In this document: piece after piece, positions 1 to 64,000 of the stretch | Numbering within the stretch: the first letter of the stretch is position 1 | How the letters are laid out: the number at the start of each line of letters is the position of its first letter | Assembly (NCBI GenBank): GCA_025998675.1 | Contig: AP024673.1 | Coordinates: 2,054,562 to 2,118,561, forward strand | Source: Fimbriimonadales bacterium | Lineage (GTDB): Bacteria; Armatimonadota; Fimbriimonadia; Fimbriimonadales; GBS-DC | Length of the DNA: 64,000 nt | Direction: 5' to 3' | Notes under the pieces: generated by a model | What the model saw: the letters and a program-made list of their open reading frames with translations, nothing else | The model's database searches: none | Told to the model about the DNA's origin: nothing | Made by a program: the position numbers and the translations under genes

Positions 1-329
1 TCTACATCAAGGTGGGACCGCCCGGACCGCCCAACAACCCCTCGAAGGTGTCCCTGCGCACACTGGATGGTACGCCTGTGTGGGACGGCGACGCCGTTAG
101 CGACGAGCAGGGTCAACTGGAAATCTTTCCAGAGGTCGCGCCCGGCACTTATATCCTTACCATTCGCATGGGCGGGATGCTCCCCTACGAGACGCAGGTA
201 ACGCTCCAGCCGGGTGTGCCCGTGATTATAGAGAATCCTGCGATGATACTGGGCGACCTGAACGGCGACGGCAGCGTCGATGACGCCGACCTGCTGGTGG
301 TGCTGTTCAACTTCGGCGCAGGGCGGTAG
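1..329 (+). CDS. Secreted protein with C-terminal dockerin-like EF-hand tail (3' end only)
   Basis: The reading frame is open from the left edge of the window (codons start at position 3), so only the last ~109 residues are seen. They hold a short beta-rich segment resembling a carboxypeptidase-regulatory-like fold, with a T-Y-I-L-T-I-R strand. The tail is G-D-L-N-G-D-G-S-V-D-D-A-D-L-L, the D-x-N-x-D-G calcium-loop pattern of type I dockerins, and it ends V-L-F-N-F-G-A-G-R. The same tail ends the protein at 17476-19539, so it is a shared C-terminal module of exported proteins here. The N-terminus and main function lie outside the window. Confidence 0.7.
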   Translation, partial: YIKVGPPGPPNNPSKVSLRTLDGTPVWDGDAVSDEQGQLEIFPEVAPGTYILTIRMGGMLPYETQVTLQPGVPVIIENPAMILGDLNGDGSVDDADLLVVLFNFGAGR

Positions 330-371
330 TTCAGACTCTCCTCTCCATGCCTGATCCATGCCTGACCAGTG

Positions 372-401
372 CGTGCGGCGGGAACGCCAGCCCGCCGCAC
401 G
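372..401 (+). terminator. Rho-independent-like hairpin
   Basis: An 11-bp perfect stem (arms 372-382 and 391-401, loop of 8) is followed by ATTTTT. It lies between the convergent ends of the dockerin-tailed gene and leuS, so it probably ends the plus-strand transcript. Confidence 0.6.
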
Positions 402-434
402 CGATTTTTCTGTCAGACGAGAACGATGTCGCCG

Positions 435-3071
435 CTACACCACGATGTTGACCAGCTTGCCCGGCACGACGATGACCTTGCGCGGCGGTTTGCCCTCCAG
501 GTGCGCCTGCACGCGCGGGCTTGCCAGCGCGAGTTGCTCCATCGCCTCGCGCGTGATGTCGGCGGGCACGACAATCCGGTCGCGTAGCTTGCCGTTTACC
601 TGCACGACCATCTCGAACTCGTCCGCGCGCGCCAGCGACTCGTCGTGCTGTGGGAACGGCTGCTGCAGGGTGAAGCCCTCGAAGCCATACGCCTCCCACA
701 GCTCGTCGGCGATATGCGGCGCAAACGGCGACAGGGCGAGGATGAAGCACTCCACCGCCTCGCTCACGACCGCCATCGCGTCGGCGCAGCACGGCTGATG
801 GTTCACCTGCTTCCAGTAGTCCTCCAGGTGATTGAACCACTCCATCAGCGTGGCGACCGCCGTGTTGAAGCGGAAGTCGGGGATGTCGGCGGCGATTTTT
901 TTCAGGCTGGCGTGCGTGCGCTGGCGCATTTTGCGGGCGGGCTCGTCCAGCGGGCATTCGGGCGTCTGGCAGCTCTCGTTGAGGATGGGACGCCAGTCGC
1001 GCACGAAGCACGGACGCGCCTCGCGCATCAGCCGCCACACGCGCCCCAGAAAGCGGTGCATCCCCTTGACGCCCTCCTCTTTCCACTCGATTGCCGTGTC
1101 GAAGGGCGCGACGAACAGCTCGTACAGGCGCAGAGTATCCGCACTGTAGCGCTCCACAATCTCGTCGGGCGTAACGACATTGTAGCGCGACTTGGACATC
1201 TTCTCCCACTGCCACAGCAACCCCGCTTTTTCCGCGTCGGGCATCTGCTCCAGCTGGTCGCGCCGTACCAGAATGCCGATTTCGCCCTCGCGCAGGGTTT
1301 CGTCGTCGCGCGGCGGGCGGTAGGGCGTCAACGCCAGCACCATGCCCTGATTGCGCAGGCGATAGAACGGCTCTTTGACGGGCACGAACCCCGCGTCGTA
1401 GCCCACCTTCGTCCAGAATCGGGCGTACAGCAGGTGCATGACGGCATGCTCCGCCCCGCCGACATAGTAGTCCACGGGCATCCAGTAGCGCACTTTATCC
1501 TGCGCGAAGGGTTCGGCGTCGTTGTGCGGGTCGCAGAAGCGCAGGAAATACCAGCTACTGCAGGCAAATCCGCCCATCGTGTCGGTTTCGCGGCGGGCGG
1601 GCTGTCCGCACTGCGGGCAGGAAGTGTTCACAAACTCGGGGATGTTCGCCAGCGGCGATTCGCCTGTGCCTGATGGCTGATACGCCTCCACATCGGGCAG
1701 CAGCACGGGCAGCTGGTCTTCGGGCACGGGCACTTCGCCGCATGCGGGGCAATGCACAATCGGGATGGGCGCGCCCCAGTAGCGCTGGCGGCTAATCAGC
1801 CAGTCGCGCAGGCGGTAGTTCACGCGCCGCGCGCCCAGCCCGCGCGCCTCGAACCACTCTGCCAGCCGTTGCATCCCCTCGCGATTGGGCAGCCCCGAAA
1901 ATTCGCCGCTGTTGACCATCACCCCGTCGCCCGTGTAGCATTCGGGCGTCGCGTCGGGGTCGGGCGCGCCGCCGTCGGGCGTAATCACCACGCGGATGGG
2001 CAGCCCGTACTTGCGGGCGAAGTCGTAGTCGCGCTCGTCGTGCGCAGGCACTGCCATAATCGCGCCCGTGCCGTAGGTCATCAGCACATAGTCCGCAACA
2101 TAGATGGGCACAGGCGCATCGTTCGCGGGGTTGACGGCGTAGGCGCCCGTGAAGACGCCCGTGCGCTCGCGCTCCGCCGAAAGGCGCGTCGCCTCGTCCA
2201 GTCGGCGGGCGCGGGCGCGGTACGCCTCCACCGCCGCGCGCTGTTCGGGCGTCGTGATGGCGTCCACCAGCGGATGCTCGGGGGCCAGCACGGCGAAGGT
2301 CATCCCGAACACCGTGTCGATGCGCGTGGTGAACACGCGGAACTTCAGGTCGGGGCGTCCCTGCACCGCCATCTCGAACTCGACGCCCTCGCTGCGCCCA
2401 ATCCAGTGGCGCTGCATCTGCTTGATGCCTTCCGGCCAGTCCACCTCGTCGAGGTCTTCGAGCAGGCGGTCGGCGTAGGCGGTGATTTTGAAAAACCACT
2501 GGGGCATATCGCGCTTGTCGACCAGCGTACCGCAGCGCCAGCACTTGCCGCCCTCCACCTCCTCGTTCGCCAGCACGGTGCGGCAGCGCGGACACCAGTT
2601 CACGGGCGCGTTCGCGCGATACGCCAGCCCGCGCTTATACAGTTGCAAAAACCACCACTGCGTCCATTTGTAGTAGTCGGGCTGGCTGGAGTTGATTTCG
2701 CGCTCCCAGTCGTAGGACAGCCCGATGAGGTTCATCTGGCGCTTGTAGTTGGCGACATAGCGGGGCACGGTCTGTTTGGGGTGTGAGCCTTTGTTGATGG
2801 CTTCGTTTTCGGCGGGCAGCCCGAAGGCGTCCCAGCCCATCGGGTGCAGCACATTGTAGCCGCGCATGCGCATCAGGCGCGCCACCGCGTCGCAGGGGAT
2901 GTAGTTGCGGCAGTGCCCCACCGATAGCCCGTCGCCCGACGGGTAGGGGAAAAACGCCAGCACATAGCACTTCGGCTTGCTGGGGTCGTCCTGTGTGCGA
3001 AACAGGCGCGCTTCCTGCCAGCGCTGCTGCCATTTTGGCTCGATGTGTCTGGGTTCGTATGCCTCCGTCAT
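435..3071 (-). CDS. leuS: Leucyl-tRNA synthetase
   Basis: Class I aminoacyl-tRNA synthetase that charges tRNA-Leu in the cytoplasm. The 878-residue length is normal for bacterial LeuRS. The HIGH-type signature is PYPSGDGLSVGH near residues 43-53, and KMSKS is at about 624-628. Two C-x2-C pairs near 165-190 match the zinc-binding insertion. T-R-I-D-T-V-F-G marks the CP1 editing domain that clears mischarged tRNA, and the C-terminal anticodon-binding and tail domains are complete. The frame stays open upstream through lexA, but the start is placed at 3071: synthetase homology begins there (MTEAYEPRHIEPKW) and AAGGAGA lies 12 nt upstream. A TACAAT hexamer at 3099-3104 in the lexA-leuS gap may drive it separately. 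Confidence 0.97.
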   Translation of the reverse strand: MTEAYEPRHIEPKWQQRWQEARLFRTQDDPSKPKCYVLAFFPYPSGDGLSVGHCRNYIPCDAVARLMRMRGYNVLHPMGWDAFGLPAENEAINKGSHPKQTVPRYVANYKRQMNLIGLSYDWEREINSSQPDYYKWTQWWFLQLYKRGLAYRANAPVNWCPRCRTVLANEEVEGGKCWRCGTLVDKRDMPQWFFKITAYADRLLEDLDEVDWPEGIKQMQRHWIGRSEGVEFEMAVQGRPDLKFRVFTTRIDTVFGMTFAVLAPEHPLVDAITTPEQRAAVEAYRARARRLDEATRLSAERERTGVFTGAYAVNPANDAPVPIYVADYVLMTYGTGAIMAVPAHDERDYDFARKYGLPIRVVITPDGGAPDPDATPECYTGDGVMVNSGEFSGLPNREGMQRLAEWFEARGLGARRVNYRLRDWLISRQRYWGAPIPIVHCPACGEVPVPEDQLPVLLPDVEAYQPSGTGESPLANIPEFVNTSCPQCGQPARRETDTMGGFACSSWYFLRFCDPHNDAEPFAQDKVRYWMPVDYYVGGAEHAVMHLLYARFWTKVGYDAGFVPVKEPFYRLRNQGMVLALTPYRPPRDDETLREGEIGILVRRDQLEQMPDAEKAGLLWQWEKMSKSRYNVVTPDEIVERYSADTLRLYELFVAPFDTAIEWKEEGVKGMHRFLGRVWRLMREARPCFVRDWRPILNESCQTPECPLDEPARKMRQRTHASLKKIAADIPDFRFNTAVATLMEWFNHLEDYWKQVNHQPCCADAMAVVSEAVECFILALSPFAPHIADELWEAYGFEGFTLQQPFPQHDESLARADEFEMVVQVNGKLRDRIVVPADITREAMEQLALASPRVQAHLEGKPPRKVIVVPGKLVNIVV

Positions 3072-3098
3072 ATCTGCCCGTCTCCTTACGCGGGGCGA

Positions 3099-3104
3099 AT
3101 TGTA
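3099..3104 (-). promoter_or_regulatory. Candidate -10 element of leuS
   Basis: TACAAT preceded by GG, 27 nt upstream of the leuS start and just past the lexA stop codon. This would let leuS be transcribed independently of the SOS-controlled gene in front of it. Confidence 0.4.
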
Positions 3105-3106
3105 CC

Positions 3107-3742
3107 TCAGACGCCCATCTGCCCGTAGTCGCGCATGAGTCCAATCACCTTGCCGATGACCCGCGCATCTTCGATGGGGGCGTAGATGGGTTCGTAGGCA
3201 GGGTTCGCCGACTCCAGCCGCACGCGCCCGCGCTCGAAGTAGATGCGCTTGATGGTCGCCTCCTCGCCAATCAGCACTGCGACCAGCTCGCCGTTGTAGG
3301 CGGTCTGCTGCGGCTTGATGACCACCAGGTCGCGCGGCAGGATATGCTCCCCGACCATACTGTCGCCCTTGACGCGCAGCAAAAAGGCGTTCTCCACATT
3401 GCGCACCATGTCGGCGGGCACGGGAATGAGGTCTTCCACATTCTCGTAGGCAAGCACGGGGGTTCCTGCCGCGATGGTCCCCACCAGCGGCAGCAGGCGC
3501 GCGCGCTCCCGATCGGGCTGGTAGTCGGGATGAATCACGCGAATCGAGCGCGCGTTGCTGCTGCGCTCGATGTAGCCCTTGCGTTGCAGCGCGTCCAGAT
3601 GCAGGGTAATCCCACGCAGGCTCTTGATGACGCCGATGCCCTGCTGAATCTCGCGGATACTGGGCGGGTAGCCGTTCTCCTGCGTGAACTTCACGATAAA
3701 CTGCAGTATCGCCCGTTGCGATTTGGTCAGTGTTTTTGCCAT
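3107..3742 (-). CDS. lexA: LexA repressor
   Basis: Repressor of the SOS DNA-damage regulon, with RecA-stimulated self-cleavage. The protein has an N-terminal winged-helix DNA-binding domain (about 1-70) and a C-terminal S24 peptidase domain. The Ala-Gly scissile bond is in G-T-I-A-A-G, about residues 93-94 if counted from the upstream ATG. Catalytic Ser is in K-G-D-S-M-V (about 129) and catalytic Lys in E-A-T-I-K-R (about 166). Two adjacent ATGs occur. AGGAGG lies only 2 nt from the first (3745) but 5 nt from the second (3742), so the second is preferred. The gene has its own strong promoter and a hairpin in its leader. Confidence 0.96.
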   Translation of the reverse strand: MAKTLTKSQRAILQFIVKFTQENGYPPSIREIQQGIGVIKSLRGITLHLDALQRKGYIERSSNARSIRVIHPDYQPDRERARLLPLVGTIAAGTPVLAYENVEDLIPVPADMVRNVENAFLLRVKGDSMVGEHILPRDLVVIKPQQTAYNGELVAVLIGEEATIKRIYFERGRVRLESANPAYEPIYAPIEDARVIGKVIGLMRDYGQMGV

Positions 3743-3759
3743 CATCGCCTCCTGTTGGT

Positions 3760-3784
3760 AGGGAGGGCTGGACGCGCCCTCCCT
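3760..3784 (-). other. Hairpin in the lexA leader
   Basis: A 9-bp perfect inverted repeat (AGGGAGGGC at 3760-3768, GCCCTCCCT at 3776-3784) lies in the transcribed leader just upstream of the lexA ribosome-binding site. It could affect lexA translation or message stability. Confidence 0.4.
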
Positions 3785-3825
3785 GCACTCCGCTCAGAAC
3801 AGTCCACGAAACAGCGGCTCACGCT

Positions 3826-3864
3826 GTGTAGAATATTGTACACTATCATTTGTCTACGAGTCAA
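3826..3864 (-). promoter_or_regulatory. lexA promoter with overlapping dyad (candidate SOS box)
   Basis: On the minus strand TTGACT (3859-3864) and TACAAT (3835-3840) are separated by 18 nt, a near-consensus sigma-70 promoter. The dyad GTGTA-N8-TACAC (3826-3843) covers the -10 element, where an autoregulatory LexA operator would be expected. The box sequence of this lineage is not known to me. Confidence 0.6.
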
Positions 3865-4035
3865 GGGGGGCGTCGGCACTCTCGAGGAGATGGGCTTTTC
3901 GCGCTTTGTGTGCGGGAACGACGGCTCAAGCAATCCCTACCCACGCGAAATCGGTCTGGTTAGTATGTTTGGATACAGATGGGCGTGCGCGTCAGGCAGG
4001 CATGGTATACTTTCGGCGCAACACGGAGGGCAACT

Positions 4036-7000
4036 ATGCGCAGGAGCGTAGGGCTGCTGTGGCTGACGCTGATGATTCACGGATACTCGCAGGCGACGCT
4101 GACGCTTACCCCCATCGAGGCGACTTCGAACCCCAATTTGATACGCAACGCCAGCTTCGAAGCAGTGGAAAACGACCTGCCCGCAGGCTGGCGCTGGGAC
4201 AAGCGCAATACCGATTCAACCGTGCAGGTGGTCGCAGAGGCGGGCGCGACGGGGGAGCGCTGTCTGAAGTTCACCAACACGACGCCGTTCGGAGCCGACA
4301 TCTATGGACTGCTGCGCTATGAGGGAGGCGTGCCCGTGCAAGGCGGGACGGTTTACACCCTCAGTTGCCGCTACAAGACGCGCGAGGGCTATGTAGGCTT
4401 TATCGGCGGGGGCGAGGGCTGGCGCGTGCGCCTGCCGCTGGAAGACACGCGCGGGCTGTGGCGACGCGCCGAAATCACCTTCGCCACGCGCGAGAACGAG
4501 ACCAGTTTCGACCTGGTGATTGTCATCGAAGCGCCGACCGACGGGGTGTGGATTGACGCCGTGCAGCTGGAGCCGGGCAATCGCGCGACGCCATTCACGC
4601 CTGCCGAGACGCCCGAACGCCCCATCCTCACGCTGGACGACCTCGGCGACGAGATTTACTTAGGCGAGGCGCGCGGGCGCATGGCGTTCGAGATTTACAC
4701 CGCGCAACCGCTGCGCAATGCGATTGTTGAGGCTTCGCTGGGCGAGCAGCGCGCCCTGCAGCAGCGCGTGAACCTGCGTGCGGGGCACACCCGCGCCGTG
4801 TTCGAATTCGACGCGCCCAGCGCGCCTGAACAGACCCTGCGCCTGCAGATTCGGCAGGGCAGGCAGACGCTCGCCGAGACGGAGCGTCCCATGCGCCTGT
4901 TCACGCGCGCGCTGGCGCAACAGCGACTGCAAGCCATCGCCGCGCAACTGCCCGAATGGGAGGCGCAACTCCAGCGCGTGCGTGCGCTGGGTCAGGACCC
5001 CGCCTACCCGCAGGCGAGCCTGACCATCCTGCAGGAGTTCGTGCGCTATGTGGACGAGGATTTGCAGAAAGGACACCTGCAACGCGCCTACGCCCAGCTG
5101 GACGAGATGGAGCGCGTCGCCGCGCGGCTTAATCAGCGGCTGGCGGAAGCGCTCAGCGGCGCGAAACCCCTGCCGACCGTGCCGCGCTATGTGACCTCGC
5201 CCGTCGAGATACGCGGCGCGTCGCTGATAGCTGACGCCGAGAACCCCCTCACAGGCGCGCGCGAGCGTCGCCCCGTGTTTTTTGTCGGCTTCGGGCACTT
5301 CGGGCAGGTGCGCGCCGACATCGAGAAGTTCCCCAAAATGGGCTTCAACCTGATTCAGATTGAGCGCGGCGTGTGGGACATCCTGCCCGAAGAGGGGCGG
5401 GTGAACCTCCAGCCGATGGAGGAGGATGTGTTGCCTGCCCTGCGCCGCGCCGCCGCCGCAAATGTGAAGGTGGACTATCTCATCAGCCCGCACTACATGC
5501 CCGAATGGGTCTACCGCAAGTACCCGCACCTGCGCCAGTCGCGCGACGGGTTCATCAAATACAGCCTCTTCGCGCCCGAAAGCCTCGATGTGCTGCGCGA
5601 GTATATCGGGCATTTCGCCCCGCTGCTGAAAGACCAGCCCGCGCTGCTGAGCATTTGCCTCTCCAACGAGCCAATCAATGTCGAATCGCCCGACTCGCCG
5701 CCGCATCAGCAGGCGTGGCGTGCGTGGCTGCAGGCGCGGCACAAAAACCTCATCACCCTCAACACGCGCTGGAAAACGAGCTATAAAGACTGGAGCGAAA
5801 TCCCCATCCCCGAAGCGGGTTCAGGCGCGCCCTACGCCGAGTGGCAGGAGTTCAATGCTGAGACGCTGGCGAACTGGCATCGCGCGCTGGCGGACGCCGT
5901 CAGCCAGCACCTGCCCGACGCCCCCAAGCACGCGAAGCTGATGAGCTGGAGCTTCACCAACGACCGCGAGCTGCCGCGCGGGGTGGACCCGGAGCGCTTC
6001 GCCGCGTTCTGCGAGCTGAATGGCAACGACGCTTCGACCTACCCGCTGTGGGAGCGCGACGCGGCGTGGGCGTTCGGCTGGGTCACGACCATGCTGGCGC
6101 ACGATATTCAGCGATCGTTGCGCGACGCGCCCGTGTTCAACTCCGAGAATCACATCATTCGCGACCGTGAGACGCGCTATGTGCCGCCGCAGCACGCGCG
6201 CGCCGTGCTGTGGGAGGAAGCCATTCGCGGGCTGTCGGCGACGACCTTCTGGGTGTGGGAGCGCACGGACGACCCCAAAAGCGACTTCGCAGGCAGTCTG
6301 TTGCATCGCCCCGAAATCGTCGAGGCGCTGGCGCACACAACGCTCGATTTGAACCGCCTCGCGCCCTATATTGCCGCGCTGCAGAACCAGCCGCCCGATG
6401 TGCATCTGCTCTATTCGCAGTACGACATGATGATGCAGGGCGCGGACGCCGTCGTGCCGCGCGATAGCCTCTACATCGCGCTGACTATGCTGGGCGTGCG
6501 CGTGGGCTTCATCACCGAGCGTCAGCTTGCCGCGCGTCAGCTGCCTCCCAACGCCTCGCGCCTGATTGTCGCCAACACGCAGTATATCACCGACGAGGCG
6601 TTCGCAGGGTTAGACCAGCTGCGCCAGCAACGCGGGCTGATGGTGCTGGGCTTCGGCGAGCCGTCGCTGCAGTTCGACCGCTACGGTAGGAAACGCCTCT
6701 CGCGTCCGGGCACGACGACTTTTGAGCGCAACCCGCTGCTGGATGCGCGGCGGCTGTTTGTGCGCCTGCAGCCGCTGCTGGGCAACTGGGGCATTGCGCG
6801 TCCCCTGCGCCTGCTGAGCGAGAACGACCAGCCCGTGTGGGGCGTCGGCTACCGCGTCGCGCCCTACGAGGACGGCTATGTCGCCAGCCTGTGCAACTAC
6901 ACCCGCGCGCCCATCACCGTACGCCTCGTGAGCGACGCGAACCAGCCCATCAAGGCGACCAACCTCATCGACGATACAACGGTCGAGGGCGCGCTGACCC

Positions 7001-7041
7001 TGCCGCCGCTGGAGCCTGTGCTGCTGCGCTGGGCGCGTTAG
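4036..7041 (+). CDS. Secreted GH42-like beta-galactosidase with N-terminal CBM-like domain
   Basis: Predicted exported glycoside hydrolase of 1001 residues. A signal peptide (MRRSVGLLWLTLMIHGYSQA) is followed by a jelly-roll module starting N-L-I-R-N-A-S-F-E, typical of CBM4/9-like domains, then a helical linker (about 290-385). A TIM-barrel resembling GH42/GH-A enzymes then covers about 400-790. The probable acid/base is Glu545 in C-L-S-N-E-P and the probable nucleophile Glu704 in F-N-S-E-N-H. The remainder looks like the trimerization-type and beta-sandwich domains of GH42. The start is the ATG at 4036, with GGAGG 7 nt upstream; a TATACT hexamer lies at 4006-4011. Substrate specificity cannot be read from the sequence. 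Confidence 0.8.
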   Translation: MRRSVGLLWLTLMIHGYSQATLTLTPIEATSNPNLIRNASFEAVENDLPAGWRWDKRNTDSTVQVVAEAGATGERCLKFTNTTPFGADIYGLLRYEGGVPVQGGTVYTLSCRYKTREGYVGFIGGGEGWRVRLPLEDTRGLWRRAEITFATRENETSFDLVIVIEAPTDGVWIDAVQLEPGNRATPFTPAETPERPILTLDDLGDEIYLGEARGRMAFEIYTAQPLRNAIVEASLGEQRALQQRVNLRAGHTRAVFEFDAPSAPEQTLRLQIRQGRQTLAETERPMRLFTRALAQQRLQAIAAQLPEWEAQLQRVRALGQDPAYPQASLTILQEFVRYVDEDLQKGHLQRAYAQLDEMERVAARLNQRLAEALSGAKPLPTVPRYVTSPVEIRGASLIADAENPLTGARERRPVFFVGFGHFGQVRADIEKFPKMGFNLIQIERGVWDILPEEGRVNLQPMEEDVLPALRRAAAANVKVDYLISPHYMPEWVYRKYPHLRQSRDGFIKYSLFAPESLDVLREYIGHFAPLLKDQPALLSICLSNEPINVESPDSPPHQQAWRAWLQARHKNLITLNTRWKTSYKDWSEIPIPEAGSGAPYAEWQEFNAETLANWHRALADAVSQHLPDAPKHAKLMSWSFTNDRELPRGVDPERFAAFCELNGNDASTYPLWERDAAWAFGWVTTMLAHDIQRSLRDAPVFNSENHIIRDRETRYVPPQHARAVLWEEAIRGLSATTFWVWERTDDPKSDFAGSLLHRPEIVEALAHTTLDLNRLAPYIAALQNQPPDVHLLYSQYDMMMQGADAVVPRDSLYIALTMLGVRVGFITERQLAARQLPPNASRLIVANTQYITDEAFAGLDQLRQQRGLMVLGFGEPSLQFDRYGRKRLSRPGTTTFERNPLLDARRLFVRLQPLLGNWGIARPLRLLSENDQPVWGVGYRVAPYEDGYVASLCNYTRAPITVRLVSDANQPIKATNLIDDTTVEGALTLPPLEPVLLRWAR

Positions 7042-7045
7042 GGGG

Positions 7046-7051
7046 TATACT
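7046..7051 (+). promoter_or_regulatory. -10 element 6 nt from start codon
   Basis: GGTATACT whose last base is 6 nt before the ATG at 7058. Transcription would begin at or within a few bases of the start codon, and no Shine-Dalgarno sequence of normal spacing is present. Confidence 0.5.
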
Positions 7052-7057
7052 GGAGCT

Positions 7058-7840
7058 ATGCCTGAAGCCGCGTTGCCTGTTGCAACGGAACAGACGCCCG
7101 CCGCGCCGCGCGTCCTCTCCGACGCCGAGCGCGAGCAACTCAAACGCCTGCAACTGCCCGAGGAGGACGGTGTACCCTTGGAAAGCCACTACCATGTGCT
7201 GCAAGGCGACTTGCTCGCCGAACTCATCTACTACCTGTTCGGCGAACGCGACGACTATTTCTGCGGCAGAAATATGTTTATCTACTTCAGCCTGGAGCAG
7301 GCGCAGGAGATTATTGAGTATGTGCGGGGCGAGCGCGACAGCGTGCGCTACAAGGGACCCGACCTGTTTGTGGCGCTGGGCGTGGACGGCAAAAAACGGC
7401 GCAAGAGCTGGCTGGTGTGGGAAGAGAACGATAAGTTTCCCGACCTGATTGTGGAGATAGTCTCGCCCAGCACGAAAGAGAAAGACCTCAAGGACAATCT
7501 GGAGTTGTACGCGACGGTGTTTCGCACGCGGGAGTATTTCTGGTACGATGAGGAGGCTGGGGAGTGGGCGGGGTATCGGCTGGAGGGCGACGGCTATGTG
7601 CCGATTGAACCCAACGACAAAGGCTGGCGCTGGAGTGAGGTGTTGGGGGCGTGGTTTGGGGTGTCGGACGCGCCGTACAGGGGGTGGCGGTATCGGTGGT
7701 TGCGGTTGTATGACAGGGAGGGGCGGCTGATACCGACCGCCGATGAGCGCGCCGCGCAGGAGCGGCAGCAGCGTGAGCAGCTGGAGCGACGCCTCGCCGC
7801 GCTGGAAGCCGAACTCAAAAAACTGCGCGGCGAGCAGTAG
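7058..7840 (+). CDS. Uma2 family endonuclease-like protein (DUF820)
   Basis: Restriction-endonuclease-fold protein of the Uma2/DUF820 family, expanded in cyanobacteria, Chloroflexota and Armatimonadota; its cellular role is unsettled. The PD-(D/E)xK-like core shows P-D-L-F-V-A-L (about 107), then P-D-L-I-V-E-I-V-S-P-S-T (about 129-140) and a following K-D. The last ~40 residues form a Glu/Gln/Arg-rich coiled coil often seen in this family. The 260-residue length is normal. The gene follows the glycosidase closely but has its own TATACT box. A second, more diverged member lies at 33214-33873. Confidence 0.85.
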   Translation: MPEAALPVATEQTPAAPRVLSDAEREQLKRLQLPEEDGVPLESHYHVLQGDLLAELIYYLFGERDDYFCGRNMFIYFSLEQAQEIIEYVRGERDSVRYKGPDLFVALGVDGKKRRKSWLVWEENDKFPDLIVEIVSPSTKEKDLKDNLELYATVFRTREYFWYDEEAGEWAGYRLEGDGYVPIEPNDKGWRWSEVLGAWFGVSDAPYRGWRYRWLRLYDREGRLIPTADERAAQERQQREQLERRLAALEAELKKLRGEQ

Positions 7841-7906
7841 CGACGCGCCCGCTGCAGGGAACTTGTGCCGTCTCCGAAAATGTCGAAATAGTCGGGAGAT
7901 GGCAGC

Positions 7907-8593
7907 ATGTTATTACTGTACCGTTTCCTGTGGATTGCCTCGGCGTTAGGGGTTGCAGCCGTGATGATAATGCTTTCCAGCCCGCGCGCCAGTCGTCCGG
8001 TGATTGCGGATGTCTGGGCGACGGTGCAGCAGGGGCGTTTTACGCTTCAGGCGCCGCGGGAGTTCCGCGCCCGACGCGACGCGCTGACCCAGATGGGCAT
8101 GAACAAGCCGAACAGTCCTGTGCAGTTGCAGGACGTCCTGCGCATCGAGCGCGGCGCGCGCACGGGCATGAAGCTGGCGCTGGTGACCCTGCGCACAGAC
8201 CTGCAGGTCGAGGGCGAAGAGACGCCCGCCGCCGCAACGCCAGAACAGAACGCCGCGCGCCAGCTCCAGCGCGTGCATACCGCCCAGCTGGAGAACCTGC
8301 GCGAGGCATACGCCGAGTTTCGTGAGACCCAGACGCGCCCCATCCGCATGCAGAACGCGCCCGCCCTGCGCACCGACTTCACCTTCACCCTGACCCACTG
8401 GGTTCCTTTCTTCAACACCCCTGTGCAGGGCTATATGATTACCGTGCCCGTGTCGCAGAGCGAGGCGTTGCACATCATCGCCTGTGCGCCGCCCCATCAG
8501 TTCGGGGCGTATCGCCCCGTCTACAGGCGCATGATCGAGAGCCTGCTACTCAACGCAGGGACAACCACTACAGCGAGCGGAGGCTGGGAATGA
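7907..8593 (+). CDS. Hypothetical membrane-anchored protein
   Basis: A 228-residue protein of unrecognised family. One N-terminal hydrophobic helix (about 5-24) acts as signal or anchor; the rest is soluble and probably outside the membrane. Two segments resemble the PsbP/DUF1795-like pattern of small lipocalin-shaped proteins (a beta strand Q-G-R-F-T-L-Q-A-P near the N-terminus and a final strand with I-I-A-C-A), but the match is weak. The stop codon overlaps the next start (ATGATG, 8590), so the two proteins are probably translated together. Confidence 0.6.
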   Translation: MLLLYRFLWIASALGVAAVMIMLSSPRASRPVIADVWATVQQGRFTLQAPREFRARRDALTQMGMNKPNSPVQLQDVLRIERGARTGMKLALVTLRTDLQVEGEETPAAATPEQNAARQLQRVHTAQLENLREAYAEFRETQTRPIRMQNAPALRTDFTFTLTHWVPFFNTPVQGYMITVPVSQSEALHIIACAPPHQFGAYRPVYRRMIESLLLNAGTTTTASGGWE

Positions 8594-9159
8594 TGCAGAA
8601 CAATCCCCTGTATGAAGCGGCGGAAGAGGCGAAAAAATCGGTCAAGTTCCTTTACGAGGTCAACACGGGCTACACGCTGACCGCGAAGCTGGAGCGGTTT
8701 TTCGGCGTCGGGCTGCTGCTGGCGCTGTTGAACCTCATCTTCATCGCGTGGCGCCCCGAATGGGCGCTGTGGAGCAACACTGCGACGCTGTTTTTCGTTG
8801 GGGTATGGCTGCCCAACTCGTACCTGATTGACCGTCTGGAAGACCTTGCAGGCTATCGGGACCTGCTGATTCTGGCGATTCTGCACGGCGTGCTGGGCAA
8901 CCCGGTGGCGGCGTTCGCGGTGTACGGACTGCTCGCGCTGCTGTTCTGGGCGATTGCGCGCGGCGAGCAGAGCAACCCCGCCGCTATCTTCGCGCTGGTG
9001 TATGTGGGCTTACGTAGCCTGTTCGATGCGGCGTGCATTATGGCAGGCGCGCTCGATATCGCCGACTGGCTGCGCTTTCAGTTCGACTTCCTGACGCTGC
9101 TGCCGTTTCTGGCGATGAGCTTCGGCTGGTTCGTCGGGAGCCTGTTCCGCAACGATTAG
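8590..9159 (+). CDS. Hypothetical multi-pass membrane protein
   Basis: A 189-residue protein with an N-terminal cytoplasmic amphipathic stretch and about five hydrophobic helices (near 36-52, 60-75, 93-118, 125-150 and 165-182). The family is not recognised. It overlaps the preceding gene by 4 nt, so the two form a translationally coupled pair, possibly one membrane complex. Translation may start at either of two tandem ATGs. Confidence 0.6.
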   Translation: MMQNNPLYEAAEEAKKSVKFLYEVNTGYTLTAKLERFFGVGLLLALLNLIFIAWRPEWALWSNTATLFFVGVWLPNSYLIDRLEDLAGYRDLLILAILHGVLGNPVAAFAVYGLLALLFWAIARGEQSNPAAIFALVYVGLRSLFDAACIMAGALDIADWLRFQFDFLTLLPFLAMSFGWFVGSLFRND

Positions 9160-9160
9160 G

Positions 9161-9166
9161 TACACT
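9161..9166 (+). promoter_or_regulatory. -10 element 10 nt from start codon
   Basis: GGTACACT begins right after the stop codon of the upstream membrane-protein gene and lies 10 nt before the ATG at 9177. Confidence 0.4.
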
Positions 9167-9176
9167 ACTCGCCGCT

Positions 9177-10082
9177 ATGGGTTCCCCAAAAGCAGCCTGG
9201 AAAATCTCGCTGCACGGCGGGCACAGCGGCGAGTTCTGCGAACACGCGCAGGGCAGCCTGCGCGAGATGCTCGAGGCGGCGCATCAGGCGGGCTACGCGG
9301 TCTTCGGCGTGGCGGAGCATATGCCCCGCGTTGAGCCGCGCTTCCTCTACCCCAACGAGGTCGAGTGGGGCTGGACGCCGCAGACGCTGGAAGAGACCTT
9401 CGACCGCTATGCGCACACCATCACGCAGCTCGCGCAGGAGTTCGCCGACCGCCTTGTGGTGCTGCGCGGGTTCGAAATCGAAGTCGTGCCCGAAGACCGC
9501 TATGTCGAGCTGGTGCAGGGCTACCGCGCGCGCTACGGGTTCGACTACATCGTCGGCTCCGTGCATTACCTGCACGACGCCTCCATCGACGGCTACTCGG
9601 ATCAGGATTTCGAATCGATGATGGCGCAGGTGGGCGGGATGGAAGCGGTCGCCGTACAGTACTATCACAAGGTTGCCGAAATGGCGCAGGCGGTGCGCCC
9701 TGAGGTGATTGGGCATCTGGATCTGGTGCGCCTGAAGGCGACGCGACTGGGGCTGGCGGAACAGATTGCAACGCCGCGCGTGCGTCAGGCGGTCGAGCAC
9801 GCGCTGGAGGCGATTCGGGCGGTTGGCGCACGGGTGGAGGTGAACACCTCTGCGCTGCGCAAGGGACTGGACCAGCCCTATCCCGCCGACTGGATTGTCC
9901 AGCTGGGCGCGCGGATGGGCGTGCGGTTCTGCATCGGCGACGATAGCCACCGCCCCGCGCAGGTCGGCTTCGGGCTGGAAGAGGCGCGCCTGCACCTGCT
10001 GCGCAACGGCGTGCGCGAGGTGCATTTCCTCACGCGCGAGGGAGACGCCATCGTGCCTACCTCCGCCAGTCTGGAGGGCTAA
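9177..10082 (+). CDS. PHP-domain histidinol-phosphatase family protein
   Basis: Metal-dependent phosphoesterase of the PHP superfamily, closest to the HisJ/HisK type that dephosphorylates histidinol phosphate in histidine biosynthesis. Motifs include S-L-H-G-G-H-S-G-E-F (about 11-20), the metal-site region V-A-E-H-M-P, F-E-I-E-V-V-P, V-G-S-V-H-Y-L and G-H-L-D-L-V, and the final site G-D-D-S-H. At 301 residues it fits the family. The open frame begins further upstream, but conserved sequence starts at the ATG at 9177. No other his gene is nearby, so another PHP phosphatase role remains possible. Confidence 0.82.
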   Translation: MGSPKAAWKISLHGGHSGEFCEHAQGSLREMLEAAHQAGYAVFGVAEHMPRVEPRFLYPNEVEWGWTPQTLEETFDRYAHTITQLAQEFADRLVVLRGFEIEVVPEDRYVELVQGYRARYGFDYIVGSVHYLHDASIDGYSDQDFESMMAQVGGMEAVAVQYYHKVAEMAQAVRPEVIGHLDLVRLKATRLGLAEQIATPRVRQAVEHALEAIRAVGARVEVNTSALRKGLDQPYPADWIVQLGARMGVRFCIGDDSHRPAQVGFGLEEARLHLLRNGVREVHFLTREGDAIVPTSASLEG

Positions 10083-10124
10083 AACGGCGCAGCAGCCCTC
10101 CGTACACACCTCTCAACGCAACGC

Positions 10125-10829
10125 CTACAAACTCACGCTTTCGCCCGGCTGGAGCGCAATTATCTCCAGCCCATCGATGCCGCGCGTCTCCTCGCGGAGC
10201 TGGTCGGGCGTGCCCGTCAGCAGCGGGAAAGTGCCCCAGTGCATCGGAATCACGCGCGTGACGCCCAGCAGCCGAATCGCATACGCCGCCTCACGCGGTC
10301 CCATCGTGAACACATCGCCAATCGGCAGCATCGCCACCTGCGGCTGATACAGCTCGCCGATCAGGCGCATGTCCCCGAACACGCATGTGTCGCCCGCGTG
10401 GTAGAGCGTCAGCCCGTTCTCTAAGCGCACCACATAGCCCGCCGGCTCGCCCGCGTAGATGACCTGCCCACCCTCTTCCAGACCGCTGCTGTGGAAGGCG
10501 TTCACCATCGTGATGGTAATCCCATCGATGACGACGCTGCCGCCCTTGTTCATCGGCTGCACCTTCTGCACGCCGTGCCGACTCAGGTACAGGTACATCT
10601 CGTAGATACAGGCGACGGTCGGCTGATGAGTCTTCGCAATCGACACGGCGTCCGCGCAGTGATCGCCGTGCCCGTGCGTGATGAGAATGATGTCCACGCC
10701 GGGCAGTTGCTTCGCATCATCGGGGCACGCGGGGTTGCCCTGCACCCACGGGTCAATCAGGATGCGCTTGCCGTTCGGAGAGGTAATCAGAAAGGTCGAG
10801 TGCCCCAGCCATCGAATCTGCGTTTGCAT
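10125..10829 (-). CDS. UPF0173 metal-dependent hydrolase (metallo-beta-lactamase fold)
   Basis: A 234-residue metallo-beta-lactamase-fold hydrolase of the UPF0173/YtkL group. The metal-binding motif T-H-G-H-G-D-H is at about 53-58. Further ligands appear in N-A-F-H-S-S, H-A-G-D-T and the terminal M-H-W-G. The substrate is not known for the family. The frame is open further 5', but the extension encodes an intergenic repeat, so the start is placed at the ATG at 10829, preceded by GGAGG. A TATCCT hexamer lies about 19 nt upstream. Confidence 0.85.
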   Translation of the reverse strand: MQTQIRWLGHSTFLITSPNGKRILIDPWVQGNPACPDDAKQLPGVDIILITHGHGDHCADAVSIAKTHQPTVACIYEMYLYLSRHGVQKVQPMNKGGSVVIDGITITMVNAFHSSGLEEGGQVIYAGEPAGYVVRLENGLTLYHAGDTCVFGDMRLIGELYQPQVAMLPIGDVFTMGPREAAYAIRLLGVTRVIPMHWGTFPLLTGTPDQLREETRGIDGLEIIALQPGESVSL

Positions 10830-10868
10830 CGCGCCAACCTCCGCTGATAGGATACCCGACATGCGCAG

Positions 10869-10909
10869 CCTCAAGGGGGTAGGTTTTTTTGAGACATGCG
10901 CCGTTTGTG
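10869..10909 (+). repeat. Dispersed 41-bp repeat, family B, copy 1
   Basis: Starts CCTCAAGGGGGTAGG and ends GCGCCGTTTGTG. It matches the reverse complement of 41356-41396 at 39 of 41 positions. It contains a CCTCAA / TTTGAG inverted repeat around a T7 tract. It lies in the gap between the divergent UPF0173 and tricorn-like genes. Confidence 0.75.
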
Positions 10910-11052
10910 CGTACACCCCGCGTATGTAGAGGCGTGCATCTGCCCGACAGTTAAACCCGTCGGATGAAGACGCAGTCCACCTCTGTGCTTGCCATCCTTT
11001 CCTCAATCGCTTCTGAGAGGAACACGCGCCTGCAGGGGGAATCTAACGCAAT

Positions 11053-14000
11053 ATGCGTATCCGTACTATAGTTGGCTTGCTTTTCGGTCTCTATGCGTTG
11101 TTGAATGCCTTCGCGCAGTTGCCCGCGCCTGCCCCGCAGCCGATTGTCGGGGCGCGGATGCCTGCGCTCAGCCCTGACGGAACCCAGATTGCGTTTGTCT
11201 ATCGGGGCGATCTCTGGGTGGCGTCCAGTGCCGGTGGGCGCGCGACGCCGCTCACGCGCCATGTCGCCTACGACGCCTACCCGCTCTGGTCGCCCGACGG
11301 CAAGTGGCTTGCCTTCGCCAGTGTGCGCAACGGCAACTGGGATGTGTTCGCGATGCCAGTGGAGGGCGGCGCGCCGGTGCAGCTGACCTTCCATGCGCAG
11401 TCCGAAATCCCCAGCAGCTGGAGCCGCGACGGGCGGTTCCTCTATTACAGCGCGTCCTACGATTCGAACAACCCCGCGCTTGTCGAGCTGGAGGTGGCGA
11501 CGGGCAGGTTCCGCCGTGTGGTGGAGGACTATGTGTCGCTTTCGGGTCCGCAGATTGCGCCCGACGGCAGGACGCTGGCGTATGGGCGGTACGGGTTCCC
11601 CTGGTGGCGTCCGCGCTACACGGGTTCGGGCGCGATGCAAATCTGGCTTTACAATCTGCAAACGGGCGAGCGGCGCGCGCTCACCCGCGACCAGAACCAG
11701 CACCTGTGGACGCAGTGGCTGCCCGACGGACGCACGCTGCTGACCGTGACCATCGGCGAGAAGACGCCCGATTCGCCGCGCATGGGCGAGCGGCTGCCCG
11801 TGTTTCAGGACAACGCGCGACGCACGCCCAACCTGTGGACGATTGACCTCAACGGGCGCAAGCGGCAGCTGACCCAGTTCGTGGGCGGGGCGGTGCGCTT
11901 CCCGACCGTCGCCGCCAGCACAGGCGACATCGCCTTCGAGTACGAGGGACACCTCTACCTGCTGAAGGCAGGACAGCGCCAGCCGCAGCGATTGAGTTTC
12001 GTGGCGGCGCAGGACGACGCGCAGACCAGCCGCCAGCGCGAGCTGCTCACCAGCGGCGTCGAGGAAGCCGAGCCGTCGCCCGACGGCAAGCAGTTCGCCT
12101 TCCGCCTGCGCGGCGATATCTGGCAGATAGACATCGAAAAGCCCAAAGCGACGCCCGACAAGCGCAACGCCGAGTTCGCCCGCCAGCTCACCGACTGGGT
12201 AGGCGACGACTCCGATTTCGTCTGGTCTAAAGACGGCAAGACGCTCTACTTCACCTCCGACCGCAACTATCACCAGCAGCTGTACGCGCTGAACCTCGAG
12301 ACGCGCGAGGCGCGACGGCTCTTTGATCGCCCCGCGGATGTCACGCGCCTGCGCCTCTCGCCCGACGGCAAGCAGCTGGGCTTCTGGGTCTCTGGCGCGG
12401 ACGGCGGGCTGTTTGTGCTGACTCTGGAGACAGGCGAGGCGAAAAAGGTGCTGCACGAGCCGGGCACGCACTGGTACGGGTTGGGCGGGGGCGATTTCGC
12501 ATGGTCGCCCGATATGCGCTGGCTCTGTGTGCAGCGGCGCGCCGCCTACGGGGCGTGGAACCTCTGGATTTTGCCCGCCGACGGCAGCGGCGAGCCCGTC
12601 AACATCACGCGCCTGAACGCCTTCCATAGCCAGCCCGCATGGTCCGCCGACGGCAAGTACCTCTACTTTTTCAGCAATCGCGCGGGGAACGCCCTCTACG
12701 CCATACCGCTCACGCGCGAGACCGCCCGCCGCGACGACAAGGACATCCAGTTCGAAAAGCCCAAAGACGACCAGCCGCTGGAGGTGCGCATTGACTTCGA
12801 GGATATCGACCGGCGCATTCGTCGCTGGAACACGCAAGCGCCGCAGGGCGATTTGACCGCCGCCAGCGACGGCAAGATTTACTTCATCTCGGAGGGCGAT
12901 ATCTGGCAGGTCTCGTACGACGGCAGCGAGAGCCGTCGGCTCACCAGCGGCGGCGGGCACGGCGCGCTGCGCGTCTCGGCGGACGCGAAACGGCTCTACT
13001 TCATTCGCAACGGCGAGCTGTATGTGATGCGCCTGGACGCCAACAACCGCGTGGACAAGGTGGAGTTCAAGGCGGACTACGAGTTCGACGCGCAGGCGCA
13101 GCGCGAGGCGGCGTTCGTGCAGTTCTGGCGGGCGTATGAGCGCGGGTTTTATGACCCCGCGATGCACGGGCGCGACTGGGCGGCGATCCGCGAGCGGTAT
13201 CGCCCGCTGCTCGCAGGCGTCGGCGTGCCCGAAGAGTTCGGCGTGGTGCTGTCGATGATGGTCGGCGAGCTGGAAGGCTCACACACGGAGGTCTCGCCGC
13301 GCTCCAGCGCGACGGCGCGCAGCCCCAGCACGCCTCATCTGGGCTTCACGATTGACTACAGCCATCGCGGACCGGGGCTGAAGGTCGCCGCCGTGCCCGA
13401 AGGCTCGCCCGCCGCGTTCCCCGAAACGCGCATCCATCCGGGCGAGTATGTGCTGAAAATCAACGGCGAACCTGTGCAGGCGGATCAGAAACTCTGGCAA
13501 CTCATCAACGACAAGGGCGACCGCACCTTCGAGTTTCTGGTGAATCGTACGCCTGTGGAGGAGGGCGCGCGCACCGTGCGCTACCAGCCCATCAGCGGCG
13601 GCGAGTGGAGCCAGCTGCACTACCAGAATCGCGTCAACCGCCTGCGCAAGCTCGTCGAGGAGCGCACGAACGGGCAGGTTGGGTATGTGCATATCGCGGC
13701 GATGGGCGGCGGCGACCGCGAACGCTTCGAACGCGAGTTCTACGAGTACGCGCAGGGCAAAAAAGCGATGATTATCGATGTGCGCTTCAACGGCGGGGGC
13801 AATATCGCCGACACGCTGGTCGACTGGCTGGAGCGCAAGCCCTACGCCTACTATGTGCCGCGCGACGGCGCGCCCAATCTCGGTCCGCCCAACGCGCTCG
13901 ATATGCCGATGGTCGTGCTGATGAACGAGCGCAGCATGTCCAACGGCGAGATGTTCCCCTACGCGATGCGCGCGCGCAAGCTCGCGACGCTGATTGGCTG

Positions 14001-14229
14001 GGAGACGCCGGGCTATGTCATCTGGACATGGGGGCTGAGCCTCGTGGACGGCACGGGCGCGCGCATGCCGCAACAGGGCGCGTATCGCATCGACGGCTCC
14101 AACATGGAGAACAACGGCGAGAAGCCCGACATCGCCGTGTGGCTCTCACCTGAAGACTGGCTGGCAGACCGCGACCCGCAGCTCGATCGGGCGCTGGAGG
14201 TGCTGGGCGCACGAATTGCGCAGAAGTAA
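11053..14229 (+). CDS. Tricorn-type S41 protease with beta-propellers and PDZ
   Basis: Large self-compartmentalising serine protease that degrades peptides, expected outside the cytoplasmic membrane here because a signal peptide is present (about 1-22). Repeated L-S-P-D-G / W-S-P-D-G-K blades form two N-terminal beta-propellers (about 30-640). A helical C1 domain, a PDZ domain (about 755-850; V-A-A-V-P-E-G-S-P-A) and the S41 core follow. The nucleophile is probably Ser963 in S-M-S-N-G-E, and D-V-R-F-N-G-G-G-N is the conserved strand before it. The 1058-residue length matches tricorn homologues. It is a single-gene unit. Confidence 0.92.
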   Translation: MRIRTIVGLLFGLYALLNAFAQLPAPAPQPIVGARMPALSPDGTQIAFVYRGDLWVASSAGGRATPLTRHVAYDAYPLWSPDGKWLAFASVRNGNWDVFAMPVEGGAPVQLTFHAQSEIPSSWSRDGRFLYYSASYDSNNPALVELEVATGRFRRVVEDYVSLSGPQIAPDGRTLAYGRYGFPWWRPRYTGSGAMQIWLYNLQTGERRALTRDQNQHLWTQWLPDGRTLLTVTIGEKTPDSPRMGERLPVFQDNARRTPNLWTIDLNGRKRQLTQFVGGAVRFPTVAASTGDIAFEYEGHLYLLKAGQRQPQRLSFVAAQDDAQTSRQRELLTSGVEEAEPSPDGKQFAFRLRGDIWQIDIEKPKATPDKRNAEFARQLTDWVGDDSDFVWSKDGKTLYFTSDRNYHQQLYALNLETREARRLFDRPADVTRLRLSPDGKQLGFWVSGADGGLFVLTLETGEAKKVLHEPGTHWYGLGGGDFAWSPDMRWLCVQRRAAYGAWNLWILPADGSGEPVNITRLNAFHSQPAWSADGKYLYFFSNRAGNALYAIPLTRETARRDDKDIQFEKPKDDQPLEVRIDFEDIDRRIRRWNTQAPQGDLTAASDGKIYFISEGDIWQVSYDGSESRRLTSGGGHGALRVSADAKRLYFIRNGELYVMRLDANNRVDKVEFKADYEFDAQAQREAAFVQFWRAYERGFYDPAMHGRDWAAIRERYRPLLAGVGVPEEFGVVLSMMVGELEGSHTEVSPRSSATARSPSTPHLGFTIDYSHRGPGLKVAAVPEGSPAAFPETRIHPGEYVLKINGEPVQADQKLWQLINDKGDRTFEFLVNRTPVEEGARTVRYQPISGGEWSQLHYQNRVNRLRKLVEERTNGQVGYVHIAAMGGGDRERFEREFYEYAQGKKAMIIDVRFNGGGNIADTLVDWLERKPYAYYVPRDGAPNLGPPNALDMPMVVLMNERSMSNGEMFPYAMRARKLATLIGWETPGYVIWTWGLSLVDGTGARMPQQGAYRIDGSNMENNGEKPDIAVWLSPEDWLADRDPQLDRALEVLGARIAQK

Positions 14230-14232
14230 GAA

Positions 14233-15420
14233 TCATGGCAGCGCGAGTTTGCCCGCGAGCGTCGGGCGACTCGCGCCTGTCGTGTTCGGATAGGTCGCGG
14301 GCAAGCCCTGCAGGAATCGGTCCGCCAGCACAGCGAAGGCGACGGCTTCCTTGAAGTCGGGGTCTATCCCATACGCGGCGGACGATTCCAGTGTGAGCGG
14401 GGGCAGGCGACGGGCGAGTCGGCGCATCAGCGCGCGGTTGTGCAGCCCGCCGCCCGAGACAATCAGCCGCCTGATGGGGCAATCGGGCAACACCCAGCGC
14501 TGGAGCGCGTCGGCAATCGTCGCGGCGGTTAGCTCGGTCAGCGTGGAAACAAGCGTCGGCAGCGGCAAGTTGGGAAAGCGCGCGTGTATCTCTTCTAACA
14601 GCGCGCGCCCGAAGGTCTCGCGCCCCGTCGATTTGGGCGGCGGCTGCTGGAAGTAGGGATGTTGTAGCAGCCATTCCAGCAGGGGCGTATGCGCCTCGCC
14701 TGCGTCTGCCAGCGCGCCGTCGCGATCGAAGGTCTGTGCGCCGTCTGTGCCCTGCTGCACCGCGAGGTCAATCAGCGCGTTCGCGGGTCCCGTGTCGAAG
14801 GCGCGGATGGCGTCGGGCGCGCCGCCTGCGGGCAGCACGGTCAGGTTCGCCATCCCGCCGAGATTGAGCGCGGCGCGCGACTCCGTATCGTGGCGCAGCA
14901 GCAGCCAGTCCACTATCGGCACGAGCGGCGCGCCCTGCCCGCCATACGCCATATCGCGCGTGCGGAAGTCGGCGACCACGGGCGCGCCCACCCGCGCGGC
15001 AATCACATCAGGCTGCCCAATCTGCAGCGTGTTGGGCGTCGGCGTGTGCAGCGCCTGCGCGTCGGGCGCGTGCCAGACGGTCTGCCCGTGCGAGCCGATA
15101 AAGTCCACGCGCGGCGGGGCAGCCTGCGCCATCACCGCCTGCGCCGCCTGCGCGAACCGCGCGCCCAGATAGGCGTCCCACGCGCACAGCTCGGCGAGCG
15201 CGCCCGACTCGATGAGCCGTAGCAGCCCTGCGCGTTCGTCGGGCGTGTAGGGCAAATAGCAGGTCGCGAGCGTCTGCACGCGAATCGCATCGCCTGCGCC
15301 CTCGATTCGCACCAGCGCGGCGTCAATCCCGTCCAGCGAAGTGCCCGCCATCAGCCCGACGCTATAGCGCGGCGCGTCTGTGTCGAGGCGCGGGAACCTG
15401 AAAGCGCTGGGAGTCGTCAT
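14233..15420 (-). CDS. anmK: Anhydro-N-acetylmuramic acid kinase
   Basis: Phosphorylates and hydrolyses 1,6-anhydro-MurNAc to MurNAc-6-phosphate during recycling of cell-wall turnover products. It has the ASKHA-fold signature G-L-M-A-G-T-S-L-D-G-I-D (about 22-33), then S-H-G-Q-T-V-W-H, F-D-T-G-P-A-N and the C-terminal V-S-G-G-G-L-H-N-R-A-L-M. The 395-residue length is slightly above typical because of a ~15-residue N-terminal lead. It ends 4 nt from the tricorn-like gene, with which it converges. No other recycling gene is adjacent. Confidence 0.94.
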   Translation of the reverse strand: MTTPSAFRFPRLDTDAPRYSVGLMAGTSLDGIDAALVRIEGAGDAIRVQTLATCYLPYTPDERAGLLRLIESGALAELCAWDAYLGARFAQAAQAVMAQAAPPRVDFIGSHGQTVWHAPDAQALHTPTPNTLQIGQPDVIAARVGAPVVADFRTRDMAYGGQGAPLVPIVDWLLLRHDTESRAALNLGGMANLTVLPAGGAPDAIRAFDTGPANALIDLAVQQGTDGAQTFDRDGALADAGEAHTPLLEWLLQHPYFQQPPPKSTGRETFGRALLEEIHARFPNLPLPTLVSTLTELTAATIADALQRWVLPDCPIRRLIVSGGGLHNRALMRRLARRLPPLTLESSAAYGIDPDFKEAVAFAVLADRFLQGLPATYPNTTGASRPTLAGKLALP

Positions 15421-15450
15421 AAGGAGTGCGACCTCGCTTCAAAGAGCGCC

Positions 15451-15481
15451 AGGGGGCGCAGGCGGGGTATCCGCGCCCCCT
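15451..15481 (-). other. Hairpin in the anmK leader
   Basis: A 9-bp perfect stem (AGGGGGCGC at 15451-15459, GCGCCCCCT at 15473-15481) lies between a TATAAT box at 15556-15561 and the anmK start. It could be a leader regulatory element or a leaky terminator for the upstream carboxypeptidase gene. No U-tract follows on the minus strand. Confidence 0.4.
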
Positions 15482-15555
15482 GTGTGTGGTGGGGTTGGTG
15501 AGGAAAAGTCGCCCGGAAAGGAGCCAAACACGCGCTCATTTCCTCGCCAACCCGC

Positions 15556-15561
15556 ATTATA
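15556..15561 (-). promoter_or_regulatory. Candidate -10 element for anmK
   Basis: GGTATAAT on the minus strand just after the carboxypeptidase stop codon, about 135 nt upstream of anmK. It implies an unusually long leader for this window. Confidence 0.4.
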
Positions 15562-15569
15562 CCCCATTT

Positions 15570-17078
15570 TTAAAGCCCATAGAGGGGCGTGAACTTGCGC
15601 TGGAAGTAGTGCAGCAGCGGTTCCGCGCTCGGCGGCGCGCCCGTGATGCGCTCGATGAGCTGATTGGCGGGGTAGCGCTGCCCCTGACTGTGCACCTTCT
15701 CGCGCAGCCACTCCAGCAGCGGCGCGAACTCGCCCTGACGGAACTGCGCATGCAAATCGCCCAGCTCGCGCGTCGCCGCCTCGAACAGCTGCGCCGCATA
15801 CAGGTTGCCCAGCGTGTAGGTCGGGAAGTAGCCAATCATCCCGCCTGACCAGTGGACATCCTGCAGCACGCCCTCCGCATCGTTAGGCGGCTCGAAGCCC
15901 ATGTAGGCTTTGAACTTCGCGTTCCACGCCTCAGGCAGGTCGGCGACCTGCAGCTCGTTGCGCAGCAGCGCCAGCTCCAGCTCGAAGCGCAGCAGGATGT
16001 GCAGGTTGTAGGTCACCTCGTCCGCCTCAACGCGAATGGTGGAGGGCTGTACCGCGTTGACGGCGAACACGAAGTCGTCCAGCGCGACCCCGCGCAGCGC
16101 GTCGAAATGCTTCTGCGCGATGGGGTAGAAATACTCCCAGAAGGCGCGGCTGCGCCCCACGAAGTTCTCCCACATGCGCGACTGTGACTCGTGCATCCCC
16201 AGCGAGGCGGACGCGCCCATCGGCGTGCCCCAGTGTTCCTCAGGCAGCCCCATCTCGTAGAGCGCGTGCCCCAGCTCGTGAATCGTGCCGAACAGCGACG
16301 GGTTCAGAAAGTCCTCGTAGTAGCGTGTGGTGATGCGCACATCGTTGGGCGTCAGGCGCGTGGCGAAGGGGTGGACGGTGGGGTCCAGCCGCCCGCGCTG
16401 CCAGTCGAACCCGATGCGCTCGGCAATCAGGCGGCAGAAGCGCTCCTGCGCCTCGCGGGGATAGTGGCGGCGCAGGATGCTGGTATCGGGCTGGCGCGGG
16501 GCGTTCTGAATCTGCGCCACGAGTTCGGGCGTGTGGCGGCGCAACGGCTCGAACAGCCGCTCCACCTCCTGCGCGGTCATGCCCTGTTCGTACTCGTCCA
16601 GCAGTGCGTCGTAGGGTTCGCGCTCGTAGCCCAGCCGCTCGGCAATCTCGCGCACGAGGCTCACAATCTTCTCCAGGTGCGGCTGGAACAGGCGGAAATC
16701 CGACTCCTCGCGCGCCTCTTCCCACACCTTCTCGGCGAGGCTGGTGACGCGCGTGAACTCGACCACCAGCTCGGTGGGCAGTTTGGTGAGTTTGTCGTAT
16801 TCGCGTCGCCACTGACGGATGTTGACGGCGGGCACGCTGTCGGGCGGCTGGGTCAGCTCGCTATTTTCCAGCTGGCTCAGCCACTCGCCGATGCGCGGGT
16901 CGGTCGCGCGCTGGTGGAGCATGCCCGACAGCATCGCGAGCTGGTTCGCGCGGTGCGGGGCGGCTTTGGGGGGCATCATCACACGCTGGTCCCAGCCCAG
17001 CACACCTGCAATCGAGCCCAGCAGCGCGGTCTCTTTGTGCCAGTTCTCCAGATTCTGATAAATTGCACGGGCGTCCAT
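15570..17078 (-). CDS. Carboxypeptidase M32 (Taq-type)
   Basis: Zinc metallocarboxypeptidase of family M32, which removes C-terminal residues from cytosolic peptides. The zinc motif H-E-L-G-H is at 267-271, and the third ligand lies in H-E-S-Q-S-R about 25 residues later. I-R-V-E-A-D-E-V-T-Y-N-L-H and the C-terminal W-S-G-G-M-I-G-Y-F-P-T-Y are diagnostic. The 502-residue length matches Thermus/Pyrococcus enzymes. There is no signal peptide. A GGTATAAT box ends 9 nt before the ATG. Confidence 0.95.
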   Translation of the reverse strand: MDARAIYQNLENWHKETALLGSIAGVLGWDQRVMMPPKAAPHRANQLAMLSGMLHQRATDPRIGEWLSQLENSELTQPPDSVPAVNIRQWRREYDKLTKLPTELVVEFTRVTSLAEKVWEEAREESDFRLFQPHLEKIVSLVREIAERLGYEREPYDALLDEYEQGMTAQEVERLFEPLRRHTPELVAQIQNAPRQPDTSILRRHYPREAQERFCRLIAERIGFDWQRGRLDPTVHPFATRLTPNDVRITTRYYEDFLNPSLFGTIHELGHALYEMGLPEEHWGTPMGASASLGMHESQSRMWENFVGRSRAFWEYFYPIAQKHFDALRGVALDDFVFAVNAVQPSTIRVEADEVTYNLHILLRFELELALLRNELQVADLPEAWNAKFKAYMGFEPPNDAEGVLQDVHWSGGMIGYFPTYTLGNLYAAQLFEAATRELGDLHAQFRQGEFAPLLEWLREKVHSQGQRYPANQLIERITGAPPSAEPLLHYFQRKFTPLYGL

Positions 17079-17087
17079 AGCAGCGGG

Positions 17088-17093
17088 ATTATA
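17088..17093 (-). promoter_or_regulatory. -10 element 9 nt from carboxypeptidase start
   Basis: Perfect TATAAT preceded by GG on the minus strand, with only 9 nt between it and the ATG at 17078. Confidence 0.5.
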
Positions 17094-17125
17094 CCTCTGG
17101 CGCGAAAGTTGCTGTGGGGGATGGT

Positions 17126-17428
17126 ATGCGCCACAAGGAGACTCTGGGGCTGTGCCTGCTCGTGATTGCGGATGCGTTGAGTACCTACTGGCTGATTACG
17201 CGCGGCTATGCGACCGAGTTCAACCCGCTGATGGACTGGCTGATTCAGCTCAGCTGGGGCGCGTTTTTTGGGGTGAAGTTCGCCGTGCTGGCGATGGCGG
17301 TTGGGCTGGCGGAGTGGTATCGGCGGCGCAACCCGCTGTTTGTGCGTCGCTGGCTGCGCTTCGGCGCGTGGGCGTACCTGACGCTCTGGGTCGGAGGCGT
17401 GATTGTGAGTAGTTTTGTGGGATTGTGA
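17126..17428 (+). CDS. Small membrane protein, DUF5658-like
   Basis: A 100-residue protein with three hydrophobic helices and the pattern A-D-A-L-S-T-Y-W-L-I then E-F-N-P-L-M, which recalls DUF5658 (helix ending D-x-x-T-T, then E-x-N-P). The function is not known. The ATG at 17126 is preferred to the upstream GTG because GGGGG lies at suitable spacing only for the ATG. Confidence 0.6.
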   Translation: MRHKETLGLCLLVIADALSTYWLITRGYATEFNPLMDWLIQLSWGAFFGVKFAVLAMAVGLAEWYRRRNPLFVRRWLRFGAWAYLTLWVGGVIVSSFVGL

Positions 17429-17433
17429 AGGGG

Positions 17434-17463
17434 GTTCCCCTGCTTTTGGCGGAGCAGGGGAAC
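17434..17463. terminator. Bidirectional hairpin between convergent genes
   Basis: A 10-bp perfect stem (GTTCCCCTGC at 17434-17443, GCAGGGGAAC at 17454-17463), with TTTT in its loop, lies between the ends of the DUF5658-like gene and the PQQ-propeller gene. No long U-tract follows. Confidence 0.5.
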
Positions 17464-17475
17464 ACGCTCTGGGAC

Positions 17476-19539
17476 TTAGCACCCCGCGCCGAAGTTGAAC
17501 AACACCTCGAGCAGGTCGGCGTCGTCCACCACGCCGTCGCCGTTGACATCTTCAGAGAAGCAGCCTGTCGCGCCGAAGGCGAACAGCACCGCCAGCAGGT
17601 CGGAGTCGTCGATGCAGCCGTCGGCGTTGATGTCGCCGGCGGGCGCGGGCGCAAAGGCGTATAGCGTCTGCGCGTCAGCGCTATCGCGCGATGCGGCGAC
17701 ATACACCGTGCCGTCGGGCGCGACGGCGGGCGAGTTGTTGCCGAAGTAGTTGTAGGGCAGCTGGAACCGCCAGAGCAACGAGGCGTCGTTGCCGTTGTCG
17801 CGCACCGCGTACAGGTAGGTCGTGGCGAAGTCCACCTGATCGCAAGCGTACAGCACCCGACCGCAGGTCACGACAGGCCAGCCGCTGAACTCGCCGCTGC
17901 CTTCAGGCTTGAACTGCCAGCGGATAGTGCCATCGGGGCGAATGGCGGTGATGCCGCCGCCCTGCTGCCCCAGCTGGTTGAAGTCCACATTCACGCGCTT
18001 GCCCGCCAGACTACCCGACAGGGCGACCAGTTGCAGCCCGTTCACCACTGCGTACTGATTGAACAGGTCGGTCTCGACGGTGATGCTAATCTCGCCGCCT
18101 GTAGGTGAGATATTGCGGTACACGACATAGTTCACATCTTCCTGATAGCCTGTGAAGGGGGTACTGGAGGCGACCGTCTTCGTGACGCCGTTCACCGTAA
18201 ACACCGCGTTCTGATCAGTACCGATTGGTGTGAAGCTGTAGAGGTACAGGTCGTAGTTGCCTGCGGGCACACCAGACAGGCGGATGGTCGCGGGTCCGTT
18301 GTAGTTCAGCGCGCCGATGTAGTGATAGTCGCGCATCAGGTCATCGCCATCCGAAGGGGGATAGGTGGACGACTCGGCGAAGTCGATATTCTCGATAGTG
18401 ATTCCCGTCGCGCTGTCGTCGTTGGCGCGCAGGTTGGTCAGCGTCCACGGGCGCGTGACCTGGTCGCTGGCAGCCAGCGAGTTCCAGAAGTCGCCTGCCT
18501 GTCCCACAGCGGCGGCGCCGTTCATGATTGGCGGCGGAATGGTGACGCGCCCGCCGCTGTAAATCGTGCCATCGCCGCCCACCACAGGGTTCTGGTACTG
18601 GTTCATTCCGTTGAACACGCTGTAGAATATTTGCCACAGGACTTGCCCGTTGGAAGCGTTCAGCGCGGTAAACACGGGATTCCCTGCATCCCAGAACGAG
18701 TTCGCGTACAGCGTGCTGAAGTCGAGGCTGGCGACCACATTGCCCCACCAGCGATAGTTCAGCCCCAGCGCGACATTCGCGCTCCAGACCGTGCTGGCGG
18801 ATGCGCCTGTATCCTCGATGACCACGATGGAGCCTGTGGTTGCGTTATTGCTGAACGCGATTCGCGTGCGCCCAGAAACGGGGTCTGTCCATGCGGGTCC
18901 AAGCGTCTGGAACGGGGGCGGTCCGCCAAACGGCGAGGTGTAGGTCCAGATCAGGTTGCCGTTGGCGGCGTTCAGGCAGACGATACGCGACGGGTCGGCG
19001 TTGTCGCGCACATAGAGACGGGTTCGGTCGGGACTCAGCAGCACATTGCCGCGCCCGAAGTCTGCGCCGCCCAATCCGAGGTCGCTGGCAGTGCGCAGCC
19101 AGACCGTCGCGCCTGTGGTGATGTCTAACGCCGCGATGAACGACTGCCCTGTGGGTTGCGCGGAGGCGCGTGCGCTGGTGTAGAGGCGCCCTGCGGCTTC
19201 GTCGACCGTGACCCCAGCGTAGGAGAAGCTGCCGAATCCCAGCGTCGTCGGGTTGGTCGCCCAGACCGTGCTGCCGTCGGTCGCGTTGACCTTGAACACC
19301 TGTCCCTGAGCGGCGCCGAAGGTCTTGAAGTAGAGGAACTGTCCGCCGTTGCTGAAGGTAATGCTCCCGTGTCCAATGCCGAGCGGGAGCGACTTCTGCC
19401 AGCGGAGGGTCGGGGTTGCGGGGCGGGTGGCGGGCGCAAGTCCGCGCATGCCCTCGCCGTGCGGGGTCGTGTGGAGCGTCTGGCTCCACGAGATGCTCAT
19501 CAACGCTGATAGCCCAAGCACTTCAAATGTGCGTCTCAT
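17476..19539 (-). CDS. Secreted PQQ-type beta-propeller protein with dockerin-like pair
   Basis: A 687-residue exported protein. The signal peptide covers about 1-20 (ends S-I-S-W-S-Q-T). Outer-repeat propeller blades of the PQQ/quinoprotein type carry A-x-D-G-T-x-x-W motifs (L-D-I-T-T-G-A-T-V-W, L-N-A-A-N-G-N-L-I-W, V-A-P-D-G-T-V-Y). A ~150-residue beta-sandwich insert (about 370-525) interrupts the propeller and looks like a galactose-binding-like module. The C-terminus has two EF-hand loops, D-I-N-A-D-G-C-I-D-D-S-D and D-V-N-G-D-G-V-V-D-D-A-D. Enzymatic activity is doubtful; it is more likely a binding or surface protein. No cohesin is visible in the window. Confidence 0.75.
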   Translation of the reverse strand: MRRTFEVLGLSALMSISWSQTLHTTPHGEGMRGLAPATRPATPTLRWQKSLPLGIGHGSITFSNGGQFLYFKTFGAAQGQVFKVNATDGSTVWATNPTTLGFGSFSYAGVTVDEAAGRLYTSARASAQPTGQSFIAALDITTGATVWLRTASDLGLGGADFGRGNVLLSPDRTRLYVRDNADPSRIVCLNAANGNLIWTYTSPFGGPPPFQTLGPAWTDPVSGRTRIAFSNNATTGSIVVIEDTGASASTVWSANVALGLNYRWWGNVVASLDFSTLYANSFWDAGNPVFTALNASNGQVLWQIFYSVFNGMNQYQNPVVGGDGTIYSGGRVTIPPPIMNGAAAVGQAGDFWNSLAASDQVTRPWTLTNLRANDDSATGITIENIDFAESSTYPPSDGDDLMRDYHYIGALNYNGPATIRLSGVPAGNYDLYLYSFTPIGTDQNAVFTVNGVTKTVASSTPFTGYQEDVNYVVYRNISPTGGEISITVETDLFNQYAVVNGLQLVALSGSLAGKRVNVDFNQLGQQGGGITAIRPDGTIRWQFKPEGSGEFSGWPVVTCGRVLYACDQVDFATTYLYAVRDNGNDASLLWRFQLPYNYFGNNSPAVAPDGTVYVAASRDSADAQTLYAFAPAPAGDINADGCIDDSDLLAVLFAFGATGCFSEDVNGDGVVDDADLLEVLFNFGAGC

Positions 19540-19620
19540 AGCCTTTCACCTCATCATCGATTGCCCCGTGTGTGGGGCTGGCAGCGCGTCCCTGCGCTGG
19601 GTTCGTCCGTGCGCCGCGTG

Positions 19621-20472
19621 TTAGCGGCAGAAGTTGTTCACTGCTTGACGCATAGCGGGCGGGCAATCGTTCGCGCCGCAGCGTCCTAATGTCGTTTCGC
19701 CCCACTGCCACATGTTGCCGATGGGCGTGTTGCCCTGGCAGCGACGCGGCATGTAGGTCTGGTCGGGGCGCATCCATTTTGCGTGCCCGTCTGCAAAGGT
19801 GTAGTTCGCGCCGCCGTTGTGAATCAGCAGGCTTGTCCAGAAGTTTTCGTCCAGGTCGGGGTCGCGCGCCGACTCCGCGCAGACCCAGCACTCGTCAGAA
19901 ATCGCCCACCACCAGTGCATGTTGTTGGGCACAAGCACGCCGTTGCGGTCGCGGTGCAGCACCGTGCCGACGCCCACGCACTCGTTGAAGACGATCGTGC
20001 GGGCATGCTCCTCGATGGCGGCTTCTGGGCGCACGACGCCCGGTCCCGCGCGCGGGTAGGGCGGGTTAATCCACGCCAGCACATAAGCGTTCGCCGAGAA
20101 GTTGCGCACGCCGTAGCGCTGGTAGATGACCTCCGCCTGCGAACGACCGAGGTTGTACCAGCGGCGCACGATGTCGTAGGAGATGCCCTGCGTCGGGCAG
20201 GTGAACACTTCAAGGCTGCGCACATACGGGTAGATGCGCTCCGCCCAGTTCGGGAGCGGACCCGTGCCCTCGCCAGAGGGTGGGAACACATGGTCATAGT
20301 CGGGCAGGTACATCATCACGCCCTGCCCCATCTGTTTCTGATGGGTCAGACAGGCGGTCTGTTCCGCTTTCAGACGCGCCTGCGCAAACACGGGGAACAA
20401 TATCGCCGCCAGAATGGCGATAATCGCGATAACAACCAGCAGTTCAATCAGGGTGAACCCCCTTGTTTTCAT
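19621..20472 (-). CDS. Type IV prepilin-like protein, H-X9-DG type
   Basis: A pseudopilin of 283 residues. The N-terminal class III leader and cleavage site K-T-R-G / [16 protein letters not shown] matches the PilD recognition pattern. The C-terminus has [13 protein letters not shown], the H-X9-DG signature of the large prepilin family of Planctomycetota, Verrucomicrobiota and Armatimonadota. The start is the ATG at 20472, with AAGGAGGT 6 nt upstream; the open frame extends 24 codons further without support. It lies 11 nt downstream of a paralogue, forming a two-gene operon. Confidence 0.88.
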
Positions 20473-20483
20473 AACAGACCTCC

Positions 20484-21239
20484 TTATGGGCAGTTCGCGC
20501 GTTCGCCCAGATGCACCGCCCATTTCAGTTTTACAGGATTGCAATCAAATAGGGTTTCGTCATTCGCCTGCAGGATAGGCGTTCCGTTGGACTGGCGCGC
20601 ATACAGCTGGTCGCCTTTGAACCACTTCGCATGTCCGTCGGCGAAGGCGACAATCACGCCCTCCGCATGGCGCGTCGCATAGCCGCTCGGTTTATTCATC
20701 GGCAGTACGCGCGTGCGGTTCTCGAAGCCGAATGGGGTCACCATATAGCCCCCAAACGGGTCGGCGGACGGCGGCAGCGGCACGCTATCCAGCACCAGGA
20801 TAGCGGCGGCGGGGCGCGTGACCTTGCTCAGTGACACGATATAGTCCATCGACGGCTGGTACGGAAAGCCCCAGAACCAGTTCAGCCCGTAGGAGAGTCG
20901 GGCGCGCTGTGCCCAGACCTCGCCGTACTCGCTGTCGGACGCGCTGGGGCAACGGAAAATGGCGCGATCACGCACATAGGGGGCGATCATCGCCGTCCAC
21001 AGGCGCGCGTCGTCGGGCGTTGGGCGAAACACCCAGCCCACCGTCGGCATCATTTGCTGATAATCGCTCGCATACATCAGGAACGCTTTGGAGATTTGTC
21101 CGAGGTTCGAGAGGCATGCGCCTTGCCGTGCTTTCTCACGCGCCTGCGCGAAGACGGGGAACAGGATTGCCGCCAGCACCGCGATAATCGCGATGACGAC
21201 CAGCAGTTCGATGAGGGTGAAACCACGCTGTCTGTTCAT
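20484..21239 (-). CDS. Type IV prepilin-like protein, H-X9-DG type (paralogue)
   Basis: A 251-residue pseudopilin with leader N-R-Q-R-G / [11 protein letters not shown] and the C-terminal signature [12 protein letters not shown]. It is about as similar to its neighbour as family members usually are, with almost identical first 35 residues after the leader. The ATG at 21239 is chosen over the one at 21251 because GGAGGG lies 5 nt before it. A TATACT box lies about 18 nt further upstream. Confidence 0.87.
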
Positions 21240-21323
21240 TGTACCCTCCATGCGTCAAGTATACCATGAAAAATACGGGTAGCCTGCGGATATTGCTGTC
21301 GCCGACGCTTCAACCGTTATTGG

Positions 21324-21329
21324 TATAAT
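21324..21329 (+). promoter_or_regulatory. Extended -10 promoter
   Basis: TTGGTATAATAC with a perfect TATAAT and an upstream TGG. It gives about 60 nt of leader before the membrane-protein gene at 21398. Confidence 0.5.
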
Positions 21330-21397
21330 ACACAGAGTGGGCAGTGAACAGGCGGTAGGTCGCTACCGTCCTGTTTGCCCGTGCAGGAGGCGCGTCG

Positions 21398-21817
21398 ATG
21401 AGAGGTGAACTAGTGATCGGTCAGGCGCTCGCGTGGCGAGCCTCGCTGGTGACGCTCTCGTTCCTGCCGGGGCAGGTATTGATAGGCAACGCAGCGCCGA
21501 AAATGCTCACTGTGCTGGCGATTGCGGCGCTTACGCAGATAATGCTCTGCCTGTTGCTGGGGCGATACTGCGCAGACTCGCGCAAGACCGCTCTCTGGGC
21601 GGCGACATGCGTGCTGCTTGGCGTCCTTGCGGCGGCGTTCATGCGTTTCCAGTGGGGATATGCAATCGAGAAATCGTTCGCCCTGATTTTCGGGATCGTG
21701 GTCGCGGCGGTCGCCCTCGACTCCTATCGCTTGCAACGGGGGATTGGAATGCCGCTGGGGTTCTGGGGCGGGCTGGCGTTTCAGGGAGGCGTGTTTCTCT
21801 ACGCTCTGTTCGCGTGA
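21398..21817 (+). CDS. Hypothetical four-helix membrane protein
   Basis: A 139-residue, strongly hydrophobic protein with about four transmembrane segments (near 12-30, 34-54, 65-82, 92-108) and a final hydrophobic stretch at the C-terminus. The family is not recognised. AGGAGG lies 7 nt before the ATG. It stands alone between prepilins and a small soluble protein. Confidence 0.55.
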   Translation: MRGELVIGQALAWRASLVTLSFLPGQVLIGNAAPKMLTVLAIAALTQIMLCLLLGRYCADSRKTALWAATCVLLGVLAAAFMRFQWGYAIEKSFALIFGIVVAAVALDSYRLQRGIGMPLGFWGGLAFQGGVFLYALFA

Positions 21818-21931
21818 GAAAACTTGATGCAAGCGGGCGGCAACGGCGGCGCCTCCTCCCAATAGCAATACATTTGCAATGATAATTCAGATACTCTCAT
21901 CATGGTAAACTTTAATGCACAGGAGGCAACC

Positions 21932-22309
21932 ATGCAGACCATTCGTCTCAGGATTACAAACGCGCGACTGGCGTATAAGCAGCCCGACGGGCGCTACGAA
22001 CTCAGCGATACGCCCGTCACGATCCATGCCACGTTCCTGGACATCTTTCACGGATGGAAGATGGACATCCCGAAAGACGCGCTCGTCATTCACGGCAACC
22101 CACCGGGGTTCGATCTACCCGACGAGCCGTTCCTCACCCCCGGTCAGTACGCGAAGTTCTTCAACGACCAGATCCGCAGCTGGTGCGCGGAAGCCAATGA
22201 GTACCACGCCAAACACCCCGACGCGCCGCTCTACGAAATCCTCGAACTCATCCCCGAAGACGAACCACCTCACAGCCATCACGACGACCCGCCCGGAATA
22301 ATCTATTGA
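21932..22309 (+). CDS. Hypothetical soluble protein
   Basis: A 125-residue protein of unrecognised family with a mixed alpha/beta composition and an acidic, His-rich tail (S-H-H-D-D). The ATG at 21932 has AGGAGG 6 nt upstream and is preferred to the in-frame ATG at 21902. A GGTAAACT hexamer lies at the edge of that longer form. It is followed closely by another unknown gene. Confidence 0.55.
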   Translation: MQTIRLRITNARLAYKQPDGRYELSDTPVTIHATFLDIFHGWKMDIPKDALVIHGNPPGFDLPDEPFLTPGQYAKFFNDQIRSWCAEANEYHAKHPDAPLYEILELIPEDEPPHSHHDDPPGIIY

Positions 22310-22443
22310 TGTGTCCAGCGGCAGCGACTCGTGCATCAGGCGCAGGCGCGCTGGAACTCTGCAGGCAAAATAACAGTATATGCCATCGGCGCGGGCGAAC
22401 GGATGCCCCTGCGCCGATGAATACCAAACACAGAGGAGAGGTT

Positions 22444-23055
22444 TTGCGCACAGTGAAACTAACCGATTGGCTGGAAGTACCCACCCTGAGTCGCTACGCC
22501 CACGAGTACGCGTTCGGCACAGATGTGGCGTATCAGTTCAGTCGGAGTGGGCGTCGTCCCGAATGGAGGGCGCGCATCCGACTGGCGGAGGGTGAGCGGC
22601 TGCTGTTCGAAACCGAGGAGGCACGCGCCGAGTATCCGCTGATGCGCGGGCTGTCGCGCCTGATGCGCCAGTTCCCCGTCAGCGCGGGGATGCTCTACAA
22701 CACGCTCTGCGACCTCTACTGGCTGCTCATTTCGGAGGGCGCTCCCACCGCCAGTTTCTGGGTCCTGGTGGGCGGGTACACGCCCGCGCACGAGCAGCTG
22801 CGCGCGTTTATCGAGGGGGGCTACCAACCCAAAAACGAACTGGAGTACCGGCGCGTGCTGGAGAACATGGAGATTGGCGCGCTCGATTCCGAGCTGAGCT
22901 ACCTGCTGATCCACTCGTCCGATTTTTTCATCACCATGCGGGTTGCGCCTGTGGGGGTTCCGTGCGAGGCGTTGCAGCCGTACCGCGAGCGGGTGAAGCA
23001 TTTCCTGCGGTTTCAGCGGTGGCTGCGGGAGCAAAAGGGCGTGATTTGTTGGTGA
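22444..23055 (+). CDS. Hypothetical protein
   Basis: An unrecognised soluble protein of about 203 residues, rich in Leu, Arg and aromatics, with no signal peptide or transmembrane helix. The start is uncertain. The TTG at 22444 has AGGAGAGG 6 nt upstream and is preferred. An ATG at 22417 would add nine residues but lacks a ribosome-binding site, and the frame is open back to 22306. It converges on nth. Confidence 0.55.
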   Translation: MRTVKLTDWLEVPTLSRYAHEYAFGTDVAYQFSRSGRRPEWRARIRLAEGERLLFETEEARAEYPLMRGLSRLMRQFPVSAGMLYNTLCDLYWLLISEGAPTASFWVLVGGYTPAHEQLRAFIEGGYQPKNELEYRRVLENMEIGALDSELSYLLIHSSDFFITMRVAPVGVPCEALQPYRERVKHFLRFQRWLREQKGVICW

Positions 23056-23067
23056 GTCAGGGGCGTT

Positions 23068-23727
23068 TCATGCGCCCTTCTGTCCCTGCGCGTAGGCGCA
23101 CAGGTCCTGCAGGGGGCACTGGGCGCAGCGCGGGTTCTGCGCCTTGCACACCGCGCGCCCGTGCTGAATCAGCGCGACATGGAACCGATAGACCAGCGGC
23201 TCTGGAATCATCGCCTCCAGCGCGTCGTGCGCCTTCGCCTCGCCAATGGCTTTTGGAATCAATCCCAGCCGCCACGAGACGCGGAACACATGCGTATCGA
23301 CGGGGATGACGGGACGCCCCAGCGCGAAGCACAGCACAATCGCGGCGCATTTGGGTCCGATTCCGGGCAAGCTCAGCAGGAACTGGCGCGCCGCGTCGGT
23401 TGGCGCGTCGCGCATCCAGTCGAGCGTGTAGTCGCCGCGGGCGGCTTTGATGGCGCGCAGCACCGCCTGAATGCGCGGCGCCTTCTGGTTCGCCAGCCCG
23501 CCCGAACGGATGGTCTCGGCTAACTCCTCCACAGGCGCGCGGGCGACCGCCTCCCAGTCGGGATATCGCTCGCGCAGCAGGCGGTAGGCGCGGAACGAGT
23601 TCGCGTCGGAGGTGTGCTGCGACAGGATACAGTGAATCAGCTCTTCCAGCGGGTTCTGGCGCGGCTGCCATTCGGGCACGCCGTACAGTTGCTCCAGTCG
23701 GGCGACGATGGTCTCGATGTCAGGCAC
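23068..23727 (-). CDS. nth: Endonuclease III family DNA glycosylase/AP lyase
   Basis: Base-excision repair enzyme that removes oxidised pyrimidines and cuts the abasic site. The HhH motif L-P-G-I-G-P-K contains the catalytic Lys126, with Asp144 in P-V-D-T-H-V. The [4Fe-4S] ligands C194-x6-C201-x2-C204-x5-C210 are complete. The 219-residue length is normal. The frame extends nine codons further, but the GTG at 23727 has AGGAGG 7 nt upstream and is the likely start. Confidence 0.95.
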   Translation of the reverse strand: MPDIETIVARLEQLYGVPEWQPRQNPLEELIHCILSQHTSDANSFRAYRLLRERYPDWEAVARAPVEELAETIRSGGLANQKAPRIQAVLRAIKAARGDYTLDWMRDAPTDAARQFLLSLPGIGPKCAAIVLCFALGRPVIPVDTHVFRVSWRLGLIPKAIGEAKAHDALEAMIPEPLVYRFHVALIQHGRAVCKAQNPRCAQCPLQDLCAYAQGQKGA

Positions 23728-23824
23728 GGCTCGAACCTCCTGACGCTTGAACAAACGCAGCCCGACGGAGAATCACCCGCACGCCCTCAGTATACCCTCT
23801 TGCGCAGCTACGTCTGTGAGACGA

Positions 23825-24613
23825 TTATCGCTTCAGGTCTTTGGCGACGCTGAGCATCTCGTCGGCGGTCTGGATGGCGCGCGAGTTGACCTCGTAGGCG
23901 CGTTGCGCCATAATCAGGCGCACCATCTCGTCGACGATTTGCACATTCGATGCTTCCAGCGCGCCGCCGGCGAGGCTGCCGATGCCGTTCGCGCCCGGCG
24001 CGCCCTCAATCGGCTCGCCTGCGGCGGGCGTGAGGCGATACAGGTTCAGCCCTATTCGATTCAGCCCCGCAGGATTCACAAACCGCACGAGCGTGATTTG
24101 CCCCAGCTCCTCGACGCCGTCCTGCCCGCCGCGCCGCACGCTGATAATCCCGTCGCGCCCGACCATAATCTGTTCCGCGTCGGGCGGGATGATAATCTCT
24201 GGCTCCAGCGGGTAGCCGTTGGAGGTCACGAGCCTGCCCTGCGCATCGAGTTTGAAGCCGCCGTCGCGCGTGTAGGCAATTGCGCCGTCGGGCAGCAGCA
24301 CCTTGAAAAAGCCGTCGCCCTCAATCGCCAGATCGAGCGGGTTGCCCGTGATTTGAATCGCGCCCGTGCTGAACAGTCCGTAGGTGGCGGCAGGGCGCGA
24401 CCCCAGCCCGACCTGCAAGCCGCTGGGCAACTGCGCGCCGCCCGCCGCCGTCGCCCCCGCCGGGCGCAGCGTCTGGTACAGCAAGTCCTCGAAATCCGCC
24501 CGCACGGTTTTGTAGCCGTTCGTGTTCACATTCGCCAGATTGTTCGAGATAACATCGATATTAAACTGCTGCGATTCCATGCCTGCTGCGGCGGTGTGGA
24601 GTGCGCGTATCAT
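23825..24613 (-). CDS. flgG: Flagellar distal rod protein FlgG
   Basis: Structural protein of the flagellar rod crossing the periplasm. The N-terminal D0 signature is A-A-A-G-M-E-S-Q-Q, then S-N-N-L-A-N-V-N-T-N-G-Y-K. The central domain holds G-N-P-L-D-L-A-I-E-G-D-G-F-F. The C-terminal G-A-L-E-A-S-N-V-Q-I-V-D-E-M-V completes the coiled D0 segment. At 262 residues it has the usual FlgG length. It is the second gene of a flgF-flgG pair with an 11-nt gap. No other flagellar gene is in the window. Confidence 0.95.
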   Translation of the reverse strand: MIRALHTAAAGMESQQFNIDVISNNLANVNTNGYKTVRADFEDLLYQTLRPAGATAAGGAQLPSGLQVGLGSRPAATYGLFSTGAIQITGNPLDLAIEGDGFFKVLLPDGAIAYTRDGGFKLDAQGRLVTSNGYPLEPEIIIPPDAEQIMVGRDGIISVRRGGQDGVEELGQITLVRFVNPAGLNRIGLNLYRLTPAAGEPIEGAPGANGIGSLAGGALEASNVQIVDEMVRLIMAQRAYEVNSRAIQTADEMLSVAKDLKR

Positions 24614-24624
24614 AGGTTTGCCTC

Positions 24625-25350
24625 CTAAATCTTCGGTAGTTCACTGATGGCGCGTCCGAGCGTCTCGTCGTGCGCGTGGATGGCTTTCTGGTGCGTCTCG
24701 TAGGCGCGGATGAGTTCAATCATGGTCACCATCTCGCGGGCGATGTTCACATTCGAGGCTTCGAGCGCGCCCGACACCACGCGCGGGTTTGCGACGGGCT
24801 GCGCCGCGCCTGCGAAGTTGCCTTCGGGCGTCTTGGTCAGGTCGCCCTGCACAATCAGCAGCCGTCCGACGAGTGCGCTGTTCGCCCGCACGGTTCCGTC
24901 TTCGGCAATCTGCACGGTTGCGTTTGGGGGCACTCGAATCGGCTGGTTCCCCTCGCCCAGCACCGCTGCGCCGTCGCGCGTGCGCAGTACCCCCAGCGCA
25001 TCGAGCTGGAACGCCCCGTTGCGCGTGTAGCGCACGCCCTGCGCGGTCTGGACGGCGAAAAAGCCTGCGCCATCGATGGCGATATCGAGCGGGTTGCCTG
25101 TGGTCGTCAGCGCGCCCTGCTGGAAGTCGGTATACAGCTCACGCAGGATGGCGCCTGCCGAGAGTGCGCCAATCGGCTGGGAGCGTGTCCCCTCTACACG
25201 GTACAGTTGCCGTTCGTAGACCGCCTCGAACACGGGGCGGTCTGCCTTGAAGCCGGTGGTGTTCAGATTCGCCAGATTGTTGGCGATCGCGTCCTGCGCC
25301 TTCTGTCGGGCAGCCATTCCTTCGGCTGCCACATACAGTCCGCGTATCAT
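24625..25350 (-). CDS. flgF: Flagellar rod protein FlgF
   Basis: Proximal rod component, 241 residues. It shares the FlgG-type ends: A-A-E-G-M-A-A-R-Q-K near the N-terminus, A-N-N-L-A-N-L-N-T-T-G-F-K, G-N-P-L-D-I-A-I-D-G-A-G-F-F and G-A-L-E-A-S-N-V-N-I-A-R-E-M-V. It is shorter than FlgG and lies upstream of it, the usual flgF-flgG order. Assignment as FlgF rather than FlgG rests on length and order. Confidence 0.9.
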   Translation of the reverse strand: MIRGLYVAAEGMAARQKAQDAIANNLANLNTTGFKADRPVFEAVYERQLYRVEGTRSQPIGALSAGAILRELYTDFQQGALTTTGNPLDIAIDGAGFFAVQTAQGVRYTRNGAFQLDALGVLRTRDGAAVLGEGNQPIRVPPNATVQIAEDGTVRANSALVGRLLIVQGDLTKTPEGNFAGAAQPVANPRVVSGALEASNVNIAREMVTMIELIRAYETHQKAIHAHDETLGRAISELPKI

Positions 25351-25407
25351 CAGGGGGCATTATCGGCGTGGGGGCGTGGTTTCTGCAGGCGATTACGGAA
25401 AAGGGGG

Positions 25408-25413
25408 TACAAT
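25408..25413 (+). promoter_or_regulatory. -10 element 9 nt from start codon
   Basis: GGTACAAT directly upstream of the sugar-dehydrogenase gene, in the short gap between it and the divergent flgF. Confidence 0.45.
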
Positions 25414-25422
25414 TCACGCGCT

Positions 25423-26673
25423 ATGAACCGTCAGTTGGCGCTTGGGTTTGGTATGGGCGTACTGATCACGACTGTTCTGATTGGCTGTTTGACGGCGCAG
25501 CGTTCCCCGAATTCGCGTCCCCCGCAAGTCTCTTCCACCGCTCCCGCGTCGACGGCGGGCGTGCGCGGCGCAGGCGTGCCCGAATTCTGGGTGCGTCCAG
25601 GCTACCGTGTGGAGCTGGTCGCCGAGAATCTGGGCAACGCGCGCTTTATGGAGTTCGACAACAGGGGCACGCTCTACCTGAGCCGTCCCCAGCGCGGCGA
25701 CATCCTTGCCTTGCGCCTGCGCGGCAACCGCTACGAGGTGGTCAACACCTTCGTGGCGGGCTACCCGACCGTGCATGGGATGCACTTCGCGGACGGCTGG
25801 CTCTGGTTTGCGCAAACGGGCGCGATTCACAAAGCGCGCGACACGAACAGCGACGGCAAGGCGGACGAGGTGCAGACGGTCATCCCCGAAGGGCAGCTGC
25901 CCCGCGGCGGCGGACACTGGTGGCGACCTGTGTTGGCGACCGATCGCTATATCTACACCGCTATCGGCGACGCGGGCAACATCAACGACGAGACCGAGAC
26001 CGAACGCCAGAAAATCTGGCGGTTCAACAAAGACGGTACCGGCAAAACGCTGTTCGCCAGCGGGATTCGCAACACCGAAAAGCTGCGCCTGCGTCCGGGC
26101 ACAAACGAGGTCTGGGGCGTCGATCACGGCAGCGACTGGTTCGGACGCACGCTGGGCGAACGCCCGCAGCAGTTCCAGCCCATCACCGACCACAACCCGC
26201 CCGACGAGCTGAACCACTACGAGGAGGGCAAGTTCTACGGGCATCCGTTCATCACGGGCAACAAGCTCCCTCGCATCGAGTACCAGAACCGCAAAGACAT
26301 CGTGGAGCTTGCCGACAAGACCGTGCCCCCTGCGTGGAGTTTCGGCGCGCACTGGGCAGCCAATAGCTTCACCTTCCTCACGAAAGACCATTTCCCCGGA
26401 CATAAGGGCGATATGTTTGTGGCGTGCCGTGGGTCGTGGAACCGGGTGGTTCCCGACGGCTATCGGGTGGAGCGCGTGCTGTTTGACCCCGTCACGGGCA
26501 GACCCTATGGCAGCCTGACGATTGTGAAGACGCTGGGGGCGAACAATCGTCCGCTGGCGCGCCCGGTGGACTGCGCCGAAGCGCCTGACGGAAGCGTGCT
26601 GTTTACATGCGACACGACAAACCGTATCTACCGAATCTCATGGGCGGGAGGGCAGAATGCGTCGAGGAATTAG
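25423..26673 (+). CDS. PQQ-dependent sugar dehydrogenase-like lipoprotein
   Basis: A six-bladed propeller protein of the soluble glucose/sorbosone dehydrogenase family (GSDH), 416 residues. A lipoprotein signal with lipobox L-I-G-C (Cys about 22) predicts attachment on the outer side of the cytoplasmic membrane. Propeller features include L-Y-L-S-R-P, the H-G-M-H-F active-site strand, G-D-A-G-N-I-N-D, F-A-S-G-I-R-N-T and V-D-H-G-S-D-W. The frame is open far upstream through flgF, but the start is set at the ATG where the signal peptide begins. It overlaps the downstream cytochrome gene by 17 nt, suggesting electron transfer to it. Confidence 0.82.
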   Translation: MNRQLALGFGMGVLITTVLIGCLTAQRSPNSRPPQVSSTAPASTAGVRGAGVPEFWVRPGYRVELVAENLGNARFMEFDNRGTLYLSRPQRGDILALRLRGNRYEVVNTFVAGYPTVHGMHFADGWLWFAQTGAIHKARDTNSDGKADEVQTVIPEGQLPRGGGHWWRPVLATDRYIYTAIGDAGNINDETETERQKIWRFNKDGTGKTLFASGIRNTEKLRLRPGTNEVWGVDHGSDWFGRTLGERPQQFQPITDHNPPDELNHYEEGKFYGHPFITGNKLPRIEYQNRKDIVELADKTVPPAWSFGAHWAANSFTFLTKDHFPGHKGDMFVACRGSWNRVVPDGYRVERVLFDPVTGRPYGSLTIVKTLGANNRPLARPVDCAEAPDGSVLFTCDTTNRIYRISWAGGQNASRN

Positions 26674-27184
26674 TCTGGCAAGCCTGGGAATCGTGTTGGT
26701 AAGCGTGGCGATTAGCATAGGCAGTGTGCGCCCCGCGCCTATCAAAGTGGTGGAGACCTACGAGCGCAAGTGCAGTTCGTGTCATGGCAAGGAGGGCGCG
26801 ATGCTCGACAAGGACTTCGAGAAGAAGTACGCCTCTGCCAGCGAGTTGCGCGAGGTGGTCGAGAGCATGCCGGGCGCGATTGGCATGCGTTCCGACGCGC
26901 TGGAGGCGATGCTGGCGTACACGCGCTCCATCAGTCGGCGCGAGCCGTTTGTTGTGTGGACAGAACAGCGGGGCGATGTGATTATTGGCGAGGTCAGCCC
27001 CGCCGCCGCGACGGTTCAGGCGCGCGCGAAACGCGAGACTCTGCGCGTGCAACGCACCCAGAACCAGTGGCGCATCACGCTGCCCAAAGGCGTCCGCCCC
27101 GAGGATGTCGAAATCACGGCGCAGCGTGGCGGTGTGCGCACCACGCTGCGCCTGAAGGACTCCCCCTACAGCCACACAAAATAG
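26657..27184 (+). CDS. Mono-heme c-type cytochrome
   Basis: A 175-residue exported protein with an N-terminal hydrophobic signal (about 5-23) and one heme site C-S-S-C-H at 39-43. A candidate distal Met lies in E-S-M-P-G near residue 70, followed by the small helix of class I cytochromes. A ~90-residue beta-rich tail follows, of unknown role. Because it overlaps the dehydrogenase gene, it is the likely electron acceptor of that enzyme. Confidence 0.78.
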   Translation: MRRGISLASLGIVLVSVAISIGSVRPAPIKVVETYERKCSSCHGKEGAMLDKDFEKKYASASELREVVESMPGAIGMRSDALEAMLAYTRSISRREPFVVWTEQRGDVIIGEVSPAAATVQARAKRETLRVQRTQNQWRITLPKGVRPEDVEITAQRGGVRTTLRLKDSPYSHTK

Positions 27185-27185
27185 G

Positions 27186-28103
27186 CTACGCGGCGAGGTC
27201 GCTGAGCGCGCTTCGAGCGACCGCGTTTTCGGGGTCGATGTCGAGCGCGGTTCGGAAGTGTTCGCGCGCCTCGTCGACGCGCCCCATATCGCGCAGGGTA
27301 ATCGCCAGATTGAGCCGCGCTTCCAGGTAGCGCGGGTTAATCTCCAGCGCGCGCTCGAACTGTTCAATCGCTTCCGCCTCGTTGCCCAGTGCGGCGAGCG
27401 CCATCCCCAGATGGTTGCGGATGTCGGCGAAGTTGGGTCGGATGGCGAGCGCTTTGCGGTACTCGGCGACCGCCGCCGCAAAGTCGCCCCGCCGATACAG
27501 GTCGTCGCCCATCTGCGCGTGGTAAAGCGCGTCGTCAGTGCTGTTCGAGTTAAGCGTCTCGAAGAGGGCAATCGCCTGGTCGATGCGTCCGGCGCGGTCG
27601 TGCTCCAGCGCCTGCTCGAAGCGGGCGCGGTCGAAGCCCGTATCGAGCGTCAGCGACTCCTCGATGCGTCGTAAGCCATCCTCGCGCCGTCCTGTCTCGT
27701 ACCAGAGGATGCCCTGAAACAGCACCGCTTTGGCAAAGCGCGGGTTGATTTGCAGCGCCTGCTTGAAATGGGCAGCGGCGCGCTCGTAGTCGCGCAGTTT
27801 GCGCAGCGCGAACGCCAGCGAGAAGTGCAAATCGGCGTAGTGGGGGTGAATCTCCAGCGCGCGTTCAAAATGGCTCACAGCGGTCGCATACTGTCCGCGA
27901 CGCAGCGCCGCCTGACCCAGCTGGGCGTGCGATTCGGCAATGTAAAACCGCGCGAGTTTCTGCACCATCACATCGCGCGTCTCGGTCAGCGCGTGTTCAA
28001 ACAGCTTGAGCGCATCTTCAAAGCGCCCATCATCGTAGCACTTGATGCCCGAATCGTAAGAGTTGCTTCGCCCGACGCCCAGAATCTTCTGCAGAAAGGA
28101 CAT
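27186..28103 (-). CDS. TPR-repeat protein
   Basis: A 305-residue soluble protein made almost entirely of tetratricopeptide repeats (W/L-x2-L-G-x2-Y / A-x2-x-F-x-x-A-L-x-x-x-P). At least seven repeats can be counted between residues 15 and 300. It has no signal peptide, so it is probably a cytoplasmic scaffold. The partner is unknown. The ATG has GGAGG about 5 nt upstream. It converges on the cytochrome gene with a 1-nt gap. Confidence 0.8.
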   Translation of the reverse strand: MSFLQKILGVGRSNSYDSGIKCYDDGRFEDALKLFEHALTETRDVMVQKLARFYIAESHAQLGQAALRRGQYATAVSHFERALEIHPHYADLHFSLAFALRKLRDYERAAAHFKQALQINPRFAKAVLFQGILWYETGRREDGLRRIEESLTLDTGFDRARFEQALEHDRAGRIDQAIALFETLNSNSTDDALYHAQMGDDLYRRGDFAAAVAEYRKALAIRPNFADIRNHLGMALAALGNEAEAIEQFERALEINPRYLEARLNLAITLRDMGRVDEAREHFRTALDIDPENAVARSALSDLAA

Positions 28104-28171
28104 GAATCGCCTCCGTGTGAGAATATTATCGGCGCGGGCGGGGGCGATTTTTTAGGGGGCGCACTGGATGA

Positions 28172-28500
<329 letters not shown>

Positions 28501-28501
<1 letters not shown>

Positions 28502-28726
28502 TACCAATCCGCGGGTCAGAGTTCGTAAATCGGCGCTGCATGTTGCCCTCACCCCCTTTGTCCCCCTCTCCCGAAGGTTCGGGAGAGGGGGATAGCGTTT
28601 GGCGCGAGGCTTGCACGGCTCCCCTCTCCCGCCGCGCGGGAGAGGGGCTGGGGGTGAGGGCGAAAAAGCGCGTGGCTCTGGCTGCAGGCGCCTAGCAATT
28701 ACGAACTCTGACCGACTGACTGGTAT
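28501..28726 (+). mobile_element. MITE-like element, family A, copy 1 (226 bp)
   Basis: Non-coding element with ~29-bp imperfect terminal inverted repeats: the left end starts ATACCAATCCGCGGGTCAGA and the right end is the complement of ATACCAGTCAGTCGGTCAGA. Two perfect hairpins lie inside. One has 14-bp arms (28562-28575 and 28578-28591). The other has 12-bp arms, CCCCTCTCCCGC / GCGGGAGAGGGG. Near-identical copies are at 54781-55005 and, inverted, at 63735-63962. No clear target duplication can be read. Confidence 0.8.
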
Positions 28727-28806
28727 GAGGACCCCACACACTGAGGCATGTGTAGTGTCTTATCTTGTCACAGATTGCCATCATCGCGAAGCCACTCAAC
28801 AAACAA

Positions 28807-28836
28807 CGCCCCCCGCCTGTAATCAGGCGAGGGGCG
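28807..28836 (-). terminator. Terminator hairpin of the amine-oxidase-like gene
   Basis: A 12-bp stem with one mismatch and a 4-nt loop. On the minus strand it is followed by a T-rich run (GTTGTTTGTTG), 26 nt past the stop codon at 28862. Confidence 0.6.
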
Positions 28837-28861
28837 ACAGGGGAACGGAGTGTACGCCCGC

Positions 28862-30562
28862 CTACCCGCGGAGGTAGATGTCGGGACCCAGCGGCGGGCA
28901 CTCGAAGGTATCCGAGCCGCGCTTGCGCAGGTGTACCCCGTACCATACGACGAGGTCTTCGTTCAGCGTGCGCTCGCCGTTCACATACTGCGTGATGTTG
29001 CCGAACGAGCCCGTGTTGCCTATCATCTCGGTACTGCGCGCTTTGACGACCCACACATCGCCTTCGCCCGTGTTGGCGCGCTCGTGGAAGCCGTCTTTCG
29101 CGCCGGGCACAATCTCGGCGGTGAAGCCTGAGCTGAGTTTGCGCACGCGCCAGCGCATCGAGCGGTTCGGCCAGCGCAGCCGACGCGCCTCGATGCGGAT
29201 GGGCTGCCAGTTCTCACGGCGTCCGCCGCGCGGCGAGTCGGTCTCCTCGACCACCAGCCCGCCCAGCCCATCCAGCGCAAAGTGCAGCCGCCAGTAGCCG
29301 TTGTGCAGACGACCAATACAGACGCAGCTGCTGTCGGTGTAGCCGTACAGGAAGCGCGGCTTGATGATACCGCTCTGATTGAAGCGCCAGCCCGTGATGT
29401 AGCGATACCAGCCTGCAGAGCATTCGGTAATCAGCACCAGCTCGCCGTCGGTGTCTTCATGGATGCCCACCCCACGGAAGTTGCCCGAGTCGTTGCTGTC
29501 GTCGCAGATGGTAATCGCGCGCGAGCCAGCGTTCGCGAAGCGCAGCCCGTTGCCCAGATCGGTTCCCGTGCACTTGAAGCAGGTCTCGGAATAGAGCCAG
29601 TCGCGGTAGGGCCCACAGCCGTTGCCATCGTAGAACACATTCAGCACGGGCATCCCGCCGCGCTTGAGCACCAGCCGCCCGTTGTAGAACACATCCGCAA
29701 TCTCGACGCCCGAGCCGTAGGTCTGCCCATCGCCCGTGCTGCCGCTGGGGCGACGCACGAGCATGCTCCAGACGGGGTTGCTCGCAGGCCATGCGAGCGC
29801 CTGCCATGTGTTGCCGCCGATGTTGGTACAACTACCGCCGCCAGGCGGTCCCCCACACGCGGCGGGGTAGAAATCGCTGCCGCCTGTGCCATGCGCCGAC
29901 ACACGCCCGTCGGTCATATCGATCAGAAAGTGTCCGATGGTCGACTCGCGCCCGCTACCCGGTCGGAAGTGCAGCAGCACGGAGACCATCCGATGGTCGG
30001 GCACATAGCTGGGGAACGGGTCGATGCGCTCCCACAGGTTCTCAGGCGCGGCTTCGGTAATCACAGGGGGCATGCCGGGCGAGCAGTAGGCAATCCCGCG
30101 GCGGAGCGGCTCGCCATGTTTCGGGTCCGACGCCAGCACCTGCACCGCATCGTGGTATTCCGCCTCGCTGAAATAGTCGGGCTGCCCCTTGAGCGGGGTT
30201 ATCTCCACGCGCTTGGGCGTGGGGAAATCTGCCTCAATCTGGTAGCCCAGATTGTTGTCGTAGTCGTAAATCACCAGCACTGCCTTGTCGGGGTACAGTA
30301 CCCTGCCTGGTTCCGGGCTGGGCGGATTCTGCAGATAGGCTGTCAGCACATTGTAGCGCACTTTCTGCAGGAAGCCCAGTCGAGGATGCTCCCAGAGCAT
30401 GCGGGCATAATCGCGCATCTGGCGTTCGGGGATTACATAGAACACCCCCGAACGGATGTTCATTCCCCGAATGGGAACTGCTTCCTTCACGGAGCGAATC
30501 ACAGGCAACCCCAGCGGATTATCTGCCTGCAAAGGGACTAAAGCATTAATCAATTTGTCCAT
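28862..30562 (-). CDS. Copper amine oxidase-like protein, function uncertain
   Basis: A 566-residue protein without a signal peptide. An N-terminal part resembles the small alpha/beta N2/N3 domains of copper amine oxidases (A-V-L-V-I-Y-D-Y-D followed by a long linker). The C-terminal half has beta-rich motifs that recall an oxidase core: V-G-I-H-E-D, Y-R-Y-I-T-G-W-R-F, S-C-V-C, H-N-G-Y-W-R-L-H-F. I cannot identify a convincing topaquinone-forming N-Y-(D/E)-Y or a full copper triad, so catalytic competence is unproven. A Cys-rich patch (G-G-P-P-G-G-G-S-C-T-N) precedes it. The ATG at 30562 has AGGAGG 6 nt upstream. Secretion, if any, must be signal-independent. Confidence 0.5.
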   Translation of the reverse strand: MDKLINALVPLQADNPLGLPVIRSVKEAVPIRGMNIRSGVFYVIPERQMRDYARMLWEHPRLGFLQKVRYNVLTAYLQNPPSPEPGRVLYPDKAVLVIYDYDNNLGYQIEADFPTPKRVEITPLKGQPDYFSEAEYHDAVQVLASDPKHGEPLRRGIAYCSPGMPPVITEAAPENLWERIDPFPSYVPDHRMVSVLLHFRPGSGRESTIGHFLIDMTDGRVSAHGTGGSDFYPAACGGPPGGGSCTNIGGNTWQALAWPASNPVWSMLVRRPSGSTGDGQTYGSGVEIADVFYNGRLVLKRGGMPVLNVFYDGNGCGPYRDWLYSETCFKCTGTDLGNGLRFANAGSRAITICDDSNDSGNFRGVGIHEDTDGELVLITECSAGWYRYITGWRFNQSGIIKPRFLYGYTDSSCVCIGRLHNGYWRLHFALDGLGGLVVEETDSPRGGRRENWQPIRIEARRLRWPNRSMRWRVRKLSSGFTAEIVPGAKDGFHERANTGEGDVWVVKARSTEMIGNTGSFGNITQYVNGERTLNEDLVVWYGVHLRKRGSDTFECPPLGPDIYLRG

Positions 30563-30665
30563 AGAGACCTCCTGAATGCCCAGCATAAAGCGGCTGGTTG
30601 TGAGCTGCCGCGCTCACAGACGCCGATACGAAGTATACCTCGATTTTCCGAGAGAGTGTTTTTTT

Positions 30666-31241
30666 TCAGGAGCCTTTGCGTTTGCGCGTCTTGAGATACT
30701 GCTCTTCCAGTTGCTCCAGTTGCTCTGGGGTGGGGCGTCTGGCAGGTTCGGGGGATGCGCTTTGGGCGGCGGCGCGCGGTTTTGGCTCGGTTCGGGCGGC
30801 GCGGGCTGGGGACGCCTTCGCCTCGGCGGGCGGTTGGGCAGGAGTTGAGGCAGCTTTCGTTGACGGCGCCGCTGCGGATTTTGCGGACGCGCGCGGGCTG
30901 CCCGACGCCTTCAGCGGAATCAGGTCGTCTCCCGCCAGCAGCGCGACATAGCGCAGATGGAAGCTTTTCTCCTCATCGGAGAGGCGGTTGCGCGCCTCGT
31001 CGGAGAGGGAGCTGAGCCAGCGCTCGTGCATGCGGGTCTGCTGCTCGGCGTGGCGTTCGCGAATCGCTTCGGGCAGGCTCTCCAGCTCCAGCTCGACGGC
31101 AATCTCCTGCGGGGTGTAGATTTTGAGGATGGTTCCGACGGCGTTCGCCAGATGGGGCGCGTAGCGTCCCTCCTGCGCTTCCTTGCCCTGCGCCTCGCGG
31201 GCGCGCACCTGCACCCGATCGCCTTCCTTAAACTGCGGCAT
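30666..31241 (-). CDS. Hypothetical protein with Ala/Pro-rich linker
   Basis: A 191-residue protein. The N-terminal ~110 residues hold a short SH3-like opening (F-K-E-G-D-R-V-Q-V-R) and a helical segment. Residues about 115-170 are an Ala/Pro/Lys-rich low-complexity linker, and the end is basic (K-T-R-K-R-K). The layout suggests a nucleic-acid-associated or ribosome-associated protein, but no family is recognised. Upstream ATGs exist, but the start at 31241 sits 6 nt from a perfect TATAAT box. Confidence 0.55.
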   Translation of the reverse strand: MPQFKEGDRVQVRAREAQGKEAQEGRYAPHLANAVGTILKIYTPQEIAVELELESLPEAIRERHAEQQTRMHERWLSSLSDEARNRLSDEEKSFHLRYVALLAGDDLIPLKASGSPRASAKSAAAPSTKAASTPAQPPAEAKASPARAARTEPKPRAAAQSASPEPARRPTPEQLEQLEEQYLKTRKRKGS

Positions 31242-31247
31242 ACCTCT

Positions 31248-31253
31248 ATTATA
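31248..31253 (-). promoter_or_regulatory. -10 element 6 nt from start codon
   Basis: GGTATAAT on the minus strand, 6 nt before the ATG at 31241. A purine-rich AGAGGT separates them but is too close to serve as a normal ribosome-binding site. Confidence 0.5.
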
Positions 31254-31297
31254 CCCACGCATGGGGTAGACTCTGGGGCGTTTATAGCACACGGACT

Positions 31298-33211
31298 ATG
31301 AAAACGAACGATAACTGTTGCCCGCCTGCTGAGGCGTTGGACGCGCTCCAGCGGCTTGCGCCCGATGCGCCGCTGCTGGCGCTGGGGCAGACGATTTTCT
31401 GGGACGAGCCGATGAAACTCGCCCTGCTGCGCCATCTCGCGGCGCATGCCCCCACACGCTCCATCCTTTTCGGCGTTCACGACACGGACTATTTCGCGCG
31501 GTTGCACACGCGCCAGTTGCCGCGCGGCGCGCAGGTCATCGATGGGTTCGCGCTGTTGCCGCACAACGACGGCTCGACGCGCGCGCTCTGGTCGGCGGCG
31601 GGCGAGATTGCGCAACTGTTCGGCAGCGAGACCGTGCCCACCCTGCAGATGTTTGCCCATAATGGCGGGCATGTGGCGCGGGTCGCCGAGTCGTGCAGCG
31701 AGGGGCGGAGCGCGTTCATTGATGCGCTGACGGAGGCGTGGGGCTGGCGCGGGCTGGTTGCGCGCGACCCTGCGCCGCGCCCGGTGTGCGAAATTCCGCT
31801 CCACGCCGTTGCGCCTGCGCTGGACGCCCTGCTGGAGTTCGGGCTGGACGGCTCGTGCCAGATGCTGGAGGACGCCGACGCGCGCGCCCGCGCGTGTGCA
31901 TGGGCAAGCGCGCTCCGCGCGCGTGTGCGCCAGTACGCCGACGCCCATCCGAACGGCTCGCTGGCGGATTTGTTCGTCGCGCTGTATCCTGAGCTGCTGG
32001 AATCGCTGCATGGCGGCGCGCTGCCCGACGCGGTCGGTTTCACGCGCACGACGGAGCTGTTGCGCTTCAACACGCGCACGGCGGGGTTGCCGCGTTTCGC
32101 GCTGGTGGACGCCTTCGTGAACCCTGCGACGCGCCGCGCCTGCGAGGACGCCTACAACGCCGCCGTCGCCGACTCGCCGATTTACACGCTGGATGAGTTC
32201 GGCGAGGGCGCGCTGCCGTTCGATCTGCTCATCCCGCAGGTGGGGCGCGGCACGCTGCTGCTCACGGAGCGCTATCTGGTTGTGCTGACGCCTGAGCCGC
32301 AGATTGTGCGCCTGCCCGCGCCGATCGCCGATGTTCACGGGCTGGCGCAGGTTATCGAAGCGCAGTGGGGCGACGCCTGCACCCTGGTCGGCAAGGCGAT
32401 TACACTGGTGCCCATGCTGGCGCGCGAGTTCGTGTTCGTGTTCAACGAGCGCGGGTCGCCCTACCTGACGCGCACGGCGCGCTTTCTGCAGGGGCTGCAG
32501 GCGGGCGGCGTCGAGGCGCGTGTGCACCCGCTGCTGCGCCTGCGCTATCCGACATGGGACACGCTCAGCGCGGCGCGGTGTGTGAACCTGCGCCTGCCAG
32601 AGCATCTGGCGCGCGCGTTCGGCGAGCCGACCCTCTGTTCCGATGTGCTTGCCCTGCGCTGGCGCGCCGTGATTGCCGAGCAGCGGCAACAGATGGAGCA
32701 GCTGGCGCAGGCGCGTCGTCCCCGTGCGCTGATGGCGCTACTCACAGAGCGCGCGGGCGAGCGCTGGCGCGAGGCGCGGGCAACCTACGACGCCAGCCTG
32801 CACGCGCTTGCCGAGACAATCGGAAGGCACGCCGACACGCTGCGCCAGCACGCACACGCCCTGCACGCCGAGCGACGCGCCCTGATTGCCGAGATTCAGC
32901 GCAATCCGAAACAATTTGCGGCGCTTGCGCCGCGCCTGCACGCGCTCAAGACGCAGATTCGGCGACTGAACGCTGAGCGGCTACAGGTTGGACACACGCC
33001 TGAGGCGGAGGCGTTGCGGGCGCGTGTGCGCCAGCTGGAATGCGCGGCGGAACGCGCACGGCTGGAGCAGATTCGAGACGCCTATCTGACGGTGGAGGGG
33101 CTGCTGCAAACGCATGCGCGCCCCGCGGCGTGGTGGTTCCTGCTGCTGGGACGCGCATGGTTCGAAGCGTGCGCTGAGGGGCTACAGGCGCGGCTGGAAC
33201 CGCTGGCGTAG
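31298..33211 (+). CDS. Large protein of unrecognised family
   Basis: A 637-residue soluble protein that I cannot place. The first ~300 residues look like an alpha/beta enzyme fold, with L-L-A-L-G-Q-T-I-F-W-D-E-P-M-K, F-G-V-H-D-T-D-Y-F and F-A-H-N-G-G-H as the most motif-like stretches. Residues about 300-420 contain beta strands and F-N-E-R-G-S-P-Y. From about 450 to 600 an Arg/Gln/Ala-rich coiled coil dominates, ending with a hydrophobic segment (A-W-W-F-L-L-L-G). It has no signal peptide and no partner gene. The GC content matches the neighbourhood, so it looks native rather than recently acquired. Confidence 0.6.
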   Translation: MKTNDNCCPPAEALDALQRLAPDAPLLALGQTIFWDEPMKLALLRHLAAHAPTRSILFGVHDTDYFARLHTRQLPRGAQVIDGFALLPHNDGSTRALWSAAGEIAQLFGSETVPTLQMFAHNGGHVARVAESCSEGRSAFIDALTEAWGWRGLVARDPAPRPVCEIPLHAVAPALDALLEFGLDGSCQMLEDADARARACAWASALRARVRQYADAHPNGSLADLFVALYPELLESLHGGALPDAVGFTRTTELLRFNTRTAGLPRFALVDAFVNPATRRACEDAYNAAVADSPIYTLDEFGEGALPFDLLIPQVGRGTLLLTERYLVVLTPEPQIVRLPAPIADVHGLAQVIEAQWGDACTLVGKAITLVPMLAREFVFVFNERGSPYLTRTARFLQGLQAGGVEARVHPLLRLRYPTWDTLSAARCVNLRLPEHLARAFGEPTLCSDVLALRWRAVIAEQRQQMEQLAQARRPRALMALLTERAGERWREARATYDASLHALAETIGRHADTLRQHAHALHAERRALIAEIQRNPKQFAALAPRLHALKTQIRRLNAERLQVGHTPEAEALRARVRQLECAAERARLEQIRDAYLTVEGLLQTHARPAAWWFLLLGRAWFEACAEGLQARLEPLA

Positions 33212-33213
33212 CG

Positions 33214-33873
33214 CTACGGATTAATCCCCAGCAGGCGCAACATCTCCAGCGTGCTGGGACGCGCACTGCCGAAAAACAGCCATGCAACATCCACCCAGAA
33301 GCCGGGGATAGCCGAAGAATGAAGCGCGCCCGCCGACTGCTCGAAGGTCTCGTAGCCCTGCGCATGCCGTCGCGCCACGCGCACCACCTGCGCCTGCGGG
33401 TCCAGCAGCCACAACTCGTCCACGCCAATCGCGCAGTAATCGATCTCCAGACTGCGCCATTCGGCGGGATAGTTGGCGCGCGAGCGGATTTCCAGCACCC
33501 AATCGGGCGCACCGATGATTGCCGATTCGGTGATAATCGCGGCGCGGTCGCGGCGAATGAACAGCAGGTCGGGCAGGCGAGCGCGGTAGTCGGAGATTTT
33601 CACCGCCGTGCGCGAGCCAGAGACGAACCCCAGCCCGTTCGCCTCCACATACGGACGCAACGCCGCGAGCATCCAGGCGTTGAGCTGCTCGTGCTGCCAC
33701 ATCGCCGCCATCGTGCGCTCCACCAGCACGCCGTCGATAAGTTCGTAGAGGTCGTCGGCGTCCACGAGGCGCAGGTAGTCGTCCACCGTGAGCGGTCGCT
33801 CGCTGGCGAGCATGCGCCGCGCCCGCTCGCGCACACGCCTGAGTGTCCCTGCACGCTCTATGCGCCGTCGCAT
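33214..33873 (-). CDS. Uma2 family endonuclease-like protein
   Basis: A 219-residue Uma2/DUF820 protein. It has the N-terminal L-T-V-D-D-Y-L-R-L, Y-E-L-I-D-G-V-L-V-E-R and M-W-Q-H-E-Q-L-N region, then L-P-D-L-L-F-I and A-P-D-W-V-L-E-I-R-S. Relative to the usual P-D-L-V-V-E-I-L-S-P-S, the second motif is altered, though Asp and Glu remain. D-E-L-W-L-L-D-P is intact. It converges with the 637-residue gene with a 2-nt gap. The exact start is uncertain, since several internal Met codons exist. Confidence 0.8.
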   Translation of the reverse strand: MRRRIERAGTLRRVRERARRMLASERPLTVDDYLRLVDADDLYELIDGVLVERTMAAMWQHEQLNAWMLAALRPYVEANGLGFVSGSRTAVKISDYRARLPDLLFIRRDRAAIITESAIIGAPDWVLEIRSRANYPAEWRSLEIDYCAIGVDELWLLDPQAQVVRVARRHAQGYETFEQSAGALHSSAIPGFWVDVAWLFFGSARPSTLEMLRLLGINP

Positions 33874-33883
33874 CGCCTGACCC

Positions 33884-34687
33884 TTACAGCTTCACCGCGC
33901 CTTTCTCTTGCAGGCGGAGCGCCCACTTAATCCCGCCCAGCAGGTGGCGCTGGTACGCCTCGTCCTGCCAGACATCGAGCCGATGCCCCAGCGCGGTGTA
34001 GAACATGCGCCCCTTGCCGTACTCGCGACACCACGCGAGCAGGTAGTCGCCCTCCTTGCCCGCCTGCGGCGTGCCGTCGTCGGGATGGCGATCCATCGAG
34101 AGCAGCACCTGCACGCGCGGGCGGTTGTTCTCTTTGAACAGGTAAATCTCGTCGAAGACCGTCCATTCGGGCGCGAGGTGCGCGACGGCGGGATGGTCGG
34201 GCTGCTCCACCTTCGCCGACACTTTGGTCTGCTGCCCGTGATAGGCGAACTGCCCCTGCACCATCTCCAGGTATTCGGGGCGGTTGTGGTAGGTGTCGGC
34301 GGCGGCGTGGACGCCGATGAACGCCTTACCGCCCTTCAGCCACTCCAGAAACGCGCCCAAATCGGGGATGCCGATGTCGCCTGTCGTGTTCAGGAACACC
34401 ACGCCGTCGTACCTGCCCTCGTTCAGGAACTGCGGGGTGAGCATCTTCTGCACCTCGCTCGCGTCGCGGCAGTAGTCCACCTCGAACACGCCGCTGCGGG
34501 CGCCGATTTCCGCCAGAATCTTCTCGCCCAGTTCAATCGAGTCGCCGTGTCGGAAGCCCGCCGTGTGCGTGACCACCAGCAATCGTTTCTTGCCCGTGTG
34601 CATGGCTCGGTTCTCCTTCTGCGGGGCAGCGGGGAGCAGCATCCAGCCCGCCAGCCCGATTGTCGCCAGCGCAATCAGCGTTCGCAT
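33884..34687 (-). CDS. ThuA-like domain protein, secreted
   Basis: A 267-residue ThuA-like (trehalose utilisation) protein with a glutamine-amidotransferase-like fold. A signal peptide or anchor covers about 1-20. Motifs are V-V-T-H-T-A-G-F-R-H, V-V-F-L-N-T-T-G-D, F-I-G-V-H-A-A-A-D-T and R-M-F-Y-T-A-L-G-H, all typical of the family. Such proteins are widespread in Planctomycetota and Bacteroidota and are linked to sugar metabolism; no enzymatic reaction is assigned. The frame continues upstream, but a TATCAT box ends 6 nt before the ATG at 34687. Confidence 0.85.
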   Translation of the reverse strand: MRTLIALATIGLAGWMLLPAAPQKENRAMHTGKKRLLVVTHTAGFRHGDSIELGEKILAEIGARSGVFEVDYCRDASEVQKMLTPQFLNEGRYDGVVFLNTTGDIGIPDLGAFLEWLKGGKAFIGVHAAADTYHNRPEYLEMVQGQFAYHGQQTKVSAKVEQPDHPAVAHLAPEWTVFDEIYLFKENNRPRVQVLLSMDRHPDDGTPQAGKEGDYLLAWCREYGKGRMFYTALGHRLDVWQDEAYQRHLLGGIKWALRLQEKGAVKL

Positions 34688-34693
34688 AGGGAT

Positions 34694-34699
34694 ATGATA
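34694..34699 (-). promoter_or_regulatory. -10 element 6 nt from the ThuA start
   Basis: GGTATCAT on the minus strand. It is 34 nt from the divergent TACACT box of the photolyase gene. Confidence 0.45.
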
Positions 34700-34733
34700 C
34701 CTTTTGCGCATGAAGCGCTGGACGACCGTCAGG

Positions 34734-34739
34734 TACACT
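34734..34739 (+). promoter_or_regulatory. -10 element 6 nt from the photolyase start
   Basis: GGTACACT, 6 nt before the ATG at 34746. Confidence 0.45.
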
Positions 34740-34745
34740 CCTACC

Positions 34746-36273
34746 ATGCGCCATCTGGTGCTGATTCTGGGGGATCAGCTGGACCGCCGCTCCGCCGCGC
34801 TGGACGGGTTCGACCCCGCCCGCGACGCCGTGTGGATGGCGGAGGTCGCCGAAGAGGCGACCCATGTGTGGAGCCATAAGGCGCGGATTGCCATCTTCCT
34901 CAGCGCGATGCGCCATTACCGCGACTGGCTGCGTCAGCAGGGCTACACGGTTCACTACCATGCGCTGGACGACCCCGACAACGGCGGCAGCTTCGCGACG
35001 GAGCTTGCCCGCGCCGTGCGCACACACCAGCCCCAGAAGCTCATCGTCGTCGAGCCGGGTGAGTACCGCGTGTTGCAGAGCCTGCAGCAGACCGCACGCG
35101 AGCTGGGTGTACCCCTCGAAGTGCGCCCCGACCGACACTTCCTCATCACGCTGGACGATTTCAAACGGCACGCCGCCGCCCGCAAGCAGCTGCGTCTGGA
35201 GTTTTTCTATCGCGAGATACGCCAGCGCACAGGCATCCTGATGGAGGGCAAGCAACCCGTCGGCGGCGCGTGGAACTACGACGCCGAGAACCGCCAGTCG
35301 TTCGGCAAGGCGGGTCCCGGGCTCGTGCCCCCGCCCGTGCGCTTCGCGCCCGACGCCATCACGCAGGAGGTCATCCGCCTGGTGGAGACGCGCTTCCCCA
35401 ACCATCCGGGCAGCCTGCGCGACTTCGACTGGGCAGTCACGCCCGAAGACGCCGCACGCGCGCTGGACGATTTTATCGAGAACCGCCTTCCCCTGTTCGG
35501 CGCGTATCAGGACGCGATGTGGACGGGCGAGCCGTACCTGTACCATTCGCGCCTGTCGTCGGCGATTAACCTCAAGCTGCTCGACCCGCGAGTCGCCATC
35601 GAGCGGGCGGTGGACGCCTACTCCCAGAAGCACGCGCCCCTGCAGAGCGTGGAAGGTTTCGTGCGGCAACTGCTGGGCTGGCGCGAGTATATTCGCGGCG
35701 TCTACTGGCTGTATATGCCCGACTATCTGGAGCGCAACGCCCTGCACGCCGACGCCGACCTGCCCGACTTCTACTGGACGGGCGCGACCGACATGAACTG
35801 CCTGCGCGAGGTGGTGGGGCAGACCCTGCGCTACGGCTTCGCGCACCATATCCAGCGGCTGATGGTCACGGGGCTGTACGCGCTGCTGCTGGGCGTGCAA
35901 CCCAAACAGGTGCATGCGTGGTATCTGGCGGTCTATGTGGACGCGGTGGAGTGGGTGGAGCTGCCGAATGTGTACGGCATGTCGCAATTCGCGGACGGCG
36001 GGCTGATGGCGTCCAAGCCGTACATTGCCAGCGGCAAGTATCTGCAGCGGATGAGCAACTACTGCGCGGGGTGTCGCTACAAGCCCGACCGCGCCGTCGG
36101 CGAGGACGCCTGCCCCTTCACGACGCTCTACTGGGACTTCCTGATGCGCCATGAGCCGCTGTTCGAGAACCATCCGCGGCTGGGGCAGCAGGTGCGCAAC
36201 CTGCGTCGGCTGAGCGAGGCGGATCGCGCGGCGATTCGGGCGCAGGCGGCGCGCCTCAGGTACAATTCGCCCG

Positions 36274-36281
<8 letters not shown>
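34746..36281 (+). CDS. FeS-containing bacterial photolyase/cryptochrome (PhrB-like)
   Basis: A member of the deoxyribodipyrimidine photolyase-related family (FeS-BCP; (6-4) photolyase PhrB and CryB). It uses light to repair UV photoproducts or acts as a photoreceptor. Signs are the Rossmann start [12 protein letters not shown] and the FAD-binding helical half with [15 protein letters not shown]. Four Cys for a [4Fe-4S] cluster appear in M-N-C-L, Y-C-A-G-C and [17 protein letters not shown] is diagnostic. The 511-residue length is normal. Its end overlaps mnmG by 8 nt. Confidence 0.93.
36261..36266 (+). promoter_or_regulatory. -10-like element 7 nt from mnmG start
   Basis: GGTACAAT lies inside the last codons of the photolyase gene and 7 nt before the mnmG ATG. 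mnmG could therefore be transcribed alone despite the overlap. Confidence 0.4.
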
Positions 36282-38130
<1,849 letters not shown>

Positions 38131-38139
38131 TAGCCCGCG

Positions 38140-38604
38140 ATGCCGAGCGATTACTTGCCGTTGCTCATTCTGTTCGTGATTGCCGCCGTGATTGCGGCGG
38201 TGATGGTCGGCGGCTCGTGGCTGCTGGGACCCAAGCGCCCCTCGCTGGCGAAAGGCTCGCCCTACGAGTGCGGCATCACCCCCGTCGGCAGCGCGCGCGA
38301 GCGGTTCCCCATTCACTTCTACCTGACCGCGATGCTGTTCATTATCTTCGATGTGGAGATAGCCTTCCTGTATCCGTTTTTCGTGGCGGTGCGCGAGATG
38401 CCGCCCGACACGCGCCTGTTCGCTGTCGGCGTGGTGGGCGTGTTCACCCTGCTGCTGCTGGTGAGCTTCCTGTACGAATGGAAAAAGGGCGCGCTGGACT
38501 GGGAAGACCCTGTGGAGCATCGGCGGCTGAAGCCGGAACCTGCGCCCGCCCTGAACGCGCCCCAGCCCGAACCCGTCGCCGCCCTCTCTGGAGAGAACCG
38601 ATGA
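38140..38604 (+). CDS. nuoA: NADH-quinone oxidoreductase subunit A
   Basis: Membrane subunit of respiratory complex I. Three transmembrane helices (about 7-28, 62-84, 95-113) flank the loop [12 protein letters not shown], and [17 protein letters not shown] is the family signature. The 154 residues include a Pro/Ala-rich C-terminal extension of ~35 residues. Its stop overlaps the start of nuoC (ATGA), so the two are coupled. Confidence 0.95.
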
Positions 38605-39185
38605 GCGAGCGCATCGAGTACCAGAAGATTGCCGCGCACTACCCCGACGCGATCGAGGAAGTGTACGAATTTCGCGGCGACACATGGCTGTATATCCGCA
38701 AGGAGCGACTGCTGGAGGTCTGCCGCCTGCTGCGCGACGACCCCGAACTGGGCTATCTCTACATCAGCGACATCACCGCGCTGGACTGGCTGCCCTTCTG
38801 GGAGAAGGGCGAGAAGCCCAAACGCTTCGAGGTGGTCTACAACCTCTATTCGCCCGTGAGTTTCCAGCGCATCTTTCTGAAGGTGCGCGTGGACGAGGGC
38901 GAGCGCGTGCCCTCCGTGACAGGCGTCTGGGAAGGCGCGAACTACCCTGAGCGTGAGGTGTACGACATGTTTGGCGTTCCGTTCGAGGGGCATCCGAACC
39001 TGAAGCGCATCCTGATGCCCGACGACTGGGTGGGGCATCCGCTGCGCAAGGACTTCCCGCTGGGCGGCGAGGAAATCCCCTTCGCACAGGACACCTGGGG
39101 TCCCTCGATTGAAGACAAAACGCACCCCCATGCGGGCGAGTCGTTCGAAGGGCTGACCGGCTCCGAGCCGGTGAGTGGGAGATAA
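38601..39185 (+). CDS. nuoC: NADH-quinone oxidoreductase subunit C
   Basis: Peripheral-arm subunit of complex I (30-kDa subunit), 194 residues. The C-terminal signature covers [24 protein letters not shown] and H-P-L-R-K-D-F-P-L. It directly follows nuoA; nuoB, which normally lies between them, is absent, and no nuoD follows. Its stop codon touches a family-A terminal repeat at 39185. Confidence 0.95.
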
Positions 39186-39245
39186 TACCAACTGCGCGGT
39201 CAGAGTTCGCTAATTGCCTCGCACGCGCCTGCAGAGGCATGCTGT
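39185..39245 (-). repeat. Family-A terminal fragment (solo end)
   Basis: Starts ATACCAACTGCGCGGTCAGA and continues into GCGCCTGCAG. It matches the outer ~60 bp of the right end of the 226-bp elements. No second end follows, so it is a truncated copy abutting the nuoC stop codon and the left edge of the DarT locus. Confidence 0.65.
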
Positions 39246-39272
39246 TGTCCCGCAATTGTCATTAAAGTGTGC

Positions 39273-39278
39273 TATAAT
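39273..39278 (+). promoter_or_regulatory. Extended -10 promoter of the darT operon
   Basis: TGCTATAAT: a perfect TATAAT with the TGn extension, about 30 nt before the darT start. The preceding TTGTCA is only 11 nt away and is not a usable -35. Confidence 0.5.
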
Positions 39279-39308
39279 AGGGGTGTGAGTGCATAGCGAG
39301 GTGAACCG

Positions 39309-40202
39309 ATGAAGCTACTTCGGTCTTTGTGGAAAGCCGTGAGGCAATTGGTCGCTGGAGAAACATCTGATGAGAAGCCTGCTGCCATACCAAGCGAGCC
39401 AGCGCGACAGAATACGGAGCCTGAACAAAGTTCCATGCGCGAAATCCGCCCTGCTGTGCAGATAGATTCTCTGCAACAGCCAGCACAACCGCAACAGAGC
39501 GTCCAAAGTCCCTCCAGAGTTCTCGTGGGCAAGGATGAGCCTCGTTCAGAGGCTCGGACGCCACACCCGATCCAGCAAATCTGCGAGCGTCGGGAGATCA
39601 GCCAGATCGTCCACTTCACTCATATTGCGAATCTGGAGACGGTTCTTCGTCATGGACTCTTGAGTATTCAGGAGCTGCAGAGAAGGAATATTCCCTATCG
39701 TTGGAACGACGATCAGCGTTGGGATGGTCGCCCAGATGCTATCTGCACAAGTATTACCTTTCCTAACTACCGCATGTTTTACCGCTATCGACAATCGGCG
39801 AATGGTGAGTGGATTGTTCTGGCGTTTGATAGCAGCCTGTTGTGGACACGGCGATGCGCCTTTTGCTGGACCAACGCCGCAAGCAATAATATCCGTTTCA
39901 CGCTCAGCCGAAATATCGACAGTCTGATGACGCCAGAGGCTTTTGAGCGCATGTTCGCAGAAGAAGTCAGCGGAAAAAGCCGCTCGCAGCTGGGGATACC
40001 CAGCAACTACACCACCGATCCGCAAGCGGAGGTGTTATTCTTGGAGCCATTGCCAGTCTCGCAACTGCGGGCAATCTATGTCTACTCGAGTGATGTAGCA
40101 TCGCGTGTGCGCAATACAGTGGGCGAGTATGCAAATCTCGTACGCTCCAACAGCGCTTACTTCAGTCCCCGCTCGGACTGGAGCCACTGGAAGCAGGGAT
40201 GA
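39309..40202 (+). CDS. darT: DarT-family ADP-ribosyltransferase toxin (DUF4433)
   Basis: NAD-dependent DNA ADP-ribosyltransferase toxin. The DarT core starts near residue 98 with I-V-H-F-T-H-I-A-N-L-E and R-H-G-L-L-S, the NAD-binding His and loop. The ARTT-like region D-P-Q-A-E-V-L-F-L-E follows, with probable catalytic Glu241, and then L-R-A-I-Y-V. DarT1 members modify guanine and DarT2 thymidine; the NADAR-type partner downstream points to the DarT1 branch. The first ~95 residues (Gln/Pro/Ser-rich) are an unusual extension. The region is visibly poorer in GC than its surroundings, which suggests acquisition. Confidence 0.8.
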   Translation: MKLLRSLWKAVRQLVAGETSDEKPAAIPSEPARQNTEPEQSSMREIRPAVQIDSLQQPAQPQQSVQSPSRVLVGKDEPRSEARTPHPIQQICERREISQIVHFTHIANLETVLRHGLLSIQELQRRNIPYRWNDDQRWDGRPDAICTSITFPNYRMFYRYRQSANGEWIVLAFDSSLLWTRRCAFCWTNAASNNIRFTLSRNIDSLMTPEAFERMFAEEVSGKSRSQLGIPSNYTTDPQAEVLFLEPLPVSQLRAIYVYSSDVASRVRNTVGEYANLVRSNSAYFSPRSDWSHWKQG

Positions 40203-40268
40203 GAGATATTCGCTTGTGGCTGCGCAGGGCGATTGGTAGATTCGGGTAAAATCTTTCAGGAGGCTGGC

Positions 40269-41093
40269 ATGGCGGAGCGGTTAGTGTTTGTCACGAAATC
40301 GAAACAACCTTTTCATGAGGAGCGCAGCGTAAAGTTTAAGTGGGTCGCGGGTCAAGCGCTCAGTAAGAAACGAGAATGTGCCAGCAACCTGGTCAGCGCC
40401 GCTGCGGAGCTGCATGGACTGAAGTGTGTCATGGAGATTTCTCGCGCGAGCGATGAGTTAGGACAGCAGTTCAGCGCATTCAGGCTGCGTGTCCGTGTTT
40501 CGCCTACAGAAAAGCCCACAACAGTAGAAGTCGTATATCAGAACAGTAAAGTGTGGGCGCATGCCAGAGCCGAGAGTGAATTCGTCAACTATTCTGGCTC
40601 TGCCTTCGACGCAAAAAAGCGTGCAAACCTGCGCCGCGAAGAGGGCGGCAAACTGAGGGACTTCTGTGTCTGTGTAGATGGACGCGAATTCCACTTTGAC
40701 CTGGAGCCGAAGGACGCCTTCTACAACTGGCTCTACATCAAAGCGCTGCGTCAAAAACATAACGAGAGGCTGGTCGCGGCGCTTGAGAGTAGGATTTGTC
40801 AAGAATGCAGGGTTAGCGACCTAAGGCAAATTGCTCATCTGGGAGAAAACTGTCGTATCGGGTTCACGGACGTGTTTTTCAATCCCCAAAAAGGCAAACA
40901 ATACAACTGCCAGGCGCGGGCGCTTGCACAGTATATCAGCTTGAGGATATATCATCCCGAACAGTTGGACAGAATCTTTCCACCGCACGAGGAAAGCCTA
41001 TCAGCTGCAGGAGACTTGGAAGAAAGTTTCAGAAAGTATGTCGAGTTTGTCCATGAGCAAAGTCCAGATGGCTCACTCGACCTGCTATTGTAA
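40269..41093 (+). CDS. DarT1-associated NADAR-type antitoxin (DUF6977-like)
   Basis: A 274-residue protein matching the NADAR antitoxins that reverse guanine ADP-ribosylation by DarT1. Matching blocks are V-K-F-K-W-V-A-G-Q-A (about 21-30), C-V-M-E-I-S-R-A-S, L-G-Q-Q-F-S-A-F, V-E-V-V-Y-Q-N-S-K-V-W, K-D-A-F-Y-N-W-L-Y and F-T-D-V-F-F-N-P-Q-K-G-K, then N-C-Q-A-R-A-L-A. A ~15-residue insert with two Cys (I-C-Q-E-C) sits in the middle. The ATG at 40269 is chosen because AGGAGG lies 5 nt upstream. The gap to darT is 66 nt on the same strand, the normal toxin-antitoxin layout. Confidence 0.78.
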   Translation: MAERLVFVTKSKQPFHEERSVKFKWVAGQALSKKRECASNLVSAAAELHGLKCVMEISRASDELGQQFSAFRLRVRVSPTEKPTTVEVVYQNSKVWAHARAESEFVNYSGSAFDAKKRANLRREEGGKLRDFCVCVDGREFHFDLEPKDAFYNWLYIKALRQKHNERLVAALESRICQECRVSDLRQIAHLGENCRIGFTDVFFNPQKGKQYNCQARALAQYISLRIYHPEQLDRIFPPHEESLSAAGDLEESFRKYVEFVHEQSPDGSLDLLL

Positions 41094-41138
41094 AGGGTCT
41101 GAATGCTTTGTCGCAAAGAATACGAGAGCTGGGCAACA

Positions 41139-41193
41139 GGACGCGGGAACCGCGTCCGTACAGGCATGAGTAGGGGCGCGGTCGCCGCGCCCC
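41139..41193. repeat. Two small GC-rich palindromes
   Basis: Stem 1: GGACGCGG / CCGCGTCC at 41139-41146 and 41150-41157, 3-nt loop. Stem 2: GGGGCGCGG / CCGCGCCCC at 41173-41181 and 41185-41193, 3-nt loop. They follow the antitoxin gene and could act as its terminator, though no U-tract is present. Similar palindromes are scattered in the genomes of related phyla. Confidence 0.5.
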
Positions 41194-41215
41194 ACGCGGC
41201 GAAACGAGCTGTGTC

Positions 41216-41355
41216 ATACTGATTGTGCAGTCAGAGTTCGTAAATTGCCCCCCTCCTCAAGGTTCCCCCTGCGCGCAGGAGGAACCTTGAGGAGGGGGTT
41301 CGGGGTATCTCCGCGACGCAGCCTGATTTACGAAGTCTGAGAGGCGGATTGGTAT
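41216..41355 (+). mobile_element. MITE-like element sharing family-A ends, different core (140 bp)
   Basis: The ends carry the family-A GTCAGAGTTCGTAAAT motif and its inverted counterpart (ATTTACGAAGTCTGAG), closing with ATTGGTAT. The interior is a single hairpin with perfect 18-bp arms at 41249-41266 and 41281-41298. The internal sequence is unrelated to the CCCTCTCCC cores of the longer copies. Confidence 0.65.
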
Positions 41356-41396
41356 CACAAACGGCGCATGCCTCAAAAAAACCTACCCCTTTGAGG
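41356..41396 (-). repeat. Dispersed 41-bp repeat, family B, copy 2
   Basis: Directly adjoins the end of the preceding element. On the minus strand it reads CCTCAAAGGGGTAGG and ends GCGCCGTTTGTG, 39 of 41 identical to 10869-10909. Confidence 0.75.
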
Positions 41397-41418
41397 TTTA
41401 GTAGGGAGGTAGCAAGTA

Positions 41419-42651
41419 TCACGGCGCGACCTGCAGCCAGTCGTCCCAGCGAGTCGCGCGTGCGAGCGCGGTGTTGCTGTACCGCCCCAGATAGCTGCCC
41501 GAGTCGGGATAGTAGATGGACAGCCCGTAGGAATGGAACACGCGCGAGCCAGTGCGCGTGTCGCGGTCGTTCGCAATCACTGCCTGCTGGAGCGCGGCGT
41601 GCAGCGCGTTCACGCGCTGGCTCAGCTCGGCGTCGGCGGTGTATTGCTTGATGAGTTCCGCCGCGCGCCACAGGTCGCGATATTCGGGATAGGTCGAGTA
41701 GTTCTGCGCGTCCTGGCGGGCGCGGGCAAGCGCGTTCACATACAGGCTGCGCTTCGCTACCAAGCCCTCCGCGAGCGCGTCCAGCGCGCTGGCGACCGCC
41801 TCTAAGCGCGCGGCATCCACCGCCGATTGGGTGATGTTGCGGTAAAACGGGAAGTTCTGATGGTACCAGCTCACAAAGACGCGCGGGATGGCGCTCGCCC
41901 ACTGCGCGGGGGCAATATCGGAGTTGTCCATCAGCGGTTTGAGAATCTCATGGTACGGGTAGCCCTCGCCTGGAGGACTTTCCTCCGATCCAACAATATA
42001 GCGGGCGATTTCACGGCACTCGTAGGCGACCTCCAGCATCTGCATCAGCGAAGCGTCAAAGAGCAGCACATCCATGCGCGGGTCGGCGGAGCTGGGGCGG
42101 ACGGCGGTCGGCAGCTCCCAGATTTTGATGCTGGTGCCCAGCTCGTCGTCGAATGACACGGCGCGCCCGTGAAACGCCGCACGCGAACGCCAGCCCGACC
42201 CGTGGTTCCAGATGACCAGCGCGTAGCGATCGGCGGGGTAGTTCGTGCGCGCCCAGCGCACAAACTCGCGCAGGGTCTCCGCGCTGCCCATATCGACGCC
42301 CTGCCCCATATCCTCCAACAGGCGCGAGTTGACACGCTGCGAGTCCGTGTCATACTGAATCAGGTAGCGGCGCGTGCCCGTCCAGCTCCCCGAAGGGGCA
42401 AACCGCGCCGCGCGCTTCCACTGCACCACCACGCGCACATTCGAGTTGGTCTGTATCTGCTCCATCTGGTTGATGTTCAGCTCGCTGTAGTCGTCGAGGT
42501 CGTTCGCGGCGTTCATAAACACCATGACTGTCCATTTCAGTGAACCGCGTCCCCCGGGTGGATTGGGCGTCGCGCGCCCGCCGCCGCAACCTGCGAACAA
42601 CGGCAATAATAGCAGAATCAGCCCAACCAGATACAGCGTGCCTCGTCTCAT
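41419..42651 (-). CDS. Clostripain-like (C11) lipoprotein with Cys-to-Ser substitution
   Basis: A 410-residue lipoprotein (lipobox L-F-A-G-C, Cys about 22) of the clostripain C11 family. The caspase-like fold is shown by W-T-V-M-V-F-M-N-A-A-N-D-L and the catalytic His150 in V-I-W-N-H-G-S-G-W. The nucleophile position D-A-C-L-M is D-A-S-L-M here: Ser201 (codon TCG) replaces the catalytic Cys. The rest of the family block (L-E-V-A-Y-E) is kept. It is probably a pseudoprotease or an altered enzyme on the outer membrane face. AGTGTA on the plus strand at 42665-42670 is a TACACT -10 box on the gene strand. Confidence 0.82.
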   Translation of the reverse strand: MRRGTLYLVGLILLLLPLFAGCGGGRATPNPPGGRGSLKWTVMVFMNAANDLDDYSELNINQMEQIQTNSNVRVVVQWKRAARFAPSGSWTGTRRYLIQYDTDSQRVNSRLLEDMGQGVDMGSAETLREFVRWARTNYPADRYALVIWNHGSGWRSRAAFHGRAVSFDDELGTSIKIWELPTAVRPSSADPRMDVLLFDASLMQMLEVAYECREIARYIVGSEESPPGEGYPYHEILKPLMDNSDIAPAQWASAIPRVFVSWYHQNFPFYRNITQSAVDAARLEAVASALDALAEGLVAKRSLYVNALARARQDAQNYSTYPEYRDLWRAAELIKQYTADAELSQRVNALHAALQQAVIANDRDTRTGSRVFHSYGLSIYYPDSGSYLGRYSNTALARATRWDDWLQVAP

Positions 42652-42729
42652 CGTCGCTCCGCAAAGTGTACCCGCCGTTAGACGCGCCTGAGTGCCTTTG
42701 CGCTACATTTGCGCGAAGCGCCGTCCGTA

Positions 42730-42783
42730 TGGAGTGCGGAAGCGGAGCTTCCGCGAGGCTGAAGCTCCCGCTTCAGCACTCCA
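42730..42783 (+). repeat. Inverted-repeat element, family C, copy 1 (54 bp)
   Basis: Bounded by TGGAGTGC / GCACTCCA. Inside are two hairpins, GCGGAAGCGGAGCTTCCGC and one built on GCTGAAGC. The same element occurs inverted at 45578-45630. It lies between the C11-like and DUF444 genes. Confidence 0.75.
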
Positions 42784-42788
42784 AATTC

Positions 42789-42840
42789 CGCGCATGTGCG
42801 AACAGGGAAGCCGCTGAAAATTCACCCCAAAGACACTTAG
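42789..42840 (-). repeat. Dispersed repeat, family D, copy 1
   Basis: A 52-nt stretch adjoining the family-C element. Its reverse complement (CTAAGTG...CTGTTCGC) aligns without gaps to 63628-63679 at about 75% identity. Confidence 0.5.
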
Positions 42841-42929
42841 CAGGGTATGGTTTCCTCACGCCCACGCGCTGGTGAGGGCTGTCTTCCGGCGGAACTTTCG
42901 CCGAGAATCATGGTATCTTAAGACGGGGG

Positions 42930-44114
42930 TTGAACACGGTGGACAACGGCAGACCGGGCTACTGGCTATCGACCGACTCGTGGGATTTGCACCGCCGAGC
43001 CGAGAAGGATCGGTTGCGCCATAACGAGAAGGTCAAAGAGGTGATCAAGCAGAATCTGGGCGAGATTATCGGGCAGCAGGACATCATCACCGCCGAAGAT
43101 GGCAAAATTGTCAAGATACCGATTCGGGGGCTGGAGCTGCCCCACATCCGCTACGACCCGCACGGCAAAAAGGGCGTCGGGCAGGGACCGGGCGGCAGTC
43201 AACCCGGCGATGTAATCGGACGCTCCGGGCAGCAGGGACAGGGCGCAGGCAAACAGGCAGGCACAGAGCCCGGCGTCGACTTCTACGAAGCCGAGTTCAC
43301 CATCGAGGAACTCGTGCAGATGGTGTTCGAAGACCTCCACCTGCCCAACCTGCGCGAGAAAGGCACGAAAGACATTCTGGCGGATCAGGTGCGCTTCGAT
43401 ACAATCGCGCGGCGCGGACCCCAGTCGAACATTGACAAAAAACGCACGCTCATCAACGCCTGGAAGCGCAACGCCGCCGAAGGCAACCCCGGCTGGGAGA
43501 TTCGGGAGGAAGACAAACGCTTCAAAAGCTGGGAGATTGTGCCCGAAAAACAGCGCAACGCGGTCGTGGTCGCCATGCGCGATGTGTCGGGCAGTATGGG
43601 CGAGTTCGAGGCGTACATCGCGCGGAGCTTTTACTACTGGATGACGCGCTTTTTGCGCACCAAATACACCGCCACCGAGATTGTGTTCATCACCTGCCAT
43701 ACGGAGGCGAAAGAGGTCGATGAGCATACCTTCTTCTCGGCGGGCGATTCGGGCGGCACGCGCCTCTCCGCCGCCTACAAACTCGCGCTCGAAATCCTCG
43801 AAAAACGCTACAACCCCCGCGAGTGGAACATCTACCCGTTTATGTTCTCCGACGGCTACAACTGGGGCGACCACGAGGTGGTGGAGTATATGCGCAAGCT
43901 GGTGGAATACTCCAACCTGATTGGCTATGGCGAGATTGCCAACGACCTGTGGGGCAGCTCGAACGGGCTGGCGCCGCTGGGACAGGCGATTACCGAAGCG
44001 TTTCAGGACGACCCGCGCGTGGTGGTGGTCAAGATTAGCTCCAAAGAGGATGTCTGGCCCGCGCTGAAGCGGTTCTTCAGCAAGCACCCGGAGATGGCGG
44101 CAGCGGCGTGGTGA
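42930..44114 (+). CDS. DUF444 family protein (YeaH/YhbH)
   Basis: A 394-residue protein of the YeaH/YhbH family, associated with stationary phase or sporulation and often encoded with PrkA kinase and SpoVR. Neither partner is present here. The C-terminal half is a von Willebrand A-like domain with MIDAS D-V-S-G-S-M-G and a second site G-G-T-R-L-S. The N-terminus carries the conserved E-L-P-H-I-R-Y region and a Gly/Gln-rich linker (about 83-112). The start codon TTG at 42930 is 10 nt after a TATCTT hexamer; a GTG nine bases later is an alternative. Confidence 0.88.
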   Translation: MNTVDNGRPGYWLSTDSWDLHRRAEKDRLRHNEKVKEVIKQNLGEIIGQQDIITAEDGKIVKIPIRGLELPHIRYDPHGKKGVGQGPGGSQPGDVIGRSGQQGQGAGKQAGTEPGVDFYEAEFTIEELVQMVFEDLHLPNLREKGTKDILADQVRFDTIARRGPQSNIDKKRTLINAWKRNAAEGNPGWEIREEDKRFKSWEIVPEKQRNAVVVAMRDVSGSMGEFEAYIARSFYYWMTRFLRTKYTATEIVFITCHTEAKEVDEHTFFSAGDSGGTRLSAAYKLALEILEKRYNPREWNIYPFMFSDGYNWGDHEVVEYMRKLVEYSNLIGYGEIANDLWGSSNGLAPLGQAITEAFQDDPRVVVVKISSKEDVWPALKRFFSKHPEMAAAAW

Positions 44115-44167
44115 GAAAACGCGCACACCTCACCACATATGCTGCTGGCGCAGGGGCTACATCAGCC

Positions 44168-44195
44168 CCCCTTGCGCAATTCGCCGCAAGAGGGG
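44168..44195. terminator. Hairpin between convergent DUF444 and aceA genes
   Basis: CCCCTTGCG and CGCAAGAGGGG pair with one bulged A, in the 89-nt gap between the two stop codons. It could stop transcripts from either side. No U-tract is seen. Confidence 0.4.
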
Positions 44196-44203
44196 CGTCG
44201 TTT

Positions 44204-45472
<1,269 letters not shown>

Positions 45473-45577
45473 TCGGTTCTCTCCTCATCCTCGTTGATTG
45501 TTCCATGCGCCCCGCGTTGGGCGCGGCGGGGGCAACCTGCCCCTTCGCAGCCTGCAGTTGCGACACGCAGTGCGATG

Positions 45578-45630
45578 TGGAGTGCTGAAGCTGACGCTTC
45601 AGCATGCGGAAGCTCCGCTTCCGCACTCCA
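45578..45630 (-). repeat. Inverted-repeat element, family C, copy 2 (53 bp)
   Basis: The ends TGGAGTGC / GCACTCCA and both internal hairpins match copy 1 (42730-42783) in opposite orientation. It lies in the aceB-aceA intergenic gap, so it is transcribed if the two genes are co-transcribed. Confidence 0.75.
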
Positions 45631-45674
45631 AATCTACGATACATCGCCTACCTGTCATCCCACCGCAAAGGTAC

Positions 45675-47282
45675 TTAATCGATGTATTCATACGCTACGA
45701 GCGTGATGAAATCGACAAACGGCTCCGACAGCACGACCTGTCGCAGGATGGCGGCGGCGGCGTCCAGTCGGCTCTGGGCGGCGGCGTCGCCGTAGCTGGC
45801 GCGAATGCTCTCCAGCTCCTCCGCGAGCATCTGCTCGAACAGTTCGGGCGTGACGGCGCGTCCATCAGTAAGGCGCGCCCCGCGCCGAATCCACTGCCAC
45901 AGTTGCGAGCGCGAGATTTCGACGGTTGCGGCGTCTTCCATCAGGTAGTTGATGGCGACGGCGCCCGTGCCCCGCAGCCACCCGTCCAGATAGCGCAGGC
46001 TCACATTGATATTCGTGCGCATCCCGCGCTCGGTGATGTCGCCGTGGGGGAAGTTCAGCAGCTCCTGCGCGGCGATGGCGCGGCTCGGCTTCACATGCAG
46101 CTGGTTCGGCGTGGGCATGTGCGCGTTGAACACCTCCAGCACGACGGGCACCAGTCCGGGATGGGCAACCCATGTGCCGTCGTAGCCCTCGCTGACCTCG
46201 CGCTGCTTGTCGGCGACGACCTGCGCAATCGCGGCGGCGTTCGCTTCGGGGTCGTCGCGGCGCGGAATGTACGCCGACATCCCGCCAATCGCGTGGATGC
46301 CCCGCTTGTGGCAGCTCTGCACCACCAGCTCGGAGTACGCCTTCATAAACGGCACGGTCATCGTGAGCGTCGCGCGGTCGGGCAGCACGATGTCCTCGCG
46401 AGTGCGGAACTTGCGGATGACGCTGAACAGGTAGTCCCACCGCCCGCTGTTCAGTCCTGCCGAATGTTCGCGCAGCTCGTAGAGGATTTCCTCGCACTCG
46501 AATGCGGCGAGGATGTTCTCAATCAGCACGGTGGCGCGAATCGTCCCGCGCGGGACGCCAAGCTGCTCCTGCGCGAAGAGGAACACCTCGTTCCACAGGC
46601 GCGCCTCCAGATGGCTCTCCAGCTTGGGCAGGTAGAAATAGGGTCCCGTGCCGCGTCGAATCAGCTCGTGCGCGTTGTGGTAGAAATAAAGTCCGAAGTC
46701 CATCAGCGCGCCGGGCGCAGGCTCGCCGTCCACCCACAGGTGCTTTTCGGGCAGATGCCATCCGCGCGGGCGCACGCACAGTACGGCGGTCTGGTCGTTC
46801 AGGCGGTACTGTTTGCCGTCGGGGCTGGCGTATTCAATCGTGCGGCGCACGGCGTCGTACAGGTTTAGCTGCCCCTGCACGCAGTTCTCCCAGGTGGGCG
46901 CGTTCGCGTCCTCAAAGTCCGCCATGAACACCTTCGCGCCGGAGTTGAGCGCGTTGATGACCATCTTGCGCTCTACGGGACCCGTGATTTCGACGCGTCG
47001 GTCGGCGAGGTCGGGCGGGTAGGGCGCGATCTGCCAGTCGCCCTCGCGAATGGCGCGCGTTTCGGGCAGAAAGTCGGGGTTCTCGCCTGCGTCCAGTCGC
47101 GCCTGCCGCGCCTCACGCAGGGCAAGCAGCTCTTTGCGGGTGGGGTTGAATCGGCGGGTCAGCGTCGCCACGAAGCGCACGGCGTCGGGCGTGAGAATCG
47201 TCGTCCATTCGGGGCGCACCGCCCCGCGAATCTCGATGCCCTCGCCTGCAAGCTGGCGGTTCAGCTCCTCTTGATAGTTCAT
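45675..47282 (-). CDS. aceB: Malate synthase A
   Basis: Condenses glyoxylate with acetyl-CoA to malate, the second glyoxylate-bypass step. It is a 535-residue enzyme of the shorter (A/plant) class, with [13 protein letters not shown], the R-P-R-G-W-H-L block and P-K-L-E-S. The C-terminal D-G-T-W-V-A-H-P and the Y-L-x-G-x-G-A-V region follow. The frame extends 16 codons upstream through the promoter, but the ATG at 47282 has AAGGAGG 7 nt before it. The promoter carries a TetR-like dyad. Confidence 0.96.
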
Positions 47283-47312
47283 CGGTTGCCTCCTTCCCGT
47301 CGCTGGGTTATA

Positions 47313-47336
47313 GACCGACCGTTCAGTCAAATTATA
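47313..47336 (-). promoter_or_regulatory. aceB promoter with TetR-like operator dyad
   Basis: A perfect TATAAT (minus strand, 47331-47336) is followed at the expected transcription start by the 16-bp imperfect dyad GACTGAACGGTCGGTC (47313-47328), with 6 of 8 half-site positions symmetric. GACCG / CGGTC half-sites resemble operators of TetR-family fatty-acid regulators, which fits control of the glyoxylate bypass. Confidence 0.5.
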
Positions 47337-47410
47337 CCCATGCCTCGTTGTCGGTCTGCCTAAAGGATACCTGACGCCGCCTCCGCAGGGGGCGTATAGG
47401 GACTATCAGG

Positions 47411-47416
47411 TATACT
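47411..47416 (+). promoter_or_regulatory. -10 element of the TPR gene
   Basis: GGTATACT, 7 nt before a GTG and 10 nt before the ATG that follows it, in the region divergent from aceB. Confidence 0.45.
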
Positions 47417-47426
47417 CCCCTGCGTG

Positions 47427-49907
47427 ATGCGAGTACGCGCATGGCTGTTGGTGGGATTGGCGCTGGCGATGGTGCTGGGGTGGGCGCAGGCGACGCTCCC
47501 GAAGGAATTGCAGACGCGGTTCGAACGCGCAACGCGGCTGGCGGCGCAGGGCAAACTGCGCGAGGCGGAGCCGCTCCTGCGCGAGATTGTGCAGAAGCAG
47601 CCGAACTTTGCGCCCGCGCATCTCAATCTGGGGCTGGTGTACCGCCTGCTGAACCAGACAGACCGTGCGCTCACGCACCTGCGCCGTGCGGCGACGCTGA
47701 ACCCGAAAGACCCCAAGCCGCTGGTCGAACTCGCGCGCCTGTGCCTCGACACGAACAAACTGGACGACGCGCAGGGCTACCTGCGCATGTTGCGCGACCG
47801 ATTCCCGAAAGAGCCTGAGTTGCCTGTGCTGGAGGGCGCGCTGGCGTCCCTGCGCGGAGAATGGGGCGTCGCGCGGCAGAAGTTCCAGCAAGCGCTCCAG
47901 ACGCGCCCGAACGATTTCCGCATTCACTACAATCTCGGCATCGCGGCGTATCAGCTGCAGCGATACGACGAGGCGGAGAAGCACTTCACGCGCACGACCG
48001 AGCTGCAGCCCGACTACACGACGGGCTGGAAGTCGCTGGGGATGACCTACGAGGCGCGCGGGCTGCCCGAACACGCCATCCGCGCCTATAGCGAGTCGCT
48101 CAAACGCGAGCCAGACGACCTGCCGACGCGCCTCAAACGCGCTCTGCTGTATCAGCGAGCGGGCAACCTCGACGCCGCGCTCGCCGACCTGCAGCACCTC
48201 ACGAAGACCTACCCGCGCAACCCCGACGCGCATCTCGGCGCAGGGCTGATCCTGATGCAACAGGCGCGTTATCAGGAAGCCCTCGTCCATCTGGGCGCCG
48301 CGCTGAACCTCACCTCGCCCAGCGAACCGCTCTATCTGGAGATTCTGACCGAAATCGGGCACTGCAACCTGAACCTGAAGCAGTACGGCAAGGCGCGTGA
48401 GCAGTTTGCGCAGGTGTTGAAACTCGCGCCCAAAAACGCGCGCGCCTACGAGGGGCAGCTGCAGGTGTTGCTCGCGCAGGAGCAGGAGACCGAAATCCTG
48501 CCGTTCCTGCGCAACTGGGCGAACAACCTGCCCGACGACCCGCGCCCGATACTGCAACTCGCGCGCATCTTGGAGCGCAATCGCAACCCGCGCCTCGCGG
48601 AAGAGGAATACAAACAGCTCCTGCAGAAGTTCCCGCAGCAGACCGAGTTCGTGCGCGAGTATGCGCAGTTCCTCGCGCGGCAGGGACGCGAGGACGAGGC
48701 GGCGGCGCTGTACGACCAGTTGCTTCAGAACTCGCCCAACGAGGTGTTTGCGTTGCTGGGCAAGGCGCGGATTGCCGAGCGGCGCAACGACCCCGCGCAG
48801 GCGCTCCAGCTCTACCAGCGCGTGCTGGAGCAAGCCCCGAACAACGAGATTGCCCTGCTCGGCGCGGCGGCGATGCACCGTAAGCTGGAGCAGCCCGAAG
48901 CCGCCCTCGCGATTTACAAACGGCTCACCCTCGACGCCGAAACGCCGAACCCGCTCGCCTTTTCCAGCCTGCTGGAGATGTATCGCGAGGCGAACCGCAC
49001 GGACGACCTGCTGGAGTACCTGAAGGCGATGGCGCAGCGGCACGGCGCGCGGTTCCTGCCGTTTCTGGCAAGCGAGATGATTCAAGCGGGCAAGGGCGAG
49101 CAGGCGGTCGCGCTCTTTGAAGAGATGCTCCAGCGCGAGCCGAACAACGCCGCGCTCCATCGCCTGCTGGGGGTGGTCTACGAGACGCTGCAGCGCACTG
49201 ACGACGCGCTGCGCGCCTACGAACGCGCCCGCCAGCTGGAGCCGAACGATAGCTGGACGCTCTATCACATCGCGCAGATTCAGATTCAGCAGGGGCGCAA
49301 GGAGACCGCGTGGGAGACGCTCACGGGCGCGCTGCGCCTCAACCCCGACGACATCAGCCTCTATCCGTTGCTGGAGCAGCTGGCGGTCGAGCTGGGACGC
49401 ATGGACGCCTACCGCGCCCTGCTGCAGACGCTGGCGGAGCAGGACACCCCCGGCGAGGAGCCGCTGAAGGCGTATGTCGCGCTGCTGCAACGCGAGGGTA
49501 AAGCCGAGGACGCGCTGGCGCTGGTGAGTCGTCGCCTGCGCGTCAAGCCCGACGATACCGCGCTTTTGAACCTGCAGCTGGGGCTGCTGCGCGCGCTGGA
49601 GCGCCCTGCGCAGATGCTGGGCGTCTACAGCCAGCTCGCGCGCCTCAACCCGAACGACATCAGCCTGCTGCGCAACTGGGTGATGCACGCCGAGCAGTAC
49701 GGGTCTACGGTGGACGCCATCCTCGCGTTGCAGGCGCTCTATCGCGCCGCGCCCGACGACATCTCGACAGGGCTGAAACTCGCCCGCTACATGGAGATGG
49801 CGGGGCAACGGTTCCGCGCGATTGAGCTGCTGCGCCTGATGCAGGAGAACTTCCCGACGAATCAGGACATCCGCAGCGAGCTGGCGCGTCTGGAGGGCGC
49901 ACGGTGA
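47427..49907 (+). CDS. Large TPR-repeat exported protein
   Basis: An 826-residue protein with an N-terminal signal peptide (about 1-22, ending G-W-A-Q-A). About 20 tetratricopeptide repeats cover nearly the full length (L-N-L-G-L-V-Y, Y-N-L-G-I-A-A-Y-Q-L, and so on). It is probably a periplasmic or outer-membrane-associated scaffold, possibly for polysaccharide or pilus assembly. A GTG three bases upstream is an alternative start. It overlaps the next gene by 4 nt (GTGA). Confidence 0.82.
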   Translation: MRVRAWLLVGLALAMVLGWAQATLPKELQTRFERATRLAAQGKLREAEPLLREIVQKQPNFAPAHLNLGLVYRLLNQTDRALTHLRRAATLNPKDPKPLVELARLCLDTNKLDDAQGYLRMLRDRFPKEPELPVLEGALASLRGEWGVARQKFQQALQTRPNDFRIHYNLGIAAYQLQRYDEAEKHFTRTTELQPDYTTGWKSLGMTYEARGLPEHAIRAYSESLKREPDDLPTRLKRALLYQRAGNLDAALADLQHLTKTYPRNPDAHLGAGLILMQQARYQEALVHLGAALNLTSPSEPLYLEILTEIGHCNLNLKQYGKAREQFAQVLKLAPKNARAYEGQLQVLLAQEQETEILPFLRNWANNLPDDPRPILQLARILERNRNPRLAEEEYKQLLQKFPQQTEFVREYAQFLARQGREDEAAALYDQLLQNSPNEVFALLGKARIAERRNDPAQALQLYQRVLEQAPNNEIALLGAAAMHRKLEQPEAALAIYKRLTLDAETPNPLAFSSLLEMYREANRTDDLLEYLKAMAQRHGARFLPFLASEMIQAGKGEQAVALFEEMLQREPNNAALHRLLGVVYETLQRTDDALRAYERARQLEPNDSWTLYHIAQIQIQQGRKETAWETLTGALRLNPDDISLYPLLEQLAVELGRMDAYRALLQTLAEQDTPGEEPLKAYVALLQREGKAEDALALVSRRLRVKPDDTALLNLQLGLLRALERPAQMLGVYSQLARLNPNDISLLRNWVMHAEQYGSTVDAILALQALYRAAPDDISTGLKLARYMEMAGQRFRAIELLRLMQENFPTNQDIRSELARLEGAR

Positions 49908-50701
49908 GGCGCGAATGGCTCGCGCTGTTCGCGATTGTGCTGACTCTGGGACGCGGCGTCGTCCGCGAGATTGAAAAGAGCGCGGCGCGTGAAATCCGCC
50001 AGCGCATCGGCGACGGCGTGTTCACGGTCAAAATCGCGCCCGACGGCGTCGACGGGCTGGCGCAGGGACGCCTCAAAACGCTCACCGTGCAGGCGCGCGA
50101 CTTCACGCTGAACGGGCTACCCTTCACGCTGGAGCCGGAACGCCCCCAATCGGGACGCATCAAGCAGTTCGTGTTGCAGATGAAGAACGCGAACCTGCGC
50201 GGGCTGCGTGCAGAGAGCGCACAGGCGGTCATTCCCGAAGTCTACTACGACAAGTCGCTCGCGCTTTCCAAACGCATCTTTCGGCTGAGCGCGACGGGCG
50301 TCGGCGCGTGCGAGATTGTGGTCAACGAGCGCGACCTCGCCGCCTATATCACGCGCAAGTACGCGCCCTACATCCGCGAAGTCGCCGTGCAGATTACGCC
50401 CGAGCAGACCACTGTGCAGGGCGTCGCCGCGCTGTTTGTGGGCGAGGTGCGCTTCAAAGCGGTCGGTAAGCTCACCCCGCGCGACGGACGCTACCTCGAC
50501 CTCGCTGAAGTGCAAATCCAGATTGAGGGCGCGAACCTGCCCCCCGAATCGGCGGACTTGCTGCGCCAGTTCCTGAACCCGATTATCGACATCGAGCGCG
50601 ACCTGGGGCTTTATGATGGGCTGGCGGTGGACGCCGTCGTGAGCGAGTTGGGCAAAATGCGCGCGCTGGGCAGGGTGTGGATTCCCGAAAAGCGGGAGTG
50701 A
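49904..50701 (+). CDS. DUF2993/LmeA-like protein
   Basis: A 265-residue protein with an N-terminal hydrophobic segment (about 5-17) and a long beta-rich body. The pattern L-K-T-L-T-V-Q-A-R-D-F-T-L-N-G and V-N-E-R-D-L-A-A-Y-I resembles DUF2993 (LmeA family), lipid-binding proteins of the cell envelope. It starts with GTG inside the stop of the TPR gene, so the two are translationally coupled, and a shared envelope role is likely. Confidence 0.65.
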   Translation: MRREWLALFAIVLTLGRGVVREIEKSAAREIRQRIGDGVFTVKIAPDGVDGLAQGRLKTLTVQARDFTLNGLPFTLEPERPQSGRIKQFVLQMKNANLRGLRAESAQAVIPEVYYDKSLALSKRIFRLSATGVGACEIVVNERDLAAYITRKYAPYIREVAVQITPEQTTVQGVAALFVGEVRFKAVGKLTPRDGRYLDLAEVQIQIEGANLPPESADLLRQFLNPIIDIERDLGLYDGLAVDAVVSELGKMRALGRVWIPEKRE

Positions 50702-50703
50702 AA

Positions 50704-50731
50704 CAGGCGTGGGCGCGGGAACCCACGCCTG
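50704..50731. terminator. Hairpin between convergent genes
   Basis: A 10-bp perfect stem, CAGGCGTGGG (50704-50713) and CCCACGCCTG (50722-50731), in the 34-nt gap between the DUF2993-like gene and the EF-G paralogue. Confidence 0.5.
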
Positions 50732-50735
50732 CCGC

Positions 50736-52826
50736 TCAGTGTTCCTGCGCCTCTCTCTCGCGCTTGTGCTTCTCAATCAGCGGCTGCGCGACGGTGTGCG
50801 GCGCCTCCTCGTAGTGGGAGAACTTCGTGCGGAACCGTCCGCGCCCGCGCGTGATGGAGCGCAGCTCCAGCGCGTAGCGGGTCATTTCGCTCATCGGCAC
50901 GGTCGCGCGGATGCACTGCCTGCCGTTGCCAAGGCTCTCGATGCCTGCAATGCGCCCGCGCCGTCCGTTCAAATCGCCCATCACATCGCCCGTGAACGCT
51001 TCGGGCACATCGACCTCCAGCTCCAGAATCGGCTCCAGCACCACCGGTCCCGCCTTCATCGCGGCGTCCTGAAAGGCGAGGCTGCCCGCGATGCGGAACG
51101 CCTGGTCTGAGGAGTCGACCTCGTGATAGGAGCCGTCGACCACATTCACCTTGAAGTCGGTGGCGGGGTAGCCTGCCTGGATGCCTTTCTCGGCGGCTTC
51201 GCGGATGCCCTTTTCGATGGCGGGGAGGTAGTTTTTCGGGATGGCGCCGCCGACGATGCTCTCGGTGAACTCGATGCCCGACCCGCGCGGCAGCGGCTCC
51301 ATGTTGATGAAGCAGTGTCCGTACTGTCCGCGTCCGCCCGACTGGCGCTTGAACTTGCCCTCGACGCGCTGTACGGGGCGCGTGATGGTCTCGCGGTAGG
51401 GGATGCGCAGCTCTTCGGTCGTTACCTCGGTGTTGAACTTGCGCTTGAGCTTATCGATAATCACTTCGAGGTGCAGGTCGCCCATGCCCGACAGCAGCGT
51501 CTGTCCCGTTTCGGGGTCGCGTCGCGCGTGGAAGGTCGGGTCCTCGTCCTGCAGGCGTGCGAGCGCGGGTCCCAGGCGGTCTTCGTCGGCTTTGGTTTTG
51601 GCGACGACGGCGACCGTGTAGATGGGGTCGGGCATCTGAATCGGCTCGATGGCGACGGGGCGGCTCTTGTCGCAGAGGGTGTGTCCCGTGCTGGTCTCCT
51701 GCAGTTTTGCCACGACGCCGATGTCGCCCGCGCGCACTTCGGTGGTCGCAATCTGGTTTTTGCCGCGCAGGTAGAACACCTGTCCAATGCGCTCGTCGCG
51801 CTCTTTCTGGGCGTTGTAGACCTGCGAGTCGCCGCGCAGGGTACCCGAATAGACGCGGAAATAGGTCAGCTTGCCCACGAAGGGGTCGGCGGTGGTCTTG
51901 AACACGAACGCGGCGAGCGGCGCGCTGGGGTCTGGTTTCAGCTCGACGGGGTTGCCCGTGCGCGGGTCGGTCGCCTGCGGCGCGGGCGATTCGGCGGGGC
52001 TGGGCGTCAGCTCCAGAATCGCCTGCAGCAGGGGCGCGAGACCCTCGCCCAGCGCGGCGGAGCCGCACAGCACGGGCACAATCCGCCCCATACGCACGCC
52101 CTCATGGAAGCCATGCACCAGCTCGTCGTCGCTGAGCGGGTTGCCCTCCAGATACTTCTCCAGCAGCGCGTCGTCCGACTCGGCGGCGGCTTCCATCAGC
52201 ATCTCGCGGGCGCGCTCGACCTCGCCCTGCAGCTCGGCGGGCACGGGCGACGCCGCAATATCGCGGTCCTTGCCCACATACGCCTTCTGATGCAGCACAT
52301 CGACCACGCCCTTGAACTGCGTCTCCGCGCCGATGGGGATTTGCAGCGGCACAATCCGATTGCCGTAGGCGTTGCGCAGGGTCTGCAGTAAGCCGTTGTA
52401 GTCCGCGCCGTCGCGCTCCATCTTGTTCACGAAAATCAGGCGTGGCAGGCGGCGCGACTCGCACAGCTCCCAGGCGTTCTCGAAGCCGACTTCCAGCTCC
52501 GCCTGCGCCGGGGCGACCAGGATGACCGAGTCCACCACCTGCACGGCGCTGTAGAGTTCGCCAATGAAGTCGGGGAAGCCGGGCGTGTCGATAAGGTTGA
52601 TTTTGTGCCCCTCCCACTCGATGGGCAGCAGGGTTGCGCTCAGGCTAATCTTGCGCCGCTGCTCTTCGGGGTCAAAGTCGGAGGTCGTGTTGCCGGCTTC
52701 GATGCTGCCGACGCGGTCGATATGTCCAGCGATATAGAGGAGATGCTCCGCGAGAGTCGTTTTGCCACTCCCGCCATGTCCCGCCAACGCCACATTGCGT
52801 ATCTGCTCAAGCGCGTACTGTTTCAT
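50736..52826 (-). CDS. Elongation factor G-like translational GTPase (EF-G2 type)
   Basis: A 696-residue GTPase with the five EF-G domains. G1 is A-G-H-G-G-S-G-K-T-T (about 15-24), where canonical EF-G has A-H-I-D-A-G-K-T-T. G3 is D-T-P-G-F-P-D-F and G4 is N-K-M-E. The A-H-x-D change marks the EF-G2/FusA2-like subfamily, of uncertain function in translocation or recycling. The start is the ATG at 52826; the frame is open further upstream through the tRNA genes but is not supported there. It stands alone rather than in an rpsL-rpsG-tuf operon, as expected for a paralogue. Confidence 0.9.
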   Translation of the reverse strand: MKQYALEQIRNVALAGHGGSGKTTLAEHLLYIAGHIDRVGSIEAGNTTSDFDPEEQRRKISLSATLLPIEWEGHKINLIDTPGFPDFIGELYSAVQVVDSVILVAPAQAELEVGFENAWELCESRRLPRLIFVNKMERDGADYNGLLQTLRNAYGNRIVPLQIPIGAETQFKGVVDVLHQKAYVGKDRDIAASPVPAELQGEVERAREMLMEAAAESDDALLEKYLEGNPLSDDELVHGFHEGVRMGRIVPVLCGSAALGEGLAPLLQAILELTPSPAESPAPQATDPRTGNPVELKPDPSAPLAAFVFKTTADPFVGKLTYFRVYSGTLRGDSQVYNAQKERDERIGQVFYLRGKNQIATTEVRAGDIGVVAKLQETSTGHTLCDKSRPVAIEPIQMPDPIYTVAVVAKTKADEDRLGPALARLQDEDPTFHARRDPETGQTLLSGMGDLHLEVIIDKLKRKFNTEVTTEELRIPYRETITRPVQRVEGKFKRQSGGRGQYGHCFINMEPLPRGSGIEFTESIVGGAIPKNYLPAIEKGIREAAEKGIQAGYPATDFKVNVVDGSYHEVDSSDQAFRIAGSLAFQDAAMKAGPVVLEPILELEVDVPEAFTGDVMGDLNGRRGRIAGIESLGNGRQCIRATVPMSEMTRYALELRSITRGRGRFRTKFSHYEEAPHTVAQPLIEKHKREREAQEH

Positions 52827-52866
52827 CGCATGACTCCTTCGTGCGGTTGCCCGTGGGCGCGGTATT

Positions 52867-52894
52867 AAAAAACCCCTCGCTTGTGGGAGAGGCT
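52867..52894 (-). terminator. Rho-independent-like terminator after tRNA genes
   Basis: On the minus strand a short CCTC / GAGG stem is followed by TTTTTT, between the tRNA pair and the EF-G-like gene. A second hairpin (GACAGCC / GGCTGTC, 52921-52945) lies just past tRNA-Val. Confidence 0.55.
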
Positions 52895-52951
52895 CGGCGC
52901 GCCATACGGGGCGTGATGCGGACAGCCTGCGCGTGGACGGCTGTCGTTGCA

Positions 52952-53026
52952 TGGTGGGCGGTGCTGGACTCGAACCAGCGACCTCTTCGGTGTGAACGAA
53001 GCGCTCTACCGCTGAGCTAACCGCCC
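52952..53026 (-). tRNA. tRNA-Val (anticodon CAC)
   Basis: The acceptor stem GGGCGGT / ACCGCCC is followed by an encoded CCA. The D-arm GCTC-AGC-GGTAGAGC, the anticodon loop TTCACAC on a CTTCG / CGAAG stem, and the T-arm GCTGG-TTCGAGT-CCAGC are all present. Length is 75 nt including CCA. It reads GUG codons. It lies 7 nt after tRNA-Leu, so the two are probably one transcript. Confidence 0.95.
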
Positions 53027-53033
53027 ACTTCTC

Positions 53034-53119
53034 TGGTGCGCGGGGTGGGACTCGAACCCACACAGGCTATGCCCACATGGCCCTCAACCATGCGTGTCTA
53101 CCAATTCCACCACCCGCGC
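53034..53119 (-). tRNA. tRNA-Leu (anticodon GAG)
   Basis: A class II tRNA of 86 nt with acceptor GCGCGGG / CCCGCGC and encoded CCA. The anticodon loop TTGAGGG is on a CATGG / CCATG stem, giving GAG for CUC/CUU. It has a variable arm of about 13 nt (GTGGGCATAGCCT region) and T-arm GTGGG-TTCGAGT-CCCAC. Confidence 0.95.
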
Positions 53120-53294
53120 ATGGCAAACGCAATTATACCCCAATCGCGTGGTCGGCATGTCAAGAGGGGGTGCGGGTGTTCGAATTCGTTCTACAGCATT
53201 GCCCAACAGCCCGATGATGACAGACAAGTCCGGGTAGAGTTCCGCATTCGCTGAGAAACACGGTTAAGTTTCCGTTAAATCGCCTCCCACCCCC

Positions 53295-53345
53295 TTGACA
53301 AAACCCCAGAACCTGTGCTACACTATAACTGTCCAGTGCAGGACA
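53295..53345 (+). promoter_or_regulatory. Strong promoter with palindromic operator upstream of the RHS fragment
   Basis: A perfect TTGACA (53295-53300), 18 nt, then TACACT (53319-53324). Just downstream, TGTCC-N6-GGACA (53330-53345) is a perfect 5-bp dyad covering the expected transcription start, so the transcript is probably repressible. Confidence 0.55.
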
Positions 53346-53369
53346 TATTCTGAATGGGAGGTTTCAACG

Positions 53370-54173
53370 ATGAGGCTAACGCTCAGAACCCTGCGCCACT
53401 TGGACAGCACACCCTCTGCTGAGCGTCGTGGCAACGAGTGGGTTCCGATGGTGTACGGGCTGGAGTTGGTGCAGCGTGGCGATGTGAGCCAGTACTGGTC
53501 GTGGCGCGGCGATTTGGCAGCGACGAATGGGTTGAGCGCGCCAGCGCAGCCCGCGCCTGTGCTGGATGCGTTTGGCGATGTGGTGAGCGGCAGCCCTGAG
53601 GTGTATGCGTGGAACGGCGCGTGGGGCTATCGGTACGAGGCGCACACGGGCGGTCTGGTGAAAGTCGGTGTGCGCTGGTGCGACCCCACAATCGGGCGGT
53701 TCCTGCAGAAAGACCCGTGGTAGGGGACGCCCGCCGTCCCGCTGACGCTGAATGCCTATGGGTATTGCGTGAATGATCCTGTGCAGGGCGTGGATCCGAG
53801 TGGAAAGATATTAGCATTCATTACTTGTTTTTCGCTGTGGAATGCTACAGTGGGGCTAGTTGACGAATGGTTAGAGGATCTTGGTCTCCCTGTTCCTCCA
53901 AGCGCGCCTGTTGGACCTATCTCTATAGGTTTTATTGTAGCGGGAGAGAACAGTATTAGGAGTGGTGTACAGAACGCAGCAGAAGGGGTAATCCAAGTCA
54001 TCGGGCGCAACCGTGCTGGTATTCCGAAAGTAGTAGGTGGCGTTGCAGAAGCCTCGTGGGGTTCTGTTCTTGTTGGCGCAGGAGTTCTGGACATAGCGGA
54101 ACATGTAAAAAAGGAGGACTATCGTAGTCCGTTGCATGCCCTCTTTGATTGTATCCGCGACGCGATTCTATAG
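53370..54173 (+). pseudogene. RHS core tip plus C-terminal toxin-like domain, split by in-frame TAG
   Basis: Residues 1-117 are the end of an RHS core ([13 protein letters not shown], then G-R-F-L-Q-K-D-P-W). At 53721-53723 a TAG replaces the expected Gln/Xaa. The same frame then continues with the canonical [13 protein letters not shown] and V-D-P-S-G-K that closes RHS cores, followed by a ~115-residue unique tail with two hydrophobic stretches, where the variable toxin sits. Ribosomes would need to read through TAG or restart at GTG 53769, which has no ribosome-binding site. The large N-terminal YD-repeat shell is absent, so this is an orphan tip. The region is poorer in GC than its surroundings. 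Confidence 0.7.
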
Positions 54174-54191
54174 TAGTGATGGGAGATGCCT

Positions 54192-54719
54192 ATGTATCCC
54201 GATAAACTCCTGCGCTGGGTCAGATTTGGGAAAGGAGAGCCAGGTTGTAATGAGATACTCAACTCAGTGATAGTGATCGGTCTGGCATATTTCACAGGTG
54301 CGTTCGGCAAAGGAATTCTTCTGCCGCTGGTAGGTACTCATCTTACTGTATGGATTATAACGGCTTTACTGCGTGCGCAGGAAAAATACCTTTTGTATCG
54401 CGGAGACTTCTTGAAGCCTGTACACCTAATCTTGGCGATGGTGTTGTCCCTCGCTCTCGGGATGTTTATTGGAATCTGGGCGGTTGCTTATCTTGCCCAC
54501 CAGCCTGCCTGGCAGACTCTGGGAAAAACCGAGATGGCTTTTGCAGCTCTTGGGTTTATTGTATCAGCGTTTGACTTTCTTAGATACTGGCTAATCCTGT
54601 TCTTTACACCGAAAGTAGACCTCCTTGTGGTTCTGCCGCGAGTAACGATTACGCTCATTATGATGACTTTTCTTGTGGGGGCTTTCGCGCTCTACAACAC
54701 GCTAAGGGAGGCGCTGTAA
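54192..54719 (+). CDS. Hypothetical membrane protein, candidate immunity factor
   Basis: A 175-residue protein with about four transmembrane helices (near 25-50, 80-105, 118-140, 150-170). It follows the RHS toxin-like tail by 18 nt on the same strand and shares its lower GC, the layout of an immunity gene behind a polymorphic toxin. No family is recognised. The ATG at 54192 is preferred to the one at 54186 because GGGAG is at proper distance only for it. Confidence 0.55.
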   Translation: MYPDKLLRWVRFGKGEPGCNEILNSVIVIGLAYFTGAFGKGILLPLVGTHLTVWIITALLRAQEKYLLYRGDFLKPVHLILAMVLSLALGMFIGIWAVAYLAHQPAWQTLGKTEMAFAALGFIVSAFDFLRYWLILFFTPKVDLLVVLPRVTITLIMMTFLVGAFALYNTLREAL

Positions 54720-54780
54720 GGAAATGTATTTTCTGCTTGTGGAAATGCACTCAGGTAAGCAAGGTCGTGAACGAGGGGTT

Positions 54781-55005
54781 ATACCAATCTGCGGGTCAGA
54801 GTGCGTAAATCGGCGATGCCTGTAGCCCTCACCCCCTTTGTCCCCCTCTCCCAACGGGTTGGGAGAGGGGGAGAGCGCGTCGCGCGCCACACGCACGCTC
54901 CCCTCTCCCGCCGCGCGGGAGAGGGGCTGGGGGTGAGGGCAACAAAGCGCGTGGCTCTGGCTGTAGGCGCACGGCAATTACGAACTCTGACGCGCGAGTT
55001 GGTAT
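54781..55005 (+). mobile_element. MITE-like element, family A, copy 2 (225 bp)
   Basis: Same orientation and structure as 28501-28726: terminal repeats from ATACCAATCTGCGGGTCAGA to TTGGTAT, and two internal hairpins, one of CCCTCTCCCAAC type and one with CCCCTCTCCCGC arms. It separates the immunity-like gene from a second RHS remnant. Confidence 0.8.
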
Positions 55006-55020
55006 TAGAAATGGAGACAC

Positions 55021-55116
55021 TTGGTGCCCCTGTGGGCAGCAGCTCTGAGATTTATGCGTGGAATGGCGCGTGGGGCTATCGGTACAAGACGCTCACAGGC
55101 GGCTTGATGCAGGGGG
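55021..55116 (+). pseudogene. RHS core remnant
   Basis: Encodes [20 protein letters not shown], nearly identical to [13 protein letters not shown] in the RHS tip at 53370. It breaks off after about 30 codons, just before the end of the next minus-strand gene. It probably marks an old cassette boundary. Confidence 0.6.
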
Positions 55117-55128
55117 TGCGCCCACCCC

Positions 55129-56406
55129 CTACACCTGCTCCAGCGCCTGCTTGAGGTCCAGCACCAGGTCCTCGGGATGCTCCACGCCCACCGAGAGCCG
55201 AATGAGCGCGTCGGTGATGCCGAACGCCTGCTGGGTCTCGCGCGGCATATCCGCATGCGTCATCGTGGCGGGGTGTTCCGCCAGCGACTCGGTGCTGCCT
55301 AAGCTCACGGCGAGCTTGATGAGCTTGAGCGCGTTCAGGAATCGGAACGCCTCCGCCTCACCGCCCACAATCTCGAACGAAATCATCCCGCCGGGCGCGA
55401 GGCACTGCTTGCGATAGAGCGCGAACTGCGGATGCTCCTCCGTGAGGTGTCCCAGATAGTAGACCTTCTGCACTTTCGGGTGGTCGGCGAGGAAGTCGGC
55501 GACATAGCGGGCGTTTTTCATCTGCGCGGTCATGCGCAGTTTGAGCGTCTCCAGACTGCGCAGCAGCAGCCAGCCCGTCCATGGTCCCGCCATCGTGCCC
55601 AGGAAGGTGCGCAGCGCTTTGACGGGCGCGAGCGCGGCGCGAGTGCCCAGACACGCGCCCGCAATCAGGTCGCTGTGCCCGCCGATGTATTTCGTGGCGG
55701 AATACAACGCCAGGTCTGCGCCGTGCTTGAGCGGATGCTGCCAGAGCGGTCCCAGGAAGGTGTTGTCCACCGCCACGATGACCTTGCGTCCGCCGGGGGC
55801 GTACTTGCGCGCCAGCTGGCTGCAGAACTCGATGTCGACGAGCGCGTTGGTGGGGTTGGCGGGCGTCTCGATATAAATCATCGCGAGTCGGTCGCGCAAG
55901 GGGCTATCCGCCAGAATCGCCTCCACCTGCTCGTTCGGCGCGCCTGCTGGGAACGGCACGGCGTGTATCCCGAACTCGTGCAGCACGGCGCGGAACAGAT
56001 GGTCGGTGCCCCCGTAGAGCGGCTCGTTGTGGAAAATCATGTCGCCCGGACGCACATACGCCAGTACGGTGGTGGCAATCGCCGCCATCCCGCTTTCGAA
56101 CACCGCGCCGTCCTCCGCGTCGTCCCACAGACACAGGCGGTCTTCCAGAATCTCCAGGTCGGGGTTATTGATGCGGCTGTAGATGAGACCAGTCTGTTCG
56201 CCGGGCTTCGGTTGGCGCAGTCCATACGCCAACTCAAAAAACGCCTTGCCCTCTTCCGCAGTCTTGAACACGAAGGTCGAGGTCTGGAAGATGGGGCACT
56301 TGATCGCGCCTTCCGACCATTCGGGCTTGTAGCCGTAGCCCATCATCAGGCTCTCAGGATGCAGGGGCGTTCCGTCGATATAGCCTTCGGGTTTGCGTTC
56401 CGTCAT
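55129..56406 (-). CDS. Cystathionine gamma-synthase family PLP enzyme
   Basis: A 425-residue PLP enzyme of the Cys/Met metabolism family (cystathionine gamma-synthase, methionine gamma-lyase, O-acylhomoserine sulfhydrylase). PLP is bound by Lys239 in Y-S-A-T-K-Y-I-G-G-H. Other motifs are F-Q-T-S-T-F, Y-S-R-I-N-N-P, F-E-S-G-M-A-A-I, V-D-N-T-F and S-L-G-S-T-E-S-L. The long N-terminus and L-G-S-T-E-S pattern fit gamma-synthase/gamma-lyase types, but the exact substrate cannot be fixed. A TACACT box lies 20 nt upstream, inside the end of the preceding P-type ATPase gene. Confidence 0.9.
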   Translation of the reverse strand: MTERKPEGYIDGTPLHPESLMMGYGYKPEWSEGAIKCPIFQTSTFVFKTAEEGKAFFELAYGLRQPKPGEQTGLIYSRINNPDLEILEDRLCLWDDAEDGAVFESGMAAIATTVLAYVRPGDMIFHNEPLYGGTDHLFRAVLHEFGIHAVPFPAGAPNEQVEAILADSPLRDRLAMIYIETPANPTNALVDIEFCSQLARKYAPGGRKVIVAVDNTFLGPLWQHPLKHGADLALYSATKYIGGHSDLIAGACLGTRAALAPVKALRTFLGTMAGPWTGWLLLRSLETLKLRMTAQMKNARYVADFLADHPKVQKVYYLGHLTEEHPQFALYRKQCLAPGGMISFEIVGGEAEAFRFLNALKLIKLAVSLGSTESLAEHPATMTHADMPRETQQAFGITDALIRLSVGVEHPEDLVLDLKQALEQV

Positions 56407-56414
56407 CGTCGACC

Positions 56415-58328
56415 TCACTGGGGGATAGTGTACCCGCTGCGGGGGAGTCTGCCTGCGCGCCATGCGTTGGCGATGACCAGCAGCGTGCTGCCCATATCGG
56501 CGACAATCGCCGCCCACAGCGTCGCGTTGCCCGTCAGCGCGAGCGCGATGAAGACCGCCCGCACGGTCAGCACAAAGGCGAGGTTCTGCTGGATGATGCG
56601 CATCGCATGGCGGGCGGCGGCAATCAGATGCGGGATTCGGCGCAGGTCGTGCGTCATGAGCGCAATATCGGCGGTTTCCAGCGCGAGGTCAGCGCCCCGT
56701 TCGGCGAAGCTGATTCCGACATCCGCGCTGGCGAGCGCGGGCGCGTCGTTCACGCCGTCGCCCGCCATCCCGACCGCCCCGTGCCGCTGGCGGAGCCTGT
56801 CCACCACCTGCGCCTTCTCGTGGGGCAGCAGCTCCGCGTAGCGTTCCTGCACGCCTGTGCGCTGGGCGACGGCGTCGGCGGTCGCCTGCGTGTCGCCTGT
56901 CAGCAGGGCGGTCTGCACCCCCAGCGCGTGCAGCTGGGCGATTGCTTCCGCCGCGTCGGGGCGCACCGTGTCGCTGAGCGCGAACACTGCGCGCGGCTGA
57001 TGGTCAAACAACACCACAGGCGTCTGTCCCTGCGACTCCAGACTCTCCAGCAACGCCTCCAGCGACTTGGAGCAGGCGTTGTGCTGTTCCACAAAGCGAT
57101 GGTTGCCCATCCGATAGGGCTTGCCGTCCACGACGCCCATCACGCCCAGCCCGGGCGACGCCTCGAACGCCTCCAGCGGCGACGCGTGCACGCCCTGCCG
57201 CTCGCAGTAGGCGCGAATTGCCTGCGCAATCGGATGCTCCGAATGGCTGGCGAGACTGCACGCAATCGTCAGGTGTTCGTCGAGGGGGCGCCTGTCGAGG
57301 CTCTGCGCCGATTCCACGCGCAGGTTGCCGTGCGTGAGTGTGCCCGTCTTGTCGAACGCGACGGCGCGCAGGCGCGCGGCTTGCTCCAGCGCCGCCGCGC
57401 CCTTGACCACCACGCCCTGCCGTGCGAGACCCGTCAGCGCGCACAGCAGCGTCACGGGAATGCTGATGACCAGCGCGCAGGGGCAGCCCAGCACCAGGAA
57501 CACCAGCCCGCGATAGAGCCACTCGCTCAGCGGCGCGCCCGTCAGCAGCGGGGGCAGCAGCGCGACGCCCGTCGCCAGCGTTAGCATCAGCGGGGTATAC
57601 ACCTGCGCGAATCGGTCAATCAGGCGGTCTACCTGTGCGCGACGCGCCTGCGCCTGCGCCACGACCCGCGCGATGTGCGCTGCGAGCGTGCCCTCCGCCG
57701 TCGTGCTGGCTTCCACCTCCAGCGAGCCGTGCAGGTTCAGCGAGCCTGCATAGACCATATCGCCTGCGCCCTTCTCGACGGGCAGGCTTTCGCCCGTGAT
57801 GGGCGACTGGTCTACCGCCGACGCGCCTGCCCGCACGACGCCATCGATGGGCACGCGCTCGCCGGGCTTGATGCGCACGCGCTGCCCGACGCGAATCTGC
57901 GCGACAGGCACGACCTGCCATGCGCCGTCGGGAGACTGGACCGTCGCTTCCGCGGGGGCAATCGTCAGTGCGGCGCGCAGGCTCCGTTCCGAGCGTTCGG
58001 CGGCGCGCTGTTCCAGCAGTTCCGCCAGCGCGTAGAGCGTCAGCACGACCGCCGCCTCGCCCCACTTGCCCAGCGCAAGCGCGCCCGCGCTCGCCAGCGT
58101 CATCAGCAGATAAATGTTCGGGTGCAGGCGCAGCAGCGCACGCAGCCCCTGCCACAGAACCCCACGCCCCGCCAGCAGAATCGCCGCGCCCGCCAGCGCC
58201 ATCGGCGGCATGCCCTCCAGACCCAGCCACTCCGCGACTTCCGCCCCGAACGCCAGCGCCAACCCCGCGCCTATCGTCCAATACTGCCGCCGCGACGCGC
58301 CACACGCGCACGCACACGCCTGCCCCAT
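56415..58328 (-). CDS. Heavy-metal P1B-type ATPase (Zn/Cd/Pb exporter type)
   Basis: A 637-residue metal-exporting P-type ATPase in the cytoplasmic membrane. The transmembrane metal site is G-C-P-C-A-L-V. The phosphorylation motif D-K-T-G-T contains Asp326. S-E-H-P-I-A is the HP locus, and T-G-D and G-D-G-V-N-D-A-P complete the ATP-binding part. A-D-M-G-S-T-L-L-V near the end is typical of ZntA/CadA proteins. The usual heavy-metal-associated domain is replaced by a short Cys-rich start (M-G-Q-A-C-A-C-A-C-G). Confidence 0.93.
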   Translation of the reverse strand: MGQACACACGASRRQYWTIGAGLALAFGAEVAEWLGLEGMPPMALAGAAILLAGRGVLWQGLRALLRLHPNIYLLMTLASAGALALGKWGEAAVVLTLYALAELLEQRAAERSERSLRAALTIAPAEATVQSPDGAWQVVPVAQIRVGQRVRIKPGERVPIDGVVRAGASAVDQSPITGESLPVEKGAGDMVYAGSLNLHGSLEVEASTTAEGTLAAHIARVVAQAQARRAQVDRLIDRFAQVYTPLMLTLATGVALLPPLLTGAPLSEWLYRGLVFLVLGCPCALVISIPVTLLCALTGLARQGVVVKGAAALEQAARLRAVAFDKTGTLTHGNLRVESAQSLDRRPLDEHLTIACSLASHSEHPIAQAIRAYCERQGVHASPLEAFEASPGLGVMGVVDGKPYRMGNHRFVEQHNACSKSLEALLESLESQGQTPVVLFDHQPRAVFALSDTVRPDAAEAIAQLHALGVQTALLTGDTQATADAVAQRTGVQERYAELLPHEKAQVVDRLRQRHGAVGMAGDGVNDAPALASADVGISFAERGADLALETADIALMTHDLRRIPHLIAAARHAMRIIQQNLAFVLTVRAVFIALALTGNATLWAAIVADMGSTLLVIANAWRAGRLPRSGYTIPQ

Positions 58329-58334
58329 AGGGGG

Positions 58335-58340
58335 ATTATA
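58335..58340 (-). promoter_or_regulatory. -10 element 6 nt from the ATPase start
   Basis: A perfect TATAAT preceded by GG on the minus strand, 6 nt from the ATG at 58328, with only C-rich bases between. Confidence 0.55.
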
Positions 58341-58394
58341 CCACCTCAAAGAACAACGGCAGGAACCCTGCGCCGCCCCTCGAACTACTTCACT

Positions 58395-59717
58395 ATGCGC
58401 AGGCTGGTTGGATACGGGTTATGGTTCCTGCTGTTGACAAGCGTCTGGGGCGACGGGAGCGCGTCTCCCCTCGCGCCGCGCTACGAGGCGTCGACGGAGC
58501 GCCCCGTGCGCACGCGCGGCGTCTACGCCATCCGCAATGTGACTGTTCACCCTGTCGCTGCCCCGCCGATGGAGGGCGCGACGGTACTGATCCGCGACGG
58601 CAAAATCGCCGCCGTCGGCAAAAACCTCGCCATCCCGCGCGGCGCAAGGGTCTACGACGGCAAGGGCAACCACCTCTACCCGGGCTACATCGACGCGCTC
58701 ACCACGCTGGGGCTGACCGAGATTGGCTCCATCGCCGCCACGATTGATACCACCGAGACGGGGCAGTTCAACCCGAACGCCCGCGCCGAAATCGCGCTCA
58801 ACCCCGACTCGGAGCTGATTCCCGTCACGCGCGTGAACGGCACGACCACCGTCGTCGCCGCGCCGACCGGCGGACTGCTGTCGGGCATGGGCTGCGTGAT
58901 GAATCTGGACGGCTGGACATGGGAGGAGATGGTCATCAAGACCCCGATCGGGCTGTTTATGAACTTCCCTGCGCCGTCGGGGGCGGTGAACCAGAGCGCG
59001 GACGCACGCCGTCGCGACTGGGAGAGCCGCATGCGACCCATCAACGAATTCTTTGACGACGCGCGGCGCTATATGCGCGCGCATCAGGCGTCAGGCAAAG
59101 ACGGCGTCCCCGCCCACGAGCGCGACCCGCGCTTCGACGCGATGATGCCCATCCTCGCGGGCGAGCTGCCCCTGTTCGTGCGCGTCAACAGCGCGCTGGG
59201 CATCCAGGCAGCCATCCGCTGGGCGGAAGAGCAGAAAGTGCGGCTGGTGATTGTCGGCGGGAGCGAAGCATGGCGCGTCGCCGACCTGCTGCGCGAGAAG
59301 CAGGTTCCCGTGATTCTGGAGGGCGTCCACAACATGCCCAGCGCGGAGTCGGAGCCCTACGATGAGCCGTTCACTCTGCCCCGACGCCTGCACGAGAAGG
59401 GCGTCCAGTTCTGCATCGCGAGCAACGACGCCAGCAACGCCCGCAACCTGCCCTACCATGTCGCGACCGCCGTCGCGCACGGGCTGCCGCGCGAGGAGGC
59501 GCTGAAAGCCATCACGCTTTACCCCGCGCAGATTCTGGGGCTGGCGCACCGGCTGGGCAGCATCGAAGTCGGCAAGGACGCGAACCTCGTGCTGGTTTCG
59601 GGCGACCCGCTGGACATCCGCAGCGAGGTGATACAGGTCTGGATTGGCGGACGCCCGATTGAGATGACCAGCAAGCACATCCGCTTGTACGAGCGCTACC
59701 GCTCGCGCCCGAAGTGA
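58395..59717 (+). CDS. Secreted amidohydrolase-family protein
   Basis: A 440-residue exported protein with a signal peptide (about 1-19) and an amidohydrolase (metal-dependent TIM-barrel) fold. I-R-D-G-K-I-A-A-V-G-K and L-Y-P-G-Y-I-D-A-L-T are the N-terminal beta-sandwich and the first metal strand. The usual H-x-H after this strand is not seen (D-A-L-T-T-L-G instead), as in many imidazolonepropionase-like periplasmic members. The C-terminal G-S-I-E-V-G-K-D-A-N-L-V-L-V is diagnostic. Catalytic activity is uncertain. It overlaps the convergent esterase gene by 22 nt. Confidence 0.78.
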   Translation: MRRLVGYGLWFLLLTSVWGDGSASPLAPRYEASTERPVRTRGVYAIRNVTVHPVAAPPMEGATVLIRDGKIAAVGKNLAIPRGARVYDGKGNHLYPGYIDALTTLGLTEIGSIAATIDTTETGQFNPNARAEIALNPDSELIPVTRVNGTTTVVAAPTGGLLSGMGCVMNLDGWTWEEMVIKTPIGLFMNFPAPSGAVNQSADARRRDWESRMRPINEFFDDARRYMRAHQASGKDGVPAHERDPRFDAMMPILAGELPLFVRVNSALGIQAAIRWAEEQKVRLVIVGGSEAWRVADLLREKQVPVILEGVHNMPSAESEPYDEPFTLPRRLHEKGVQFCIASNDASNARNLPYHVATAVAHGLPREEALKAITLYPAQILGLAHRLGSIEVGKDANLVLVSGDPLDIRSEVIQVWIGGRPIEMTSKHIRLYERYRSRPK

Positions 59718-60622
59718 AGCCGCGCCCACTCCTGCAGGCGCACGCGCATTTCGGGATGCCAGTCGTGCCCGTGGTCTTCGTAAATCAGCAGTCGCTTGGG
59801 CTGGGGCAGCGCGTCGTAGAGTGAAACGACCACGGGCGCGCGGATGCCGGGGTCTTTCAGCGCGAGGCTCAGCTGCGCAGGCGCGCGCACATACGGCGCA
59901 TGGTTCACCGCGTCGTAATACTGGAGCGTGCGCAGGAGCGCCTCGCGCGAGACGCCCGTTGTCTCCATATAGTCCACAAACTCCCGCAGGGGGTAGCGCC
60001 ACGCGGGTCTGTCGAGCAGGTACTCCCAGTAGCTGAGCGCGGGCAGCTCGGCGACCACGACGCGCGTCAGGGGACACCACGCGCCCAGCATCACCGCCAG
60101 CCCGCCGCCCTGACTAAGCCCCGCCGCCACGAGCGCGCGCGAATCGACCTCCGCCTGCGCCGCCAGCACGCGCATCGCCAGCAGGCTCTCCTGCGCCAGA
60201 CGGCGGTAGATGTAGCTCTGGGGCGATTCGACCCCGCGCGTGAAGTAGCCCAGTTCGGGGCTGTAGGGCACATTCGGCTCCACCGCGTAGCCGTGCAGGT
60301 TGATGGAAAGCGTCGCCATCCCCTCGAAGGCGGTGTTCTCGTTGATGGGCACGGTACTCACGCCGTAGCCGGGCAGGTACAGCACGGCGGGCACGGGAGG
60401 CGCCGCGTCGCGCGGGACAGCGTACCAGCCCTCGCGTCCGCGCCCGTCCAGCCCTGCCCAGCGCAGGCGGTAGACCGTATGCGTGTGCCAGTCGTCGCCG
60501 GGCAGATGCACGCGCTCGAACCGCAGGGGCGCGTCCGAGGCTTCCTGCGCCGCCGCACGCCAGAACGACTCGAAGTCCGCCGGCGGGCGCGGCGTCTTCA
60601 GCGGCACTGCGGGCGTCTCCAT
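59696..60622 (-). CDS. Acetylxylan esterase-like (AXE1) alpha/beta hydrolase
   Basis: A 308-residue alpha/beta hydrolase of the AXE1/cephalosporin-C deacetylase family, which removes acetyl groups from sugars or xylo-oligosaccharides. The nucleophile elbow is G-L-S-Q-G-G-G, with the oxyanion region P-G-Y-G. The acid may lie in L-K-D-P-G-I-R-A-P, and H-G-H-D-W near the C-terminus supplies the His. There is no signal peptide, so it is cytoplasmic. Its end overlaps the amidohydrolase gene on the other strand. Confidence 0.87.
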   Translation of the reverse strand: METPAVPLKTPRPPADFESFWRAAAQEASDAPLRFERVHLPGDDWHTHTVYRLRWAGLDGRGREGWYAVPRDAAPPVPAVLYLPGYGVSTVPINENTAFEGMATLSINLHGYAVEPNVPYSPELGYFTRGVESPQSYIYRRLAQESLLAMRVLAAQAEVDSRALVAAGLSQGGGLAVMLGAWCPLTRVVVAELPALSYWEYLLDRPAWRYPLREFVDYMETTGVSREALLRTLQYYDAVNHAPYVRAPAQLSLALKDPGIRAPVVVSLYDALPQPKRLLIYEDHGHDWHPEMRVRLQEWARLHFGRER

Positions 60623-60625
60623 GCC

Positions 60626-60868
60626 TTACTCAAACACCGACCGCTCCACAGGCTCCACATGCAGCCCCGTGGTGTGCAGCCACGCGGTGGCGCGCTGAAT
60701 CTCCTCGACGGGTCCCTCCAGCGCGACGAACGCCCAGCCCGCGTCCTCGTTGATGTTCGCCTTCAGGATGTTCACCTTCAGGTCGAACTCGCGCCCCAGC
60801 CGCCAGAGCCAGGGAACCTTCACCTGCTCGCGATTCGTGGTCGCAATCGTCATATGCACGGTGGTCAT
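60626..60868 (-). CDS. NIL-domain protein
   Basis: An 80-residue ferredoxin-fold NIL domain (found C-terminal in MetN transporters and in small proteins next to ferredoxins). The pattern is P-W-L-W-R-L-G-R-E-F-D-L-K-V-N-I-L-K-A-N-I with D-A-G-W-A-F-V-A-L-E-G. It is probably a small-molecule or amino-acid sensor. It overlaps the upstream gene by 4 nt (ATGA) and precedes the esterase gene by 3 nt, so all three are one transcription unit. Confidence 0.82.
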   Translation of the reverse strand: MTTVHMTIATTNREQVKVPWLWRLGREFDLKVNILKANINEDAGWAFVALEGPVEEIQRATAWLHTTGLHVEPVERSVFE

Positions 60869-61224
60869 CCCGACTGCTCCTTCTCTGCAAATAGCGCGTC
60901 CATCATCTCGTAGGCGTAGCGCAGGTGCGGGATCACGATGGAGCCGCCGACGATGAGCGCGATATTCATCGCCTCGTGCAGCTCCTCGCGCGTCGCGCCC
61001 TCCTGCACGCACCGATCCAGATGATAAAAAATGCAATCGTTGCAGCGCAGCACCATCGAGCCGACCAGCCCCATCATCTCCTTGTATTTGACGGGGATGG
61101 CGCCGTCGGTGTATGCGCTGGCGTCGAGCGCGAAAAATCGCTGGAACGGCTTGAAGCCGCACCCGAGAATGCGCTCGTTCATCTCCTGCCGATAGAGGCG
61201 GGTCTCCGTTGGCTTGCGTTGCAT
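60865..61224 (-). CDS. Carboxymuconolactone decarboxylase (AhpD-like) family protein
   Basis: A 119-residue CMD/AhpD-fold protein with the redox pattern C-N-D-C-I-F-Y-H-L-D (C-x2-C-x3-H) followed by G-A-T-R-E-E-L-x-E. Such proteins act as small peroxidase partners or decarboxylase-like enzymes; the role here is open. The ATG at 61224 is preferred to the longer frame because a TACACT box (plus-strand AGTGTA at 61233-61238) ends 8 nt before it. It is the first gene of the NIL/esterase unit. Confidence 0.85.
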   Translation of the reverse strand: MQRKPTETRLYRQEMNERILGCGFKPFQRFFALDASAYTDGAIPVKYKEMMGLVGSMVLRCNDCIFYHLDRCVQEGATREELHEAMNIALIVGGSIVIPHLRYAYEMMDALFAEKEQSG

Positions 61225-61232
61225 CGCCCCAG

Positions 61233-61238
61233 AGTGTA
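61233..61238 (-). promoter_or_regulatory. -10 element 8 nt from the CMD start
   Basis: GGTACACT on the minus strand, 8 nt before the ATG at 61224. Confidence 0.45.
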
Positions 61239-61250
61239 CCCGACTCAACA

Positions 61251-61486
61251 AGTAGCGAGCGCATCCTGCGCTTGACTCTGGGCAGGATGCCCAGACAACG
61301 AGCAGCCAGTAAGGGCTGGCTTGGTTTGGGGAGGGAACGGCTTAAGCCATCTGGACTTAGACACACAATTCACGGATGACTTCTCATCACCCCCCTACAG
61401 GAACCTGCGCCCCCTATGCCGAAAAGAGAGACAGTACGCCCGTGCGTTGCATTCCCTGCACGGACGGGTATACTTCGGGTGAAACG
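61251..61486. other. Non-coding gap with hairpins
   Basis: No gene is seen here. CTGGGC-N5-GCCCAG (near 61287-61303) and AGCCAG-N5-GGCTGGCT (near 61317) form small stems, and a GGTATACT box (TATACT at 61469-61474) lies 12 nt before the next ATG. No known riboswitch is recognised. Confidence 0.35.
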
Positions 61487-62077
61487 ATGCGAAACCTACT
61501 ACTGATTGTGGGCTGTGCGCTGGTATTCGGGCTGGGGTGGACGCAGGCGCAGCCGCCAGAGGCGGTGCAGCGCAAACTGACCGCGCTGCGCCAGCTGACC
61601 GAGTTCCGACTGGTGCAGCTCGCCGACGAATACTGGCACGAAGGCTTTCACTACAAAACGATGGCGCTGATGTTCGTGCTGATTGAGTACGACCCGCGCG
61701 ATGTGGAGACCATCGGCTCGCTGGCATGGCTGCTGGACGGCTACGGCGAAACTGCCCGCGCGATTCAGGTCTACCAGCGCGGCATCCGCCTGAACCCCAA
61801 CCGCTACGACCCCTACTACGACCTGGGCTTCGCCTACTTCAACAAGCGGCAATACGAACAGGCGCTGCCCTACCTCGAAAAAGCGGTGCAGTTCGCCAAC
61901 GCGCCCGCCTTCGTGTGGAAAACGCTCGCGCACTGCTACGAACGGCTCGAACGCTACCAGCAGTCGCTGCAGGCATGGGAAAAAGCGAAACAGTTAGACC
62001 CCAGCGACGGCGCCGTCGAGCCGAACATGCGGCGCGTGCGCGAGAAACTGCAGGGACAACGCGCCAACAGCTCATAA
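61487..62077 (+). CDS. TPR-repeat exported protein
   Basis: A 196-residue protein with a signal peptide (about 1-21, G-W-T-Q-A-Q) and three or four TPR repeats from residue ~55 (I-G-S-L-A-W-L-L-D-G-Y-G, Y-D-L-G-F-A-Y-F-N-K, L-A-H-C-Y-E-R-L-E-R-Y). Probably periplasmic. The frame begins earlier, but the signal peptide sets the start at 61487. It stands 19 nt upstream of yggT and probably shares its transcript. Confidence 0.8.
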   Translation: MRNLLLIVGCALVFGLGWTQAQPPEAVQRKLTALRQLTEFRLVQLADEYWHEGFHYKTMALMFVLIEYDPRDVETIGSLAWLLDGYGETARAIQVYQRGIRLNPNRYDPYYDLGFAYFNKRQYEQALPYLEKAVQFANAPAFVWKTLAHCYERLERYQQSLQAWEKAKQLDPSDGAVEPNMRRVREKLQGQRANSS

Positions 62078-62098
62078 CCACAGAAGGGGAGGGAAATG

Positions 62099-62386
62099 AT
62101 GTCGCCGATTGACCTGCTAATCCTGGCGCTGCGTGCGATTGTGATTATCCTCGTGATTAATGTGGTCTTCTCGTGGATTCGTTTCGCGGGCGGGCGCGTG
62201 CCGCGCTACAACCCCGTCGTGCGCTTCATCGACCGCATCAGCGACGCCATCCTCGAACCCATCCGTCAGGTGCAGAACCGCCTGCTGCGCAGCGCAGGCA
62301 TGGGCTACATGCCCATCGACTTCTCGCCCCTGATTGCGATTATCTTCATCCAGTTCCTCATCTACCTGCTGGCGGGGTTTCGATGA
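62099..62386 (+). CDS. YggT family membrane protein
   Basis: A 95-residue YggT/YlmG-type protein with two transmembrane helices, near the N-terminus and at the end, flanking a loop with Y-N-P-V-V-R-F-I-D-R-I-S-D-A-I-L-E-P-I-R, the family hallmark. Roles in cell division or chloroplast-type nucleoid distribution are reported for the family. Of two tandem ATGs, the second (62099) is at better distance from GGGAGG. Its stop overlaps the divIVA start (ATGA). Confidence 0.9.
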   Translation: MSPIDLLILALRAIVIILVINVVFSWIRFAGGRVPRYNPVVRFIDRISDAILEPIRQVQNRLLRSAGMGYMPIDFSPLIAIIFIQFLIYLLAGFR

Positions 62387-62937
62387 ACGAGCCGAGACGA
62401 CTCACGGTGCTGGAGATAGAGACCAAAAAGTTCCGCAGGCGATTGCGGGGCTATGACCCGACGGCGGTGGAGGCGTTTCTGCAGGAGGTCGCCGCGCACT
62501 ACGAGGAGGTGCTGACCGAGAACCATCGCCTGCGCGAGGAGGTCGTCGGGCTGCGCCAGGAAGCGGAACGCTCCCGCGCGATGGAAGACGCGCTCAAGGA
62601 GTCGCTGGTGCTGGCGCAGCGCAGCGCGGACGAAACGCGCAGCAACGCCCATAAGGAGGCGGAACTCATCCTGCAGGAGGCGCGCCTCAAAGCGGAGCAA
62701 CTCGTGCGCGAGGCAGAGACGCGCGCCCAGCGCATCCTCGCCGAGACCGAAACGCTGGAGGCGCGCAAACGCGCGATCGTGATGGAACTGCGCGGGCTGC
62801 TGCTGGCGCACCTGCATGCGCTGGACGGCGCATCCACCGAGCCGCCTCAGACAGTCGCGCTCGCCGAGACCGCCGCGCCCACCGACAACGGCGCGCCCGA
62901 GACCGCGCCCGACGCCAGCGCGTCCCAGAACCCTTAG
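62383..62937 (+). CDS. divIVA: DivIVA-domain protein
   Basis: A 184-residue coiled-coil protein. The N-terminal DivIVA lipid-binding domain shows T-V-L-E-I-E-T-K-K-F-R-R-R-L-R-G-Y-D and V-E-A-F-L-Q-E-V-A. A long Glu/Arg/Ala coiled coil to about residue 145 and a disordered Ala/Pro-rich tail follow. It marks poles or septa and recruits division or growth proteins. The yggT-divIVA order is that of division clusters in many monoderm and related phyla. Its stop codon lies inside the first TTAGC-CAC-GCTAA site. Confidence 0.9.
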   Translation: MNEPRRLTVLEIETKKFRRRLRGYDPTAVEAFLQEVAAHYEEVLTENHRLREEVVGLRQEAERSRAMEDALKESLVLAQRSADETRSNAHKEAELILQEARLKAEQLVREAETRAQRILAETETLEARKRAIVMELRGLLLAHLHALDGASTEPPQTVALAETAAPTDNGAPETAPDASASQNP

Positions 62938-63139
62938 CCACGCTAAACATCTGGCGAACCCCTCGCCAATCCACACCCCACAAACCCAAACCTCAAGCAT
63001 CACTTCAACTTCATACCCCAAAACCCTGAACTCAAACCACCTCAACTCCTTAGCCACGCTAAACTTCTGGCGAACCTCCACACCACTTGAACTTGAATCA
63101 AATATCTACTGACCTTCGCCAACTCGTTAGCCACGCTAA
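62934..63139 (+). repeat. Three TTAGC-CAC-GCTAA dyads in a G-poor region
   Basis: Identical 13-bp dyads stand at 62934-62946, 63050-63062 and 63127-63139. Two are followed by a TCTGGCGAACC block. Copies of TGAACTCAA fill the spaces, and its complement appears at 63284 and 63320. The plus strand from 62950 to 63250 is nearly free of G (C/A-rich). No gene is seen in 62938-63396. Confidence 0.7.
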
Positions 63140-63257
63140 CTATCTGAACTCAACACCCAAAACACACCCAAATAACCTCACACCACACCCCAAAATCTGA
63201 ACTCAAAAACACCCCAAAAACACACCCACACGCCAACCGCCAGAAAACCCAACAAAA

Positions 63258-63313
63258 GTGGCGAACCTCCCCCCAATTCGCACTTGAGTTCAAATCGAGT
63301 CGAGGTTCGCCAC
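63258..63313. repeat. 12-bp inverted repeat around a TTGAGTTCAAAT motif
   Basis: GTGGCGAACCTC (63258-63269) and GAGGTTCGCCAC (63302-63313) are perfect complements, 32 nt apart. The arms contain the GGCGAACC block of the preceding repeats. Confidence 0.6.
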
Positions 63314-63364
63314 GGGCGTTGAGTTCAAATCGGGGGGTCAATTGTTAAGAAGCGCGCGCAGGAC

Positions 63365-63391
63365 TTGACAAAGGGGGGGATGAGGTAGACT
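63365..63391 (+). promoter_or_regulatory. Candidate leader promoter of the CRISPR array
   Basis: TTGACA (63365-63370), 15 nt, then TAGACT (63386-63391) preceded by GG. The expected transcription start falls at the first repeat (63397), which gives the array's direction. Confidence 0.5.
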
Positions 63392-63396
63392 ATACC

Positions 63397-63593
63397 GTAG
63401 CATTCACCCCCAAGGGTGGGTGCTAATTGAAACGGGCCTCTTCAAGAACAGCCCAGGCCCCGCCTGGCACCTTGGTGTAGCATTCACCCCCAAGGGGGTG
63501 CTAATTGAAACGAGTAGTAGTATATGCCGTCGGCGATTTCCAAATAACTGCTGCATGTAGCATTCACCCCCAAGGGTGGGTGCTAATTGAAAC
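63397..63593 (+). CRISPR. Short CRISPR array: three repeats, two spacers
   Basis: Repeats at 63397-63433 (37 bp), 63477-63511 (35 bp) and 63557-63593 (37 bp) start GTAGCATTCACCCCCAAGGG and end GTGCTAATTGAAAC. Spacers are 43 and 45 bp and unrelated to each other. The ATTGAAAC end is typical of type I/III repeats. The middle repeat lacks two bases, making its core CACCCCC-AA-GGGGGTG a perfect palindrome. No cas gene is in the window. Confidence 0.85.
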
Positions 63594-63627
63594 GCGCGCC
63601 CCTCGTAGACAGACTCGCCGTCAACGA

Positions 63628-63679
63628 CTAAGTGCTGTTGCGGAGAGTTTTCGGCAGTCTCTCTGTTCGCGCATCCGCG
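63628..63679 (+). repeat. Dispersed repeat, family D, copy 2
   Basis: CTAAGTGCTGTTGCGG through CTGTTCGCGCATCCGCG aligns to the reverse complement of 42789-42840. It lies 34 nt past the last CRISPR repeat. Confidence 0.5.
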
Positions 63680-63734
63680 CCCCCTAAAAACGACGAGTCG
63701 CACACATGCGGCAACTCCAACGCAAAGATACTTA

Positions 63735-63962
63735 ATACCGTCGGCGGGTCAGACTTCGTAATTACCGTGCGCCTACAATCAGAGAGCCGCGCGCCCTGTT
63801 GCCCTCACCCCCAGCCCCTCTCCCGTCGTGCGGGAGAGGGGAGCCGCGTGTGTGACGCGCGACGCTCTATCTCCCTCTCCCAACCCACTGGGAGCAAGGG
63901 ACAAAGGGGGCGAGGGCAATCATACAGCGCCGATTTACGAACGATGACCGCACGGTTGGTAT
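63735..63962 (-). mobile_element. MITE-like element, family A, copy 3 (228 bp, inverted)
   Basis: It has the same terminal repeats and the GGGAGAGGGG hairpins as 28501-28726 and 54781-55005, in opposite orientation. The second hairpin is more degraded (CCCTCTCCCAACCCACTGGG). Another ATTGGTAT follows at about 63974, so a neighbouring copy may continue past the window. Confidence 0.75.
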
Positions 63963-64000
63963 TATAAGTCGCGAATTGGTATGACGCCGTCCGTTTCGCC

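Follow-up and report, generated by a model that had tools for sequence, protein, structure and literature searches.

The window, i.e., the whole 64,000-nucleotide stretch that was analyzed, carries two adjacent genes that very probably constitute a DarT1-NADAR (DarTG1) toxin-antitoxin pair, a member of a system already described in print. This assignment is based on profile and PDB matches, on the conservation of essential residues, and on predicted folds similar to those of the PDB entries 8BAQ and 8BAT. According to the list of open reading frames (ORFs), both frames are open and arranged head to tail on the plus strand:

39309 to 40202, plus strand: darT1, predicted guanine-specific DNA ADP-ribosyltransferase toxin of 297 amino acids, assigned by PF14487, 8BAQ, residues and fold
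40269 to 41093, plus strand: nadar (darG1), predicted guanine-ADP-ribose hydrolase antitoxin of 274 amino acids, assigned by PF22397, 8BAT, residues and fold

In a profile search the first protein matched the Pfam family DarT (PF14487) with an E-value of 2.9e-22. Using phmmer, DarT1 of E. coli C7 (8BAQ) was found with an E-value of 1.2e-45 as the single distinct PDB sequence matched at E-values up to 1, with residues 88–264, corresponding to the ART core alone, being aligned. The PADLOC model for DarT gave an E-value of 2.3e-12, and the NCBIfam model for DarT remained below threshold (32.6 bits, cut-off 150), next to one chance-level match to another family. These weak scores fit a DarT1 protein, as the models in both collections probably describe DarT2-like proteins.

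Exchange of R52, D54, M71, N104, or E152 to alanine was reported to abolish the toxicity of C7 DarT1 (PMC11543638). In the alignment with 8BAQ, these residues correspond to R137, D139, M156, N189, and E241 of the window protein, the latter by position, because the crystallized protein carries an E152A exchange. E241 is invariant in an alignment of 12 sequences, whose 16 invariant columns also include D134, R137, D139, S148, M156, F157, and N189. S148, the equivalent of C7 S63, is a serine where DarT2 has a tyrosine, and N189 is an asparagine where DarT2 has a histidine. Of the guanine-recognition pair of C7 DarT1, Y75 is kept as Y160, while K74 is replaced by R159; further positions that differ are R35 (I120), S26 (T111), G32 (L117), and M33 (L118). 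The AlphaFold2 model of DarT1, based on a 12-row alignment, had a mean pLDDT of 79.7, with most of the ART core above 90. In a Foldseek search with this model, 8BAQ was the best PDB match (E-value 3.9e-21, TM-score by target 0.86), followed at 3e-8 and weaker, thus about 13 orders of magnitude in E-value behind, by DarT structures of the DarTG kind. The profile, PDB and fold matches bear out the proposal of the earlier note that the first gene encodes a DarT-type DNA ADP-ribosyltransferase, and the alignment of E241 with the catalytic E152 argues for its suggestion that E241 is the catalytic residue.

The nadar gene follows on the same strand after a gap of 66 bp. The most likely start codon, judged from the sequence, is the ATG at position 40269 rather than the alternative TTG at position 40233: it is preceded by AGGAGG and aligns with the Met-Ala of nine relatives, which supports rather than proves this choice, as the starts of the relatives had been set at the methionine in question. 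The encoded protein matched NADAR-DarT1 (PF22397), the Pfam model for DarT1-associated antitoxins, with an E-value of 1e-40 and 139.9 bits (cut-off 27). Among PDB sequences, searched at E-values up to 1, the NADAR of Geobacter lovleyi (8BAT) was found with an E-value of 1.5e-18, besides one chance-level match (0.59). No PADLOC model (E-value up to 1), no NCBIfam model and no Macro domain of Pfam (E-value up to 1) matched this protein, in agreement with the earlier claim that the partner is a NADAR and not the macrodomain protein DarG.

For NADAR, rescue was reported to depend on E88, K95, K115, and D171, and catalysis on E88, K95, and D171 (PMC11543638). These residues map to E87, K94, K116, and D201 of the window protein, which are invariant in 10 sequences, and the dispensable E173 of the C7 protein corresponds to F203. 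The mapping was routed via the NADAR of Escherichia whittamii, in which the five landmarks including E173 are located two residues later, an offset determined by eye. The AlphaFold2 model of the window NADAR had a pLDDT of 86.3, and 8BAT was the only PDB structure matched at E-values up to 0.001 (1.6e-14, TM-score by target 0.83). The G. lovleyi protein is thus the best match in both sequence and fold, with a sequence identity of about 30% over the aligned folds. For each of the two predicted structures the best PDB match belonged to the expected class, DarT1 and NADAR, respectively, and the profile searches proposed in the earlier note gave DarT for the first and NADAR-DarT1 for the second protein. 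Taken as a pair, the proteins resemble DarTG1 of E. coli C7 (8BAQ, PMC11543638) in the ART fold, the five essential toxin residues and the E/K/K/D set of NADAR. They differ from it by an 87-residue N-terminal extension of DarT1, by R159 in place of the guanine-contacting K74, and by a longer NADAR, whose extra stretches were recognized by comparison with other relatives.

DarT1 was described to catalyze the NAD+-dependent ADP-ribosylation of guanine N2 in single-stranded DNA, a modification that is reversed by NADAR, and co-expression of NADAR rescued E. coli from the lethality of DarT1 (PMC11543638). NADAR stands in for the macrodomain in some DarT-DarG-like systems (PMC9503650), and either DarTG family includes members able to protect E. 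coli against phages (PMC12255303). Chemistry, toxicity, rescue and phage defence of the window pair are inferred from these relatives. By analogy, DarT1 would use NAD+ to attach ADP-ribose to guanine N2 in single-stranded DNA, and the modified guanines would block replication. NADAR would hydrolyze the guanine-ADP-ribose bond and the cell would survive until a trigger, which would most likely be phage infection, tips the balance between toxin and antitoxin. The gene order agrees with that of relatives: in a sample of 25 DarT1 ORFs, obtained by searches seeded with the window proteins and including the window itself, 23 of the 24 others have darT1 before nadar, both in one direction, and in 21 of these the two lie within 200 bp. 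A NADAR at a distance of up to 1.5 kb and an intact start of the core were conditions for inclusion in the sample, which was not de-duplicated, and hence the count is informative with regard to the order alone.

A role outside phage defence, either in the regulation of replication or in the maintenance of a genetic element by addiction, appears rather unlikely. It would be in line with the repeats flanking darT1-nadar, with plasmid-borne relatives (DarT1 in 28 and NADAR in 27 plasmid records), and with the report that DarT of Mycobacterium tuberculosis coordinates growth (PMC12170906). However, phage protection in E. coli was described for both DarTG families (PMC12255303), and a Deinococcus plasmid encodes one relative close to a gene annotated as BREX-1; both observations concern copies other than that of the window.

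Much less probable is that the DarT1-NADAR pair represents a decayed or silent copy which has lost its activity. The repeat at the edge of the cassette is truncated, and a scan for sigma-70-type promoters revealed none on the plus strand between positions 39100 and 41400. On the other hand, both frames are open, the essential residues are retained, a plausible ribosome binding site was seen by eye before each start codon, and the start of darT1 is preceded, at a distance of 30 bp, by a possible promoter element:

39270 to 39278, plus strand: possible extended -10 element (TGcTATAAT) without a clear -35 region, weakly indicated by an exact pattern match in 39184–39312

A DarTG2-type pair, composed of a thymine-modifying DarT2 and the macrodomain protein DarG and mis-read as DarT1-NADAR, is highly improbable. 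DarTG2 systems are alike in possessing a related ART toxin and in their general logic, and differ in the target base, thymine, and in the antitoxin, a macrodomain DarG. Confusion is conceivable because PF14487 and the PADLOC DarT model match both the window toxin and a DarT2-like toxin, and because a DarT2-DarG pair is present elsewhere in the same genome. This second DarTG, located at G000:C1:2349634-2351260 (L058 1426-3052), was recognized by the PADLOC models for DarT (1.1e-67) and DarG (4.7e-71), and its antitoxin has a Macro match, whereas the partner in the window has none at E-values up to 1 and matches NADAR-DarT1. Together with the DarT1 states of N189 and S148 and with 8BAQ ranking ahead of all other DarT structures in the fold comparison, this led to the rejection of the DarTG2 reading at the levels of profile, residues, and fold. 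Two DNA ADP-ribosylation systems thus coexist in one genome. A chance resemblance of the pair to DarT1 and NADAR is ruled out by the E-values.

The DarT1-NADAR pair differs in composition from its surroundings. The GC content is 0.537 for darT1 and 0.512 for nadar, and the GC content at third codon positions (GC3) is 0.581 and 0.571, respectively, compared to 0.803–0.879 for seven other genes, which confirms the lower GC content stated in the earlier note. The pair is bordered by repeats on both sides:

39184 to 39254, plus strand: truncated dispersed repeat (family A of the earlier note), present as a 71-bp copy directly after nuoC and recognized by its matches in the genome
41104 to 41216, plus strand: dispersed repeat of about 112 bp, probably family B of the earlier note, with six other nearly full copies at 83–89%
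41217 to 41356, no strand assigned: element that is similar to family A at one end (34 bp with 79% identity to the left repeat, E-value 0.008) and has a central palindrome

For the left repeat, at least 45 matches, complete or partial, were counted in the own genome including its own copy, a minimum given that scores were computed for 40 of 98 candidates; by eye, its similarity to four other copies ends at about position 39254. A query with the right flank likewise yielded 45 matches in the genome, complete and partial ones taken together. The palindrome of the third element covers positions 41249–41298 (50 bp, 96%), and the outer limits of this element were set by eye. The arrangement previously described, with a family-A end on the left and a family-A-like element plus family B on the right, was therefore recovered. 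These families of dispersed repeats, part of which have palindromic cores, may be mobile miniature elements or regulatory repeats.

The genes upstream of darT1 are, judged from their sequences, probably mnmG, nuoA, and nuoC. Downstream of nadar, Pfam identified a gene for a C11 (clostripain family) protease on the other strand, followed by a plus-strand DUF444 gene. None of the three neighboring genes tested matched a PADLOC model at E-values up to 0.01. Of the "island" postulated earlier, the low GC content and the repeat flanks hold, but its extent is reduced to a two-gene cassette between housekeeping-type genes.

The low GC3, the patchy occurrence and the flanking repeats indicate that darT1-nadar most likely arrived by horizontal transfer, at a site behind nuoC that is turning over. 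NADAR-DarT1 was matched in three of 61 genomes, the own one included, and in two of them above the family cut-off. A DarT1-like protein was found in six of 291 genomes of the phylum, again including the own one, and the other five proteins are at most 45% identical to that of the window. A nuoC match was obtained in nine of twelve other genomes of the same genus (in the case of G010, one of two copies was fetched); in all nine, the pair was absent from the 1.5 kb after nuoC, and at least five different neighbors were seen there by eye. One of the relatives, G004, contains a homologous pair (L041, L075), whose DarT1 is 43–45% identical, likewise starts with MKLL and has a NADAR partner. It differs from the window pair by its genomic location, by an extension of 56 residues and by long insertions in NADAR. 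In G009, a DarT1-like frame without a findable start (L042) and, on another contig, a NADAR fragment (L003) were present. The mobile defence module proposed in the earlier note is thus supported as far as horizontal acquisition is concerned and no further: by eye, no target-site duplication was noticed at the pair and no integrase among the adjacent ORFs, and no empty site was found. As to a phage origin, neither protein was matched in 50,697 phage records at E-values up to 1e-5. NADAR relatives were found on 14 viral contigs, one of which was also retrieved with DarT1.

In G008, a DNA methyltransferase gene (Pfam N6_N4_Mtase; 1.4e-60 with the PADLOC model for type II methyltransferases) occupies the position behind nuoC (L074 1983-4155), together with the genes of a DUF433-DUF5615 pair, which belongs to a known type of toxin-antitoxin system. 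As the window has DarT1-NADAR at this position, these two genomes suggest that the site takes up genes of this sort in this genus and might be a small defence hotspot. The genes for nuoC and the C11 protease are located on different contigs in G004 and G008, for instance, which speaks against a simple insertion, and therefore the junction itself may be rearranged. We also considered that the cassette has split the nuo operon. A nuoD-type gene is located at C1:1118768 of the own genome, and in some genomes outside the genus nuoC is followed by a nuoD-like gene, as seen by eye. This idea was rejected because other genes follow nuoC also in the nine same-genus relatives; the cassette thus did not split an operon that is still intact in the genus.

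The N-terminal part of DarT1 lies outside the region aligned with 8BAQ:

39309 to 39569, plus strand: N-terminal extension of DarT1, 87 residues, comprising an amphipathic basic helix (residues 3–15) and a linker with many P, S, Q, and E residues, as deduced from the model and the helical moment

In the AlphaFold2 model the helix has moderate confidence, with block means of 73 and 60 for residues 1–20, and pLDDT is below 50 for residues 17–57; the other rows of the 12-row alignment hardly cover residues 1–87. The linker following the helix comprises 71 residues. The best 18-residue helical moment of the N-terminus was 0.538, a value matched by 56 of 5000 shuffles and reached by two of 66 N-termini of window ORFs, a set that was not restricted to genuine genes and that, by the rule applied, included DarT1 itself. 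The corresponding best moment of the G004 homologue was 0.509, and for the first 16 residues the values were 0.384 for the homologue versus 0.642 for the window protein. The helical-moment test is thus a weak one.

Nine of the 25 DarT1 ORFs in the sample are extended by at least 50 residues, and the remaining 16 are not. Three of the extended proteins contain a 19-residue stretch with a mean Kyte-Doolittle hydropathy of at least 1.6 (L046, 2.43; L054, 1.94; L083, 2.05), and six stay below this value, among them the window protein (0.13). The threshold is unspecific, as the toxin of Deinococcus sp. QL22, which is outside the sample, reaches 1.69 in mid-sequence, away from the N-terminus. L042, L045, L053, L055, L056, and L057 were left out due to a lost 5′ end, a weak, broken or cut core, or the lack of a NADAR, and L082, L084, and L092 have no DarT1 row; the sample includes a second DarT1 of L046, located behind its NADAR, as well as L085 and L091, which look alike and may be close relatives. 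The extensions of L043, L046, L051, L054, and L083 contain no Pfam domain above cut-off, and in a Poribacteria metagenome-assembled genome (MAG), a WD40 propeller and a macrodomain occur as additions to DarT1. N-terminal extensions are therefore not rare among these DarT1 proteins and differ in kind.

Several relatives have an unusual architecture. In the Poribacteria MAG (OY282383.1, L047 7065-9308), a single open frame of 748 amino acids combines a macrodomain, DarT1, and NADAR; shortly before it lie a WD40-DarT1 gene and a NADAR gene that stands alone. The frame could be a toxin-antitoxin fusion or the product of a deletion or of the assembly. The IMG/VR contig 2829929398_000005 (L083 1232-2998), which is classed as viral, encodes a DarT1 with hydrophobic N-terminal segments and an extension of 373 residues, followed by NADAR. 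In IMG/VR 3300026519_000498 (L046 1576-3982), a DarT1 gene coding for a hydrophobic N-terminus, a NADAR gene and a second DarT1-like gene are present on the same strand. A plasmid of Deinococcus sp. QL22 (L094, NZ_CP097151.1 8378-16953) encodes a DarT1 of 846 amino acids with about 650 residues preceding the ART domain; this gene and that for NADAR are located behind an N-6 DNA methylase gene, and pglZ (annotated as BREX-1) follows with three other genes in between.

As a tentative and rather speculative idea, a subclass of DarT1 proteins might be held at the membrane via the N-terminus, by an amphipathic helix plus a flexible tether in this genus and by transmembrane segments elsewhere, and thereby be positioned at the site of phage DNA entry or of membrane-bound replication, the extensions serving as exchangeable modules for location or sensing. 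Such tethering would be less plausible for the window DarT1 than for the proteins of L046 and L083. In the passages searched of papers on DarT1/NADAR and of a survey of viral NAD-ADP-ribose systems, no description of N-terminal extensions of DarT1 was found with respect to membranes, fusions or WD40 domains.

The points of interest of the pair are the host lineage, the co-residence with a second DarTG, and the extension of DarT1. The pair places DarTG1 in a lineage beyond the studied examples of E. coli and Geobacter, in a genome that also has a DarTG of the thymine type. If the extensions serve for tethering or sensing, they would provide a direct handle on what activates DarT1.
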